The position numbers and the translations under genes are program-made. Shown in pieces: positions 1 to 64,000 of a DNA stretch of 64,000 bases (positions are counted from its first letter, which is position 1; the number at the start of each line of letters is the position of its first letter). Location of the stretch: the NCBI GenBank assembly GCA_947170225.1, contig CAMVSQ010000002.1, forward strand, positions 1 to 64,000, written 5' to 3'. The stretch comes from an uncultured bacterium. GTDB lineage: Bacteria > Patescibacteriota > Gracilibacteria > Absconditabacterales > Absconditicoccaceae. The notes under the pieces are model-generated. The model did no database searches. It worked only from the letters and a program-made list of their open reading frames with translations, and was not told where the DNA came from.

Positions 1-1892
1 AATTTTCCTACCAACATTTCCAAATATTCTTTGGAACCCATTGGCTTTCCTGTTCCGTCGATATATCTCACATCTACATCTATAATTTTTAATTCTCTAG
101 CATTATTCAATCTGACTACTAATTTTGGTTTAGCTCATTCACTCTCATCATCACTCTTTCAACCGCTATTTTTAACAGGTTTATCAGTCTGACTTTCTTC
201 ATCGTATCATCATTGACCTTCATCTACTTCTTCATCCATATTTGGTCCATCCCAATCTTCATCATAAAATAATTCTGAAGCTCAAGTAAAATCTATAATC
301 GTGAAATAATCTTTTCCATCAAAAACTCTGGTTCATCTTCAGATAATCTGTTTAAATTCTGTCATGCTCGTAATATTACGACAAAGCACGATATTTCTTA
401 CATTTCTCGCATCTACTCAAGTAGTTAGCATTTGAGAAGAAGTAACGATAGTTGGAATCGTTTTATCATTATCTTGGAATCTCTCTAAATACATTCTTCA
501 GATTTCTCATTCATTACTGGTAATTCTGACACAGTAATCATTATCTTTCACCTGTTTAAATTCATTGATTGCATCTCTCATTCATGCTGCATGTTCTTGA
601 TCTACACAGAAAACGATAGTTTTATCATCTTTATGAATCTGCTTTAATATCTCTTGTGCTACTAATTTCCTTCTTTCTGGAACTATGATTTCTCTATCAA
701 AATCTTCTAATTTATAAAATTCTTTTTTTGCTTCTCATCTCACGACTGTTACATCACTATCCATCACGAGTTCATCTAAATTCGTTCTAATTCTTTTGAC
801 TTTGTATGGGCTAAGAAATCAGTCATTGATTCATTCTTTGAGAGAATATTCATAAACTGGATTTCCAAAATATCGGTAAGTATTATTGTTATCTTGTCTT
901 TTTGGAGTAGCTGTCATTCATAGTTGAAGTGCACTACTGAAGTATTTTAGAATTTCTCATCGGTTTCCATCTTGTTTTGCTCATCATCTATGACATTCAT
1001 CTATTATAACCAAATCAAAAAAATCTGGATCATATTGTTTGTAATATTCTGTGAATCAAGTTTCTTCCGTTGTTTCACTTTCAGTATCTTCATCACTTCA
1101 TGAAATGATTGCCTGATATATCGCAAAGAAAACATTTCCATTTGTTGGCACTTGTCATAATGCTTTCTTGATTTCTACTCCTCTAATCCATTTACAGTCT
1201 TTTTCTATCGGATTGAATGTATTGATTGCCTGTTTTATCAAAACATTTCTATCTGCTAGGAATAGAATACGAGGTCTACGATTTGCTCATTCTTTATTCC
1301 ATTTCGCTTGAAGTAATTTATATACGATTTGAAATGCTACATAAGTTTTTCCAGTTCCTGTCGCCATTGTCAGTAAAATTCTCTGTCTTCATTTCGCAAT
1401 GGCACTCAGAACTCTCTGGATCGCCAAATCCTGATAATAACGAGGTCTTTTATTACTATCTTGATAATAAGGAATTCCCAAAATTTGCTGTCTTAATGTA
1501 GCTGATTCATCAGTATATCTTTCATATAATTCTGAAGGAGTTGGATATTTATCTATATATTTTCAGGTTCATTCGTTCATATCTCGTTCATAAATTTCAT
1601 GTCCGTTTGAAGTATAAACCCATCTCACTCCTAAACTTTTTCCATATCATTTTACTTGTTCCAATCATTCCGTTGGTGGCAAATCTTCTTTTTTCGCTTC
1701 AACTATAGCCAAATTTAGTCCATAATCTTTCAGCAAGTAATCTACATATTTTGGAGTTCATCTTTTTCCTCCTGGTAAAATTCTTCAATCAGTAAAAGAG
1801 TATTCTCTTTCTATTTGAGATTCATTTCGTCCCTGCTCATGTAGTGCAGGATCTATAAGTTTAACTCTAGTATCAGATTCAGAATAGCTCAT
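1..1892 (-). CDS. hsdR: Type I restriction enzyme R subunit (HsdR), C-terminus cut by window edge
   Basis: Motor and nuclease subunit of a type I restriction system; it cuts unmodified DNA after ATP-driven translocation. Start is the ATG at 1892 ([20 protein letters not shown]). The N-terminal part has a PD-(D/E)xK-like nuclease pattern (YVDYLL then AIVEAKKE, about residues 50-75). A Walker A motif (MATGTGKT), a DECH box ([10 protein letters not shown]), the motif MTATPKR and a QIIGRGTR motif VI follow in the usual SF2 order. Many glycines are UGA. The gene runs off the left edge, so the C-terminal domain and the HsdM/HsdS genes are not visible. No terminator or partner gene is in the window. 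Family assignment is firm; whether the system is complete is unknown. Confidence 0.9.
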
Positions 1893-2084
1893 AATTTTTA
1901 CAATATTAAAATAAGAAGATTTTTTAGTTTATATTTTTGTCTCTTTTATTCAAGAAAAACAGTATAAATTTAAAAAATTTTTATGTATATATTGTTTTGT
2001 GTTTTAATTTTATGAAAGTAATTTTTAATTTCGGTGTTTATTGAAAATTAAGCCGATTTTTTTTAAAATTTTCTAGCTAGAAAT

Positions 2085-2112
2085 TTGACAAATTTAAATT
2101 TTTTATTACAAT
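2085..2112 (+). promoter_or_regulatory. Sigma-70-type promoter for the MFS gene
   Basis: TTGACA at 2085-2090 and TACAAT at 2107-2112 are separated by 16 bases, about 40 bases before the ATG at 2151. The -35 hexamer is a perfect match to consensus, and this gene diverges from hsdR. Confidence 0.6.
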
Positions 2113-2150
2113 TATGTTTGTATGATTTTTTTTATTTTTAATCTTGCTGT

Positions 2151-3482
2151 ATGGATAAGAAAATTTTTATAGAAAAAACGAAAAAAAATTTGAAATGAAC
2201 AATGAAAAAATGATGACTTTTTGCAAAAATAAAAGATAAATTTTTTCTTGTACCAAAAAATGTCAGGCTAATTTCATTGTCTGTATTTATTTTTATGCTC
2301 GGATGGTGAATTTGATGAGATACATTTTATTCTGTATTTATAGAGTCAATAGTTGAAAATGTGTTTCGAGTCTCATTAATTTGAGCGATTTTGCCATTTG
2401 TGAAATTGTTTGTGGCTCCGTCTGTATGAGAAATAAATGATGATTCAGACAAAAAACATGTATTTTTGTTTAGTAAAATTTTGTATATAATTGCAAGTAT
2501 TTTTTATGTCTCGGCTTGAATTTTAAAAAATCCATGGTTATTGCTAGTTGCTGTGATATTTAATGGAGTTGGAAGTTCGGCCACATTTGTTACTTATTAT
2601 AGTTCTGTCCGTGAAAATTGTAATAAAAATCATAGTGAAAATTCGTGGTGATTATTTTTTACAGGATACAATGGAGCTTATGTAGTTTGAGCTTTAATTT
2701 CGGCATTGATTATTTCATATATTCATTTGCCGTATTTATATGTATTTATAGCGATTTTTTCTATATTATCGTTGATGATTGATTTTAGGATTCCATTTAA
2801 CGAATCTAAAAATAAAGAAATCTCAAACAATCATTTTGATTTTGTAAGGAAATTTTTTAAAAAATGTTTTTCTGTACAATCTATGAGAAAAATGGTTTTA
2901 TCTTTGAAATCGTCGTCTAGATCTTTGTGGAATGGATTATGATACTGTATGTTGTATGCACTTTTGGATTATTTGAGTTTGTTGTTTATACCACTTGTAG
3001 CTTTGGAACACGGTTTAGGATTGGGGCAAATCGCGATTGTGTTTGCAGTAATGAGATTGCCGTACATATTCAATTTATTTGTTTCTGGTTGGGATGAGTG
3101 ATTTAATAAAAAATTGTTTATCGCTATAATTTTGGTATTTTTGTCTTGATTGTTTGTGTTGCTTTGATTTGATTTATCGTTTGTGATGATGATTGTTGTT
3201 TCATTTTGTATATCTTTTTGATTATCTGTCATGAAGCCAGTTGTTTCGGCGATGATTACAGAGCATGCAGAAAAAAATAATATATGATTAATTTCTGGAG
3301 CTGAACAATTTTCTACATTCCTTTGAAATATTATGTGATCGATTTGATTTGGAATTTTGTCATCAATTTTTACTATGAATATAGCATTTTTTGTTGTTTG
3401 ACTTTCTTTGGCTGTTTTAGCTGGATTGAGTTTTGTAAAGAGAGGGAAAGAGAAAGTGAAGAAGATGAAAATTAAGAATTAA
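2151..3482 (+). CDS. Major facilitator superfamily (MFS) transporter
   Basis: A 443-aa polytopic membrane protein with about 12 hydrophobic helices. The N-terminal half contains SVGEINDDSDKKHVF after the second helix, which resembles the loop 2-3 motif A region of MFS carriers. There is a long central cytoplasmic loop around residues 215-255 and a second six-helix half. It lacks a signal peptide and ends in a lysine-rich tail, then TAA. Substrate cannot be read from the sequence. It stands alone between hsdR, on the other strand, and a palindromic repeat. UGA glycines are frequent, so it appears as several fragments under the standard code. Confidence 0.75.
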
Positions 3483-3500
3483 TTTTTTGTTGTGTTTTGT

Positions 3501-3648
3501 GTCATTTTGAAGAACAAAGCGACGAAGAATCTAAAAATTTTCAGTCTCCTTGCAATTCTGCGAGGTTACTAGCTCCTTTCATAAAGGAGCATAAAATTCT
3601 TCACTCCACTTTGTTTCGTACAGTATAACTGCATAAATTCAGAATGAC
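3501..3648. repeat. Dispersed palindromic repeat, long variant copy
   Basis: Starts with GTCATTTTGAAGAACAAAGC and ends with CAGAATGAC, a diverged long copy of the GTCATTCTGA/TCAGAATGAC family seen elsewhere in the window. It carries an extra internal hairpin (GCTCCTTTCATAAAGGAGC). Its right arm (CAGTATAACTGCATAAATTC) is the reverse complement, with few changes, of the left arm of the copy at 18024-18113. Confidence 0.7.
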
Positions 3649-3661
3649 GATTTTACTATTA

Positions 3662-4930
3662 TTATGGCAATGGAAATCTTTGGCAAAATGAAGTGACTTC
3701 TTTTTTTATTTCGGATAATTTTGAATCATTATTTCTATTTAGAATTGCTTGGTGGATGAATGAAGCGATTTGTTTTGTATCATCTCATTTCAATCCTCTT
3801 GTTGTCATGGCTGGCATTCAGATTCTGAGTCCTGATGGGTCAAATGGTTTACGAGGGTCATCTGGGATTGTGGATTTTGATGTAGAAATTCAGACCTTAT
3901 CAAGTGTTTTTTCTATTTCTCATCACGAATAATCCTCTTTTGAGAAATTCATAATTATCATATGATTTTCTGTTCATCAATTTACTAAACTGTATCCGTA
4001 ATTTTTCAGTTCTTGTGATAGAATTTGTGCATTTTCTAATGTTTGTCTTGCATATTCTTTGAATTCTGGTGTACTAGCTTCTTTGAGCGCTACTGCAATT
4101 CATGCTATAGTGTTCATGTGTGGTCATCATTGCATTCATGGAAATACTGCTCTATCAATTCTAGTTGGGATATTTTCTATTGTGTCTTCTGGTTTTTTTA
4201 GTGGATTTGAAACAATTCATTTACTCAAAATTAGTGCTCATCTTGGTCCTCTAAGTGATTTATGGGTTGTTGTCATCATTACTTGGAATCAGTGGTCAAG
4301 TGGGTTTGGAAGTAGTCATGCTGCGATAAATCATCAAATATGCGACATATCTGCATATGCTACGGCTCAAACTTCGTTCGCAATTTCAGCAAATTTATCA
4401 AAATTCAATGTCTTTGTATATGCACTGAATCATGCTAAAATTATTTTAGGTCTATGTTCGTGTGCTAATCTCCTGAGTTTATCAAAATCAATATCTCAAT
4501 TTTCATTTGTTTTATATCTGATGAAATTGAATACTTTTGATATGAATGTCACAGGTGCTCAATGTGTTAGATGTCATCAGTGGCTTAGATCCATTCACAA
4601 AATTGTGTCTCATGGATTCATGAGAGCTGTATATACACACAAATTTGCTGCAGCTCCAGAAAGTGCTTGTACATTAGCATGATCAGCGTGAAAAAGATTC
4701 TTTGCTCTATCGATGGCAAGTTGTTCGATTTTGTCGGTATTTTCTTGTCATCAGTAGTATCTTTTTCAGACAAATCATTCTGAATATTTATTTGCAAAGA
4801 CACTTGATTGAGCTTGTAAGACTGCTTTTGATTGGTAGTTTTCGCTTGCTATTAGCTCCATTCAACTTGCTTGTCTCTCTTGTTCATCAAGTATTGCTTG
4901 GTAAATTTCTGGATCTGTGTTTTGTAGCAT
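3662..4930 (-). CDS. glyA: Serine hydroxymethyltransferase
   Basis: PLP enzyme that converts serine and tetrahydrofolate to glycine and methylene-tetrahydrofolate. At 422 aa it has the usual family length. Recognised by [13 protein letters not shown] at the start, [10 protein letters not shown], the YYGGQE signature, GDTILGMDLSHGGHLTHG, and [12 protein letters not shown] containing the PLP-binding lysine. [20 protein letters not shown] lies near the C-terminus. Start is the ATG at 4930; the reading frame is open slightly upstream but has no other start codon. The promoter lies about 120 bases upstream and shares a 24-base block with the korA promoter. In an organism that reads UGA as glycine, glycine supply through this enzyme is notable, but no direct link is shown. 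Confidence 0.95.
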
Positions 4931-5054
4931 GAGTGATTTGCAAAGAATATAAAATTTTCAGGTTTGCTTCTTTTGATGTTTTTATTTATTTTATTAGTTT
5001 TGATGCTTGAAATGAAAAATCATATCAATTTTCTCATAAAATAGTACATTTTTT

Positions 5055-5093
5055 CTTATATTGATATTCATTTTAAAAGCAATGGAGATTTTT
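5055..5093 (-). promoter_or_regulatory. glyA promoter with conserved upstream block shared with korA
   Basis: On the minus strand the -35 is TTGCTT (5077-5082) and the -10 is TATAAG (5055-5060), with 16 bases between. The 24-base block 5070-5093 covers the -35, part of the spacer and an A-rich upstream segment (AAAAATCTCCA). It is identical to 32372-32395 upstream of korA. The leader to the glyA start is over 100 bases. Confidence 0.5.
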
Positions 5094-5144
5094 GTTAATT
5101 AAAATCTACATAAAGATTTAAATTATTTTTATTAAATAATTCAA

Positions 5145-8100
5145 TTATTGTCAAATCATATTATTAATTTCATTTATATTTTCAAATGTACATATTTTAC
5201 TTCTATTATTACTATTTATGTAATTCGTTGATGTATTATATCATCATGGGTACATGTAATTTTGTAGTAGATTTGTATGTCACTTTTTTTGATTGGCTTT
5301 ATCGTTATATTCGTTTTCATTTATCAATACAATTCAAATTCAATACTTTTTGGCAATCCTTAAAATTTCATCATTTATTTTATATGTATACATTGCAAAT
5401 GGTTTTATATCGTTTAAATTATTATTTTCTTTGTTATTTTCATTTCACTTTATCAAAATTAATAGCTCATTATATGTTTTAGTATTTCATAATAATTCAG
5501 ATGGTCATCATAAAAAATAGACACGATCTGTTCTTTGTCAATATTCAGTATATAAATTACTTCACGATCAGGAATCCTCGTTACAAACATGTAGAATTTG
5601 CTCTGGAGAGATTCATTCATAGATAAATGTATTGAATCATGTGTCGCCCCAAACACCAGTATTTTCAGTTCAAACTAATGAAAAACTTCTTGAAATTGCA
5701 TAGTCCGGACGATTATATCCATTTGTTAATGTATAATCAATTTCACCATTATAATCTGTTTGATTTACTCTTTTAACTAAAGCATAAAAAGGTTGTCATT
5801 CTAAATTGTATATTTCTACTCAGTACTTTTTAGTTAACTCATCATCTCTATATTGTTCAATTGTTTCATGATTTAGAATACTGTCTGAAATTTCTTTTTT
5901 TGCCGTTTTTTTTGCTATTTCTAAATCATTATCAAACATTTCTGAAATATTTTTTCATATCAGAGATTTATGCAATTTAATCTTTTCTTCGTTTGATAAT
6001 TTATCAATATTAAGGATATCCCTATATATTTTTAGATTTTCTATTGCTAAAATTTTTCATTTTTCAATTTGATATCGAAACAATTCTCTAATGTCTAAAA
6101 ATACATTATAACTTATTTTGTTAAAGTGATAATCGATAATCAAATCTGATAATAATTCTGATTCACAAGAATTTATGTCAATTCATTCAAGATATTTTCA
6201 AACCATTTCTTTAAAATATGTTTTGGATTGTTCATTTCATAAGTAGTTTATTTCTGCCCTTGCTTCGAAAAATATTTTATTAACGATTAAATTTTTCAAA
6301 AAATCTTGAGAAAACATTTTTTGTGGCAGTTCTATACCTAATTTTAGTAAATTTTTAAAATTATCTATATTTCCCAATATTAATGATTCTGCTGAAAAGT
6401 ATTTAGAATTAATTAATTCTTCTATAAAAGTTTTTCATGAAGTTGTTTCTAATTGTTCAATTTGTCATATATCTATTCATATTTTACCATTTAATCAAAG
6501 ATCGTTACTTATTATATGCAATAGTTCGATTATTCCGTTTTCGTTAATTTTTCATTCAATATTAATAGATAGATATTTGTCACGATTATTCCAAAAATCT
6601 ATAATTGTTTCTGTTCAATCTGCATTAATTATTCTCACATCTCCTCAATCTTTTCAAATGTAATTTACATCAAATTTGTTATTTCAAATATTTATTGTTT
6701 TTTCAACTCTTTGAGGTCTTCAACAGAATCCAAATTCAAGTAAAAATCTTCTAACATTTCCATCTGTTATTGTTTCAATTAATGGTCTGACTTTTTTGCT
6801 TAGTTGAGTTCTTGTTAACTTTCATAAAATACCATCTTCCGAATGTGCATCCAAAATTGACCATACTTGATCCTCTGATAAGTTTAATTTTTGTCCTGTT
6901 GTTTTTTCATATTGTTCTTCTATGTGATTTTTTATATCATTTAACAATTCTTGTAATTTTCATTCATCAGTTTCGTTAATTACATTTTCTAGTGCGTTAT
7001 CCATGTATTTGCTATTTTCAATGGCTTGCTCCTGTGTTACCTCGAATTCGTGTGATTGTCAGTCGAAATAGTTTTGATTTCTTTTCTTTTTGGTTTTTAC
7101 ATTCTCTTCTGTTTTATCATCATGACTCTCTGCGTCTTCTGTTTGTTGCTTACTACTTTCATTTTCTTGGTCTTCTGGTTCTGTATTTTGACTTTCATTA
7201 TTATTCTGTTCTTGAATTGTATTAATAAGTTCTAATGTCTTTTTTAAATTTTTTAGTTGATTCTCACTTACGTTCGGTATTGTAAATTTTCATTCTATTG
7301 TTTTATTTAATATATCCATTACTTCTTCATATAATTCTGTATCAGCGGAAATTCGAGATATTAGTTGTGGCTGATCACTGTTTAATATTTGTAATCATTG
7401 TTTTCATGCGGAAAATCATGTCGTAATTCATGTTGTGAGCGTTGTTATTATTGCGGTTGATAAAAAATTCTTTGGATTCCGATCTATCTCGAAATTTGAA
7501 TTTCAGATACCATTTACCATTTCCATTACTAAGTTTCATGCTGCTAACTGTAGTCATTCTTGTAAATTTTCTTCCAATATTTCTCTTCAGACTGATTTTA
7601 AGAAATATTTTCATACTAATTTTATTCATCATTCATTTTTACATATACTACTTATTAGTTGTTTTCATAATCATGTTCACTTTCACAATAGAACATCATT
7701 TGGACTAATCAATTCTAATCAACTCTGTATTGAAGCTGATAACATACTATACGCAAATGCTCATGTTCAATCTAATCAACTATTTATCGCTTCTCAATAG
7801 CTTTGTCAGACTTGTGTTATAAACGACATTCAAAATAATCATGCCCTTGATACCACATTTTCACTTATCGTTAATCAGGCTTTTGTTCATAATTTTCCAA
7901 TTCATTTTCACACGGCTGATCATCAGTAAATCAAACATAACATTTGTGCTATTGAACCTGATACTGTTGAAATAGTATTATCTCGTTTAAAATTTAATGA
8001 TTTTCCATCGTATACTGCTTCTTTTTGTGATGATGATTGATTAAATTTTAGGAAATTATCTCGCCTCTCTTTTTTTTGTAATTGGCTTTGATAGTGTTCT

Positions 8101-9785
8101 TTTCCTCATATTAATCATGTTATCATTGCTCATAATGACGTTCATACTCATATTGTGGAATCTACTAATCAATTCCAAAATCATGCTAAAATTGTACTCG
8201 ACCAATACACCTGTGGTGCATATGTTTTTATTATATCTCGTGTTTTATCTATCCTTTCTTGTCTTAATTTTTTTGCTATTTCTGCATTTTTTACGTCTAA
8301 TATGAAGAAATTGTCATTTGTTGGATCCATTAAAACTTTCTGAATTATTCCAATATTTTCTAGATCTTTTCATAATGCTCCATATTTTCACGTTCTATCA
8401 ATTAATGATGCATATTTGCGACATCTTTCGAAGTTTATATTTTGTCCTCGTGTTTCTAAATCTTTACTATAATTTTTTATTGTATCAAAATCTGCTTCAC
8501 TATACCTTTTTTGTATTTCACTAATTCATATCATATATCAATAGTAATTATCTATTGTGTCTCAATATTCTCATTTTTTTCCGTTTAAAACATTTTGGTA
8601 AATCAATACTTTATTTAAATTTTTAAAGTATTCTTCCGTCTCTTCTTTTGTATTTGGTGTTGTATTTAATGATTTTATCATTTCGTCTGTTATTCAATAT
8701 TCTTCGCTTTTTTTATTTTGAAATTCTTGAAATTCTTTGAAATTTTGTCATGCTTTTTCTATTTCTTCGTCTGTTTTACCTCCGAAATATTTGTTTTTAT
8801 TTTCTTCCATTTCACCCCAATATGGCTCTAACCTTTTCATTATAGCTTCTAGTTCCGGATATTTTTCTTTGATTAAATCTTGGAATAATGAAAAATACTT
8901 CATTTCTTGTGAGATTTCATCCATATCGTGATATCCAGCTTCTTCTATAACTTGTTCATGTTTCTTATTTATTACTTCACAATACTTTGAAAATGCAAAT
9001 AGCATTTTATCATATTTAACATAAGCATCAAACTCTTTGTCATTGACATATTGAAACTCACTAATACTAAAGTGTGATCTAAATTCATTTTTTAATCTTG
9101 ATTCATATTCTGCCATCATTAAATATCAGTTATCCTCTGCTCGTTTATAGATTTTATTACAGTACGAATGTATATACTCATTTCATCTTTGACTAATTGG
9201 CGGAATTTGTGGTAATCATTCATATTCTCTTTCAATTTGCTCTTTCTTATCTACTTTTTCTGGAAATGGACTTGGCACATTTGGATTTCTATACTCTTTC
9301 TCTTCCTTTTTTGTATTTTCTACTGTTGGCTTCCTATCTCATTTTTCTTTGTTCGGATTGTAATTATAATTATTGTACCTTTTCTGTATATATGCTAATA
9401 AATATCCATTACAAATCTTCTCTATCGGTAAACTTAAGTCAAATTCACCTACATTTATAAATCAGTTTCACTTTCAATATAGTACTGCATTTATGTATAA
9501 TACACTTATCTCATCATCTGTTAAATTCTCATTCTTTTTTACTTTCTCCTCTATTCCTTCAAACATTTTTATTATCTCTGGATCTTCCATTACGCTCTGT
9601 AATGTCTGCTTTATCTCATTGTATCAGCTGTCTCATATATTATTTAAATACTCTCACAAATCCTTTATGTTCTCAGTTTGATTTTTATCTTCTAACAAAA
9701 AATCTCTTATCTCCATATAATCCCTGATATTGTCTTTGTTTTTATCTATTCTTTCTTCTATTGTCTTTTTCTCTATATTTGCCAT
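5145..9785 (-). CDS. 1546-aa multidomain protein of unknown function
   Basis: One continuous code-25 reading frame from ATG 9785 to TAA 5145. I do not recognise the family. The first ~500 residues are charged and helical. Residues ~530-790 are glycine-rich and hydrophobic with several membrane-like stretches (for example GSAVGKGIGKLGTKAG, TAIITTLTTGITTGFSAG) and an acidic patch ILEENLQEGLQLAAG. A very acidic linker with many E, D, Q and K follows (~850-910), then a long helical part. The C-terminal ~220 residues look like a compact domain (YNRPDYAISRSFSLVG, FIYEGISPEQILHV, YNELLIL, DEILRIAKKYGIGIVLI). No signal peptide is visible. It follows the 95-aa gene after 4 bases, probably in one transcript. 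Architecture suggests a large effector, toxin-like or polyvalent phage-type protein; this is inference only. Confidence 0.85.
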
Positions 9786-9789
9786 ATTA

Positions 9790-10077
9790 CTATTCTATTT
9801 CATCAATAAATTTTTCCAATAACTCATCTGATTCTTTTCTTTCCTTTTCTTGTTCTATGTCTCATCTCTTTTGTAATTCTTTTATCTTATCTACTAATTT
9901 CGTTCTAATCCTTTTGTCCTTTATACTTTTTATTCCTGTTTGTATTAATTTTAGTAATTCATCTATTATTTCTTCACTTCATGTTTTTTCAATAATTACT
10001 AAAAATCATGGTGCAAGATCTCGGTGTGATTTTAGTTGTTTTAAAATATCCATTATTAATTGCTTTTTCTGTTCCAT
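9790..10077 (-). CDS. 95-aa charged helical protein of unknown function
   Basis: Starts MEQKKQLIMDILKQLKSHRD and ends in a strongly charged helix (EQEKERKESDELLEKFIDEIE is rich in E and K). The whole chain is predicted helical, possibly coiled coil, with no signal peptide or membrane segment. Its TAG stop lies 4 bases before the ATG of the 1546-aa gene, and a promoter sits just upstream, so the two are likely one operon. A role as partner or chaperone of the large protein is a guess based on position and size. UGA glycines are present (LAPGF, EKTGSEE). Confidence 0.75.
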
Positions 10078-10121
10078 ATTTCTTATTCTAGATTAAAAAT
10101 ATTTTTCTTTTCACGGATTTT

Positions 10122-10149
10122 ATTATAATCTGAATCGTGTTATGTGCAA
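10122..10149 (-). promoter_or_regulatory. Promoter for the 95-aa/1546-aa operon
   Basis: On the minus strand TTGCAC (10144-10149) and TATAAT (10122-10127) are 16 bases apart, about 45 bases before the ATG at 10077. The -10 is a perfect match. Confidence 0.55.
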
Positions 10150-10190
10150 ATTTTTAAATATTTTTTTTTAATTTAATTTGACAAATTCAA

Positions 10191-10225
10191 AAAAATATCT
10201 GTAGTATTATTTTACAGATATTTTT
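10191..10225 (-). terminator. Hairpin terminator after the GH3-family gene
   Basis: A 13-base inverted repeat (AAAAATATCTGTA at 10191-10203 and its complement at 10213-10225) lies just downstream of the TAG at 10241. The stem is AT-rich and flanked by T runs on the minus strand. Confidence 0.55.
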
Positions 10226-10240
10226 ATTGAGTAATATGTT

Positions 10241-11773
10241 CTATTTCATTATTTCAAAAATTTCTTCTAAGACATGTCTATCATTCATCAACTTAGGTAC
10301 TTTTGAACATCACATTGCTCTGTTATTATTCTCTAGCCATTTTTGGAATGTTCAAACTGGAGCTTTGTGTACTATTAGTTCGTCAAGTGTATTGTTGTAA
10401 TTTCTTTCATCATAGTAGTTTGAAAATGCTTTTTGTAGCTCTTCATCAAGTACTTTTTGAAATTCTTTGATATCTTTTGGCTCTTTTCAAAATTCAATTA
10501 TTCGCTCATATGCTCATCTTTGAGTTCATTTTGGTGTGACTGGTCATGCTGTGTAATCTGTGGCTATTGCTCACACTTTTTTACAAGCTTCAATAATTGC
10601 TTTGTCTGTGTATTCTACAGTGGTTCACTCCCCTACTACATCTATGTAATATTTTGTCCTTCAGGTGATTTTTATTTTATAAAACGGTTCAATTTCTGTG
10701 AATTTTACTGTATCTCAAATGATATATCTTCGAAGTCATGCATTTGTCGTTATTACAATTACATATTCTTTGTCTAGTTCTACATCTTTTAGTGAAATTA
10801 CTTTTGGATTTTCTTTTCCAAATTCTTCATGTGGAATGAATTCATAAAATACTCCATTATCTGTAAGTAATAGCATGTCATCTACATCATTTTCACATTG
10901 GCAAGCAAAAAATCATTCTGAAGCATTGTAGCTTTGTCGGTATTTAAATTTTGGATCTGGAAACAGCTCTTTTAGTGTATCTTTGTACAAATCTACTGCC
11001 ATTCATCATCAAAAGAAAATTTCAAAATCTGGCCAAATTTCATGAATATTTGATTTTCATGTTTTTTGTAATACTTTGTACAAAAATTGTGTACATCGTG
11101 ATGGTTGACCCGTGATTCATGTGATATTTTGTGGCACGGTTTCTTCTACGATTTTTTTTGATTTTTCTTCTCGATCTTCGATAAATGCTATATCTGGGCT
11201 TGGACTTTTGAATAGTCTTGCATACCATGGTGTCCTTTTTTGCAAAATTGCTGTGATATATCAGACATTATGCTCTTTTGTGTAAGGATTTTCTACAAAG
11301 GTTCATCAAATTGCGATTGTTTTTCATGTGCAGATTTTGGTTTTTGGATTAGCTTTGCAGTAATATGAAATAAGTTTTGTTCATCAGTTGAATTGTGAAG
11401 AATTTATGTGCTCTTTTGTAAGTGGTAAATATTTTCATTTTTCTCAAGTCGTTCATGACGAAACAGCAAAAAGTGGGATTTTTCATGGATATGAAATATC
11501 TTTTTCTCATTTTAGCATATATTCTACTCGTGGTTGGAATTCTTTGTAAGTAAAAATTGGGACATTTCTCTGAAATTGCTCGATTGTCTGGATATTTGAA
11601 AATCAGTATCTTTTTCAAAAAACTGTATTTCTACATTTGTGTATTAAATTGAACAAAAATTTTTCTTGATGTTCCAAACTTTCTTTTTTTCAAAAAGTTT
11701 TGATTTTAAAGGCTGTTTTAGCAATACTATTTACGATCATTCTAGGTAATTTAAACTTTTTTGTTTGTTCCAT
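10241..11773 (-). CDS. GH3-family acyl-adenylating enzyme
   Basis: A 510-aa protein of the GH3 (auxin-responsive promoter) family, members of the ANL adenylating superfamily that join an acyl acid to an amine through an acyl-AMP. Key evidence is the ATP/AMP-binding motif FAVSSGTTGEKGKYLPLT at about residue 100, then the family pattern YNASEGFF, VFYEFIPHEEFG, TTNAGLRRYIIGD and KITGRTKYYIDVVGE, ending at TAG. Length fits the family (about 500-600 aa). Bacterial members exist but their substrates are mostly unknown, so no reaction can be named. It stands alone, with its own terminator, next to the 95-aa/1546-aa operon. UGA supplies several of the motif glycines, including those in SSGTTGEKG. Confidence 0.85.
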
Positions 11774-11936
11774 TGTTTATCTGTATGTAATAAAATATTC
11801 TTTTGTTAACTTTTAATATTTGAGTTTTTTATTTCAAGAGTAATTTTTTTGTGATAGTATCTGGGGTAATGATTTGTGGTTGTAATAAAGATATAAATCA
11901 ATAAAAGTATTTTTGTTTAAAAATTATTTTGAAATT

Positions 11937-12218
11937 ATGTTTGTGAATATTGTTGTGTTGTATTTTGTTTTGATCAATGTAGTCACATTTTTGATTTGGT
12001 GAATTGATAAAAGGAAAGCAGTTAAACAAAAATGGAGAATTAGCGAAAAAACTCTTTTAGTTTTTTCATTGCTGTGATGATTTGTTTGAGCTATTTTTGG
12101 AATGCAAGTTTTTAACCATAAAACTATCAAATCGAAATTTTTGGTTTATTTTTGGTCTGCGGTGGCTGTTTGGTTTGTTATTTTATGATTTTTGTTTTAT
12201 TCTTATTTGAAATCGTAG
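11937..12218 (+). CDS. DUF1294 small membrane protein
   Basis: A 93-aa membrane protein with a first hydrophobic helix, WGIDKRKAVKQKWRISEKTL, then two or three further helices. The pattern D(K)xxA...WRI.E.TLL......GG..G...G...F.HKT.K..F matches DUF1294 (PF06961), a family of unknown function also found fused to cold-shock domains. Its TAG stop is directly followed by the ATG of rsmI, so the two are co-transcribed. Confidence 0.8.
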
Positions 12219-12893
12219 ATGTTGTACTTAATCCCCACACCAATTGGCAACAAAGATGATATTACTTTGAGAGCTTTGAAATTATTTAAAGAATTACAAA
12301 TATTTATCTGTGAAGATACAAGGACATTCAAAAAATTGCTATCTATGCATGAAATTGATTATTCGGACAAAGAATTTTATTCTCTAACAAGTTTTACTGA
12401 TAAATGAAAATTGAATTTTTATGTGAAATTGATGCAGGATAATGATATTTGAGTAGTTTCTGAAGCATGAACTCCATGACTTTCTGATCCTGGAAAATCT
12501 TTGATCCAGCTTTGCAATGAAAATTGATTGAAATATTCTGTTTTGCCTTGAGCAAATGCATTGATTCCAAGCGTAGTTTCTGCTTGATTTGATACTAGTA
12601 GTTTTGTATTTTTGTGATTTTTGCCACAGAAAAAATGAAGACAAACAATTTTAAATAAAATTGTTTCTAATGAGTATTGAATGGCTGTATTTTTTTATGA
12701 ATCTGTGCATAGATTTGAAAAATTATTGTCTGAGTTACAAAATTTATGATTTGATTGAAAAATTTTTGTTTGAAGGGAAATAAGTAAATTATACGAGCAA
12801 ATCTATAATTGAACTTTGGATGATTTGATTGAACTAGTTAAAAATAAGAAATTTAGCGTAAAAGGTGAATTTGTTGTTTGAATTTCATATTAA
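12219..12893 (+). CDS. rsmI: 16S rRNA (cytidine-1402 2'-O)-methyltransferase
   Basis: A 224-aa SAM-dependent methyltransferase that methylates C1402 in the decoding centre of 16S rRNA. Family motifs in order: LIPTPIGNKDDITLRAL at the start, FICEDTRTFKKLL, VVSEAGTPGLSDPG, and VLPGANALIPSVVSAGF. These are textbook RsmI/YraL signatures. The stop falls 5 bases before the end of the convergent lytic-transglycosylase-like gene. It is shorter than E. coli RsmI (286 aa) and lacks the extra C-terminal part, as is usual in reduced genomes. Confidence 0.95.
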
Positions 12894-12897
12894 TATA

Positions 12898-14166
12898 CTA
12901 TTTAATGTATGGATGTTTTTTGTTGAAATTTTCATAATCATTTAGTCAATAATTTTCACACTGACTTTTCATGTATTCATAATATTCCTGTGTTGTAACG
13001 GTATCATTATCTAATACAATTATATTGTTATTTATCCGGTTGTTTACTCTTTCAGTATTGCTTTTTGTATTTTCGTATTTTCAGTTTACAGATGCTGAGA
13101 CTTCTCATTCAATAACTCTTTTCACTTCTTTAGAGGCTATTTTTGGCATAGGATCACCGTTAACATTATTTATAGTAGCCCAGTATACGAGGACAGAATA
13201 CATATAATTTCGATTTGTTCAATTTTTTGTTTTTGTTGGATTATTGTAACATCATACTGCGTTTAATCGATCATCTACATTATCTTTCTTACAATTTTTT
13301 CATTTACAATCATTCATGAGAAATCTCGCAGCAAGATCAACTGCTAGCACTGGATTAAATCTATCATCTAGTTCACTTAATTTTGCAAGATTATTTCATG
13401 TTTTTTGCTTAGCTTCTTCTAATTTTTCTCAGTGTTCATAATCAGCCATTGCATCAGTAAATCTTGGCAATGTATGCATTCAATAATTATTTGCATTTAC
13501 GGCTTGTATATGGATTAATCCAGCTCATCCATCACAAGTTTTTTTAGAGTTTGTAGAATTTCTTTGGTTAATTACAGTTGGATCTCATCGTCATTCTTGG
13601 GCCATCATAGCCATTAATAATCATCTTGGGATTCAATATCTATCTTCTACAGCATTAGTTATTGAGGACCATCTTAAACATCTTGTAATTCTTCATTCAA
13701 CTGAATATTGATTTGTTGGATAGTTAATTTTTACAATTTTTTCATTGTTTAACTCATTGTATTTAAGATTAAGTGGCTTTTCATTAAGATTTGTTTTTGT
13801 CATGTCTTTTTCTTCGTTATCGATTACTAATTCTGTATTCTCTTCGTTTTTATCTTTTATGTTTTCAGCTATTTTCTGTCATCAATATGTTCATCATAGT
13901 ATAACTGATGTTCACAAAAATATTTTTAATATATTATTTCTGAAAAACTTTTTTACTTTTCATGTCGTATCTTTTCATTTTTCTTGCTTCTTCTTTTCAA
14001 TTTTTTCTCAGATTTTTTTATCTCAGGCATCAACGGCTTGACATGCTCATTTAAATAAATTTCATAAACCTGTTGCAGCTGAAACGATAGCTGTTCAGAG
14101 TTGTTTTCAAGCTTTTTTAAATGATTCTCATGAATCTTTAATTTGTTCTTTTGATGTTTTAGTCAT
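12898..14166 (-). CDS. Membrane-anchored lytic transglycosylase-like protein
   Basis: A 422-aa protein. The first ~75 residues are a charged helix with small-residue stretches, followed by one hydrophobic segment (ILKIFLGTSVILGGTYGG) that likely anchors it. From ~residue 175 it shows an SLT-type domain: YGIPRGLLMAMMAQEGRGDP with the probable catalytic glutamate, then CDGGAGLIHIQAVNANNYGM, similar to the G-x-GL-x-(H/Q)-I/Q motif. Several cysteines (CKGKNCKKD) could form disulfides or bind metal outside the cell. No classical signal peptide; N-in topology with the domain outside is inferred. It probably cuts peptidoglycan glycan strands. The C-terminal ~100 residues are unassigned. Confidence 0.7.
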
Positions 14167-14242
14167 TTTATATATTAAGTATTAAATTTACAAATTATAT
14201 TGACATTTTAATTATAAATATTTTTTTATAAAAGTCAAAAAA

Positions 14243-14263
14243 AACGACACTTTTTGTGTCGTT
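14243..14263 (-). terminator. Rho-independent terminator of the 166-aa gene
   Basis: Perfect 8-base stem (AACGACAC and GTGTCGTT) with a 5-base loop, followed on the minus strand by a run of eight T. It lies 41 bases after the stop of the gene at 14304-14804. Confidence 0.85.
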
Positions 14264-14303
14264 ATAAAATGTCAACAATAAAATTTAAAACTAATTATGC
14301 ATT

Positions 14304-14804
14304 TTAATATATTGTGTCAATAATACCTCAATTTACATTATCAACAACATTTGATAATTTATTTTCAGCAGATTTAATACTTTCTTCTTTTTTTTCATAA
14401 CTTTCCAATAGGATGATATGTACTATCAGTTCTTGTATTATTTTTGAACTTTTTTTGTCGATAATTCCTCATTTAAGTAATTGATTGTACAATGTATTTA
14501 TGTTTCATTCCAAAATTGATTTCATTTGATTTGTTTCTGGTTTAAAGTAATCGATTATTTTTTCTTCTAAATCAGTTCTCAGATGTTCAGGATTAATATC
14601 TGCTTTTTCATTTATATTCTCTTTAATTTGTTCTTGTAATTTATCTTTTCATGTTGCTCAATCTTTATAATTTATTTCATCTATGATTGTAGTTATCAAA
14701 TCATCAGGAATTTCTGTTTCTTTTGATAATTCTTCTATTGCAATATTGATTTTGCGCTCATATGCTGGTATTTCTCTTCATATTCCAGTTAGTAATATTG
14801 TCAT
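14304..14804 (-). CDS. 166-aa protein of unknown function
   Basis: Soluble-looking, helical, charged protein (start MTILLTGIGREIPAYERKI, end GGIIDTIY then TAA). No signal peptide, no membrane segment and no recognised motif. It is a single-gene unit with a consensus promoter upstream and a strong terminator downstream, so it is independently and probably well expressed. UGA glycines present. Nothing further can be inferred from neighbours. Confidence 0.75.
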
Positions 14805-14846
14805 TTTTGTTTGTAAAAAATAAAAAATTGTTTATATAACTTTTAT

Positions 14847-14875
14847 ATTATAATTATTTTAATACGATTTGTCAA
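14847..14875 (-). promoter_or_regulatory. Consensus promoter of the 166-aa gene
   Basis: On the minus strand TTGACA (14870-14875) and TATAAT (14847-14852) are both perfect and separated by 17 bases. The ATG at 14804 follows about 40 bases later. This is the best sigma-70 promoter in the window. Confidence 0.8.
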
Positions 14876-14885
14876 ATTTTTTGGT

Positions 14886-15938
14886 ATGAAAAAATTAACA
14901 ATTGAAAAATTTGTACTTATAGCCATAATCTTTGCTTGTGTAGTCGCTTTTTTTACTAAAGATTTAACTATAACTTTTAAAAAAGATTTGTTTTCAAATT
15001 TCTGATTTTCTTCTGTTGAAGAACAAGTCTCTGAGAATTTAGAAAATTTGGAAAATGTGACATGAAATTTGTATTATTCGCCAGAAAATAGTTGGAATTC
15101 ATTTTCAAAATCTTTGACTTCTGCTGAAGATACTGTAAAAATTCAGACTTATGAATTTACAAAAAAAGAGATAAAGCAAATTATGAAGTGACTTTTGGAG
15201 AAATGAGTGATTATAAATTTGATTATGGAAAACAAAAAATATCAGCAGTATCAAAATACTTGGAATCAAGTACAAAATTATTTTGCTGATTTTCCGAGAT
15301 TTGCAATAAAAAGTGATGAACAAATGGGGACTTTGTATACACATAGCAAGATTGCTCTCATTGATTCGTGATTTTGGATTCAAACAGCGAATTTGACTCA
15401 TTCTAGTTTTTTTTCAAATCGTGAGCATTTTTTTTATTCGGACAATGCTGAAGTTTGGAATAGTTTGAATACTATTTTTGATAAAGATTGGAATTGAGAG
15501 CAAATTTTACTGGATGATATTCATCCAAATTTAGTTATTTGTAATATAAATTGTCGTGATACTATCGAACATTTGCTGAAAAGTGCTAAAAAGAGTATTT
15601 TGATACAAACACAGTATATTTTAGATGAAAATATTTTGAATATTTTGAAAAATAAATCTGTGGAATTGGAAGATATGAGATTTGTGGTGTCTGATACTGA
15701 ATCTAACGATTATTTGCTGGATTATTTTGGTCCGTGAATCGCTAGAAAATTTAGTAAATATTATAATCATACAAAAATGATTTTGATTGATGATGAAAAA
15801 TTGCTTTTGTGAAGTATGAATTTGTCTGATACGAGTTTGGACAAAAATAGAGAAATTTGAATAATCCTAATTGATACTTGAATGATTGCAGAATACAAAA
15901 AATTGTTTGAAAATGATTGGAGAATAAATAATAATTAA
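14886..15938 (+). CDS. Phospholipase D-like (cardiolipin synthase type) protein
   Basis: A 350-aa PLD-superfamily member with an N-terminal membrane anchor (FVLIAIIFACVVAFF). Two HKD-type motifs are present: THSKIALIDSGFWIQTANLT (H-x-K-x4-D, ~residue 150) and NHTKMILIDDEKLLLGSMNL (~residue 300). Each has the downstream G/A-S/T-x-N segment. Proteins of this form transfer phosphatidyl groups, as in cardiolipin synthesis, or act as nucleases. The single N-terminal helix and two HKD motifs fit either, so the substrate is uncertain. It is divergent from the 166-aa gene and followed closely by a HAD phosphatase gene on the same strand. Confidence 0.85.
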
Positions 15939-15983
15939 AAGTTGTGATGAAAAATGTTGGAACTTTATTTTATGTTGTTTTTT

Positions 15984-16568
15984 ATGGGCGAAAAAATTAT
16001 TGCTATAGATGTAGATGAAGTTTTGGCTGAAACAATTAGATCAATGTTGGAAAAATATAATTATACATGGAAATGAAAAAAAGTTGAGCGAGAAAATTTG
16101 ACAAGTTATAATTTGCGAGAAATTCCAGAACTGTGAATGACCAAAAATTTTGCATTGTGGATGTTTGTAAAATTTCAAATGTGATCCTGACTTTCAAAAA
16201 AAATAAAACCGGTAAAATGAGCTGTAGAAAAGATATTGAAATTGAAAGAAAAATGATATAAACTTTTTGCTGTAACTGCTAGATTGTCGTGGATGAGATT
16301 TTCTACCAAATTGTGGCTAAAAAGACATTTCCCAAATTGTTTTGAATGAGTTGTATTTGCAAATTTTTTTACAAATCGTGCTAGAAAAAAATCTGAAATA
16401 TGCAAAGATATTTGAGCAAGTATAATTATTGAAGATAATTTGGAAACTTGTAAGGACTGTGCAGAAAATTGAATTAGATGTTTTTTGCTTGATAAACCAT
16501 GGAATCAGTGTGAGAAATTGCAAGATGGAATAATGAGAGTTTTTTCTTGGAATGAGATTGAGTTATAA
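15984..16568 (+). CDS. HAD-family 5'(3')-nucleotidase-like protein
   Basis: A 194-aa protein with HAD motif I near the start (IIAIDVDEVLAET), motif II FAVTARLSW, and a C-terminal SIIIEDNLETCKDCAENGIRCFLLDKPWN that supplies motifs III/IV. This pattern matches the NT5C type (PF06941), which dephosphorylates (deoxy)nucleoside monophosphates; the exact substrate is not clear. Two further in-frame ATGs (15954, 15972) precede the chosen start; MGEKIIAIDVDE was preferred because motif I then sits at the usual distance from the N-terminus. It precedes dut, separated by a palindromic repeat, and a nucleotide-cleaning role would fit. Confidence 0.75.
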
Positions 16569-16588
16569 TTATTCTGAATGATTATTTT

Positions 16589-16659
16589 GTCATTCTGAAC
16601 GAAGTGAAGAATCTTATAATTTGAATAAGATTCTTCGTCGCTTTGCTCCTCAGAATGAC
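16589..16659. repeat. Dispersed palindromic repeat copy
   Basis: GTCATTCTGAACGAAGTGAA at the left, then AATCTTATAATTTGAATAAGATT in the loop region, and TCGTCGCTTTGCTCCTCAGAATGAC at the right end (given here as the pattern, arms complementary). It lies between the HAD gene and dut and could fold into a long hairpin in either transcript direction. Confidence 0.85.
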
Positions 16660-16686
16660 GGTGTACTTTATTATTAAATTATTAAC

Positions 16687-17121
16687 ATGGAAATTAAATT
16701 TGTTAAATTATCTGATGATGCTATTGTACCTCAGCAAAATACGGCTACTGATGCTGGATATGATTTATTTTCTACTGAAGATTATATTTTGAAAGTTGGT
16801 GAAAGAAAATTATTTAAAACAAATATTTCTTGTGCTGTGCCGGAGTGATTTTATGCAAGGATTGCACCTCGTAGTGGTTTGGCATATAAACATGGAATTG
16901 ATGTTTTGGCTTGAGTTGTAGATAGTGGATATAGATGAGATATTTGAGTGATTTTGATAAATTTTGGTAATGAAGATTTTGAAGTAAAAAAATGAGACAA
17001 AATTGCTCAATTGATTATTGAAAAATGTCACTATGTTGATCGAATTGAGGTTGAAAATTTGGATGAAACAGATAGAAATGAGTGATGATTTTGATCGTCT
17101 GGAATGTGAGCGTCATTGTAG
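16687..17121 (+). CDS. dut: Deoxyuridine 5'-triphosphate nucleotidohydrolase
   Basis: A 144-aa trimeric-type dUTPase that hydrolyses dUTP to dUMP and keeps uracil out of DNA. All five family motifs are visible: DAGYDLFS (1), RSGLAYKHGI (2), GVVDSGYRGDIGVILIN (3), GDKIAQLII (4), and the C-terminal RNEGGFGSSG (5), which closes over the active site. Length is standard. It sits between two palindromic repeats, downstream of a nucleotidase-like gene and upstream of map. Confidence 0.97.
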
Positions 17122-17126
17122 TTGTT

Positions 17127-17211
17127 GTCATTCTGAACGAAGTGAAGAATCTAATTTAAGATTCTTCGGTCGTTTCTCTCTACTACTTTGTAGCACAAGC
17201 CTCAGAATGAC
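17127..17211. repeat. Dispersed palindromic repeat copy with longer right arm
   Basis: GTCATTCTGAACGAAGTGAA starts it and CCTCAGAATGAC ends it. An extra segment (CTCTCTACTACTTTGTAGC) enlarges the right arm. It lies in the gap between dut and map. Confidence 0.85.
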
Positions 17212-17241
17212 AGGTTTTATTTATATTTTTTGTTTTTGAAA

Positions 17242-18018
17242 ATGTCTAATCATGATTGAATAATTATAAAAAACAAACAACAAATTGAATGAATTCGTGA
17301 AGCTTGAAAATATTTAAATGAACTACTCTATTTGATGAGAGAAAATTGTAAAGCTTGAGTTAGTTTGATTGAACTTGAAGATTTGGCCCAAGATTTTATG
17401 GACAAAAATAATGTAAAATGAACTTTCAAATGATTTGAGTGATTTCCTGCAAATTTATGTCTATCTGTAAATGATTGTGTTGTCCATGGAATCCCTGATG
17501 ATTATATTTTGAGAAATTGAGATCTTTTGAAAGTAGATACTTGAGTGACTAAAAATAAATTTGTGTCTGATAGTGCTTTTTCTATAGTAATCTGAGGAGA
17601 AATGACAAATCCTCTTGCTCAAGATTTGATTGACAGCACAAAAAGGGCTCTTGATGCTGGATTTGATGTGGTTTGACCATGAAAATTTGTTTATGATTAC
17701 TCAAAAGCAGTATACAATGTAGTCACAAATGACTGATTTAATGTGATAAAGACATTGACGGGGCATTGAGTTGGTATTAAATGACATGAAAGACCTTATA
17801 TATACAACTATCCACATCCAGACACAAAAAAAATTCAATTCGTGCCATGAATGGTAGTGTGTTTTGAGCCTATTACAGCTGTAAAAAGTGATGATGTAAT
17901 GTATAAATGAAATAATGATTGGAATTTGTATTGTAAAAAATGAGATCTTTGAGCACAGTGGGAATATATGGTAGTGATTACTGAAAATTGAATAGAAAGA
18001 TTAAGTGGTATTGATTAG
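17242..18018 (+). CDS. map: Methionine aminopeptidase, type I
   Basis: A 258-aa metalloprotease that removes the initiator methionine from nascent proteins. Visible landmarks are IREAGKYLNELL at the N-terminus, LKVDTGVTKNKFVSDSAFS (the two metal-binding aspartates), LTGHGVGIKGHERP (metal and substrate histidines), VVCFEPITAV (glutamate ligand) and QWEYMVVITENG (second glutamate). Length and motif order are standard for MetAP1 without the N-terminal zinc extension. Flanked on both sides by palindromic repeats, so probably a one-gene unit or part of the HAD-dut-map string. Confidence 0.96.
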
Positions 18019-18023
18019 ATAAA

Positions 18024-18113
18024 GTCATTCTGAATTTATGCAGCTATACTGTGCGAAGTGAAGAATCTTATAATTTGAATAAGATTCTTCGTCGCTTTGC
18101 TCCTCAGAATGAC
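18024..18113. repeat. Dispersed palindromic repeat, variant left arm
   Basis: Begins GTCATTCTGAATTTATGCAG, then CTATACTGTGCGAAGTGAAG, and ends CTCCTCAGAATGAC. The inserted segment after GTCATTCTGA matches, in reverse complement, the right arm of the copy at 3501-3648. Confidence 0.85.
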
Positions 18114-18122
18114 AATGCTGTA

Positions 18123-18590
18123 TTATTTTCTAGTTCCTAAAAATGCGAATCAAAGAGCATCGGCTGCATCATGAAATTCTGGGATATCTTCGAGTTTATA
18201 GATTTTTGTGATAAATCTCTGAACTGTTTGCTTATCTGCTTTTGGATTTCAAGTAATGTTTTTTTTTAGTTCTTGTGGGGTGTATTCAAAAATTTCAATT
18301 CAATTTTTCATGGCAAGTGTCATTACAACTCACCTCATTCCGTATAGAAATTCTGCGTTTTTTTTGTTGAAATCTGTGATAAAATATCTTTCCATGACAA
18401 GTTTTTCGATTTTATTTTTTTTTATCATTTCTTCAAAAAAATCATGAATTTCAAGCATCCTGTGGTACTGCTCTACTCTATCAAACTTTTTTTCTTCCAT
18501 TTTCAAAATTCATGCATCCACAATTTTTAAATCTGGTTGTATCAAAGCATATCAAAGTTTTTTTATTCATGGATCGATTCAAAGAATCAT
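18123..18590 (-). CDS. ruvC: Holliday junction resolvase RuvC
   Basis: A 155-aa endonuclease that cuts Holliday junctions in recombination. Starts ILGIDPGIKKLGYALI with the first catalytic aspartate; VMERYFI supplies the glutamate; the C-terminal HDAADALGFAFLG gives the last acidic residues. Length is standard. Eight of ten glycines are UGA. ruvA lies a few kilobases away on the same strand; ruvB is not in the window. It is convergent with map across a palindromic repeat. Confidence 0.95.
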
Positions 18591-18728
18591 GAGATGAATT
18601 AGGAATTAAAAATTAACGATGAATGATTGAGGAATTAAACATTTTTATTTTTTTATTATTAACTTTTAATTTATATTATTGATTTTTTTGTAAAATAAAA
18701 CTTTTTTTTGAAAAAAGTGTCAAAAAAT

Positions 18729-18757
18729 TTGCATTTTTTATTTTTTTTGTATATAAT
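18729..18757 (+). promoter_or_regulatory. Promoter of the 356-aa gene
   Basis: TTGCAT (18729-18734) and a perfect TATAAT (18752-18757) are 17 bases apart, about 35 bases before the ATG at 18793. Confidence 0.7.
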
Positions 18758-18792
18758 TTAGATATATGGGTTTTATATTTTAATCTATTCAA

Positions 18793-19863
18793 ATGGGATT
18801 GGAAAATTATGAAGCAATAAGTAATGAAGAGTCTTTACTTAATGAGTTAAATAAAGTTATTGATTGATTTAAAACTGAATCAAATTTTGTTGCAAATGAG
18901 GCTATTAAAGGTTTGGATGAAAAAAACTTGACTACATTTATAGAAAAATCATTTAAAAATGACAATAGTGAGCGATTGACTTATTCTGAAATGAAGCAAA
19001 ATAGTTTTTATGGATTTATGGTACAATCAGCAATAGATCTATTGAGTGATAAATTGGCATCTGATGGGAGGGGGGAGAACAAATATGACAAAGATTGAAA
19101 AATTGATGAAAATGGTAAAACTTTGGATAATTGGATTAAGGATTCTGGTTGAATTGATAATGTTTATTGATGATGAACTAGAAATATTGTTAAAATGGTT
19201 CAACATATTTTAGGTATTCATGAGGATTGATTTGCTTGACCTCAATTTTTTGCTAAAGTTTGTAGTGTATTAAAGTGAGAATCTATTTCTAATTTTTCTG
19301 TAAAATGATATGAAAAATGACAAGATTATCCGTATTGATTTTGAGAAAAAATTAAAAACAATAACTATGAATTACCTGAATGATTTGAATTAAAAAGTTT
19401 TAAAGAAGGAACAAATTGAGTTCAGTATGCTAATATTTATAATGGATGAACTTATAGTAATTATTATTTGATGATAAAAAATGATTGATCAGCTGGAATT
19501 ATGCCATGAAAAAACTGTAATGAGGATGTTGATGGAAAAATTACAATTAATAATAATAAAATAGAGTTTATACCGTGATGATTTTGTAATTATAAAGCTG
19601 GAAGTAATGAATGAGATCTAAATGTTATAATAAAAAATGGATACGAGCTTTATGGTATTGAACCTACAGAGAATGGTTCAGATACATATGTTTATAGGAT
19701 AAAAAAAGATGGTAAATATTGTTGATATATTACTAAGAAATCTGGAGAGAATCCTAAATTTGATAAATGAACTTCAGAATGAGGCATAAAATTACTTGAA
19801 AAAGATGTTTTTATTGGTGGAAATAGTGTGAAAAATATGAAAAAACTTCGATATCTTGAATAA
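18793..19863 (+). CDS. 356-aa protein of unknown function
   Basis: No family recognised. The N-terminal ~100 residues are helical and acidic. A segment NIVKMVQHILGIHEDGFAGP at about residue 135 resembles the helix-turn pattern of small peptidoglycan-binding repeats (V-Q-x-x-L-G-I-x-x-D-G-x-x-G-P), but the match is weak. The C-terminal half is beta-rich with many aromatic, glycine and asparagine residues. No signal peptide or membrane helix. It has its own promoter and converges on the lepA C-terminal gene with only 6 bases between stops. Confidence 0.75.
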
Positions 19864-19869
19864 ATACAA

Positions 19870-21303
19870 TTACTTACTAACCATCTTGATGAAGACATCT
19901 CATGGGACATTTACACTTCCCATTGTCTTCATCTTTTTTTTACCTTCTTTTTGCTTTGCAAGAAGCTTTCTTTTACGAGTAATATCTCAACCGTAACATT
20001 TTGCTAAGACATCTTTTTTCATTGCAGGAATATTCTCTCTAGCAATCATTTTTGTTCAAATTCAAGCCTGTACTGGAATAACAAACAGATGTCTCGGTAT
20101 CAATTCTTTTAGTTTTTGAACTATTTCTCTTCATTTGTATACTGCATTGCTCTTATGCAAAATCATGGAAAGTGCTTCCATTTTCTCATTATTTAGAAAA
20201 ATATCAAGTTTTACCAAATCTGATTTTACATATTTTCTGAATTCATAATTCATGGTAGCATATCACTTTGTAGCTGATTTTAGCCTATCATAGAAATCAA
20301 CAAGGATTTCTCACATTGGCATCAAATACTTCCAAACTACTCTAGTCTGGTCAATATGTTCCATATTTTTCATTTCTCACCTGTATTCTTGGCACAATTG
20401 CATGATATCTCATGCATATTCTTGAGGTCAGACTATTTCCACATCAGCTATTGGCTCATAAATTTCGTCGATAATTCACTGTTCTGGGACATCTGATCCG
20501 GCTCTTGCTATGATTCGTAATTTTAATTTTTCTCAGTATTTTTCGATAATTTCTCAGACAGTCAATTCTACACTATCATTATCATTTTGGTTAATTGGCT
20601 CAAAATTATTGATTATTTGTTTGTAATATCATGTCTTTGCTAATTCTGCAATATTTGCTCATGATTTTATTTTTTCCAGTGCTGGAGTTTTTGATTTGAT
20701 TAGGTAAACTACAGTTGGTGTGGTAAATATTGTTTCGATTCCAAATTCTCTAAAAAGTCTTTCTTTGATGATATCCATATGTAGCATTCATAAAAATCCG
20801 CATCTGAATCACAATCAAAGTGCTTTTGAATCCTCCATTGTGTATTCGATTGAGCTATCGTTTAAACAAAGTTTGGCCAAGCTATCTTTGAGTTTTTCGT
20901 ATTCTGTTGTTTCAATTGGATAAACTCAAGCATATACAAATGGTTTACTTTTTTTGAATCAAGGAATAGCTAATGTTTGTAGATATTGTGGATCTTCTTC
21001 AGCTGTTTTTTTAATCTTCAGGTAATCCCCTATTATTGTATCTCCTATTTGAGCCTCACGAACTGATTTTAGTCATGTGACTATGTATCATATTTGTCAT
21101 TTTGTTAATTCTGGATCTTTTACATATTCTGGAGAAAAATGTCAGACTTCTGTTGGTTGTAGTCAGATTTTTGAATGAATTAGATAAAGATTGTCTCATA
21201 TTTTGAAAGTTCATTGTATTACTTTTACATAGGCTACAACTCATTTGTATGGATCATATACACAATCAAATATTAGTGCTTTAGGTATTTGGTTTTCGAT
21301 CAT
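19870..21303 (-). CDS. lepA: LepA/EF4 C-terminal part as a separate gene
   Basis: A 477-aa protein matching elongation factor 4 from domain II to the end, with no GTPase domain. It starts [20 protein letters not shown], which aligns with the first strand after the G domain (normally ...LIFDSWYD.Y.GV). It continues through [17 protein letters not shown]-like residues ([20 protein letters not shown]), [33 protein letters not shown], and the EF4-specific C-terminal domain ending [20 protein letters not shown]. The GTPase half is encoded at 22357-22890, upstream on the same strand, with two unrelated genes between. Start and stop are clean, so this is not a frameshift. The two products would need to associate to act as a ribosomal back-translocase. 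Confidence 0.95.
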
Positions 21304-21385
21304 TAAAAATTTGATTACTACAAAAATAAATTTCTGTTTACTTTGATATTGAAATATGTTTTTTATTCAAGATTTTTTAAAAAAA

Positions 21386-21404
21386 GGTGCGGCTGTACCG
21401 CACC
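21386..21404 (-). terminator. Strong rho-independent terminator of the 81-aa gene
   Basis: GGTGCGG and CCGCACC form a perfect 7-base GC-rich stem with a 5-base loop, followed on the minus strand by seven T. Its GC content contrasts with the AT-rich hairpins of most other genes here. Confidence 0.9.
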
Positions 21405-21421
21405 CTAGTGGTTACCAATGG

Positions 21422-21667
21422 TTAGTTACCATAGTTGTCGAAGAGCTCAATGAGCTCGTCTGGCTGGAAGATTCTAGGCTTTTTTACTCCATTGAGAGTT
21501 TTTGACTGAACTCTCAGCCTTCCATCGATTAGCTCATGAATTGTCACTGTGTGGCAATTATCCTCAATTGAGGATCCTTTAGGTAGAACAATCTTCATTT
21601 TGTTCGTACCAGGGAAAGTCGCTCCATACTTGTTCGACAACTCGCTTTGAAATTTTTCATTTCTCAT
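21422..21667 (-). CDS. 81-aa protein with standard-code composition, inside split lepA
   Basis: No family recognised. The protein begins MRNEKFQSELSNKYGATFPG and looks soluble and basic, with a beta-rich middle (HTVTIHELIDGRLRV). All six glycines use GGN and none use UGA, while neighbouring genes use mostly UGA. GC content is visibly higher. It has a clear ribosome-binding site (AAAGGA about 8 bases before ATG), its own promoter and a GC-rich terminator, so it is a self-contained cassette. It lies between the nitroreductase gene and the lepA C-terminal gene. Recent acquisition from a standard-code bacterium is inferred. Confidence 0.8.
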   Translation of the reverse strand: MRNEKFQSELSNKYGATFPGTNKMKIVLPKGSSIEDNCHTVTIHELIDGRLRVQSKTLNGVKKPRIFQPDELIELFDNYGN

Positions 21668-21718
21668 AAGTTTATTCCTTTCTTTTAGGTTAATATTTTT
21701 TGTATTAATGTGGTTTAT

Positions 21719-21746
21719 ATTATATAAAAAAATCTTGTCTTTTCAA
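21719..21746 (-). promoter_or_regulatory. Promoter of the 81-aa gene
   Basis: On the minus strand TTGAAA (21741-21746) and a perfect TATAAT (21719-21724) are 16 bases apart, about 50 bases before the ATG at 21667. The promoter starts immediately after the end of the nitroreductase gene. Confidence 0.65.
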
Positions 21747-21753
21747 GAAAAGA

Positions 21754-22260
21754 TTACAAAATCTCAATCTTTCAATCAATCTTTAGGTTTTTTGGCATCA
21801 ATTCTCATTCTGGGACACCAATCGATAGTAGTGCAAATGGTGTGATGTTTTCGTCTAAATTGAAATGTTTTTTTAATTCTTTAATTGGCTCTTCGTGTGG
21901 ATAAGTTCAAATTCGGACAGCTCAATATCATTTTTCGTGAGTTGCAAGAAGTATGTTTTGTATACTGGCTCACATATCTTGCTGGATGAATTCTGGGCTT
22001 CTTAATTTTTCTTGATCAAAACAAGCTAAAATTACTCACGAGGCATTTGGGATCATTTTTCATCGTTCCATCAAATTTCACAAGAAATCTAGATCTGTTT
22101 GTTTTGTAATGATATAATATTTTCGAGCTTGTTGATTATGTGCAGATGGAGCATAAAGTCAGTATTCTACCACTTCAGTTATTTGTTCTGGAGTGAGTTT
22201 TTGATTCTGTGAATAGGTCCTAACTGATCTACGAGTTTTAATTGCTTCTAGTGTTTGCAT
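21754..22260 (-). CDS. Nitroreductase-family flavoprotein
   Basis: A 168-aa FMN-dependent oxidoreductase of the nitroreductase family. Starts MQTLEAIKTRRSVRTYS with the R-R-S-(V/I)-R motif that contacts FMN; LYAPSAHNQQARKYYIIT is the second FMN-contact segment; the C-terminal part contains GASIQNILLATHEKGYGAVRIG. Natural electron acceptor cannot be inferred. Unlike the 81-aa gene next to it, it uses UGA for several glycines, so it is native or long resident. It lies between the two lepA gene halves, separated from the N-terminal half by a palindromic repeat. Confidence 0.93.
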
Positions 22261-22289
22261 TTTTTATTCTGTTGTATTTTAAAGTATGT

Positions 22290-22345
22290 GTCATTCTGAA
22301 CGAAGTGAAGAATATAATTATATCCTTCGTTTCACTCAGGATGAC
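22290..22345. repeat. Dispersed palindromic repeat copy between lepA-N and nitroreductase
   Basis: GTCATTCTGAACGAAGTGAA at the left and TTTCACTCAGGATGAC at the right, a short copy with compact loop (AATATAATTATATCCTTCG region). It sits at the point where the lepA reading frame is interrupted by other genes. Confidence 0.85.
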
Positions 22346-22356
22346 ATTTTAAGTTT

Positions 22357-22890
22357 CTATTTCGGTTCTGGGATTTTTTCAATGATGGCATCTAGTACTG
22401 CTTCGACTCATTCTCAGGTCTTTCATGAAACAAAATAAATATCTTCTCTTGGGATTCAAATCACATTTTCAATTTCTTTGGCTACTCTTTCCGGATTTGC
22501 TGCTGGGAGATCGATTTTATTCAAGACAGGAATTATCTCTAAATCTTGGTCAATTGCTTGATACAGTGTTGAAAGTGTTTGGGCTTGGATTCATTGACTT
22601 GCATCTACAAGCAAAATCGCTCATTCTACTGCGGCAAGTGAACGAGAAACTTCATATTGAAAATCGACATGACCTGGAGTGTCTATCATATTTAATTCGT
22701 ATCATTTCCACTGCATTCTTACTGGAGTTAGTTTGATTGTAATTCATCTTTCTTGTTCCAAATCCATGCGGTCCAATACTTGATTTTTGTCTGATTTTCT
22801 GATTGTACCAGTAAGCTCTAGCATCCTATCCGCTAGAGTAGATTTTCAGTGGTCTATATGTGCTATAATGCAAAAATTTCTGATATTCAT
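22357..22890 (-). CDS. lepA: LepA/EF4 GTPase domain as a separate gene
   Basis: A 177-aa protein consisting only of the translational GTPase domain of elongation factor 4. G motifs in order: [19 protein letters not shown] (G1), ERGITIKL (G2), [10 protein letters not shown] (G3), LNKIDLP (G4), VSGKTGEGVEAVL (G5). It ends cleanly at TAG after IIEKIPEPK, which is where the linker to domain II begins in ordinary LepA (~600 aa). The rest is encoded at 19870-21303. The glycine in DHGKST is UGA. It is preceded by ruvA on the same strand. The product should bind GTP, but ribosome action needs the other half. Confidence 0.95.
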
Positions 22891-22912
22891 TGTTAAAATT
22901 TCATATTTTAAA

Positions 22913-23464
22913 TTATAATTTTGATATGACTCGTTTGATTACATCTGTCATATTTTCATTTGTGATTTTTCAATCATATTCTTGCAAAACTTTTTTTACT
23001 GATGTAGCTTCGTAACCAAGTCATTTCATTGATGAAACGATTGATTTGTAGAGCTTTTGGTCAATATCCATTTTTGCCACATCGGATAATTCAAATGTTC
23101 ATTTCAATTCAATCAAAATCTTTTTCGCTGATTTTGGTCAGATTCCTGGAATTGATTGAAAAAATTTTGTATCTAGGGTTTTGATTGCTTCTTTAAATTC
23201 CTCTCTTGGCAGTGCTACAATTTGGAATGCTGTTTTTGGTCATACTCAATTAACTTTTAAAATCTCTTCAAATGATATTTTTTGTTCAATTGTATCAAAA
23301 GCAAAATAAACTGTAGTCCTTTTGTTTTCATCGTAATATGGGTACAAGAAAAATTCTCATTCGTTTTTATTTCATGAATATTGAGTTTCTACTCAAAAAA
23401 GTTCATTTTGGATGAAAATCTTGTTTTGATATCTGTGAAGTTTTCAATTGATATAGTGAAACAT
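22913..23464 (-). CDS. ruvA: Holliday junction DNA helicase subunit RuvA
   Basis: A 183-aa protein that binds Holliday junctions and loads RuvB. It has the OB-fold start (MFHYINGKLHRY), two helix-hairpin-helix motifs (ILKVNGVGPKTAFQIV and FQSIPGIGPKSAKKILIELK), and a C-terminal three-helix domain III (KSIVSSMKGLGYEATSVKKV) that contacts RuvB. Length is slightly below E. coli RuvA (203 aa). UGA provides glycines of both hairpins. It precedes the lepA GTPase gene by 22 bases and is probably co-transcribed with it. Confidence 0.95.
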
Positions 23465-23633
23465 TTTGATTAGTTAATTTATAATTATTTTATTTTTATA
23501 TTTTAATACAAAAAAAAATCAAACAAAAATTAATATTATCGTTGACGATGTTTTGTACTTGACTTTTATTACAAAATATATACTTATAAAGTATAAAAAA
23601 ACAAAATATTAAACCCAAAAAAATTAAAATTTT

Positions 23634-24458
23634 ATGAGTAAAGATTTAGTAATTCTCACATCTCTCGAAGATGTGAAAAAGACTGCTGAACTTGTCATGA
23701 AAGCCGATCCACAAATTACAGGATGGGAGTTCACAGACAAAGTTGCGGTTGGATGGAGTAAATGGGGGTTCAATCATAATGTTGTGTGGGTATTACAGGT
23801 TTGGGTTGAATACAATCAACATGAACCCGTACTTCGTGACTACTACTTCCATGATGGAGACTATAAAGGTTCTTTGACTAGGTGTGAACCAAGCAAAACT
23901 GCCAAGTACACCATCAAAAACATTTCCCGTGATTGTGAATATCATTCTTTCGAGCTAAAGAGTGTTAACGGTATTGCAGAGGTAAAAACCACTTACTATT
24001 TCCATAATTATCCGTGGGAAAAAGCAAGATGCGTTGAGCGCCATCAATATTGTCCCGATCAAGTATCGAGTTTCTATGACAAGCCTGTCATGTTTCCTAA
24101 CAAAGATTTCATCAAGATGCTTGAAACTCATCATCTTGAGCAATATAAGCTGTTTCAGCCAAAATTGGTTGGTGAAACTCCATGTTGGGTTACGGGGCAT
24201 CCGCTTTCTAGCAGAGATCCCACTTATATTCACTTCTGTTTCATGATGCCACACATCTGTTACAGAACAGAGCATTTGCGGCCTATTGGTGCATATCGAA
24301 AAACTTTGTCAGATTTTGATGAAATCGAAATCGGAAAAGAATACCCATTGTACCAGCTTAGAGACTGCGCCGATGTCTCGACGAGTAATTTGCTCTCTGT
24401 TACTTTTGACGGCGAAAACTTCCACTTTGTTCGCTCCAGTGAATCAACTCTCATTTAG
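23634..24458 (+). CDS. 274-aa protein with standard-code composition, unknown function
   Basis: No family recognised. The protein is rich in Trp, Tyr and His (for example WEFTDKVAVGWSKWGFNHN), looks soluble and has no signal peptide. It has ten cysteines spread along the chain. All eleven glycines are GGN and none is UGA; GC content is well above neighbours and CGN arginine codons are common. Ends TAG, followed by a GC-containing hairpin terminator. Upstream is a TTGACT/TATAAA-like AT-rich region with poor spacing, so the promoter is uncertain. It is readable without change under the standard code. Likely a recent arrival from a standard-code bacterium, or a gene kept free of UGA for another reason. 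Confidence 0.85.
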   Translation: MSKDLVILTSLEDVKKTAELVMKADPQITGWEFTDKVAVGWSKWGFNHNVVWVLQVWVEYNQHEPVLRDYYFHDGDYKGSLTRCEPSKTAKYTIKNISRDCEYHSFELKSVNGIAEVKTTYYFHNYPWEKARCVERHQYCPDQVSSFYDKPVMFPNKDFIKMLETHHLEQYKLFQPKLVGETPCWVTGHPLSSRDPTYIHFCFMMPHICYRTEHLRPIGAYRKTLSDFDEIEIGKEYPLYQLRDCADVSTSNLLSVTFDGENFHFVRSSESTLI

Positions 24459-24479
24459 TAAGTAAACTAACAAGCGAAA

Positions 24480-24507
24480 ATCCGACTATATTTTGGTCGG
24501 GTTTTTT
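24480..24507 (+). terminator. Rho-independent terminator of the 274-aa gene
   Basis: AATCCGAC pairs with GTCGGGTT around a loop of about ten bases, followed by TTTTTCTTT. It lies 22 bases after the TAG stop. Confidence 0.85.
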
Positions 24508-24575
24508 CTTTATTTTTCGTCTTGATATCTGAACAAATTTTAGTATATACTTGAAATATGAAAGTGGTTTTTTTA

Positions 24576-24604
24576 TTGTTTTAAAATTTATGTTGTTTTA
24601 TATT
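24576..24604 (+). promoter_or_regulatory. Possible rpoD promoter
   Basis: TTGTTT (24576-24581) and TATATT (24599-24604) are 17 bases apart, 20 bases before the ATG at 24624. Moderate match in AT-rich DNA. Confidence 0.35.
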
Positions 24605-24623
24605 TTAATTGTGTAATAACTAC

Positions 24624-25913
24624 ATGGCTACAAAAATCAAACAGCAATTACGAGAAAAATTTCAAGATGATATTTCAGAATTAACAAAACCATTGCAATT
24701 ATTGCTAAACAAATGATTTCAGACTTGAAGTGTCAGTGAAGAAGATATAATATCAGAAATTGATGATATGGACCAAAGTGCTAAATTGTTGGAAAAATTT
24801 TATGATTTGGCGGACAAGTTGAGTGTAAAGATTTTGACTATTGAAGAAGTTTTGGAGTTGGAATCAAAAGAGTTGGTGAAAGAAACGAAATTGTGAAAAG
24901 TAGAATTGTATGATACTACTTATAGGACAAATGACAAGCAGTTTAAGGATTATATCAAATTATATTTCAATGATATTGCAAAAATTCCTCTTTTGAGTTG
25001 AGAAGAAGAGAGGGATATAGCTAGAAAAATAAAAAAATGAGACGAAGAAGCCAAAAAACAATTGATTGAATCAAATTTGAGATTGGTAATTAGTATTGCA
25101 AAGAGGTTTTTTGGTAGTAGATTGAGTTTTTCTGATTTGATTCAAGAGTGAAATATTTGACTAATTAAAGCTATTGAAAAATTTGATCCAGATAAGGAAT
25201 TTAAATTTTCTACCTATGCTACTTGGTGGATTAAACAATCTATCACAAAAGCTATTGCTGATATGACAAAAAATGTGAGAATACCTGTGCATTTGATTGA
25301 TGAAATCAATAGTTATAACAAAACTTATCAGTTATTATTCCAAAAATTTGGTAGAGAGCCGACAAGTAAAGAAATTTGAAAAGAATTGAATTTTCCAATC
25401 AAAAAGATAAAAAAGCTTGAAGAAGTGATTTTTGGAAATGTATCTTTGGATAGAGAAGTTTGAGATGAATGAAGAGATACTTTGGCAGATTTGCTTGAAG
25501 ATTCTAATACTTTGAGACCAGACCAATTCGCTGAAAAAAATAAGTTGAGACAAAATTTGGATATGATACTTTGAATGCTGGATGATAGGGAAGCAAAAAT
25601 TATCAAAATGAGATATGGAATTGACGGACCAAGATACACTTTGGAGCAGGTTTGAGAAGAATTTGATGTGACTCGTGAAAGAGTAAGACAAATTGAGCAA
25701 AAAGTGATTCAAAAACTAAAAGATCATGAATGATTGCAAAAGATACTTTGAATTGAAGATGATGTAGCAAAAATGGAAGAACTTGAAAAAACTTGAAAAA
25801 GAAAGAAATGAAAAAGAGTAAAAAAAGCTGAATCTCGTGATTATGATGACGATGATAATGTGGATTATGCATATCAAGAGTACCTTTCTGAGGCAGAAGA
25901 TGATGATTTTTAA
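24624..25913 (+). CDS. rpoD: RNA polymerase primary sigma factor
   Basis: A 429-aa sigma-70 factor. After a charged N-terminal part (region 1.1-like) come region 1.2 ([20 protein letters not shown]), region 2 ([20 protein letters not shown], then [18 protein letters not shown] for -10 recognition and melting), region 3 ([16 protein letters not shown]), and region 4.2 ([20 protein letters not shown]) that reads the -35 box. A lysine-rich and then acidic tail of about 60 residues after region 4 (KTGKRKKGKRVKK, then [20 protein letters not shown]) is unusual for primary sigma factors. Followed by a palindromic repeat and gyrB. Confidence 0.97.
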
Positions 25914-25924
25914 TGAAATACTAC

Positions 25925-25990
25925 GTCATTCTGAACGAAGTGAAGAATCTTTCTAAAGATTCTTTGGTCACTTTGTTCCCTCAGAATGAC
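25925..25990. repeat. Dispersed palindromic repeat copy
   Basis: GTCATTCTGAACGAAGTGAA at the left, TTGTTCCCTCAGAATGAC at the right; lies between rpoD and gyrB. Confidence 0.85.
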
Positions 25991-26019
25991 AGGACTGATT
26001 TAGTTATTATAAAGATTAA

Positions 26020-27915
26020 ATGACTGATACAACAAATTATGATGCATCCAATATTAGAGTTTTGGAATGATTGGAACCTGTAAGACAAAGACCATGAATG
26101 TATATTTGATCTACGGATATCAAATGATTACACCACATGATACAAGAAATTGTGGATAATTCTGTAGATGAGGCTTTGGCTGGATTCTGTCATCACATTA
26201 CTACTGTATTGCACAAAGACAATTCGGTGACAATTTATGATGATGGTAGGTGAATTCCTGTGGACAAACATCCAAAGACAGGTAAATCTGCTGTGGAAAC
26301 TGTTTATACAGTACTTCATGCTGGATGAAAATTTGATAAATCTGTATATAAAGTTTCAGGATGATTACATGGAGTTTGAGCATCAGTTGTAAATGCTTTG
26401 TCTGAATGGTTGGAAGTGACTGTACACAAAAATGGTCATGTTTATAGGCAAAGATATGAAAAATGAGTTCCACAAACTGATTTGGAAATAATTTGAGATA
26501 CAGATAGGACTTGAACTATTGTTTCATTTTTGCCAGACAAAACTATTTTTGATACTATAGAATTTTCTGGGAGTACTGAAATTGCTAGAAACAAACAGTG
26601 TGCTTATTTGACTCCATGAGTTGCTTTCACTTTTATAGATGAAAAAGAATGAACAAAAAATAGGTTTTTCTATGAGTGATGATTAAAAACTTGGTTAAAT
26701 AATTTGGTTTGAAATCAACAAAGACTTTCAACTCCACAATATATGAATGTTGAATGAAATGATTGTCTTGTTGAAATTGCTTTCCAATTTACAAACTCAA
26801 GCAATGATAATACATTATCATTTGTAAACAATATCCCTACAAGAGATGGATGAACACATGTTTTATGATTCAAATCTGCTCTTTTGAATGCTATGAATGA
26901 GATTTGAAAAGAAAAAGATAAAATTGACAAGAAGATTTGAGAATTCCAAAATAGTGATGTGACAGATGGATTATATGCGATTGTAAATGTAAAAATCCCT
27001 GAGCCACAATTTGAATGACAGACAAAATGAAGACTTGGAAATGCTTATGTGAGATGAGAAGTGGAAAAAGTTGTTTATAATTATTTGATAGAAGAATTTA
27101 AGAAAGATGAATCGGCTTTTGATAAGATATTTGATAAAATCAATCTGGCAGCCAGAGCAAGACTTGCAGCAAAACTGGCAAAGGAAACTGTTTTGAGAAA
27201 AAATGTAATTGCTGGTTGAGTTTTGCCATGAAAATTGGCTGACTGTGGAAAGAAATGAATGGAATGAACAGAATTATTTATAGTCGAGGGAGATTCGGCT
27301 GGTTGAAGTGCTAAATCTGGTCGTGATAGTATGTATCAAGCAATCTTGCCATTGAGATGAAAAATCTTGAATACAGAACAAGCTGCAATGCAAAGAATTA
27401 TGACTAACCAAGAAATAAAGAGTTTGATTACTGCTATTTGAGCATGAATCAAAGAAAGTTATGATGAAAGCAATTTGAGATATCAAAGAATTATAATAAT
27501 GACCGATGCCGACGTTGACTGAGCACATATTAGGACATTGTTATTCACATTTTTCTTTAGATTTATGAGGCCTTTGATTGAAAATGGTCATTTATTTGCA
27601 GCATGTCCTCCAATATACAAATTTTCACAATGAAAGACTGAAAAATATATTTACAGAGAAGAAGAGACTCCTGCAGACCACTGATTCGATCCAGAAAAAA
27701 CTGAAGTACAAAGATATAAAGGTCTATGAGAAATGAATGCTGAACAACTTTGGACAACTACGATGGATCCAAACAATAGGAGATTGAACCAAGTAAATAT
27801 TGAAGATGCTGAAGAAGCAGATAGATTATTTAGGATTTTGATGGGTGAAGATGTACTTTCAAGGAAACATTTTATCCTTACTCATGCAAAATCTGTAAAG
27901 AATATGGATATTTAG
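26020..27915 (+). CDS. gyrB: DNA gyrase subunit B
   Basis: A 631-aa type II topoisomerase ATPase subunit. The GHKL ATPase fold shows [42 protein letters not shown] and the [15 protein letters not shown] loop. The transducer follows. The TOPRIM domain shows EGDSAGGSAKSGRD, LPLRGKILN and MTDADVDGAHIRTLL; the C-terminal end has [22 protein letters not shown] encodes most of these glycines. GyrB and ParE are hard to separate by eye; gyrB is chosen because no second copy is seen. The gyrA gene is not in the window. A strong hairpin terminator follows. Confidence 0.95.
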
Positions 27916-27968
27916 TTGAGCTGATGGTCTCTAGTCTCTAGTTGATGGTTTCTGTTGGAATTTAAAAT

Positions 27969-28005
27969 AAAAAAGCCAGTGTATTTGATTTTCCTGGCTT
28001 TTTTT
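27969..28005. terminator. Bidirectional terminator between gyrB and the UPF0489 gene
   Basis: ATAAAAAAGCCAG and CTGGCTTTTTTTAT form a stem with A and T runs on the two sides. It can end transcription of gyrB (+) and of the convergent UPF0489 gene (-), whose stop codon overlaps the right arm. Confidence 0.85.
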
Positions 28006-28666
28006 ATTGTAATAATTCTTTGCAAATCTTGATAGCCAAGTTCTGATCTAAAAAATATGGTGAAGTTGCTATAGTTACTACTCTGCTTTTTGAAATTAAA
28101 TTTTTTACTTTTTCGATAGTTTCTCAATATTTTTCTATACTCATTTCAGGTGCTCGAAAATCCAAATCAATATCAAGAATTAAATTTTTTTCATTTGTTT
28201 GGAAATTGAGTAGTTTGTATTCTGTGTTAATTTGTTCGACTTTGTTTATTAATCCAGATTTGATTACTGGTTGAATGAAATTTCAGACATTATAGACATC
28301 GAGATTTGGATTATCTAAATCTAATTTAAATTCACTTGAGTTCATATCTGTGTGCTGATCTATATGGATTAAATCAAATCAAAATGGGATATTTCAATTT
28401 TTGTATTCTTCAATTCGATATTTCAGAGCGTGATTGTGGTTATCAAAAATATAAATTGATTGATTATTACTTTTTATATGTATGAAATTTTTTAATCATT
28501 TATATTCAATAACTTTTCAATTTTTCATTTCACGAAAAACTGTATTCTCTCAGATTTCAAGATCTTGTGTGGTTCATTCAATCATGTCTGCTATCCAAAC
28601 TTTTGGACATTCAACTTGATTGAAACAGAATTGGTTATTTCATATATTTTCGGTTATTCGTGGCAT
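28004..28666 (-). CDS. UPF0489 family protein
   Basis: A 220-aa protein with the UPF0489 (PF12640) signature: IYIFDNHNHALKYRIEEY, then FDLIHIDQHTDMN, and LILDIDLDFR. The H-x-D-x-H and D-x-D residues suggest a metal-dependent hydrolase related to the arginase fold, but no activity is established for the family. Its ATG overlaps the TAA of murA (TAATG), so it is translationally coupled to murA. A short N-terminal extension with three cysteines (NQFCFNQVECPKVWIAD) is present. Confidence 0.8.
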
Positions 28667-29898
28667 TAATTATCAATTTGCTTTATATTTACTCAAATAT
28701 TTTGCAAGTTTTGGACTATATTTTCATATCATCTCAAAATTATTTTTTCGTTCATGATATTTGTTGTTCACTGAGCCATAATTCAAGCCAAAACCATTGC
28801 TCATCATCATCTGAGATCTGTGGATGAAACATAGTTTCATTTTAATTTGGTTGGTCAGATAATCAGTGCTTGATGAGGATTTAGAATTTCAAGTTTTGCT
28901 CAAAGATTTTCTAATTCATTTAAATATCCAAATCTTCATTCAAACAATGTTTCAAATATTTTCGAAATTCAATTTGCTTGTGTAAGTAATGTACCAAATA
29001 TTGACTGTAAATCAGTTGGAAATCATGGGAAAGTTCTTGTCTCAAATTTTACAGCTTTATAATTTTTTTTGTTGAATGAATTTACTTTGATTGTATGTTT
29101 ATCCAAGATTTTGAAATCAATTCAGATCCTTTCAGCCACACTGTACATAGCCGATAAATCATCCACATTTACATTTTTGATTGTAATTTCACTGTCATCT
29201 GCTCATGCTCAAATAGCAAAATATGTTCAAGCTGCTATATAATCAGATATTATTGTAAAATCTTTTTCTTTCACTTGGATTTTTGATGGTCTAACAACTA
29301 TTGTGTGATCAGCATTTAGTGTAATATTTGCTCAAATATTATTTAAAAATTTTATTAAATTTCTGACATGAGGCTCAATTGCTACTTGATAGATATTTAT
29401 CTCATAATCAAAGTTGTTTGCAAAAGTAAGATATGTCAAAAGTGCTTCAACAGCTGTGACCGAAAATTCTTGCATCATGATATTTTTCTTTGGCTTTCAG
29501 ACTATTTCATAAGTTTTGTAATCTTCATTTGTGATTTTAACTCAAGCTTTTACAAGTCAATCATCAAATGTATCAAGTGGCCTTTTTCAGATATTACATC
29601 CTCCACTTCATACAAATTTTACTTTTCAATATTTGCAAAGTCCGTATGGGATAAGCAAAATTGATGTCCTAATTTTTGTTGCTTTTTCCATTGTAAGATC
29701 AAAAAAATCTTTTGAATTTTGTTTTGCTTCTTGGAAAATTTCTTCCAAAACTTGTAAATCCAAAATGTCTGGTTTGTTTGTCAGATTAACAGGTTCATCC
29801 AAAAGAAAATTTGCTGCCACAATTGGCAATGAAGCATTTTTGCTAGCTCAAATAGTCACCTCTCCTCTCAATCATTTTGAATATGAAATTTGAAACAT
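28666..29898 (-). CDS. murA: UDP-N-acetylglucosamine 1-carboxyvinyltransferase (MurA)
   Basis: A 410-aa enzyme that transfers enolpyruvate from PEP to UDP-GlcNAc, the first committed step of peptidoglycan synthesis. The EPSP-synthase fold is shown by TIGASKNASLPIVAANFLLD with the catalytic Lys-Asn pair, VGSGGCNIGKRPLDTF with the reactive cysteine that fosfomycin attacks, FPGFPTDLQSIFGTLLTQA, and DLRGGGAMVLAGIMAQG at the end. Length is standard. UGA supplies three consecutive glycines in DLRGGGA. It follows korB and precedes UPF0489, with which it overlaps by one base of TAATG. Confidence 0.95.
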
Positions 29899-29913
29899 TG
29901 TTTTTGTATGAGA

Positions 29914-29956
29914 AAATAAAACAATATCTTTCTATTTCTAGTATATTGTTTTATTT
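29914..29956 (-). terminator. Hairpin between korB and murA
   Basis: A perfect 14-base inverted repeat (AAATAAAACAATAT, 29914-29927, and its complement at 29943-29956) follows the korB stop on the minus strand. AT-rich, with a T-containing run on the minus strand; it may end or attenuate transcription. Confidence 0.5.
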
Positions 29957-29980
29957 ATCGTTTGCAAGTGAGATATTTTT

Positions 29981-30583
29981 TTACCATTTTTTGAAGCTTG
30001 GACAAAGAGATTGTATGTTTATATGTGCAAATCATTCATATTTAATTCAATCGATGATGGCTTGTTTTAGTGCTGGTAAATCTGTACATGAAACTGAAAC
30101 ACAATATCCAGCTCAAGCAGCTTTTACAAGTTGTACTGGATCAAATGGTGCTGTACTATTTCACTCTGGAGTAGATTTTGTTTTGATGTTCAATGGAGTG
30201 GTTGGAGAAGCTTGACCAGTAGTTAAAGCATAGTTTTGATTATCTCATGTAATATGAACTATATTTACATTTCTCCTTGCTGCATGTAAGAGGTGTCAAA
30301 GTCCAATTCAATAAGTATCTCCATCTCACGAATATGAAATTACAGTCAATTTTGGATTGGATAGTTTTACTCAGATTGCAAAAGGCACTCCTCTACCATG
30401 AAGAGTTTCACATCCGTATCAATCGATGTATTGGCTCATTTTGCTACTACATCAAATTCATGTGATTACTACAGTTTCATTTTTTGGGATATTTAATTCT
30501 TGTAATGCTTGTTTGATTGCAAGATGGATCATAAAATTTCCACATCATGGACATCGTTGAAATTTATTTAAGTTTGTTCTCAT
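29981..30583 (-). CDS. korB: 2-oxoacid:ferredoxin oxidoreductase beta subunit, short
   Basis: A 200-aa thiamine-diphosphate-binding subunit of a 2-oxoacid:ferredoxin oxidoreductase. Motifs: QRCPGCGNFMIHLAIKQAL (cysteines typical of the beta N-terminus), TGIGCSSKMSQYIDGYGCET, and the ThDP motif SYSGDGDTYGIGLGHLLHAA followed by HITGDNQNYALTTGQASPTT. It ends soon after NIQSLCPSF, where ordinary beta subunits continue for about 70-90 more residues. The shortened C-terminus is real in this sequence: TAA, not UGA. Works with korA immediately upstream. Whether the substrate is pyruvate or 2-oxoglutarate cannot be told. Confidence 0.88.
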
Positions 30584-30610
30584 GGAAAAAATTTATCAGG
30601 TAAAGTCTTT

Positions 30611-30691
30611 TGTTATTCTGAGGCTTTAGCCGAAGAATCTAATTTGAATCTTATAAGATTCTTCGCTTAGTTTCACTTCGCTCAGAATGAC
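30611..30691. repeat. Dispersed palindromic repeat copy between korA and korB
   Basis: Left arm TGTTATTCTGAGGCTTTAGC and right arm TTTCACTTCGCTCAGAATGAC pattern with complementary ends. It lies inside the likely korA-korB transcript. Confidence 0.8.
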
Positions 30692-30700
30692 ATATTCTTT

Positions 30701-32323
30701 TTATTTCAAATCTTCTTTGAAGAATGGATATAAATTAAATTTTCTAATATGGTTGATTTTGTTTTCTCGGTTTTGAGATCTCAAATTACATTCATTTTTT
30801 ATCAATCTTTCAAGTGATCATTTTTCATTCATTTCTACAAATGTAAGATTTTTTATTTGATTTTCATGTTCATTGAATCGTTGTTTTAATCTTGGATCTA
30901 ATGGTTGAAATACAGTGATGATTATTAGTCCTATGCTTGAATCTCATTTTATGAGATCTTCTAATACATATCTATTAAATCCAAATGAAACATAGAATCT
31001 TTCTGCATTTGGATTTATGATTTCGTATCAATAAAAATCTTTATTAAATTCTGTATTTACAAAAGTTTGCATTTTTCTAGTTCTTTTTGCCATCATTTTG
31101 GATTTCATTTCTGGATCTTCGCTGGATGCTCAAGATTCGTCATGTTCGTAAGATGTGGCAATAAATTCTCAATTTACAGTTCAAGGGACTACATATGGAG
31201 AGATTCAATTTTGTGTATCAGCATATCTTTTATAATCATTGTTGCTCAAATCCACACTTTCAGGTTGAAAAATTGGTTCTTCTTTCAAATTATTTTCATC
31301 AATTGAAATGTAAGATTCGCTAAACTGTTTGTCGACTAAATAAATGATTGGGTGTTGATATTTATCGGATCGGTTTAATACTTTTCAAATTAAATTATAT
31401 CAATTTTCATAAGTATCTGGAGCAACCACGATAGGAAAAGTCTCTCAAAAACTTGCATTCAAAGCATAATCTATATCTCACTGTCCTGTAAATGTAGGAG
31501 TACCAGTACTTGGTCCATCTCTCTGAGATAATACAAAAACTCATCCAATTTCAGCTTGATTTGAAAATGCTAAAGATTCTGTCATAAGGGCAAAACCTCC
31601 TCCACTTGTACCGCACATTGCTCTCTTTCAAGCAAATTTAGCTCCAAGCATAGACATGGAAACAGCAATTTCGTCTTCTCATTGAAAAAATGTGATTTCA
31701 TTTTTTACATTTCATTTTGACATTTCGTCGGTCACTACATCAATTATTGATGATGCTGGTGTCATTGGATATGCACTATATCGTCATAATCCACTTGCTA
31801 TTGCTCATTTTCAAATTATTTCATTCCCAAAGTACATCTTTTTTGGATTTCAGATATTGTTTGATAAGTCGATTGCTTTTGTTTCTTGTAAATCAAATCA
31901 TTCTTTTAAAATATTCAAATTATCTTGCAATGAAGATTTTCACTCAAATTCTTTTTTTATAATTTCTTCTCCTTGCGAAAAATCTATTCATAGCAGTTTT
32001 AATGCAACTCAAAATGCTGGAATATTTTTGTATTTTCGTGGTTTTTCTTTTAGATTTATTACTGTTCACAAATCGTAGATTTTTTCATTTTTTGTGATAG
32101 AATAATCATCAAAACAAATAAAATAGTCTAATTTTTTTGAGATAAAAAATTTGTCATCAGAAATATAAACAGCTATAAAATTATTGTCTCATTTGATGAT
32201 AGATGCATACTCTTTGTCTACCAAGATATTGTATCATTTTTGTGACAATAGGTCTGCCAACATCAATCATGCTGTGTTTACTCATCATCATGCTGGTCAT
32301 GAAAATCAAATTGCAAAATTCAT
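30701..32323 (-). CDS. korA: 2-oxoacid:ferredoxin oxidoreductase alpha subunit with fused gamma domain
   Basis: A 540-aa subunit. Residues 1-~165 form the gamma domain (FAIGFSGPAGGGVNTAGLML, LVDKEYASIIKGDN). The alpha domain follows: GKGAIASGLGRYSAYPMTPA, FFQGEDEIAVSMSMLGAKFA, AMCGTSGGGFALMTESLAF, VLSQRDGPSTGTPT. This gamma-alpha order is that of two-gene 2-oxoglutarate/2-oxoacid oxidoreductases, which decarboxylate 2-oxoacids to acyl-CoA and reduce ferredoxin. No ferredoxin domain is seen. The promoter shares a 24-base block with glyA. Suggests an anaerobic, ferredoxin-linked metabolism. Confidence 0.92.
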
Positions 32324-32356
32324 GTGTTTGGTTTATAAAAAAATAAATCAATTTGG

Positions 32357-32395
32357 TTTATACTAATATTTATTTTAAAAGCAATGGAGATTTTT
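32357..32395 (-). promoter_or_regulatory. korA promoter with conserved upstream block shared with glyA
   Basis: On the minus strand TTGCTT (32379-32384) and TATAAA (32357-32362) are 16 bases apart, about 35 bases before the korA ATG. The 24-base block 32372-32395 is identical to that at 5070-5093 upstream of glyA and includes AAAAATCTCCA before the -35. Confidence 0.55.
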
Positions 32396-32467
32396 TGAAA
32401 TTTTTTTCTACTTGATATAATTTGATAAATTTTTATAAGATTTAAAATTATTTTTTTTAATCATTAT

Positions 32468-33994
32468 ATGACACAAAAATCTAAAATATTACAAGATCAG
32501 CCACTGTGAGAAAAATTGATCAAAAAGTGATTTTGGTTATATTTTTTTTCCTTTTTGGTTGCCCCAGCCACATATTTGATCAAGCTTTTTGTATCAAATT
32601 CAATTTCTGTGGCTGATGTAGGAGTACTTTATAGTATTGTATCGCTAGTTTCATTATTGAATACTTACAATGATTTGTGATTGACAGAAAGTTTACAATA
32701 TTTTTTGCCAAGATTTTTGATAAAAAAACAATATAATTATGCAAAAACTTCAATTTATTTGAGTTTGGCTGTGCAAATTTGTACAGCGATAATAATTGCA
32801 TGAATTTTGCGATTTGCAGCTCCATGGCTAGCAACCAACTATTTTCATAGTGAAAGTGCTGTGATTGCTTTGAAATATTTTTGTTTTTATTTTTTGTGAA
32901 TCAATCTTTTTCAGACTTTGCAAAGCATATTTATCGCTATACAAGATACATTTTCCAATCAATTTATTGAATTTGTGAGACAGTGGTCAATAGTTTGATT
33001 TACTATGCTATTTTTTTTCACGGGAAAAGCTAGTGTACAGTGGTATAGTTTAAACTGGGTCTTGTGATTGATAATATGAATAATTGTAGCTTTAATACTA
33101 TTTCGCAAAAAACATGCTAAGGAATTGTTGCAGTGAAAATTTGAATATGATAAAAAAGTGGCTAAAGAATATGTAAAATATGCATTGTGGTGTTTTGTAT
33201 GACTGGAAGTGTCCGTCATTTTTGGAAATTTGATACAGCAATTTGTAATTGCCTTTTTGTGATCTGAATCTGCATGATATTACACCAATTTCAATAGTTT
33301 ATTTTGAATTGTGTCTATAATTATTTGACCGATATTATCTTTGATTTTCCCCATGGTTTCGGAAATTATTGCAAAAAAAGACGACTGAAAATTGAAAATG
33401 ATATATTCATTTTTTTATACATATTTATTGATAGCAAATATATTTTTGATTAGTTTTTTGATTCCATTGGGAAAAGAAATTGGATTTATATTGTTGTGAA
33501 CTAAATTTGCATTTTCTGGAGTTTTGTTGTCGTACGGAGCGATATTTACTTTATTTTCTACATTTACATGGTTTAATTTCAATGTGTTAGCTGGAATGTG
33601 AAAAATCAAGGAGAGAGTAAAATTTATGGTTATAGCTTTGATTGTGGTGCTTTTGACTTTGATTTCTATGATGTGGATTTGAATTTATGGATGAGTTTTG
33701 GCTTTGTGAACTGGATATATTGTTTTATGGGCTTTGAGTTTTGGGGAATTGTACAAAGAAAATAAATTTAATGTAAATTGAAAATTGATTGTAAATAATA
33801 TGATTGTGTGTGCTGTGATGTGAATAGCGATTTGGAAAATGAAGGATTGAATTTTTGTTTTTGATGATATGGAAAGATATAGAAATTTGGGGAAATTGAT
33901 TTTGATTGCTTTGTGAATGTGAGGAATTTTTGCTTTGGTTAATATAAAACAATTGTTAGTGCTGAAAAATGAAGTACTGAAGCTAAGGAAATAA
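32468..33994 (+). CDS. Polysaccharide flippase (Wzx/MOP type)
   Basis: A 508-aa integral membrane protein with about 12-14 helices of the MATE/MOP exporter type. The start LIKKGFWLYFFSFLVAPATY and the segment YYTNFNSLFGIVSIIIGPIL followed by FPMVSE fit O-antigen or polysaccharide flippases that move lipid-linked oligosaccharide across the membrane. It opens a string of genes for sugar activation and glycosyl transfer that runs to 41.8 kb. Substrate cannot be predicted. Divergent from korA. Confidence 0.88.
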
Positions 33995-34175
33995 TTTTAG
34001 ATTGATGATGAGAAGATGAAAAGTTATGATCAATTTTGGGAGAAATGCTGATAAATAAACTTTTTGAAATTTCTATTGAAATTTTGATATGTCTATATAT
34101 AGTGTAATTACATAGTGATTATATAGGTGAAATCAAAGTTAAAAATTTTATCCATTTTTAAGTTTTTCTGTTTGT

Positions 34176-35021
34176 ATGCAGTTTATTAAAGATCTTTCAT
34201 GACATTCTTGATGTGAAATTTCATTATATAAAGATGAAAATAATTTTTTTGTAAGAAAAACAGCATGAAAAGAATCATACAATAATAGATTAGAGATACA
34301 ATTAAATAAACAAAAATCATTCAAATCTGATATATTTTATGCTCCAGAAATATATGGGCAATGATATATTTGAGATGTTTTTTATTTCGATATGCAGTAT
34401 CTTAATTGCCAAACTTTAGCAAGTTACATGCAATCTATGACGGTGAAAGAAATTTCAAATTTAGTAGAATTAGCAATAAAAACATTAGATATTAAATGAG
34501 AAGAGTATTTAGATAATACAAACGAAATTTTCAAAAAAAAATTAAAGTCACTAAGAGATAGTTTTTATGATATTACATGAATAGAAAATCTAGCTTTGGA
34601 TTTATTAGAAAATTTTGATTTTTCTGTAATTCCACATAGTTATTGTCATGGTGATTTAACACTTGAAAATATTTTAATTACTCCAGATAAAAAAATATAT
34701 TTCATAGACTTCCTTGATTCGTTTTTTGATTCTTGGATGATTGATGCTGCTAAACTATTACAAGATTTAGAAATTTGATGGTCATATCGTCATCAAGAAA
34801 TGGGGTCAACTTTGAGTTTAAGACTTGCCATAGCAAAACAAGCTTTGCTTGAGAATATATCAGAGTTAGAAAATTGAAAAAATAAGATTCAATATATATA
34901 TCACATATTACTTCTAAATATACTAAGAATTGTGCCTTATACAAAAGATGAAGTTACTAAAAACTTTTTACAAGAATCTCTCAAAAAAGTTATAAATATT
35001 TTAGATTCTAACAATCTATAA
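34176..35021 (+). CDS. Aminoglycoside/choline-kinase-like phosphotransferase
   Basis: A 281-aa protein of the APH/choline kinase fold. A short N-lobe has FFVRKTAGKES, with a lysine where ATP-binding is expected. The catalytic loop is HSYCHGDLTL followed by ENILIT, and the metal-binding segment is YFIDFLDS. Members phosphorylate small hydroxyl compounds such as choline, sugars or antibiotics. It is 2 bases upstream of a nucleotidyltransferase-HAD fusion gene, so the likely role is to phosphorylate a polysaccharide building block or a decorating alcohol. Resistance function is unlikely from context. Confidence 0.82.
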
Positions 35022-35023
35022 TC

Positions 35024-36085
35024 ATGAAAACACTTATTATTCCGTGTGCTGGAAAATCTAATCGTTTCCCAAATATGAAACCTAAATATATGCTCACACA
35101 TCCAGATGGGAAATTAATGATTGAAAAGGCAATAGAGCATATGAATATAGATACTTTTGATCGCATAATAATTACGATAGTAAAACCACATGATGAGAAA
35201 TATGAATCTAAGCTAATCATGGAGCAAGTTTTTAAAAATAATTCTAAAATAGAGATATGTATGCTTGATGATTTTACTTCAAGTGCAAGCGAAACAATTT
35301 GTTTCACTTTAGATAAGATGAATGTAACTTGATCAATTATAATCAAGGATTCTGATAATTGTGTTTACACACAGATCCCAGATACTATTAAAAACGCTAT
35401 TGTTGGTTATGATCTACGCAAACATCCTGATATCTCAAATATTCCATGAAAGAGCTTTTTGATACTAAATGAACAAAATATAATTCAAGATATTATCGAA
35501 AAAGATGTTATATCAAATATCATTTGTTTATGAGTTTATTCGTTTGAAAATTGTGAAGATTTCAAACGAGCATATAATCAAATGAAAAATGACAATATAC
35601 AATGAGAGATGTATATTAGCCATATTATTTCCTATCTTATAGCTCAAAATAGATGTGTGTTTGTATGTAATATGGCGACATGATACGATGATTGGTGAAC
35701 ATTAATTGAGTGGAAAGAAGTCCAGAAAAATTATCGTACTTATTTTGTAGATTTTGACTGAGTGCTTATGAAAAACTCATGAAAATATGGAACAATAAAT
35801 TGGTATAATAACACAACATTTCTAGAAGAAAATGTTCAATGTATTATCGAACTTCAAAATAAATGAGCACAAATTATTATTACAACTTCAAGGCCAGAAG
35901 AATTCCGTAGTAATCTGGAAAAATTACTGAATTCTGTCTGAATTAAACCTTATACAATTTTAATGTGAATGAATCATGCAGCAAGAGTTGTAATTAACGA
36001 TTTTGCCCCAACAAATCCATATCCATCGTGAATGGCAATTACATTGCCACGTAATGCAAGTTTAAAAGATTATTTATCTCTTTAA
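35024..36085 (+). CDS. Nucleotidyltransferase-HAD phosphatase fusion for surface-sugar synthesis
   Basis: A 353-aa two-domain protein. Residues 1-~225 are a sugar-nucleotidyltransferase-like fold (IIPCAGKSNRFPNMKPKYML, IIKDSDNCVY, ISHIISYLIA). Residues ~235-353 are a HAD-type domain with motif I YFVDFDGVLMKN, motif II IIITTSRPEEF and a late acidic VVINDFAP. Fusions of this sort occur in capsule loci; the first domain activates a phosphorylated compound with a nucleotide and the second removes a phosphate. Together with the adjacent kinase and epimerase it looks like a three-gene pathway for one unusual precursor. The compound is unknown. Confidence 0.8.
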
Positions 36086-36097
36086 AATAATAAAAAT

Positions 36098-37108
36098 ATG
36101 GCAAACTTTTTAATTACAGGTTGAGCTGGTTTTATATGATCAGAATTATGAAAATTTTTACTTAAGGAATGACATAATGTAAAAATTTTAGATAATCTTG
36201 AATATGGTTATCGTGATAATTTTGAGGATAATGAAATATTAAAAAATAATTTTATATTAGCTGATATAAGAGATAAAGACTTCTGAAAGTATTTGGAATG
36301 AATAGATGTTGTATTTCATTTTGCATGAATATCAGCGTTACCTGAATGTGAATCGCATCCAGATAAAGCTTTTGATGTGAACACAACATGAACAGTCAAT
36401 GTTTTAAATTCAGTTCGTAGAAGTAATGTAAAAAGAGTTATTTTTGCATCTACATCTGCAATCTATGAAAATAATCCAAAGGATGAAGTTCATAAAGAAA
36501 CAGATTTTGTTCATCCAAATTTAATTTATGCTACAACTAAATATTGTAGTGAACAAGTTTGTAAAGCATACGCACAAAATTATTGAATGGACATAATCAT
36601 TCCAAGATTTTTTAATGTATTTTGACCACATCAAGATTTTAAAAGGAAATATCCACCATTTACAAGCTTTTTGATTCGTGAAGTTTTAGCTTGAAGGAAA
36701 CCAACTATTTATAATACGGACGATTGTAAAAGAGATTATATATATGTATACGATTTAATGCAATATCTCTACAGAATGGCATTATCAGATAAACATTATG
36801 AAGCAGAAATTTTTAATCTTGCAACATGAAATGCATATTCTGCAATTGAAATAGCTGAAACAATTTATTCTGCATTATGAAAATATTTAGAATATGATAT
36901 GTGAGATCCATTAAAGTTTTGGGATAAATATGAAGAATTATTCAATGCAAAATATAATCTAAAAAAAGAAAGAGTGAAACAAGAAGTATTTAAGCATTGT
37001 TTATGAGATTGAAGTAAGGTTCGTAGCGAATTTAATTATGAAGCAAAAACTACATTATTAGATTGATTAAAAGAAATTATAGAATACCAAAAAAATTACA
37101 AAGAATAA
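36098..37108 (+). CDS. NAD-dependent nucleotide-sugar epimerase/dehydratase
   Basis: A 336-aa extended short-chain dehydrogenase. NAD-binding motif FLITGGAGFIGSELGKFL, the Asp-containing ILDNLEYG, HFAGISALPE, STSAIYEN, and the catalytic Tyr-x-x-x-Lys in YATTKYCSEQV. RFFNVFGPHQD and RDYIYVYDL are typical of UDP-glucose epimerases and GDP/dTDP-sugar enzymes. The exact substrate cannot be read. It follows the nucleotidyltransferase-HAD gene by 12 bases. Confidence 0.93.
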
Positions 37109-37230
37109 TTTATCCTTAACAGTTTTTGTATGTAAATCAAGAATAGTATACTGTTCTTCATGACAGTGAGAACGTGCGATGGGACTTTATGCATAAATAA
37201 AGTAAAACTATCACAATTAAAATTGAAAAA

Positions 37231-38514
37231 ATGAGAATAAAAATTTTATCATCAAATTGAATAACAGAAATGAAAATATTCTTTCATAACCCACACAATA
37301 AAGCTTTATTATGACAAACTATATTTGGTTTTCTTACTAATAATAAATTATCGGAAAAGACAAAAAAATATTTATACTTGATTGAATATTTAAACAATAA
37401 TAATATTCCATTTGGTATTTATCTTGATTATAAGGGCACATCATTCCCCAAAAAGTTTCAATTCTTATGTCAAAGAAAATGGTTTATCAGATTAGAGGTT
37501 TACTTATGGTTACATTTAAAACACATAAAAAGAAGTAACGTAGTTATCATAGATGATCCAGATTTAATATCTAAAAATGACATACTGTTTTCTTTTTCAT
37601 ATGAAACACTAGATACCGAATATAAAGGTTTAAATTCAATAATAAATAAACCATTTTTGAAGTTGTTTCATTTTTCTCATTATAATCAAAGAACATCTCT
37701 TATTGCAGAACAATTCTTAAAAATAAAATGAGATTACATTATAGCAGAAAATAATTTGAAAAAAGTCGATTATTTTAATAAATTCTTTACTTATTATAAT
37801 AAAAGTGTATATCAGTTACCTTTTCATGCACGTGAAAACTTTAGAAATAAAATAGGATTTGATAAAAGGAAAAAAATGGGACTGTCTATATGAGGACTTG
37901 TAGATATAAAATGATTTTGAAATTTGTTTGATGATCTTTATACTTTTTATAAAGTACCATGGATACAGCCCCTTAGAGCAGAAATCCTACAAAATAAAGA
38001 TTTATTAAAATGAGTGATTGATACTCCAGTGGTCCCATTAAGAAAATGATCACTTAAGGACGTTCTTCTTTGATTTTTTTGAGCTTCTAGTATCTCAAAA
38101 TATTATAACTTTGATATGTGTGATAAATTCAATGAATATCAAATGTTTTTATGTTGTGAAGAAATTTGATGATTGCCTTGAATCTGATTTGTAGAATGAA
38201 TGGCTAGTTGATGTGCATATATTTGAAGAGATGATAATATGTATAAAAATATATGACTAATACCATGAATACATTATATATGACACAATGGAACATTAAA
38301 AGATATTGTTGATAAAATTAAGTATTATCAATCTCATCAAGAAGAATTACAAAATATAGCTAAAAAAGGAGAAGAGTTTGTTAATACGCATTTTCGTTCA
38401 GCTATTATAGCAGAGAAATTTTATAATGATTTGAAGGATTTAAGTGATGATTATAAGAAATGTAATTATAATAAAGAAAGGCTTATTTTTAAGAATTCTT
38501 TTATTTTAAAATAA
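37231..38514 (+). CDS. Glycosyltransferase, GT4-like
   Basis: A 427-aa protein. N-terminal half is weakly conserved (KIFFHNPHNKALLG). The C-terminal half has a GT-B pattern with CCEEIGGLPGIGFVEGMASG, matching the E-x7-E nucleotide-sugar site of GT4 enzymes, followed by CAYIGRDDNMY. The upstream gap 37109-37230 has no clear gene. It probably adds a sugar to the lipid-linked oligosaccharide that the flippase exports. Sugar and linkage unknown. Confidence 0.75.
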
Positions 38515-38522
38515 CGTATTGT

Positions 38523-39185
38523 ATGTATAGATATTTTCGTTTCATCTCCATGAGATTACTTCGACCATTATATTATTGTTTTTATGTAATAAAATGGAGG
38601 TTGAAATTTAAAAATAATAGAACTTTACCTAAATATATGAGTCCGGCAATTTGATTTGTAGATTTAGAAAAAGTCAAAATTTGACAGGCTACATATTGAA
38701 CATTAGAAATTCATAGTTTTTGAGATGAATGAGAATGATTAGAGATATGAAATTATTGTTCAATTGCTGATGGAGTCAAATTCATTCTGTGATGAAATCA
38801 TAATTATAAAAATTTAACAACTTTCCCTATTTGAATACATCATAATATTAAATGAGTGCATAGTAAAGAAGATTCGAGTAACTGAGAAATTATCATAAAT
38901 GATGATGTTCGAATAGGAACTGATGCAAAAATAATGTCATGAGTAAATATATGACAATGAGCAGTTATAGCTGCCGGATCTGTTGTATCGAACGATATCC
39001 CACCTTATGCTATTGTATGATGAGTACCAGCAAAAATTATAAAATATCGTTTTACTGAGACTGAAATAGATATTTTGAAACGTATTGATTTTAGTAGAAT
39101 TTCTCCAGAAAAACTGATAAAAAATTATAATCTTATTACATCCAATCCTTTGGACATAAGAAAGGTACAAGAAAAATTTATGTAA
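38523..39185 (+). CDS. Hexapeptide-repeat acetyltransferase (Xat/CatB-like)
   Basis: A 220-aa left-handed beta-helix acyltransferase. Imperfect hexapeptides (LEIGNYCSIADGVKFILG, GEIIINDDVRIGTDAKIMSG, VNIGQGAVIAAGSVVS) and the end NDIPPYAIVGGVPAKIIKYR are typical. An N-terminal membrane-surface helix rich in arginine and aromatics precedes the fold. Such enzymes acetylate sugars or polysaccharide precursors. It follows the glycosyltransferase by 8 bases in the same locus. Confidence 0.88.
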
Positions 39186-39188
39186 TTG

Positions 39189-40124
39189 TTATGCAACTTG
39201 GTTCTGGATATACTTCTTATAAAAGAAATAGAGTTTTTTGAAAAATTTATTATTTTTATAGTCTACATGTAAAAATCTTAAAATCATTCAAAGTCTTAAT
39301 GTCTTTGACCATCAAGAAATCACTCTTTTTTTCAAGAATTTCCATTTTTTATTATTTTGTAACCCATTTTTTTCTTCAATAATGTCCATTTCGACTTCAA
39401 AGTCAGTGATGAATTTTTTATTAGCTTTATAAGATTCGTTCATTGTTCTTCATAAAACAAATATTTCATCAGGAATAATTATTTTTTTATCTTTAAGATG
39501 ACTATAGATAATAATATCTTGAGGGAAAATGTTATCATAAATAAAATCTTTATCAAAATGAGATAATGACTCTTTCCAATATAAATTTTTTACTACAATA
39601 ATTGAATAAAATTGAAAATAAACTACCAAATCTTGGTAAGTATTTCTTTTTTCATACATATAATCAATTATCGGTTCTATACCTACATATTCTTTATAAA
39701 TATTTTTTCATTCTTTGATTGTATCTTCTACGCTAGGTGAAAAACTTCAGTTTGCTAAAAGAAGATCAAATTTTGTTTTTTCTATAATTTCTATCGTGTG
39801 TTTTAAAGAAAAAGATGTTAAACAATCATCATCGCATAATAACCACAAATATTCTCCAGTCGCAAAATTTGTAGAATCAGCTAAATTATATTGTAGTCAC
39901 ATATTCTTTTCATGTTTATAATACTTAATATTATCATATTTATCCAAAAAATCTTTTTGAATAATATTTTTTATTCCATCAGGACTATCATCATCACAAA
40001 CTATAACTTCGATTTTGTTATCTATTTTTCAGTCAAATTGTTTTACGATACTATTTAAAGCATCTGAAATTGTTTTTCATCTATATGCAGGTATGCATAT
40101 ACTTATAAGTGGATTATTTTTCAT
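39189..40124 (-). CDS. Glycosyltransferase family 2
   Basis: A 311-aa GT-A fold enzyme. Start SICIPAYRGKTISDALNSI, then EVIVCDDDSPDG (first acidic motif) and ATGEYLWLLCDDDCLT (DxD-like metal-binding motif). A basic C-terminal tail may contact the membrane. It converges on the acetyltransferase gene with only a few bases between stops and is followed upstream by a second glycosyltransferase. Part of the surface-polysaccharide locus; donor sugar unknown. Confidence 0.9.
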
Positions 40125-40145
40125 TAGTGATATTATAAAATAAAA

Positions 40146-41270
40146 TTATTTTCATAATACTTTCTCATAACAATCTAAAGTCTGATTTATATTATCTTCC
40201 CATAAAAATTCTCTTCTCGTAATATTCTGATATTTTCAATTATAAAAATTTACCATTGCTTGAGCTATAGCATGAGGATTTCATGGCTCTGCAAAATTAA
40301 TTTTTCCACTTACTACTTCCGTTAAGGCTGCTGCATTAGAACATATTAATTGTTGCTCTATTGCACAAGTTTCAGCTGCAGCGAATCCAAATCATTCTAC
40401 CAATGAAGGAACTACAGCTACATCAGCTGATAATATATAATTTCATAATTCTTTATATTTTACTCATCATAGCCAAATAATATAATCTTCTAATTTATTT
40501 TCTTTTATAAACTTTCTCACATCATCTGCTCTATTATTTACACTTTCAGATACATTCAATATTGCTTTAAAATTCGGTATTTTTTTGATAATTTCAGGCA
40601 TTGCTTTTACAAAATATATCAATCATTTTGATATTCCAGGTCTACCAAAGAATATTCACACATAATTTTTTTCTAAATTATATTTTTCTCTAATTGCTTT
40701 AATTTCACTTTCTGGAAAATTCTTACGATTCCACCAATCGTAATCTACTCAATTGTAGATTGTCATCAATTTATCATCCTTTATTCAGAAGTGAATTCTG
40801 AGACTATTTTTAGTGTAATTTGAAACACAAATTATTTTATCATAATGAAACTTGAAAATAAAAGTTTCAAAAGCTTTAAAGAAAAATCATTTCCATCACA
40901 TAAATCTATACCATAATTGTCCAAATATTTCATGGCAAGTTAGTATGACTTTTTTTTTAGAAAATTTTCAAATAATACTTGCTGGAATTGCTGAATTGTA
41001 TGTTGTTCAATGGATAATATCTGCCCATTTTGCTAGTTTGATTCATTTTTTGATACAAGCAAACATAAAGCTGTATCTTGATCATCATTCTCTATATATT
41101 TCAATTCAGTTTTCTAGTTTTTCATGTTCAGGCAAATTTTTATCATATCTGGATGTTAAAATTTTTACTTGGTGTCATTTTTTTACCATTCTGTTTGCAA
41201 TATTCTCAAATAGAATCTCTACTCATCATATATGTGGCTTATATAAATCTAATACAAACAGTACTCTCAT
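40146..41270 (-). CDS. Glycosyltransferase family 4
   Basis: A 374-aa GT-B fold enzyme. N-terminal VLFVLDLYKPHIGGVEILFE is the acceptor-site loop; C-terminal IFFGRPGISKGLIYFVKAM, SADVAVVPSLVEGFGFAAAE (E-x7-E motif) and LTEVVSGKINF are the nucleotide-sugar site. Very typical of GT4 mannosyl/glucosyl transferases. It reads from ATG 41270, 78 bases after the cytidylyltransferase gene, and is followed by the family 2 enzyme. Confidence 0.93.
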
Positions 41271-41348
41271 ATGTATAATGCTTAAAAGCTAAAATTTTTG
41301 TATTTTTTTCACGCTATAGAAATTTGATATACATTTTCAAGATATAAT

Positions 41349-41789
41349 TTAAACTTTTGCTCTATAATCACTACTATTGTGAGTTTTTACTCCTAGTCAA
41401 TCTTTGATTTCTATTCATAATTCTTCACAGACTTTTAATTCTGGAATATTTACAGAAAATCTGTCTCCTCATTTTCAAAATATTATTTTTGTATCATTTC
41501 AATATTTTTTTCTAACTTTGTCAGCAATAATTTTTATACTTTCACAAACTGATCAATCTGTATCTATTGAGATCATTGTCTCATCTACTACTTTTAGAGC
41601 TGACACCACTCTACTTCTAAAATGTTCGTCTTGAAAAACTTCTTGTTTTCATGTTTTTAATTTTGCTTGTGTGTCATTGTTTATTATAACTCGCAATTCA
41701 TCTCACAATTTTTTGCAAAGCTCTAGACATTCAATATGTCATGGATGGATTGGATTGAAATATCATGATGTGATTACGATTGTTTTCAT
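41349..41789 (-). CDS. Cytidylyltransferase-like nucleotidyltransferase (TagD/RfaE-C type)
   Basis: A 146-aa protein with the HxGH signature in SGYFNPIHPGHIECLELC and the later KGGDRFSVNIPE segment, matching the small nucleotidyltransferase family that makes CDP-glycerol or ADP-heptose. The usual R-T-E-G-I-S-T motif near the end is replaced by HNSSDYRAKV, so substrate is uncertain. It likely activates a polyol or heptose for the glycosyltransferases that follow on the same strand. Confidence 0.82.
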
Positions 41790-41928
41790 TATTATATAGT
41801 GTGAATAAATAATTATTTTCTTTATAATAATATCCTGTTCCAATTTCAATATTTTTTTATATTTTTTCTTGAAAAAAACAAATACTTTTGTATCAATAGC
41901 TGTGTGTTTTATTTTCATTTTTATATTT

Positions 41929-44900
41929 ATGAAAAAAGGATTATTACAAAAAATTTTTTTGTGTATCATGATTGCTGTAGTACTATTTTTTGGTATGGAG
42001 ATATTCAAAGAATTTATGGCAAATCATACTTATTACAACACTATGTTTGCTAGTTGGACAAATTGGAAAGTCGTAATTTGAGCTTTTATTTCTGCTTTAA
42101 TTCCTACTTTTTATTTATTGAAAAACAAAAAATTTTCTTTGTGAAAATTTACTATTTTTGTTTTTTTGTGAGCGTTGCTATTTGGATTTATAAATTTGAT
42201 TATCAAAGATTCATTTATAGCCTCTGGAGCGATATTGTATATTATAAATGAGTGACTTTTGTTTATGCTTTGAGTATATTTTTTGGTTGGAAGTTTGGCT
42301 TTTGGGACATGGTTGTCAAATTTAATATTTAAATTTAAAGAAAATAGGATTCAAGAATTGTTTTTAAATTTTTGAATTTGATTGTGAGCATTACTGATTT
42401 TATGGCAGACTTTAATTTGATTTTGAGCATTTCATCCAATAGTTAGCTGGATAATATTTTTGGGACTTTGATTTTTTGTTTGGTATGAAAGGATGAAAAT
42501 GAAAGAATATTCCAATATATTTTGAGAATCGATAAATTCACTAAATAGTAATTCATGAGACTGGTGGAAATATATTTTGTTGATTTTGGTGATATTTTCT
42601 TTTGTTTATTATTTTTATGGATTTCAATTATCGTTTATTCCATACTCTACTGCTTGGGATGCAAATCATGCCTATATGTATACACCAAAGGTTATTGCAG
42701 AAAATTATGGACTATTGCGATGAAATATGGGGACAGCTGAATCTATGCCATATTTGTGGTATTCATTTATTTCATTTTGGTTTAGTATAGGATCAATATT
42801 TTCTGGAAATTGGCTTTCTCCAGATACTATTGCTGTAGCTATGAACTTTTTGTCCTGACCATTGTGTTTAATTTTTGGATTGTTATTGATAAAAGAGGTT
42901 TTGGATTATTTTGTTTCAAAAAAAGATGAACAAAACGAAACTGTAAAATGAATATCTTTTGCTACAGGACGGGCAACATTGTTGCTATGGTTGTGTAGTG
43001 GTATGTGAGCATTTTTGGTATTTGTGGACAATAAAACCGACCTTTGAGTGATGGCGATTACTATATTGGCTATGCTTTCTGGATTTATATTTATCCGTTA
43101 TATATCTGAACACAACACAGAATGAATCGATAAAGAATCTGTAAAATATTTGATTGTATCGTGAATATTTTTTGCATTGGCTTGTATGTCCAAACCTACC
43201 GCCTTTATTGATGTGGCTATATTTGGAGTATTGTTGTGTGCTTTGTGGTTAAATTCTTTTGTATGATTGTGAGTGGGCATTATGTGACTTGGATTTATGG
43301 GGATATTGAAACCACTATCTGCAGCACAATTTATGGCTGAATCTTTGTGAAAATGGCTGATTTTGCTTTGACTATTGATTGTTGTTTTTGGTGTGATTAT
43401 GATGTTTTTGAAACAACGCAAAGAGTTATGAAAAACAAAATCTCTATTTTCATATATAATAATTTGGGCGATTGCTTTGGGTTGTTCGTTAATTGTATTT
43501 AAATGACCATGGTTAGCTTACAAACAAATTGTAATTACTCACGATTTTTCAATTTGAAATTGGTGAAAAAATTTGCTTATGTCTGTGAATAATAAAGAAA
43601 TAGATGAAAAGAAATTACTTGCAACCACAGAAGAATATTTGGATTTAGAGCATCAAAATGAAATTGATAGAGAATATTTGGAATTGCTTTGAGATGATTC
43701 AAATTTAAGTTCTTCATCGCAAGGCTCCTCAGAATGACAAAGTGAAAATCAAGTCACACCTGAACAATGTTTGGCGATAAATTATTCTAATGAAGAATTA
43801 AAAGAATGAATGGAAGAAGCTCCTGTTTGAAATGAAGATTTTGGTAGATATGTGTGATATTGATGGAAAGAGTTTACAAATACAAAAAGATTGTCTTATA
43901 AGTTGTTGAGATTATTTTATCCAAAAGATGGGAAGTGCTATGGAGTAAACTCTGATGCAAAAATTTTGTGCCAAAATCAAGCAGCTATAACAAAATGAGA
44001 TATAAATGTGATAAAAGATTTACAATTAAAAGAATGATCTCCTGCTTACGAAATTTTGGAATCTGGACTTGTAGCTTACAATGAAAATCCTGATACTTTG
44101 ATGGATCTTGTTGCAAATTTAAAATCATATTATCAGGATCATATTATCTATACTGAAAATGGAAAAATGTATATACCGTATAGATATGTGGTACCATTGA
44201 ATATTGTGTTTAATCGGTCATTGCAAAATTTGAGTAGTTATTATACAGATATTTGATTTATTTGGATGTTTGTATTTATATTTATCATTTTTTCATTTGT
44301 TTATTCAATAATAAAGTGAGATAAAAAACTATTTGCTGTGAATATGGCAACCGTAGTTTGACGAGCGATTTGGTGGGTAATTGGTTCTGCAATACTTTGG
44401 TATTGAGTGTGATTGCTTATGTGGACCGCATTGGTGATGGCTATGTATATAAATGATTTGTTGAGTTGAGAAAAAAAGTGAATAAACATGTTTTCTGTAA
44501 TCGCATTGAGTTTATTTGGATTGTTTGTGTTGATCCAATTCTTTTTCAATTTCATTAGGATTGCCAGCCAGTGATCATCTGGACCTTTTTTGTGGTTCAA
44601 GCAATCTGTATGAAGACAGCAAATCTTTGATGATTCTCTGTCTGTACAAACAAATACAAAAATTTGATACTCACAAAAAGATGTTTTTGATTTGCAATTT
44701 CCACAGTACAATAGATTTATTGAATATGTAAAAGATAGAAAAGATGAAGATTGAGTGATGATTGCTGGAACATATCTTCAATATTTCCTACATAATCAAA
44801 AAAATCTAGAAATAGATGGAAGTTTGAGTCGTTTTTGGGAACAGTGATCAGATTGAGATCCTTGTAAAATGTATCAAAGATTGAGAAATAAAAATATAAA

Positions 44901-45531
44901 ATATTTGGTAATAGATCCAAATGTGGCATCAATTGTGATGTGAGAAGGAAATAAATCTCTGTTTTATAGATTCTTTGCAAAAGTTAGCGATAGTTGAAAA
45001 ATTTTGGAGAAATGAGCACTCATGATGTTGAGTGAACTGATTGATCAATGATATGCAAAATTATTATATTCAAACAATTTATGAGCTAAATATTGATTTA
45101 CATTGAGTGATGACGATCTTCAATCTGTATTTGGTCAAATGGATAAAGAACAATTGATTTACTTGAGAGCACAACTTGCTGCAGCTAGGTATATGGAAAA
45201 TAGAAACGAATTGATAAATTGAATATGGAACATTTTCAATATTAGAGTGGCAAATTGAGAGGCAATTGCTGATATTGCTGATGTCTATGGAAAAGATATT
45301 GATTTATGAAAAGTAATAAATACTGTAAATGTATATTTGAGCAATCCTCAAAGTTTTTCTCAAATGATATCTACACTCTCACAAGATGAGAGATTTGCTT
45401 TATATCAATTTATGAGCTTGTATAGTTTTGCTCAAAATCCATCTTCTTCACAATATCAAAACATGATAAATAGCATATTATCGGAAAGTATTGCTGGATC
45501 TAGTCAGTTGATTATTGTTGAATTGTTGTAG
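41929..45531 (+). CDS. 1200-aa polytopic membrane protein, possible lipid-linked glycosyltransferase
   Basis: One code-25 frame to TAG. Residues 1-~530 hold about a dozen hydrophobic helices with a loop after helix 6 reading STAWDANHAYMYTPKVIAEN, which resembles the acidic first extracytoplasmic loop of PMT/ArnT-type (GT-C) enzymes. Residues ~545-760 are soluble, then more helices (~765-890), then a soluble C-terminal part of ~300 residues without recognised motif. An alternative TTG start at 41869 would add a short hydrophobic N-terminus. A remnant of the palindromic repeat family encodes a Ser/Gly-rich stretch at ~residues 588-603. Located next to the polysaccharide locus; glycosyl transfer outside the membrane is inferred. 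Confidence 0.7.
43694..43738. repeat. Palindromic-repeat remnant inside a coding sequence
   Basis: The DNA reads GATTCAAATTTAAGTTCTTC then ATCGCAAGGCTCCTCAGAATGAC, matching the right half of the intergenic repeats (AATCTAATTTAAGATTCTTC then GTCG...CTCCTCAGAATGAC). It is translated in frame as a Ser-rich linker of the 1200-aa membrane protein. Confidence 0.75.
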
Positions 45532-45553
45532 TTTACAGTATTACAACAATAGT

Positions 45554-45577
45554 AAAAACCGCATTTCTGCGGTTTTT
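45554..45577. terminator. Bidirectional terminator between the membrane protein and hisS
   Basis: AAAAACCGCA and TGCGGTTTTT form a perfect 10-base stem with a four-base loop. It serves the + gene ending at 45531 and the - gene hisS ending at 45580. Confidence 0.92.
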
Positions 45578-45579
45578 CT

Positions 45580-46860
45580 TTATAATTTAAATTCATTTTC
45601 TTCTCAGGTTTTCAGATTTTTAATTTTGTAGATTCAATCTTTCTTTTCATTCTCTCATAATATCACTATTGCATCAAATCATTGCTTATCTGCATATTGA
45701 ATTGCTTTTCCAAATTTTTGAACTTCTAATCATGTTACAATATTCTTTCATTGGCTTCTCAATCTCTTTGAAAGATTGAATATATCATTTTCTAATCACT
45801 CGTCGATAATTGGTGCATAAAGTTTTTCATTGTTCGTTTGTTGAATAATTGAATCAAGCATACCTCGTCATTCCAAGAATAATTTTGTAGTTTCATCTCC
45901 GGGAGCGAATCAAACTGCTGGAATATCATCTTTGATGAATATTTTTGATAATCAGTTGTATCTTCATCATCCAAATAATGCTCTTTTATTTTCTGAATTT
46001 GTATCAAACATCTCAAATACCATTCAATCATAGTAATCGAATCATCTGATCAAACTTGATTTGAATTCTACGTATTCTCAGTATCATAAATTACTCAATA
46101 CTTCCATGATTTTGATTGTATCCTCTACTCCCCTACTTCATTTCAAATTTGGGAATTCTTTTTGAAGTTCTTCGAGTGTTTTTACATTCATGTATGTTAT
46201 AATTTTTGATATTTGATCTTTGTTTAATCAAATTTCTTCAAAAATAGCTTCAATATCTGCTTGTGGAAGTTTTTCTCGTTTATCCATAAGTCTGGTCACT
46301 TCTCTTTTCACATCATTAGTAATTCAAAGTGAAGCAAGCACTCAATCAATGATGAAACGATTGTTTAAATGCAGTTTCCAAGATCATTTTGGAGCGTTAA
46401 ATTCTATCATGATTGACATTGCAAGTGTCAGAATTTCTATATCTGCATAAATGCTATCAGCTCCGAACATATCTACATTTAGTTGCCAAAATTCTCTATT
46501 CCTTCATCTTTGAGGCCTCTCGTTGCGATAAAAGTTCGCGATGCTAAAATATCTGATGGGTTTTGCCAATTGTGCATAATTTTTGGCTACCATACGAGTA
46601 ACTGTAGGTGTCATTTCAGGTCTCAAAGCTAAATCTGAAATCTCTCATTCTCTATTTGTGATTCTAGTCAATTCAGATCATCCTACATCTTCTCATGATT
46701 TTGCTTTCCATATTTCAGCTGATTCTACCAATGGTCAAAGATATTCTTGATATCCAAATCTGATACATACTTTTCTCCATGTATCAAAAATATATTTACG
46801 AACTTGATATTCTTGTGGATATCGATCAAATGTTCATTTTGGTGGGTTGGTGGATAGCAT
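45580..46860 (-). CDS. hisS: Histidyl-tRNA synthetase
   Basis: A 426-aa class II synthetase. Motif 1 region FGYQEYLGPLVESAEIW, motif 2 FYRNERPQRGRNREFWQLNV, the histidine-specific segments LIRGFDYYDGMVFEMFD and ALFGGGRYNGL, motif 3 AVGFAPGDE, and a C-terminal anticodon-binding domain (KNIVTGLEVQKFGKAIQYAD). Length matches the family. Ends just inside the shared terminator. Confidence 0.96.
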
Positions 46861-46909
46861 AATTATTAAGAATTAAGAATTAAAAATTAAGAACTTTTTT
46901 ATGATTTTG

Positions 46910-47010
46910 TCCCCCTTTTTAAAGGGGGATGGCGAAGCCAGGGGGATTTTTAAAAATCCTCACCCCTCAGCTAGCTGAGCAAGCTTCGGGGAGCTCCTTT
47001 AAAAAGGAGT
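46910..47010. repeat. CCCCTT/AAGGGG-type palindromic repeat
   Basis: CCCCCTTTTTAAAGGGGG opens it; GAGCTCCTTTAAAAAGGAG closes it, with inner hairpins (CAGCTAGCTG). One of four copies between 46.9 and 49.95 kb, all between genes. Confidence 0.75.
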
Positions 47011-47037
47011 AAAATTTATTTTATTACTTCAATTCTT

Positions 47038-47496
47038 TTACTGGATAGAGTCTCTTAATAATGCTGAATTTGTTCTTCACACTGTTCATCAATAATATCA
47101 AACTATATATGAATATTTTGATTCATCTAATTTAATGTTAGCACTGTCTCAAAAAGTTGAACGAAGTTTTGCTAATGTTTCCTTTTTTTGTTCTTCTGTC
47201 CATTCTTTTAATTTAAATACCATAATTTCTAGAAATCAGCCTTCAGCTGTGTGTGCATAATGTCTTAAAATATCACTGATTACTTCATTATCTTTGTATT
47301 TTTCAGTATCAAATGGACTAATTTTGAAATAATAAATATCATCAAATTTTGATATAAATTCTTTCAGTTTTTCATCATCATCTTTGATTGATTCAAATAG
47401 TTGAGGCGATGTATCGTCTCTAATTTTTCAAATTTCAAATTCTGGTAAATCTTCTATTTTTTGTTCTGTTTGTTCTCTAATTTCTGGATTGTTCAT
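47038..47496 (-). CDS. 152-aa acidic protein of unknown function
   Basis: Soluble, acidic protein (start MNNPEIREQTEQKIEDLPEF). The middle (YYFKISPFDTEKYKDNE, AEGGFLEIMVFKLKEW) looks alpha/beta. No motif, signal or membrane helix recognised. Flanked on both sides by CCCC-type repeats, between hisS and a GNAT gene. UGA glycines present, so it is native. Confidence 0.7.
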
Positions 47497-47526
47497 TATT
47501 ATTCTTTAATTTTAAATATTGGTATT

Positions 47527-47620
47527 GCCTCCCTTAGTAAGGGAGGTCTCCCAATGAAATTGGGAGGGTAGGTTTTTAAACCCCCTGTCGCTTCGCTCCT
47601 TCCCCCTTAATAAGGGGGAC
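47527..47620. repeat. CCCCTT/AAGGGG-type palindromic repeat
   Basis: GCCTCCCTTAGTAAGGGAGG starts it and CCCCCTTAATAAGGGGG ends it, with an inner CTCCCAATGAAATTGGGAG hairpin. Confidence 0.75.
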
Positions 47621-47628
47621 TTATTTCT

Positions 47629-48372
47629 TTATTTTAGTAATTTCTCTAGTGAATTTCAATTCAAAATTGTATTTGAAATGAATTTTCATTTGTAGAAGTT
47701 TGCTCGATTATTGAATACACAAGGTGCATTCTTAGCTTTTTCAAGTGAATCAATTTTGATAAAATTGATTTTGATTTTTTTATCTTTTGAATATTGAGTC
47801 AACTCTTGGATTTGGTGCTCTACAAATGGGCACTCATTACTATAATAGATCGTGAAATCTTGGTTATCGATTTCCATTTTTTTTGCTCAATCATTGAATT
47901 TTGGAGTCTCTGCATTATCAAAAGATAGAGCCATCAATTCGTAATCTGCGACAGAATCAACGACTTTAAATCCAAAATGTTCAAAAAATTTCTTATCTCA
48001 GATAAATGGCTTTTTCTTTTTAGTTACCAATGTACAGATTCCGCTCATTTTCTTTTCTTTCGCATCGTTTATTGCATATTCCAATAATTCTTTTCAGATT
48101 CATTTATCTTTGAAACTTCAAGCAACTCGTAGGCAGTAAATGTACTCGTAATTCTTTCCGTTGATTGGAACTCGAGCTGTCTCTATTGGTTCATATTCGA
48201 TGAACATTTTTCATCTTGCATTCAATTTTCTGAAAACATGTCAGTCTTTCAATCTGTCTTTGATTCGGGCCTTTTTGCAATCAACACCGGCTTGGTGCTT
48301 TGGATCTCAGATAGCACAACAAATATGCTCATTATCGATATTTTCTGCTATTAGGTTAATGTATTCGTGCAT
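47629..48372 (-). CDS. GNAT acetyltransferase with YoaP-like C-terminal domain
   Basis: A 247-aa two-domain protein. Residues ~1-160 are a GNAT fold; the acetyl-CoA site is YCLRVAGSFKDKGIGKELLE (R/Q-x-x-G-x-G/A). Residues ~175-247 resemble the YoaP domain (DFTIYYSNECPFVEHQIQE, then NFYKGKFISN), a thioredoxin-like appendage of some acetyltransferases, with a Cys near its start. It probably acetylates a small molecule or amine; the substrate is unknown. Flanked by CCCC-type repeats on both sides. Confidence 0.82.
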
Positions 48373-48400
48373 AGTGTTTTTAAAGTATAAATATTTTTTG

Positions 48401-48495
48401 CCTCTTTTTAAAGGGGCTCCCCGATTTCATCGGGGTGGGGATTTTAAAAATCTTTCGTCTCCGACAAGTCGGAGCCACCTCCTTTAAAAATGAGG
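48401..48495. repeat. CCCCTT/AAGGGG-type palindromic repeat
   Basis: GCCTCTTTTTAAAGGGGC at the left with inner hairpins CCCCGATTTCATCGGGG and CTCCGACAAGTCGGAG, and CCTCCTTTAAAAATGAGG at the right. Confidence 0.75.
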
Positions 48496-48527
48496 AAAAT
48501 CGTACATATCTTTTTTCATTATTTTAT

Positions 48528-49169
48528 TTATTTTAAAAGTTTTTTAATTTCATTTTTTACACTTTCTAAATCGCTTGAAGTCAGAATAGGGATTAAATTA
48601 TTTATTTCTTCAATTGATTTATCTCGCCGTTTTAATTTTTCAAGCATTTCAATCAATTCATCATCAAATCTTTTTCTGATAATTTTGATAGGATTTCATG
48701 CTACAATCGAATATGGTTCTATATCTTTTGAAACAACACTATTCGCTCAAATGATTGCTCAATCTCAGATGTGAATTCAAGGGAGAATAGTTACATTTTG
48801 ACCAATCCAAACATCATTTCATATTACAGTATCTCATTTTAATGGCAAATCTTCAATTTTTGGTGGTGTTTGTTCCCATCATTCCAAAGTATAGAAAGGA
48901 AAAGTAGAAATAGCATTCATTTGATGGTTTGCTCAATTCATCATAAATTCAACTCATTTTCAAATCTGACAAAACTTTCAAATAATTAGTTTGTCATTAT
49001 TCCGATCGTAATGATTGGTGACATGACTTTCAAATTCAGAATCCGCGATATAAGTAAAATCTCAAACAATAATATTTTTATTTGTTATTGTTGGTTTTAC
49101 ATATATTTCTTTATTATATCATTCAATTGGATGGATTGTATTTGGATCCGGAAATTTTCAGTTTTTCAT
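48528..49169 (-). CDS. Xenobiotic acyltransferase (Vat/CatB family)
   Basis: A 213-aa left-handed beta-helix enzyme. N-terminal FPDPNTIHPIEGYNKEIYV and the loop with HYDRNNDKLIIGKFCQIGKG, then GDTVIGNDVWIGQNVTILPG and GDGAIIGANSVVSKDIEPYS, ending IVAGNPIKIIRKRF, are the signature of streptogramin/chloramphenicol O-acetyltransferases. Close relatives in genomes are often of unknown substrate, so resistance should not be assumed. Downstream of, and 7 bases from, the DUF1643 gene on the same strand. Confidence 0.92.
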
Positions 49170-49176
49170 GAGAATG

Positions 49177-49683
49177 TTATTTTAAATATTCATCAACATC
49201 AAATTCAGTTAATTTACAATATCAAGCTCTTGATGGATGCAAAGGATTTCAATTTTTTGTTAATCAAATTTTTAAGAATTTTGGGTTATATGGCTTTATA
49301 ATTCTGATTATATTCTCAAATCGTTTTATAAAATATTCTTTTTCTGCAATTGTATTTCAGAATGCTAATAATATGTGGGGATCTTTGATAGAGTTAATTA
49401 GATTGTTTATTATTTCATGATTTTTGTTCATTAATTCTATATCTGAATTTGGGTTAATATCACGTGGAAATGTTGCTCTTTGTGGAATAATATTAATCAT
49501 TGCGAATCAATCATATCAATTTTTCTCAGCAAATCACATCACCTTTCTCATTGTTGCATCTGGCTTCTTATCATCAGCTGTACTTGGATTTATTCACATA
49601 ACGATTAATACATTTTTTCAATCTTTTTTTAATAGGAATCTATTTTCTTGATCTCAAATCATTTGAATATTTTCTCGCTTCAT
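49177..49683 (-). CDS. DUF1643 family protein
   Basis: A 168-aa protein with the DUF1643 signature NPSTADDKKPDATMRKVMGF followed by GYDGFAMINIIPQRAT and a later LLAFGNT. The family has no established function; many members sit near defence or mobile genes. Here it is upstream of an acyltransferase and downstream of repeats. Start ATG at 49683 is the only good one in frame. Confidence 0.88.
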
Positions 49684-49712
49684 CTTTCTATGAATGTGTT
49701 TATAATTTTTAA

Positions 49713-49741
49713 ATTAGATTCTTCGCTTTGCTCAGAATGAC
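49713..49741. repeat. Half copy of the dispersed palindromic repeat
   Basis: ATTAGATTCTTCGCTTTGCT then CAGAATGAC matches the right arm of the main family; no left arm is present. Confidence 0.7.
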
Positions 49742-49866
49742 AATAAAATCCCTCTGTCATTCGGGCTTCTCCCTTCCCTACAAACCCCGCTAAAGACGGG
49801 ACTCGCTTCGCTTGTGCCCAGTCACGGTAAAAAGGAATACAAATTCTTCATTTTATTGTTTTAAAT

Positions 49867-49945
49867 CACCCCTGGCCACTCTTTGAAAAAGAGGGGAATT
49901 TTCACTGGAACTCCCCTTCCTTTTCAAGGAAGGGGTCGGGGGATG
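49867..49945. repeat. CCCCTT/AAGGGG-type palindromic repeat
   Basis: ACCCCTGGCCACTCTTTG at the left, inner CTCCCCTTCCTTTTCAAGGAAGGGG hairpin (complementary arms) and GGGGGATG at the right. The stretch 49742-49866 between this and the half repeat holds no gene but contains a further GC-rich inverted segment (CCCGCTAAAGACGGGA). Confidence 0.7.
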
Positions 49946-49954
49946 ATTTCTTAA

Positions 49955-51556
49955 TTATTCTTCACTATCTGGTTTCATGATTGGGAACATAACTACATCC
50001 CTGAGGTTATCTTGTTCTGTCAAAATTGCCAAAATTCTCTCAATTCACATTCAGAATCATGATTGTGGAGGCATTCCATATTCCATAGCTGTCACGAAAT
50101 CTTTGTCTCATGCTGTAGCTTCTTCATCTCATCTTGCAGCAGCTTCTGCTTGTTTATCGAAATTAGATTGTTGGAATATTGGATCTACTAGCTCTGAATA
50201 TGCTTTACAGATTTCTCGTCCATTTACCAAAAGTTGGAACTGCTCTACTACTCCAGCATCTTCATCTGAAACTCTTGCTAAAGGCTGCATAATTACTGGA
50301 TAATTGTAGATGAAAGCAGGTCAAACGATTTTTGGTCTGAGGACTTTCTTGTATAGATAATCAATCAATGTCGTAGTTCACATGTCGTCCATTCAGTCAA
50401 ATTCAATTCATTTTGCTCTGATATCTGCACGAAGTTGATCTGCATCGTCTTCTGTATATTTTGTGATATCTAGTCCACTTGCTTCATTTACTCATTGAAC
50501 ATAATCAATCCTTGGCCATGGAGTTGTGAAATCTACTTGTTTTACTACTCCGTCTTTGTCTTTTACATTCAATTTTCTATCAATTCACATATTATCGAAG
50601 ATATAATCCATCATTTTTTCTGTGAATTTCATATTGTCTTCATAATTTCGGTATACTGCATAGTGCTCTACTTGAGTAAATTCTTGTAAATGAGATGGAT
50701 CTGATCACTCATTTCTAAAATCTTGTCCAATTTCAAATACTTTTTCAAATCTTCAAACCGTTGCTTTTTTCAAAGCTGTCTCGAAAGCAATTCTCAAATA
50801 GAATTCAGTATCAAAATCATTATGATGTGTAATAAATGGTTTTGCAGCTGCTCATGAAGCTGCATTTCATAATATGGAAGTCTGAATTTCGGTAAATCAC
50901 TCTTTATGATAAAATTCTCTCAAAACATGGTAGAATTTTGATTTGAACAAAAATCTTTTGTAACTTTCAGGATTCATAGTCATATCAAGATATCTTTTCC
51001 TATATAATTCTTCTTGGTCAGTCAATCCGTGGAATTTTTCTGGTAATGGGCGAATTGCTTTTGAAAGGAATTTGAATTCAGATACAAATATTGTAAGTTC
51101 TCATTTATGAGTTTTGAATACTTCTCATGTCACTCAGATAAAATCTCAAACATCAACCATTTTTTCCATGAATTTATATGCTGATACTTCGTTTTCTCAT
51201 TCTCACAAAGAATCCACTAGTTTTGGTTCATTTGCAGAGATTGAGATATCCATTTTACAATTATCTCTGTGGAACATTACTTGGATTTTTTCTGTGGAAT
51301 CTATGATAGTTCAAAAAGATAGTTTACCAAAACTACGATACAAAATTAGTCTTCCAGCTGTAACAACTTGTTTCTCTGGATTTGGAATAATATCGTTGAT
51401 ATCTCTAAAATCTTTTTCTCAATATTGTTTTATTATATCTTGTATCAAATCTTTTTTGTTGAAATGCTGAGCATAAGGTTTGACTCAAAGTTCTTTCATT
51501 TTTTGAATTTTTTGGATTCTGACATCTCTTTCAGATTGTGGTGTGTTTTCAGTCAT
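49955..51556 (-). CDS. lysS: Lysyl-tRNA synthetase, class II
   Basis: A 533-aa class II synthetase. The N-terminal OB-fold anticodon domain ([20 protein letters not shown]) is followed by motif 1 in [20 protein letters not shown], motif 2 [20 protein letters not shown], and motif 3 [20 protein letters not shown] ending in MFPIMKP. Slightly longer than E. coli LysS (505 aa). Preceded by a pilin-like gene on its downstream side at 51587. Confidence 0.97.
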
Positions 51557-51586
51557 AATATTGTTGTTTGTATATAAAAGATTTAA

Positions 51587-52648
51587 TTATATATCAAGAT
51601 GTTGGTCTCACACATATCATGTATATGGTGCGACAAAAAACTTTGAATATGAATTTTTTAGCGACAAAGTAGTACTCAGTGTAATTTCTTCAGAAGACAC
51701 TTGTCCATACATATTCATAGTAAAGCTAATTTTTATATAAGGATCGTAAAGATTATCTGTATCTTTAGTAGCTAAATATGGATCTTTGTTTGGATAAATG
51801 TCTATTTTAAAATCATTTACGGTGACTTTTCTGCTTGTTATATCCACTCGTCAATCATCAAAATCTACTGGTAATTTATATCATGTAATAACTTCTGTAC
51901 CTTTACATGAAAATCATTGAGAATAATCACATGCCCGTGTATCTATAAATCCATCAAATGCTCATCGTGATTTAAAATCGTGATTTTGTCATGCGTCAAA
52001 TCATTTTAATTTTAGCATTTGGATTATGTATAGTGATTCATTTTTTCATGAAAAGCCAGCTATACCATCTAAATCTACTCAAGTTTTAAAAATTCTCCTA
52101 AAATAGTATCTTTCTGTTCAATTTGGACTAATTAGATATAAATATTCCAATCATGTATTTGGAGATATGGCAATAGGTCAGTTTTTCATATTTCCTCATG
52201 AATTTTGGGAACTATTTAGATTTTCAAGATCTGTAAGTTTTCGATGTTGGAAATAATATTCTCCATATTTTTGGTTTCATTCATATTCACATCATCAGTC
52301 TGTATCTCGTGCTTTTATGCTGTATCCTCCATTGGATTCGTAATCTCTATCTCAACAATAATATCGCTGTCCGCTATTTCCGTAAGTAGAAAATCCAGAT
52401 CCATCTGGTCAAAATCAAAGTATTTTGCGGTTGAAATATTCTTCGTAGTCTATGTTGTAATCAATGGCCGCTTCATGAATTCTGTCGATCAGATCGCTGG
52501 CTTCAGCAGTAAGTACTCTCTTGTTTGCTATTTTTCAGTCAGTTTTTCTGATGCTTGTGTATATTCACATCACGATACCTATAAATAGTCAAACGATTAG
52601 CAAAGATAATAAAACCTCCACTAAAGTAAATCATTTTTTATTTTTCAT
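51587..52648 (-). CDS. Type IV pilin-like protein with prepilin cleavage site
   Basis: A 353-aa protein starting MKNKKGFTLVEVLLSLLIVG, a canonical class III signal: short basic leader, glycine at -1, phenylalanine at +1, glutamate at +5, then a hydrophobic helix. The cleavage-site glycine is UGA. The large globular part has several cysteines and many Tyr/Gly/Asn residues. It is longer than major pilins (~150 aa), so it may be a minor pilin, adhesin or competence pseudopilin. Type IV pili are typical of episymbiotic CPR bacteria. No other pilus genes nearby. Confidence 0.88.
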
Positions 52649-52819
52649 GTGATTTTGTATTAATGTATAAAAATTGAAATTATACTGTCATTATTAGTAT
52701 TTTATGCTCAAAATTCAAGAGAAAGACAATTTTTTTTTAATTTTCATTTGATTTTGTTTTTTATATTTGTACACCTATTCTATATAAAGAAATGTGTTTT
52801 ATTTTTTATTGTAAAAAAA

Positions 52820-53404
52820 ATGACATTGATACCTAGTGTAATAGAAAGGACTAAAAGTGGAGAAAGAGCTTATGATATTTATTCTAGATTGTTGGAAGAT
52901 AGAATTGTTTTTGTTTGAGATGCTGTAGATTCTAGTCTGGTAAATACTGTGGTTGCTCAGCTTTTGTATTTGGAAAAAAAAGATCCAGAAAAAGATATCG
53001 TAATGTACATAAACTCACCTGGATGAGAAATTTACAGCTGAATGGCAATTTATGATACCATGCAATATATAAAATGTGATGTAGTGACAATTGCTACGGG
53101 GCTTGCTGCATCTATGGGATCTGTATATCTAGCATGATGAACAAAATGAAAAAGGTATGCTCTTCCTCACAGTAAAATTATGATTCATCAGCCGTTAATA
53201 AGTGGAGGTGGTATTACATGACAAGCAACAGATATTCAGATTGAAGCTATGGAAATGATAAAAATAAAAAAATTATTTATAGAACTTATGGCAAAAAATA
53301 CAGGTCAAGACATAAAAAAAGTGGAACAGGATATGGAAAGAAACAACTGGATGACCCCACAAGATGCTTTGAAGTATGGATTGATTGATAAGATTATAGA
53401 ATAG
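52820..53404 (+). CDS. clpP: ATP-dependent Clp protease proteolytic subunit
   Basis: A 194-aa serine protease that forms the ClpP barrel. Motifs: [20 protein letters not shown] at the N-terminus, [20 protein letters not shown] (oxyanion loop), [14 protein letters not shown] with the catalytic serine, [12 protein letters not shown] with the histidine, and GQATDIQ with the aspartate. Length is standard. Followed by a palindromic repeat and a small Cys/His-rich gene. Confidence 0.97.
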
Positions 53405-53413
53405 ATAGTATAT

Positions 53414-53488
53414 GTCATTCTGAGGGAACGAAGTGACTGAAGAATCTATTTATAATTGATTTAGATTCTTCGCTTTGCTCAGAATGAC
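53414..53488. repeat. Dispersed palindromic repeat copy
   Basis: GTCATTCTGAGGGAACGAAG at the left and CTTTGCTCAGAATGAC at the right; between clpP and the 101-aa gene. Confidence 0.85.
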
Positions 53489-53518
53489 AATTTGTTTTTA
53501 CTTTGTAAAAGTTTTCTA

Positions 53519-53824
53519 ATGTGTTGAAATGAAAATTGTCATAAACACGATTGCCATTGTGGACATGAACATTGTGAATGCGAACATGGAAGTTGTGATT
53601 ATCATGAGCATGAAATATATAATTGATATAATGAATGAGATATTGTTTGAGAAACAGATTTCCAAATTGTGGATAAAGATGAATTAGAAAACATGAAAAA
53701 CAGTTGAGAAGTGTGATGAAATTTGTGAGATGATTTGGTGAAAATGTGATTTATAGATGAAAATGATGAACTGTATGAAGAAATGAAAAATGAAAAAAGA
53801 GATGGAGTTATGTATGATATTTAA
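53519..53824 (+). CDS. 101-aa Cys/His-rich protein
   Basis: The first ~35 residues hold many metal-binding residues (CGNENCHKHDCHCGHEHCEC, then EHGSCDYHEHE), clearly a zinc, copper or nickel-binding segment. The remainder is acidic and helical (DFQIVDKDELENMKNSGEVG) with no membrane helix. No named family recognised. It could buffer or deliver a metal. Flanked by palindromic repeats on both sides, between clpP and recJ. Confidence 0.75.
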
Positions 53825-53862
53825 ATTCGTTTATTCACATAGCTCAATATAATGATTCCATA

Positions 53863-53933
53863 GTCATTCTGAGGAATGAAATGACGAAGAATCTAGAAAA
53901 AATAATAAGATTCTTCACTTCGTTCAGAATGAC
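53863..53933. repeat. Dispersed palindromic repeat copy
   Basis: GTCATTCTGAGGAATGAAAT at the left and CACTTCGTTCAGAATGAC at the right; just upstream of recJ. Confidence 0.85.
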
Positions 53934-53960
53934 ATCAAAAAAAAGTAAAATAAATAAATC

Positions 53961-55616
53961 ATGAAATACGAAATTTTATGTGATGATAGTAAATTAGGTC
54001 TAGTTGATAGACTTTTGAGAGTGAGAGGCATCAGCGATGATGTCGATCTTTTTTTGAATCCAAAATGTAAAGACTATCGAAATGATCCGTTTAAATTGAA
54101 TGATATGGATAAAGCAGTTGAAAGAATAATACAATGACTGAAAAAGTGAGAAAAAATAATGATTTTTGGGGATTATGACTGTGATTGAGTGACTTCAAGC
54201 TATATTTTGTATGAATTTTTTACAAAATATTTGCACTACAAAAATATTAGCATAATGTATCCAAATAGAGTAGAAGACGGTTATGGTCTGAAAAACAAAC
54301 ATATTGATATAATGAAAGAAAAGTGAATTGATTTGATAATCACTGTAGATAATGGAATTACTAGTATTGATGAGGTAGAATACGGAAAACAACAATGAAT
54401 TGATATAATTATCACAGATCATCACAAAAATTTGGAAACTTTGCCAGATGCTGTAGCTGTGGTAAATCCTGTAGTTTCTCCTGAATACGGTTGTAGTTTT
54501 TTGGCTTGAGTAGGTGTAGCATTTAAATTGATTGCTGCATTACTTGAAAAAAGCAAATATGATCAAGATAAGAAAAATGAAATATTTAATTATTTCTTGC
54601 CAATTGTGGCGATTTGAACGGTGGCAGATATTGTGCCATTGCTTGGAGAAAATAGATTATTTGTAAAAAAATGATTAAATTTGATAAACAATCATCGCGA
54701 TAAAATACCGAGAAGTTTGCAGTGATATTTACAATATTTGAATTTAAAAGAAGTGGATGCATTTCATTTTGGATTTGTGATAGGACCAAGGATAAATGCT
54801 TGATGAAGAATTGATTCACCATATACAAGTTTGAAAACTTTGATGTATAATGGAGAAAAGCAAAGACAAGTACTAGAGAAATTGGATATGATAAATTCTG
54901 AAAGAAAAAAAATGCAAGAAGATGCTTTTAAAATTGCAGAAAAAAATATTGATCTAAAAGAGAAGATACTGATTGCGGAGCATGAAGATTTCCATGAATG
55001 AATTGTATGAATAGTTTCTGGAAAAATCACTGAAAAATACAACAAACCAAGCATTGTACTAAAAATTGATAATGAAAAATGATTAGCAATTTGAAGTTTG
55101 AGGTGACCGGAATATTTCGATGTGATAGAGATGCTACAGCAAAATGCTGATATTTTAGAAAAATTTGGGTGACACAAATGAGCGTGATGATTGTCTGTCA
55201 AATTGGAAAATTTAGCTGAATTGAAAGAAAGAATAAAGCAATATTGCTTGGAAAAGGTAGCTGATGAAAATTTAGAAAAAATAATTTATATTGATACGAA
55301 ATTTTTTGAAAATGAACGAGATAATGAGATAATCAAAAAAATTGCAGATTTGTGACCATTTGGGGAAGGAAATCCAGAACCACAATTTTTGTTTGAAAAT
55401 GTGAAAATAGATAATATCCAAAAAGTCTGAAAAAATTGAAATGGGCATATGAAAATTAAGTGAATTTTATGAGAGAAAAAAATTGATTTCCTATTTTGGT
55501 GAAAATGAGATATGATAGAAGATATTGAAAATAGAAAGGAAATTAGTATTGTCTGAAAAGTAAAAAAAGATGATTTCAATGGTAATTATTCTGTTGTTTG
55601 AGTTGAAATATTGTAG
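53961..55616 (+). CDS. recJ: Single-stranded-DNA-specific exonuclease RecJ
   Basis: A 551-aa DHH-family 5'-3' exonuclease used in recombination and repair. Motifs: IMIFGDYDCDGVTSSYILYE (motif I), ITVDNGITS (II), IIITDHHKN (III, the DHH), ADIVPLLGENR (IV), GPRINAGGRI (DHHA1 start), and SGKITEKYNKPSIVL with GGHKGAGGLSV. The C-terminal OB-fold contains GPFGEGNPEPQFLF. Length typical. Lies in a + strand run clpP - Cys/His gene - recJ - 155-aa gene, each separated by a repeat. Confidence 0.96.
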
Positions 55617-55623
55617 CTATTTT

Positions 55624-55687
55624 GTCATTCTGAGCGAAGTGAAAAATCTAATTTAAGATTCTTCGTCGTTTCACTCCTCAGAATGAC
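55624..55687. repeat. Dispersed palindromic repeat copy
   Basis: GTCATTCTGAGCGAAGTGAA at the left and TTTCACTCCTCAGAATGAC at the right; between recJ and the 155-aa gene. Confidence 0.85.
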
Positions 55688-55723
55688 ATGTATATAATTT
55701 ATTTATGTATAGTATATTTATAA

Positions 55724-56191
55724 ATGAACGAACAAGAAAAAGAGCAAATTAAGAGCATTATAGCAAATTTTGTGGAAGCAAAATGATATTTCCCATATAT
55801 TATAGATTTGGAACAACATCCAATGTTTTGACCAATTTTCAAATGATTGGACAAAGAAAAAAAAGAATGAGTAGAAAAAATTATCGATGAATGTATTGTG
55901 GAAAAAATCAATTCATACAAGACAAAATGATGAGAATTATTTAGGAGATTTTTTGAAGTAAATGAAGAAGATTTCTGGAATTTTAGAGATATGAATTGTG
56001 ATGATAATTTTGCACAAACAAGAGAATTTCAAGAATTATGAAAAAAAGTAGAAGCTGAAATGTTTAGGTATGAATGAATTTTGACTGAAAGAATGCTTGA
56101 TCAAGAAAAATGACTTGATAAAGTAGTTTGATCATTCTATAACATCGTATATAGTTTCTTCCCAAGATTTAATTTGATAAATAGTGATTAA
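55724..56191 (+). CDS. 155-aa helical protein of unknown function
   Basis: A soluble, charged protein (start MNEQEKEQIKSIIANFVEAK, with FPYIIDLEQHPMFGPIFK). All-helical appearance, no signal peptide, no recognised motif. It ends at TAA, 8 bases before the -35 box of the small-RNA unit. UGA glycines present. Confidence 0.7.
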
Positions 56192-56198
56192 AAAAAAC

Positions 56199-56226
56199 TT
56201 GAAATTTTTGGTTTTTTATTTATGAT
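56199..56226 (+). promoter_or_regulatory. Promoter of the candidate small RNA
   Basis: TTGAAA (56199-56204) and TATGAT (56221-56226) are 16 bases apart, placing transcription start near 56233. No reading frame follows on this strand. Confidence 0.5.
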
Positions 56227-56231
56227 ATAAG

Positions 56232-56400
56232 TACGTTGGTATTCGGATTCTCGAGCACATATGTGTGTTTTTGTTTAGTAAGGTTTCTGAAAAACAAAAT
56301 CATGCACCCAATATAAAATTAATTATCCCGCCGAAATACCGATGTCAGTGCGTGTGCAATCTTGTTCAAATCATTGGATGACATTGCACACATTTTTTTG
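56232..56400 (+). ncRNA. Candidate structured small RNA (about 170 nt)
   Basis: Located between a promoter and a terminator hairpin with no coding potential. GTTGGTATTCGG near 56234 pairs with CCGAAATACCGAT near 56331, giving a ~12-bp closing stem with one bulged base. Inside, TTTTTGTTTAG (56269 region) pairs imperfectly with CTGAAAAACAAAA. A palindrome CACATATGTG sits on the 5' side of the interior. The 3' end is a terminator hairpin (56352-56399). This rod-like shape and size recall 6S RNA, but no conserved 6S sequence can be confirmed by eye. SRP, tmRNA and RNase P motifs are absent. Confidence 0.45.
56352..56399 (+). terminator. Terminator of the candidate small RNA
   Basis: GTGTGCAAT (56352-56360) and ATTGCACAC (56383-56391) form a perfect 9-base stem, followed by ATTTTTTTG. 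Confidence 0.75.
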
Positions 56401-56457
56401 TTTTTTTACAATTTTTTGCTAAGTTTATTTATTTGGCTATTATCTGAAATCAATGTG

Positions 56458-56781
56458 TTACTTTTTCTTTGAAACAATATTCAAATATTGCTGATTAAGC
56501 TTTTGAACTCAATTTTCTAATCTGTAGTAATGATACAAGTAGGCTCATTCCAGGATAATTAGGACAGAATCTAACATGCAAAAGAATATATTATTTGCTG
56601 AATTTACAAAAAATATTGCTAATAAAGTTCAAATGAAGATTGTGACAAAAAGATGGACTATTCTTTCGTGTTTGAATCGCTCTAATGATTCCTTGATATA
56701 TTTCTCATCTGTGATTTTTTTTGATTCAATATCTGAAATCAGGTTTTCCAATTTATCTGCTATTCATGGATTTTTTTTCAT
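56458..56781 (-). CDS. 107-aa small membrane protein
   Basis: Begins MKKNPGIADKLENLISDIES, an amphipathic charged helix, then two membrane helices (IVHLFVTIFIGTLLAIFFV and NIFFCMLDSVLIILEGAYLY) separated by a short loop with asparagines, and a basic C-terminal tail. No family recognised. It lies directly downstream of alaS on the same strand. Confidence 0.7.
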
Positions 56782-56828
56782 ATTTTGTGATATTTTTTAA
56801 ATTGCTTATGTGTTGTCCCAGGGGTTGA

Positions 56829-56858
56829 AAATTAACCTCGGGGTCGAGTCGTTAATTT
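56829..56858. other. Hairpin overlapping the alaS stop codon
   Basis: AAATTAAC and GTTAATTT form an 8-base stem enclosing a second stem CTCG/CGAG with loop GGGT. It begins at the alaS TAA but lacks a T run, so it may protect the 3' end rather than terminate. Confidence 0.4.
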
Positions 56859-58416
56859 ATCCAACAAAATGTAAAAATACACCTTCATATTTTTGGACAT
56901 CTTTGATGTACAATGTCTCTCATGAATCTAATGTAATATTTCCACTATCTCATTTTTGTCATCCAGATTCTGCATAGAATGGTGTCTGATCAAAAATCAA
57001 AATTCTCTGCCCGTTCACCTCAAAATCTTTGAGAAGTTTGCAATCTGCAGAGCTCTGCTTACCGTATCAAAGAAATTTTGTTTGAGGAATTCATTCTAAA
57101 TATTTTGACCAATCGATATCTTTTTGAAATTTGGCAGATGAACGAGATCTTTCTTTTTGATTTTCTAATTCTTTTTTGAATCATGCTTCATCAATTGATA
57201 TATTTTTTTCCAGACAAATTTCTTTAGTCAATTCTACTGGGAATCAGCAAGTATCGTACAAAAAGAATACATCTTTTCAATCTAAGTTATTTCATGATAA
57301 AATTTTTAGTTTTTCATCGAGAACTTTGAGTCCTCTGCTGATTGTATTTTTAAAGGTTAGAATTTCGTCCATGAGCGACTTTATCACATCTTCTACTTTT
57401 AGTGGACGAGTATTATTGCTTACGAATGTTACAATTTCTGACAACATTAATTTTAGTTCGTCATTTGAGATGTCTTTTAGGAGCATCAAATTGTAGTACA
57501 TTCTCCTTATTATCATCCTGAGAACGTACCCAGCTCAGACATTTGATTGAATAACTCAATCATTCAAGAGTAATCCTGCCGTCCTGAGGTGATCTGCAAT
57601 AATTCTAAATCTTCTCTCATTTCATAAGTATTGAAGTCATGTATATTTTGAAATTGTATCCAAAATTGGTTGAAAATTATCTGTTTCGAAAATTGTTGGT
57701 TTATTTTGTAAAACTCTGCACATTCTCTCGTATCACATTCAAGTATCTACATTTTGATGTGGTAATTTTGTCAGAGTTCAGGATTCATCACGATAAAATT
57801 GCATGAAAACATTATTCCAAATCTCCATCCAATTTTCTTCGTCATCTTTTACATTTGATTCCAGTGGTGGCAATCCTTCTCATATATAATAAAATATTTC
57901 AGTATCTGGTCAACATGGTCAGACTGGTCATGGAGTCCATCGATTGTCATCAGCTCAAAGAAATGAAATTTTATCAGCAGGTATTCCAGCTTGTAATCGG
58001 CAATCTGCTGTTTCTTGGTCTCTTGGTGCATTTTCATCTCATTCAAATACTGTGACTGCCAATTTTTTTGGATCAAATCACAATTCATTTACCAAAAAAT
58101 CATAAGAATATTGGACTGCTTCTTTTTTGAAATAGTCTCACAATGATCGATTTCCCATCATTTCAAAAAATGTCAAATGTGATGAATCTCAGACTGCATT
58201 TATATCGTTTGTCCTCACGCATTTTTGGATATTGAATAATCTTTTTCAAACTGGGTGAGTCTTTCCCGCTAAATATGGGACAAGTTGTTGCATTCAAGCA
58301 ACATTGAACATTGCAGTACTTTCTTTGCTTGCGACAAGTGAAACTTCTGGCAAATGCTTATGATCATTTTTTAGTCGAAATTGTTCTCGTTTTTGTCTAA
58401 GTGTCTTTCAGTCCAT
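56857..58416 (-). CDS. alaS: Alanyl-tRNA synthetase, truncated (no editing or C-Ala domain)
   Basis: A 519-aa protein; typical AlaRS is ~870 aa. The aminoacylation core is complete: VASKESTAMFNVAGMQQLVP, RTNDINAVGDSSHLTFFEMM, WTPGPVGPCGPDTEIFYYIG, VDTGMGYERM, and the tRNA-recognition part IIADHLRTAGLLL with GAGYVLRMIIRRMYYNLMLL. It then reaches the first strands of the editing-domain barrel (DQTPFYAESGGQKGDSGNIT) and stops at TAA after LHFVG. The zinc-binding HxxxH...CxxxH editing site and the C-Ala domain are missing. Mischarged Ser/Gly-tRNA(Ala) would need clearance in trans. Start ATG 58416. Confidence 0.95.
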
Positions 58417-58482
58417 TTGTTCAAAAAAAATACTAAATAATGATTACTTTTATATATAATGATTTCATTTTCAATAAAAAAA

Positions 58483-58505
58483 TCCCTACTAAATTTTAGT
58501 AGGGA
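58483..58505 (-). terminator. Terminator of the PP2C-like membrane protein gene
   Basis: TCCCTACTAAA and TTTAGTAGGGA form a perfect 11-base stem with a one-base loop centre (realistically a 4-5 base loop), followed by seven T on the minus strand; 25 bases after the TAG at 58530. Confidence 0.9.
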
Positions 58506-58529
58506 GATTGTATAAATTTTTGTTTTTTA

Positions 58530-60614
58530 CTATTCTAGATTATTGCTTGAAACTGCTTTTAGAGTATCGTCTTTTTCTACACTTTTTATATATTCGTATA
58601 AATTGATTTTGTTTACTCATTCGTTTGTCAAAATATACATTTCTGGGTTGTTTCAAGTGCTATCTGGGATAGAAACATCCTTTACTTCTTCAGATGTCAA
58701 AGCAAATTTGAAACTAAATAAATATGTCAGGTTGTATTTTGATGTGTTTGCATCATTTGTTTTCAAGGGGTTTGAAGTATAGATAGTAAATGTTTTGTTT
58801 ACTCTATCAAATAAATATACATATTTTGAATTTAGTGATGCTATTACTTTTACATCATTTGAATATTTGTTTGTCATAGTATCTCATCACAATAATTTGA
58901 TTTCGCGGACATCCAATGTAGAACCATTTCATGGTCTTCGGAATTGATACAATTTTCCATTATTTCGTGCCAAGAATGTAGAATCAATAGCCATTCAAGC
59001 AAAATTTCACTCAAATGAAACAGAGTCTGTATATCACTCCACAACTGAATAATTTTGTCATGCTTGGTATACTGTTTGTGATCATACTGTATTTCTGTAT
59101 CTGGTGACTACTACCCCATTTAAGGCACTATTTAGATTTGGCTGGAATACATAAAAATTTGATTTTCAATAAACTCAAACTCATCCTACAGTATCTGGGA
59201 ATCACAATCAATCAATGGTAGTCACTGGTTCAATTCATGCTTTCACTATATTGTACACGCGTCAATCAGAAGTGTAGCAATATAGTCCATCTCTCAGCAA
59301 ATTTACAGAACATCAAGCGATATTTGTATCAATACCGTACTCTATCAATCATCATCTAGATCAGTCATTTACTGCTCAAATCAATGCTCACTTAGTTCAT
59401 CAGATATTTATAGATTTTTGGTAATCTATATATAATACATCTCACATTTTACCTTTTTCGGTTGAATTGAATGAAATTTGTCTAGTTTTTATTCATGTAG
59501 CAGCATCATCCAATTGAGAAAGATTTTCTATCCTAATAATATTGAATCCTTTGTAATAATCGTCTTCTACAATTCATTTTAGGCTGTCAACATCTTCCAG
59601 CCATCTTCCATTTTGTTCCAATAATGTCAATTTTTCTACTATCTCATTGTATTTGATAGATTTATCATCTGATGATGGGTCCATTTGCTGAAACAAGTAA
59701 ATATCTTTTTTGATATCATCAATGGTAATATCAACTATGGATCATGATTCGGTAATTATTGAATTATCATGTTTTGTGTCCAACAGAGCAGACAAAACGC
59801 TGTATAATAGCACTAATACTATTATACCCAAAACACCTATGACTACATAATATTTGTTTTCTCAAAGTTTTTTCATCCATGCTTTGCTGGCTGTAAATTT
59901 TCATTTCATCCAAGATCATCATTTTTTGGTAATTGATGATGTATCGGAATTTGATAGTATATTTCCATGAATGTAATAACTTGATACTAATCAAATTTTG
60001 TCTTTTTCTATCCTAGAAAGCAATGTTTTTTCAAAAACATCCAAAAATGATGTTTCATCTTGATCAATTATTTGTTCAAGCTCCTTGATATCTCATTGAT
60101 CCAATACATCGGTAATTTTGGTTCATGTATAGACTATTTCGTCTCATGTTTCTATATTTCATTCCACAAAGTCTGAAAACAAATCTATTTTTGTTTTTTT
60201 GTTTACTCCGTTGTGCAACTGATAATACAATTTACTATCTCTAAATATCAATATGGATGTATCTCAAATCATAGATGATATTATGGTATCTCATGCAATA
60301 ATTTGGATATATCATTTGATAGAAAAACGCTCAATATCCGTCACTTTGTCTGCAAATAATTTTAGTTTTACATTTAAATTTTGTAATCAATTTTCCAAAT
60401 TGTTTTTTAGATCTCATTCATCATAAATTTCTGTATTGATTTTTTCCATCAAATCAGCCAAAAAATCTTGGATCAAATCTTTTTGATATTCCAAAAATTT
60501 TTCTGATTCTAGTATTACATATGTATTTATCTGCACTCAATTTGTCAATTTCTCTTTGAATTGAAATTGCTGATTTGCTGCCAAGTAATTGTATTTTTTT
60601 TCTCTTATTTGCAT
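58530..60614 (-). CDS. Single-pass membrane protein with PP2C-like domain and beta-propeller-like exterior
   Basis: A 694-aa protein. Residues ~1-215 look like a degenerate PP2C-type phosphatase domain (YVILESEKFLEYQKDLIQDF for the N-terminal helix; GDTSILIFRDSKLYYQ resembles the GDSR-x-Y motif), but the metal-binding aspartates of PP2C are not clear. A single membrane helix is YVVIGVLGIIVLVLLYSVL (~residue 265). The outer part (~300-694) has repeated blades with short turns (LLRDGLYCYTSDGRVYNIV, SKYVYLFDRVNKTFTIYT), suggesting a propeller. It has its own terminator. A sensor or signalling role is inferred. Confidence 0.65.
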
Positions 60615-60693
60615 GGTAAATAATTAAGAATTAGTGATTAAAAATAAATAATAAAAATTTTTTGTTTACTACAATTTTTATAATTATATAAAA

Positions 60694-61509
60694 TTATTCT
60701 TTTTTCAACACCAAATACTTAAAAACATAACATGGAGCATAAAGTGTGCTTTTTATTTTCTTCCAATTCCTTTTAGGATCTGTGATAAATCTCCATAATC
60801 GTTCAAGTTTTAGCTTTCTGACAAAATTTGGGGCTCTTTTTTGTACTCATTGTATTTGATTGTTTCATCACGAAGCAGCAATAAAGTCAAATAGACCTCA
60901 AACTGTGAATATGATCAATTGATTATTTTTTATTTTACTCAAATTTTTTTGTACTCGCAACTCTTGGATTGGTGTTCATCTTGCAATTAGCATCACATTT
61001 ATAGGATTTTCTACAAATTGCAGATCTTCAATTTTTTGCCAATAAAAATCAGAATATCAATCTTGAGCATAAATAACATTGAATCATTTTTTTTGATAAA
61101 TTTTTTGGCATTCTTGGACTATTTCGGATTTTGATCAATATAAAAAAAGATTGATCCTTTGGCTTCCGTATCTTTTTTTTATTTCATCTAGAAAATATGG
61201 AATGAAATCTGTTCAATTTAAGTTTGGTAATTTTTTGGTAGGCAAATCAAATCAAAAAAGGTTTGCCAATCTCCAATATGTTTGCAGTGCCATACCATCT
61301 GGAAACAAAAAATCACTATTTAAAATATATTTTTTGTATTCTTTTTGTTCTGTGGTTTTTTTTCAGTTATTAAACAATTTTTGCTGATCAATTACAGCGA
61401 AATACAAAAAATTTCAAATAAGATATTTTTGCTTTTCATACTTTGTAAGTATATCATTTACCGCTTTTGAAGCAGAATAAGGATATAATTTTTTTAAAAT
61501 TTCTATCAA
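60694..61509 (-). CDS. WecG/TagA/CpsF-family glycosyltransferase
   Basis: A 271-aa GT26 enzyme; members add N-acetylmannosaminuronate or N-acetylmannosamine to a lipid-linked sugar for teichoic acid or common-antigen synthesis. Signatures: FLFPDGMALQTYWRLAN, PNLNGTDFIPYFLDEI, LIARGTPIQELRVQKNL, FTVGGLFDFIAASGGNNQ, then RAPNFVRKLKLERLWRFITD. The reading frame has an in-frame TAA a few codons upstream and no ATG before the conserved part, so a TTG start at 61509 (LIEILKKLYPY) is proposed. It follows the amidase-SpoIID gene by 25 bases. Confidence 0.88.
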
Positions 61510-61534
61510 AATATTGTGTTAATAAATAAAATTT

Positions 61535-63565
61535 CTACAGATTAACAATTTGAACTCATGGATAATAATATTTTAGGATATCTGTATAACTTCGACCAAA
61601 AGTTTTTGCCCATCTTTCAGCACCAAGTCAGCTCAATCAAACTCCATGTCATGAAAACTTTTTGTCTGCACAAATTCATATATCAAATTTTGATTGTAGA
61701 TATGAAGTATCGTTTCGTCATCGTTTTTCGTATGCAGAATATGTAAATCCAGCCGAGCATGAAAAATATGGCAAAACTGGTACATATCAATTGTACAAAA
61801 TAATTTTATCTTCTGTATTTTTTAGTGCTTGATATCGCTTTGTCAATGTTTTTTCTAGTCATGCTCATACATATTTTTGGAAAATATCTGGATCATCTAC
61901 GGCATTATAATTGGCTTGATCTGGGATGTTTGGATGATGATTTGCTGGATTCATATAAAATAATGCATAAGATTTGGAAATTAAAGCCATTACTTCATTT
62001 TTTGTAGATGTTTCAGTGTCGTTTGTTTCTACTATTCATTTCATGTAATCTGCAAATGAAAGCCTATTTATTACCACATTTTTGTATGACTGATTTCAAT
62101 TTTTATCTCTGAAATAATCTTTTTGGAAAATCAAAGATCAATGAAATGAATTTCGAGGGATTCAGGCATAAGATTTCCTATCATAGTTTGAAACTGTGAT
62201 TAGATTGTTTTTTGAAGAAACAGAAATGGTTTGTGAGGTATAAGTTTCATCATTTATATTTAGTGCCAAAGTGTTTCATACTCACAAAAATATTTCTCAT
62301 GAATCTGAATTTATAGTGTTTTTATCAAATGAAAAGGTACATCATCAGTCGCAAATTAGAGTATACAAATCGTAGTTTTGCGTTAATTCGTACAGTAATA
62401 CTCTGATGTTTTGCTGCATAAGAGCTTTTGCTTGTTCCAGTGAAATTTTTCAAAGTATTTTAGTAGTGTAGTTTGTAGCAGAGGTGATATTGTTTTGTGA
62501 AATATAATCTTTTTTGATTTGTGTAATTGCAGGAGAGATCTTTGGTTGTATTGATTCAATATATTCATAAGTCAATTTTGTTGAATTTTTTTTGGTCGGT
62601 GTAAAATGTGTAGAATGTTTTTGTGATTGTAAACCTATATCATCAGTTATTTCTCGTGATTTTCAATTTATGATATCATCTACACTAGATCTAATATATG
62701 GTAATAATTTGTGCAGATTCTCTCACGGACAGGCGGTATTACCTGCGTCCTTGTGTCAAGCAATAGTATAATTTACACTTGACTGAACATATGGAGATGT
62801 AGAAAGGTCTTTGTGATAATGTGTGGTTCAGTTTGGATTGATATTGTATTTTTTTACCAAAGCTACTATAAGTTTGATCAGAGATTCTAAAGCTTGTTTG
62901 GATGGTTGATTATCTTCAAAATTTCAGATCATAGCAATTCATATACTTGGAGTGTTGTTTCGTTTTGTGTGTGCTCAAATCACTCATTCTCATCCTGCTC
63001 TACCCTCGTAAATATTTCCAAATGGATCTATAATAAAATTGTATCCAATATCTCATCGTGCATTTATCAGTGTATGATATTTGTACACATCTTGTAAGTA
63101 TGTCAGTACATCATCTTGTGTTTTTAGATTTGTATTGTCGGAAGCTGTATGATGAATTAGGATTTTTGTTTTTTGGTTTCTATGGTATTCGGTCCACCAA
63201 AGTTTTTGTCAATTGAACAATGAATTTGATCGGTCTGTATACATATCATCATAAAAATTTTTTTTCAAAAAAGAGTTTGCTGTATTTGATTTTTCTTTTG
63301 CTCTATCGCTTTCTGCTATTTTTTTTAGATAAGCGAGATAGTCGTTTTCTCTCAAATTGTCCAATGATTTTTGTTGTGCAAGTCTATTTGCCAAAATTCA
63401 TTGCCATTTTGGATGAGAAACAAGTCTCCAATTCTCGTCTGCTCATCGCTCTGCACGAGAAATAATAGTAATTCAAGGTAAATCTCGATCACTAGCAAAA
63501 ATATAGGAATTGATGGAGATAAATAGTATTCCAAATAAAACTAATATTTTGGCTATTTTTTTCAT
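61535..63565 (-). CDS. Secreted N-acetylmuramoyl-L-alanine amidase-SpoIID fusion
   Basis: A 676-aa exported protein. A signal peptide is clear (MKKIAKILVLFGILFISINS then YIFAS). Residues ~120-320 are an amidase_2/PGRP domain: TKILIHHTASDNT with the first zinc histidine, GYNFIIDPFGNIYEGRAGG, and AGHKDAGNTACPG with the second histidine and the cysteine. Residues ~380-676 are a SpoIID-type domain: PRNSFHGSLIF, VVINRLSFADYMKGI, EVMALISKSYALFY, SCSAGFTYSAYEK, and GHGVGLSGLGAERWAKTFGR. Both act on peptidoglycan: the amidase removes peptides and SpoIID cleaves glycan strands freed of them. Having both on one chain couples the two steps. Confidence 0.92.
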
Positions 63566-63761
63566 TTTTGCAAAAAAATGGAGTAATAAAGTCTTTTTTG
63601 TTTTCTTATAGTGAATATATGTTCATTTTCAAGAAAAAAGCTTTACAATACAAAAATTTTTTAAGTTTATTTTTATTTGCAAAATTTTACTTTTGATAAA
63701 CTTGAAAATTTAAAAAAAATAATTAAAAGGGGTATGTGTTTAGTAATTAAATAACCAATAT

Positions 63762-64000
63762 ATGCAATTTACTCATTTACACGGACATAGTACATTTTCG
63801 TTTTTGGAAGCGATTTGAACTCCAAAAAAGCTAGTCGCGAAAGCAAAAGAAATGTGATTTAGTGCAATTTGAATCACGGATTTTTTTGCTATGTATGGAG
63901 CGATCCAATTTTATGAATCTGCAAAAGAAAATGAAATCAAGCCAATAATTTGAGTAGAGCTTGGATTTGTGCTAGATATCCACTGAATGAATAAAGTTGA
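63762..64000 (+). CDS. dnaE: DNA polymerase III alpha subunit, start only
   Basis: The first 79 residues of the replicative polymerase are visible, within the N-terminal PHP domain: MQFTHLHGHSTFSFLEAIGT with the PHP motif H-x-H-S, then FSAIGITDFFAMYGAIQFYE (usually ITDH-x-x-x-YG) and IKPIIGVEL. Phe replaces the second-motif histidine (TDFF instead of TDHG), which may weaken the metal site. The rest lies beyond the window. A short reading frame with an AAGGGG-like ribosome site lies just upstream (63733) and may be a leader peptide. Confidence 0.9.

Follow-up and report, generated by a model that had tools for sequence, protein, structure and literature searches.

A TGA-free, self-contained gene between ruvA and rpoD, probably of foreign origin, in a bacterium that translates UGA as glycine

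The DNA analyzed here (the window, 64,000 nucleotides, C2:1-64000) opens the second contig of a draft genome of an uncultured member of the Absconditicoccaceae, which comprises 952,577 bases in 24 contigs. UGA is glycine in this bacterium (genetic code 25): in window ORFs longer than 120 aa, TGA encodes 974 of 1347 glycines (72%). An earlier study did not detect prfB, the gene for RF2, in the BD1-5 genomes then available (PMC6851277). The window has a GC content of 28.9%, and native genes have a mean GC of 0.297 (sd 0.031) and a mean GC3 of 0.231 (sd 0.047). Between the native genes ruvA and rpoD lies ORF274, a gene without in-frame TGA and with signals of its own on both sides, and a second TGA-free gene, ORF81, lies beyond ruvA (Table 1). 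An Rfam search of positions 19000-28000 found nothing.

Table 1. Features of the ruvA-rpoD gap and of ORF81, in window coordinates
Feature	Position	Strand	Description	Basis
Terminator after ORF81	21384-21406	-	intrinsic terminator	terminator scan
ORF81	21422-21667	-	81 aa; 6 Gly, none TGA; GC 0.402	
ORF81 promoter-like site	21719-21746	-	TTGAAA-16-TATAAT (11/12)	promoter scan
ruvA	22913-23464	-	native, left neighbour of ORF274; 10/12 Gly as TGA	
ORF274 promoter-like site	23559-23584	+	TTGACT (23559-23564), 14-nt spacer, TATACT (23579-23584)	sequence; promoter-first scan
ORF274 leader	23585-23633	+	A-rich, without Shine-Dalgarno	sequence; leader type common to the TGA-free class
ORF274	23634-24458	+	ATG start, 274 aa and TAG stop; 11/11 Gly GGN, no in-frame TGA; GC 0.406	
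Tandem stops	24456-24461	+	in-frame TAG TAA	sequence
ORF274 terminator	24476-24506	+	intrinsic terminator GAAAATCCGACTATATTTTGGTCGGGTTTTT with T tail	terminator scan and folding
rpoD	24624-25913	+	sigma-70, native, right neighbour of ORF274; 16/21 Gly as TGA	

The glycines of ORF274 are written GGA (4), GGT (4), GGC (1) and GGG (2), and at the native TGA share of 72% the probability of finding no TGA among eleven is about 8e-7. TGA is present in the two other sense frames (5 and 17 copies), so the depletion is confined to the reading frame. Both GC (40.6% against 28.9% for the window) and GC3 (0.394) lie about 3.5 sd above native genes, and the frame contains no internal stop of the standard code, which was true of none of 20,000 first-order Markov sequences matched to it in length and composition. 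With glycine left out, the codon usage of ORF274 scores +0.129 per codon under an import model, beyond the range of the 150 native genes tested (-0.088, sd 0.044, maximum 0.047). The protein is rich in Trp, His and Cys (2.6, 4.7 and 2.9%, versus 0.7, 1.3 and 1.0% in native proteins), and since all seven Trp codons are TGG, a donor that reads UGA as Trp finds no support. A preliminary description of this DNA had reported the GGN glycines, the lower AT content, the unusual amino acid composition and a conventional terminator, all of which are borne out here; its end coordinate for the gene, 24507, takes in the terminator, and ORF274 itself ends at 24458. That terminator is strong, with the surrounding 62-nt segment folding at -17.7 kcal/mol (z -4.4). 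On the upstream side, the sequence TTGACTT begins at 23559. Promoters usually have a spacing of 16–18 nt; the 14 nt found here is poorer than in other members of the class described below, and a consensus promoter scan with 16–18 nt spacing did not list the site.

The preliminary description recognized no relative of the protein, and the searches made here agree. ORF274 has no credible match in the family libraries (Pfam, PHROGs, NCBIfam and PADLOC), in the PDB, or among phages, plasmids, IMG/VR (two scans) and GTDB contigs, and no credible homologue in the family, class and phylum genomes searched. It is absent from the other 48 of the 49 family genomes, and the four matches in 353 class genomes (E 0.04–0.07, 11–12 bits only) are noise. 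None of the anti-phage defence families modelled in PADLOC matched at E up to 1. Single-sequence AlphaFold2 gave a pLDDT of 35, which is useless. There is no Pfam or NCBIfam match to a type IX C-terminal sorting tail and no signal peptide is evident on inspection, and on these grounds our guess is that the product may be a cytoplasmic accessory protein of use only to this lineage.

The site itself can be compared with relatives. In the same-genus genome G001, and in the family members G003 and G014, ruvA and rpoD are adjacent and divergent, and ORF274 is missing in all three. The gap between the called ruvA and rpoD measures 1145 bp here and 498 bp in G001, with ends that are not fixable to the base because the intergenic DNA is too diverged. 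The absence of ORF274 from this gap in relatives, combined with the lack of a homologue, points to a species-level insertion, and ORF274 is best read, on sequence comparison, as an ORFan inserted at that level. The foreign origin put forward in the preliminary description is thus well supported by the absence of in-frame TGA, the raised GC and GC3, the codon usage, the lack of a homologue in the other family genomes and the empty site, while the Parcubacteria donor that it considered is not, as no homologue was found anywhere. Two further observations concern this neighbourhood. The rpoD-ruvA gap, which holds ORF274 here, contains in G001 a GC-rich, repeat-like segment (CCCCGCCCCGTAGGACTACGGGGCGGGG; L068:2260-2480). 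G004, another family member, has a TGA-free ndk (nucleoside diphosphate kinase) immediately upstream of its ruvA (L072:1407-1910), preceded by a TTGACTT promoter and followed by a terminator. An insertion hotspot upstream of ruvA was considered from these two cases and is needless given the genome-wide scatter of such genes.

ORF274 is one of a class of genes. ORFs of at least 80 aa with at least three glycines, a GC3 of at least 0.27 and no TGA were collected within 531 kb of the genome (56%; the window and 467 kb from elsewhere), so that only properties of the coding sequence (TGA content and GC3), and none of the flanks, entered the selection. There are 23 of them, on nine contigs (C1, C2 and C4-C10), in a sample where 348 ORFs use TGA for at least half of their glycines. 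Probably a few of them, such as C1:125003 and C5:1330, are spurious, and the class counts of 23, 24 and 25 used below differ by the start-codon rule and the spurious cases removed. Almost all of the TGA-free genes adjoin TGA-rich genes, which argues that they do not come from mis-binned contigs.

The members of the class share a layout. An intrinsic terminator follows 14 of the 23, compared with 35 of the 348 native genes (odds ratio 14, p 2.8e-8), and a looser folding test gave 21 of 25 versus 116 of 346. The motif TTGAC[AT]T occurs within 120 bp upstream of 18 of 24 TGA-free genes and of 7 of 208 native leader genes (odds ratio 86, p 1.8e-16), a p-value that is optimistic because the motif had been spotted by eye in the same TGA-free genes before counting; the fuller TTGAC-TATWAT pattern precedes 13 of 24 and 10 of 208, respectively. 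The last 35 nt of the leader are 56% A, against 39% in native genes, and apart from ORF81 no leader in the class carries a Shine-Dalgarno-like sequence. A scan that began from the promoter recovered mostly the same TGA-free genes, along with some native-coded ones. Similar promoters precede TGA-free genes of relatives (ndk in G004, a type IX tail gene in G413 and two genes in G001), though not every one examined. With its open frame free of TGA, raised GC3, TTGAC[AT]T motif, A-rich leader, terminator and TGA-rich neighbours, ORF274 fits this class in all but its promoter spacing.

Comparison within the genus bears on the age of these genes. In 285 kb sampled from G001, a homologue was found for 1 of the 23 TGA-free genes and for 80 of the 348 native genes (p 0.036), and where the flanks on both sides are conserved and close the gap is shorter in G001 than here (498 versus 1145, 921 versus 1753 and 676 versus 5105 bp). 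Long-term upkeep of the TGA-free genes was considered, and this comparison favours recent insertion instead. The single homologue is thyA. The copy here is a TGA-free thymidylate synthase of 344 aa and GC 0.44 on contig C10 (L121:11012-12046); that of G001 is 33% identical and writes 14 of its 19 glycines as TGA, a difference which suggests that the C10 gene is a foreign one that replaced the native thyA. G001 has long AT-rich ORFs without TGA of its own (47, 29 and 25 Gly; GC3 0.17–0.22; L139:4414-7578 and L153:274-3289), possibly mobile genes, older imports or binning errors.

The preliminary description had coupled ORF274 to a second such gene, taken here to be ORF81, and proposed a site of foreign DNA uptake near lepA and ruvA. 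The scatter of about 23 similar genes over C1, C2 and C4-C10 does not sustain a special site, nor do the promoter and leader of ORF81, which differ from those of ORF274. The start codon of ORF81 is preceded by the Shine-Dalgarno-like AAAGGAA, in contrast to the rest of the class, and this leader and the different promoter suggest that the two genes may have different sources. No homologue of ORF81 was found in the searches: phylum matches reached 13–17 bits, and one plasmid match (E 0.3), located within a protein of roughly 320 aa whose gene belongs to a series of hypothetical genes of similar size, is attributed to chance. Its single-sequence AlphaFold2 model has a pLDDT of 63.

ORF81 and a nitroreductase gene lie between two pieces of LepA (EF4), which is split in the window into a GTPase-domain piece of 177 aa (22357-22890, minus strand) and the remainder of 477 aa (19870-21303, minus strand). 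LepA is in two pieces in G001 as well, the second of them inverted, and is one fused gene in G003, G014 and several other family members. In the C-terminal piece of G001 (L068:5016-6932) some 140 aa are inserted in frame, and they include a PD-(D/E)XK nuclease domain (PF13366, E 2.1e-28). G004, G015 and G011 (stretches L071, L073 and L081) show only a C-terminal piece of about 470–510 aa with no adjoining GTPase piece, and a divided LepA may be more frequent across the family.

Evidence on the donors comes from the class as a whole. Members with 24, 24 and 36 glycines contain no TGA. Additionally, some TGA-poor ORFs have a TGA close to their end, at codon 109 of 117 in C1:74476-74829 and codon 122 of 128 in C9:7661-8047, and in C1:106377-106847 the TGA at codon 95 is soon followed by a terminator-like hairpin. 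These TGA codons seem to be donor stops that are now read through into a short tail. One TGA-free member, the only one with a domain diagnostic of a taxon, carries a type IX secretion sorting tail (TIGR04183, above the cut-off). Such tails are described mainly in Bacteroidota and allied phyla, a further reason why a Parcubacteria donor is not supported. Taken together, the glycine-rich TGA-free members, the apparent read-through and the type IX tail point to standard-code donors, the origin favoured here for the class. Type IX sorting tails are found in 29 of the 49 family genomes, and most of the matched tails are without TGA. SprA, of the type IX translocon, had no match in the family in a search whose control failed to register either. 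TGA-free proteins with type IX tails lie directly upstream of rpsL-rpsG on C7 of this genome (L095:15423-16472) and in three genomes of another genus (L131, L132 and L134), with 24–41% identity in parts.

The explanation that we consider probable is that ORF274 is a recently acquired, foreign and autonomous single-gene transcription unit in the ruvA-rpoD gap, one of about two dozen in 56% of the genome. The sigma-70 polymerase of the cell would transcribe it from the TTGACT-type promoter, and translation would proceed without a Shine-Dalgarno sequence. A message free of UGA would read the same in both codes, its UAG and UAA stops would still be recognized, and the terminator would insulate rpoD. 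The donors of the class would be organisms that use TGA as a stop, as some members seem to have retained the donor TGA.

The alternative that survives best, though still unlikely, is a donor that was itself a code-25 bacterium, of higher GC and with TGA as a rare glycine codon, so that no crossing of codes took place. Code-25 relatives with a GC of 0.34–0.39 use TGA for 12–40% of glycines, which places the probability of none in eleven between 0.003 and 0.25, and for ORF274 alone the step from absence of TGA to a standard-code donor is therefore a weak one. The codon usage of ORF274 does not separate candidate donors and matches G013 as well as any source. Conversely, the 49 family and 353 class genomes hold no homologue beyond the four 11–12-bit matches, and a code-25 donor accounts poorly for class members with 24, 24 and 36 glycines and no TGA and for those that look read through a donor stop. 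It is the apparent read-through genes that make the case for standard-code donors stronger at the level of the class.

Delivery by a phage compatible with the standard code, with the unit carried as a moron-like gene, is rather improbable. Phages of Gracilibacteria and Absconditabacteria that are compatible with code 11 have been reported to lack in-frame TGA and to carry several stops at gene ends (PMC10746230), and ORF274, in a code-25 host and ending in TAG TAA, resembles them in these respects. The layout is moron-like as well: a single gene with its own promoter and terminator and a deviant composition, inserted between resident genes. Unlike phage morons, ORF274 is chromosomal, between ruvA and rpoD in a recoded host genome, with no prophage, adjoining phage genes or phage homologue; there is no PHROG match at a meaningful E-value and none in phages or IMG/VR. 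The reported cases are phage genomes (PMC10746230), whereas the class described here consists of isolated chromosomal genes, and its type IX tail member is a secreted protein unlike phage cargo.

Beyond acquisition as such, it could be imagined that the family runs a steady traffic of standard-code units, in one promoter-ORF-terminator format, with a Bacteroidota-type host or prey, and that the units are maintained in a form which either code can read, one stretch of DNA thereby serving both parasite and host; this we regard as very unlikely. Still less probable is that ORF274 is a native gene held free of TGA by selection, for example for expression in a standard-code host cell. The uniform layout of the class across species would suit such selection, as would the presence in 29 of 49 family genomes of type IX tails, mostly without TGA, that are functional only in cells with that system. 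Against it, ORF274 and the other conserved-flank cases are missing in the same-genus species and so are mostly recent, foreign origin is the simpler account of the raised GC3, and no delivery route is known. An assembly chimera, mis-binned DNA or a spurious frame is scarcely credible even for a draft of 24 contigs, as ORF274 sits in the interior of a 91-kb contig with TGA-rich ruvA and rpoD on either side, is open where 0 of 20,000 random sequences were, and has a layout seen in some 23 genes across separate contigs and again in relatives.

The preferred reading, recent acquisition of a self-contained foreign gene, has partial parallels. A Gracilibacterium has been described with an archaea-like ATP citrate lyase and a possibly Colwellia-derived region (PMC6851277). 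The likeness to the case here is horizontal acquisition into a code-25 genome, of 28.9% GC; its possibly Colwellia-derived region uses alternative coding throughout, while the genes here are TGA-free with a uniform stand-alone layout. Integron gene cassettes are likewise single-gene foreign units of mostly unassigned function, but as a rule they are promoterless and stand in arrays, whereas the units here lie scattered, with promoters and terminators of their own. In the open-licence literature searched, neither TGA-free stand-alone genes nor type IX sorting tails were found described for Gracilibacteria, and their novelty is provisional.

Foreign genes are often assumed to be kept out of a lineage once it has reassigned a stop codon. 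The presence of about two dozen probably foreign, self-contained genes in the sampled half of this genome indicates that genes from outside can enter this lineage in spite of its altered code. The absence of TGA acts as a direct tracer of foreign genes, by which about two dozen probable imports stand out in a single code-25 genome, most of which form separate one-gene transcription units with signals of their own. In a few, the donor TGA stop is apparently read through into a tail, which would be a price of the change of code. As proteins with type IX tails occur in more than half of the family genomes, mostly with TGA-free tails, the same tracer might identify the hosts or prey of these uncultured bacteria.
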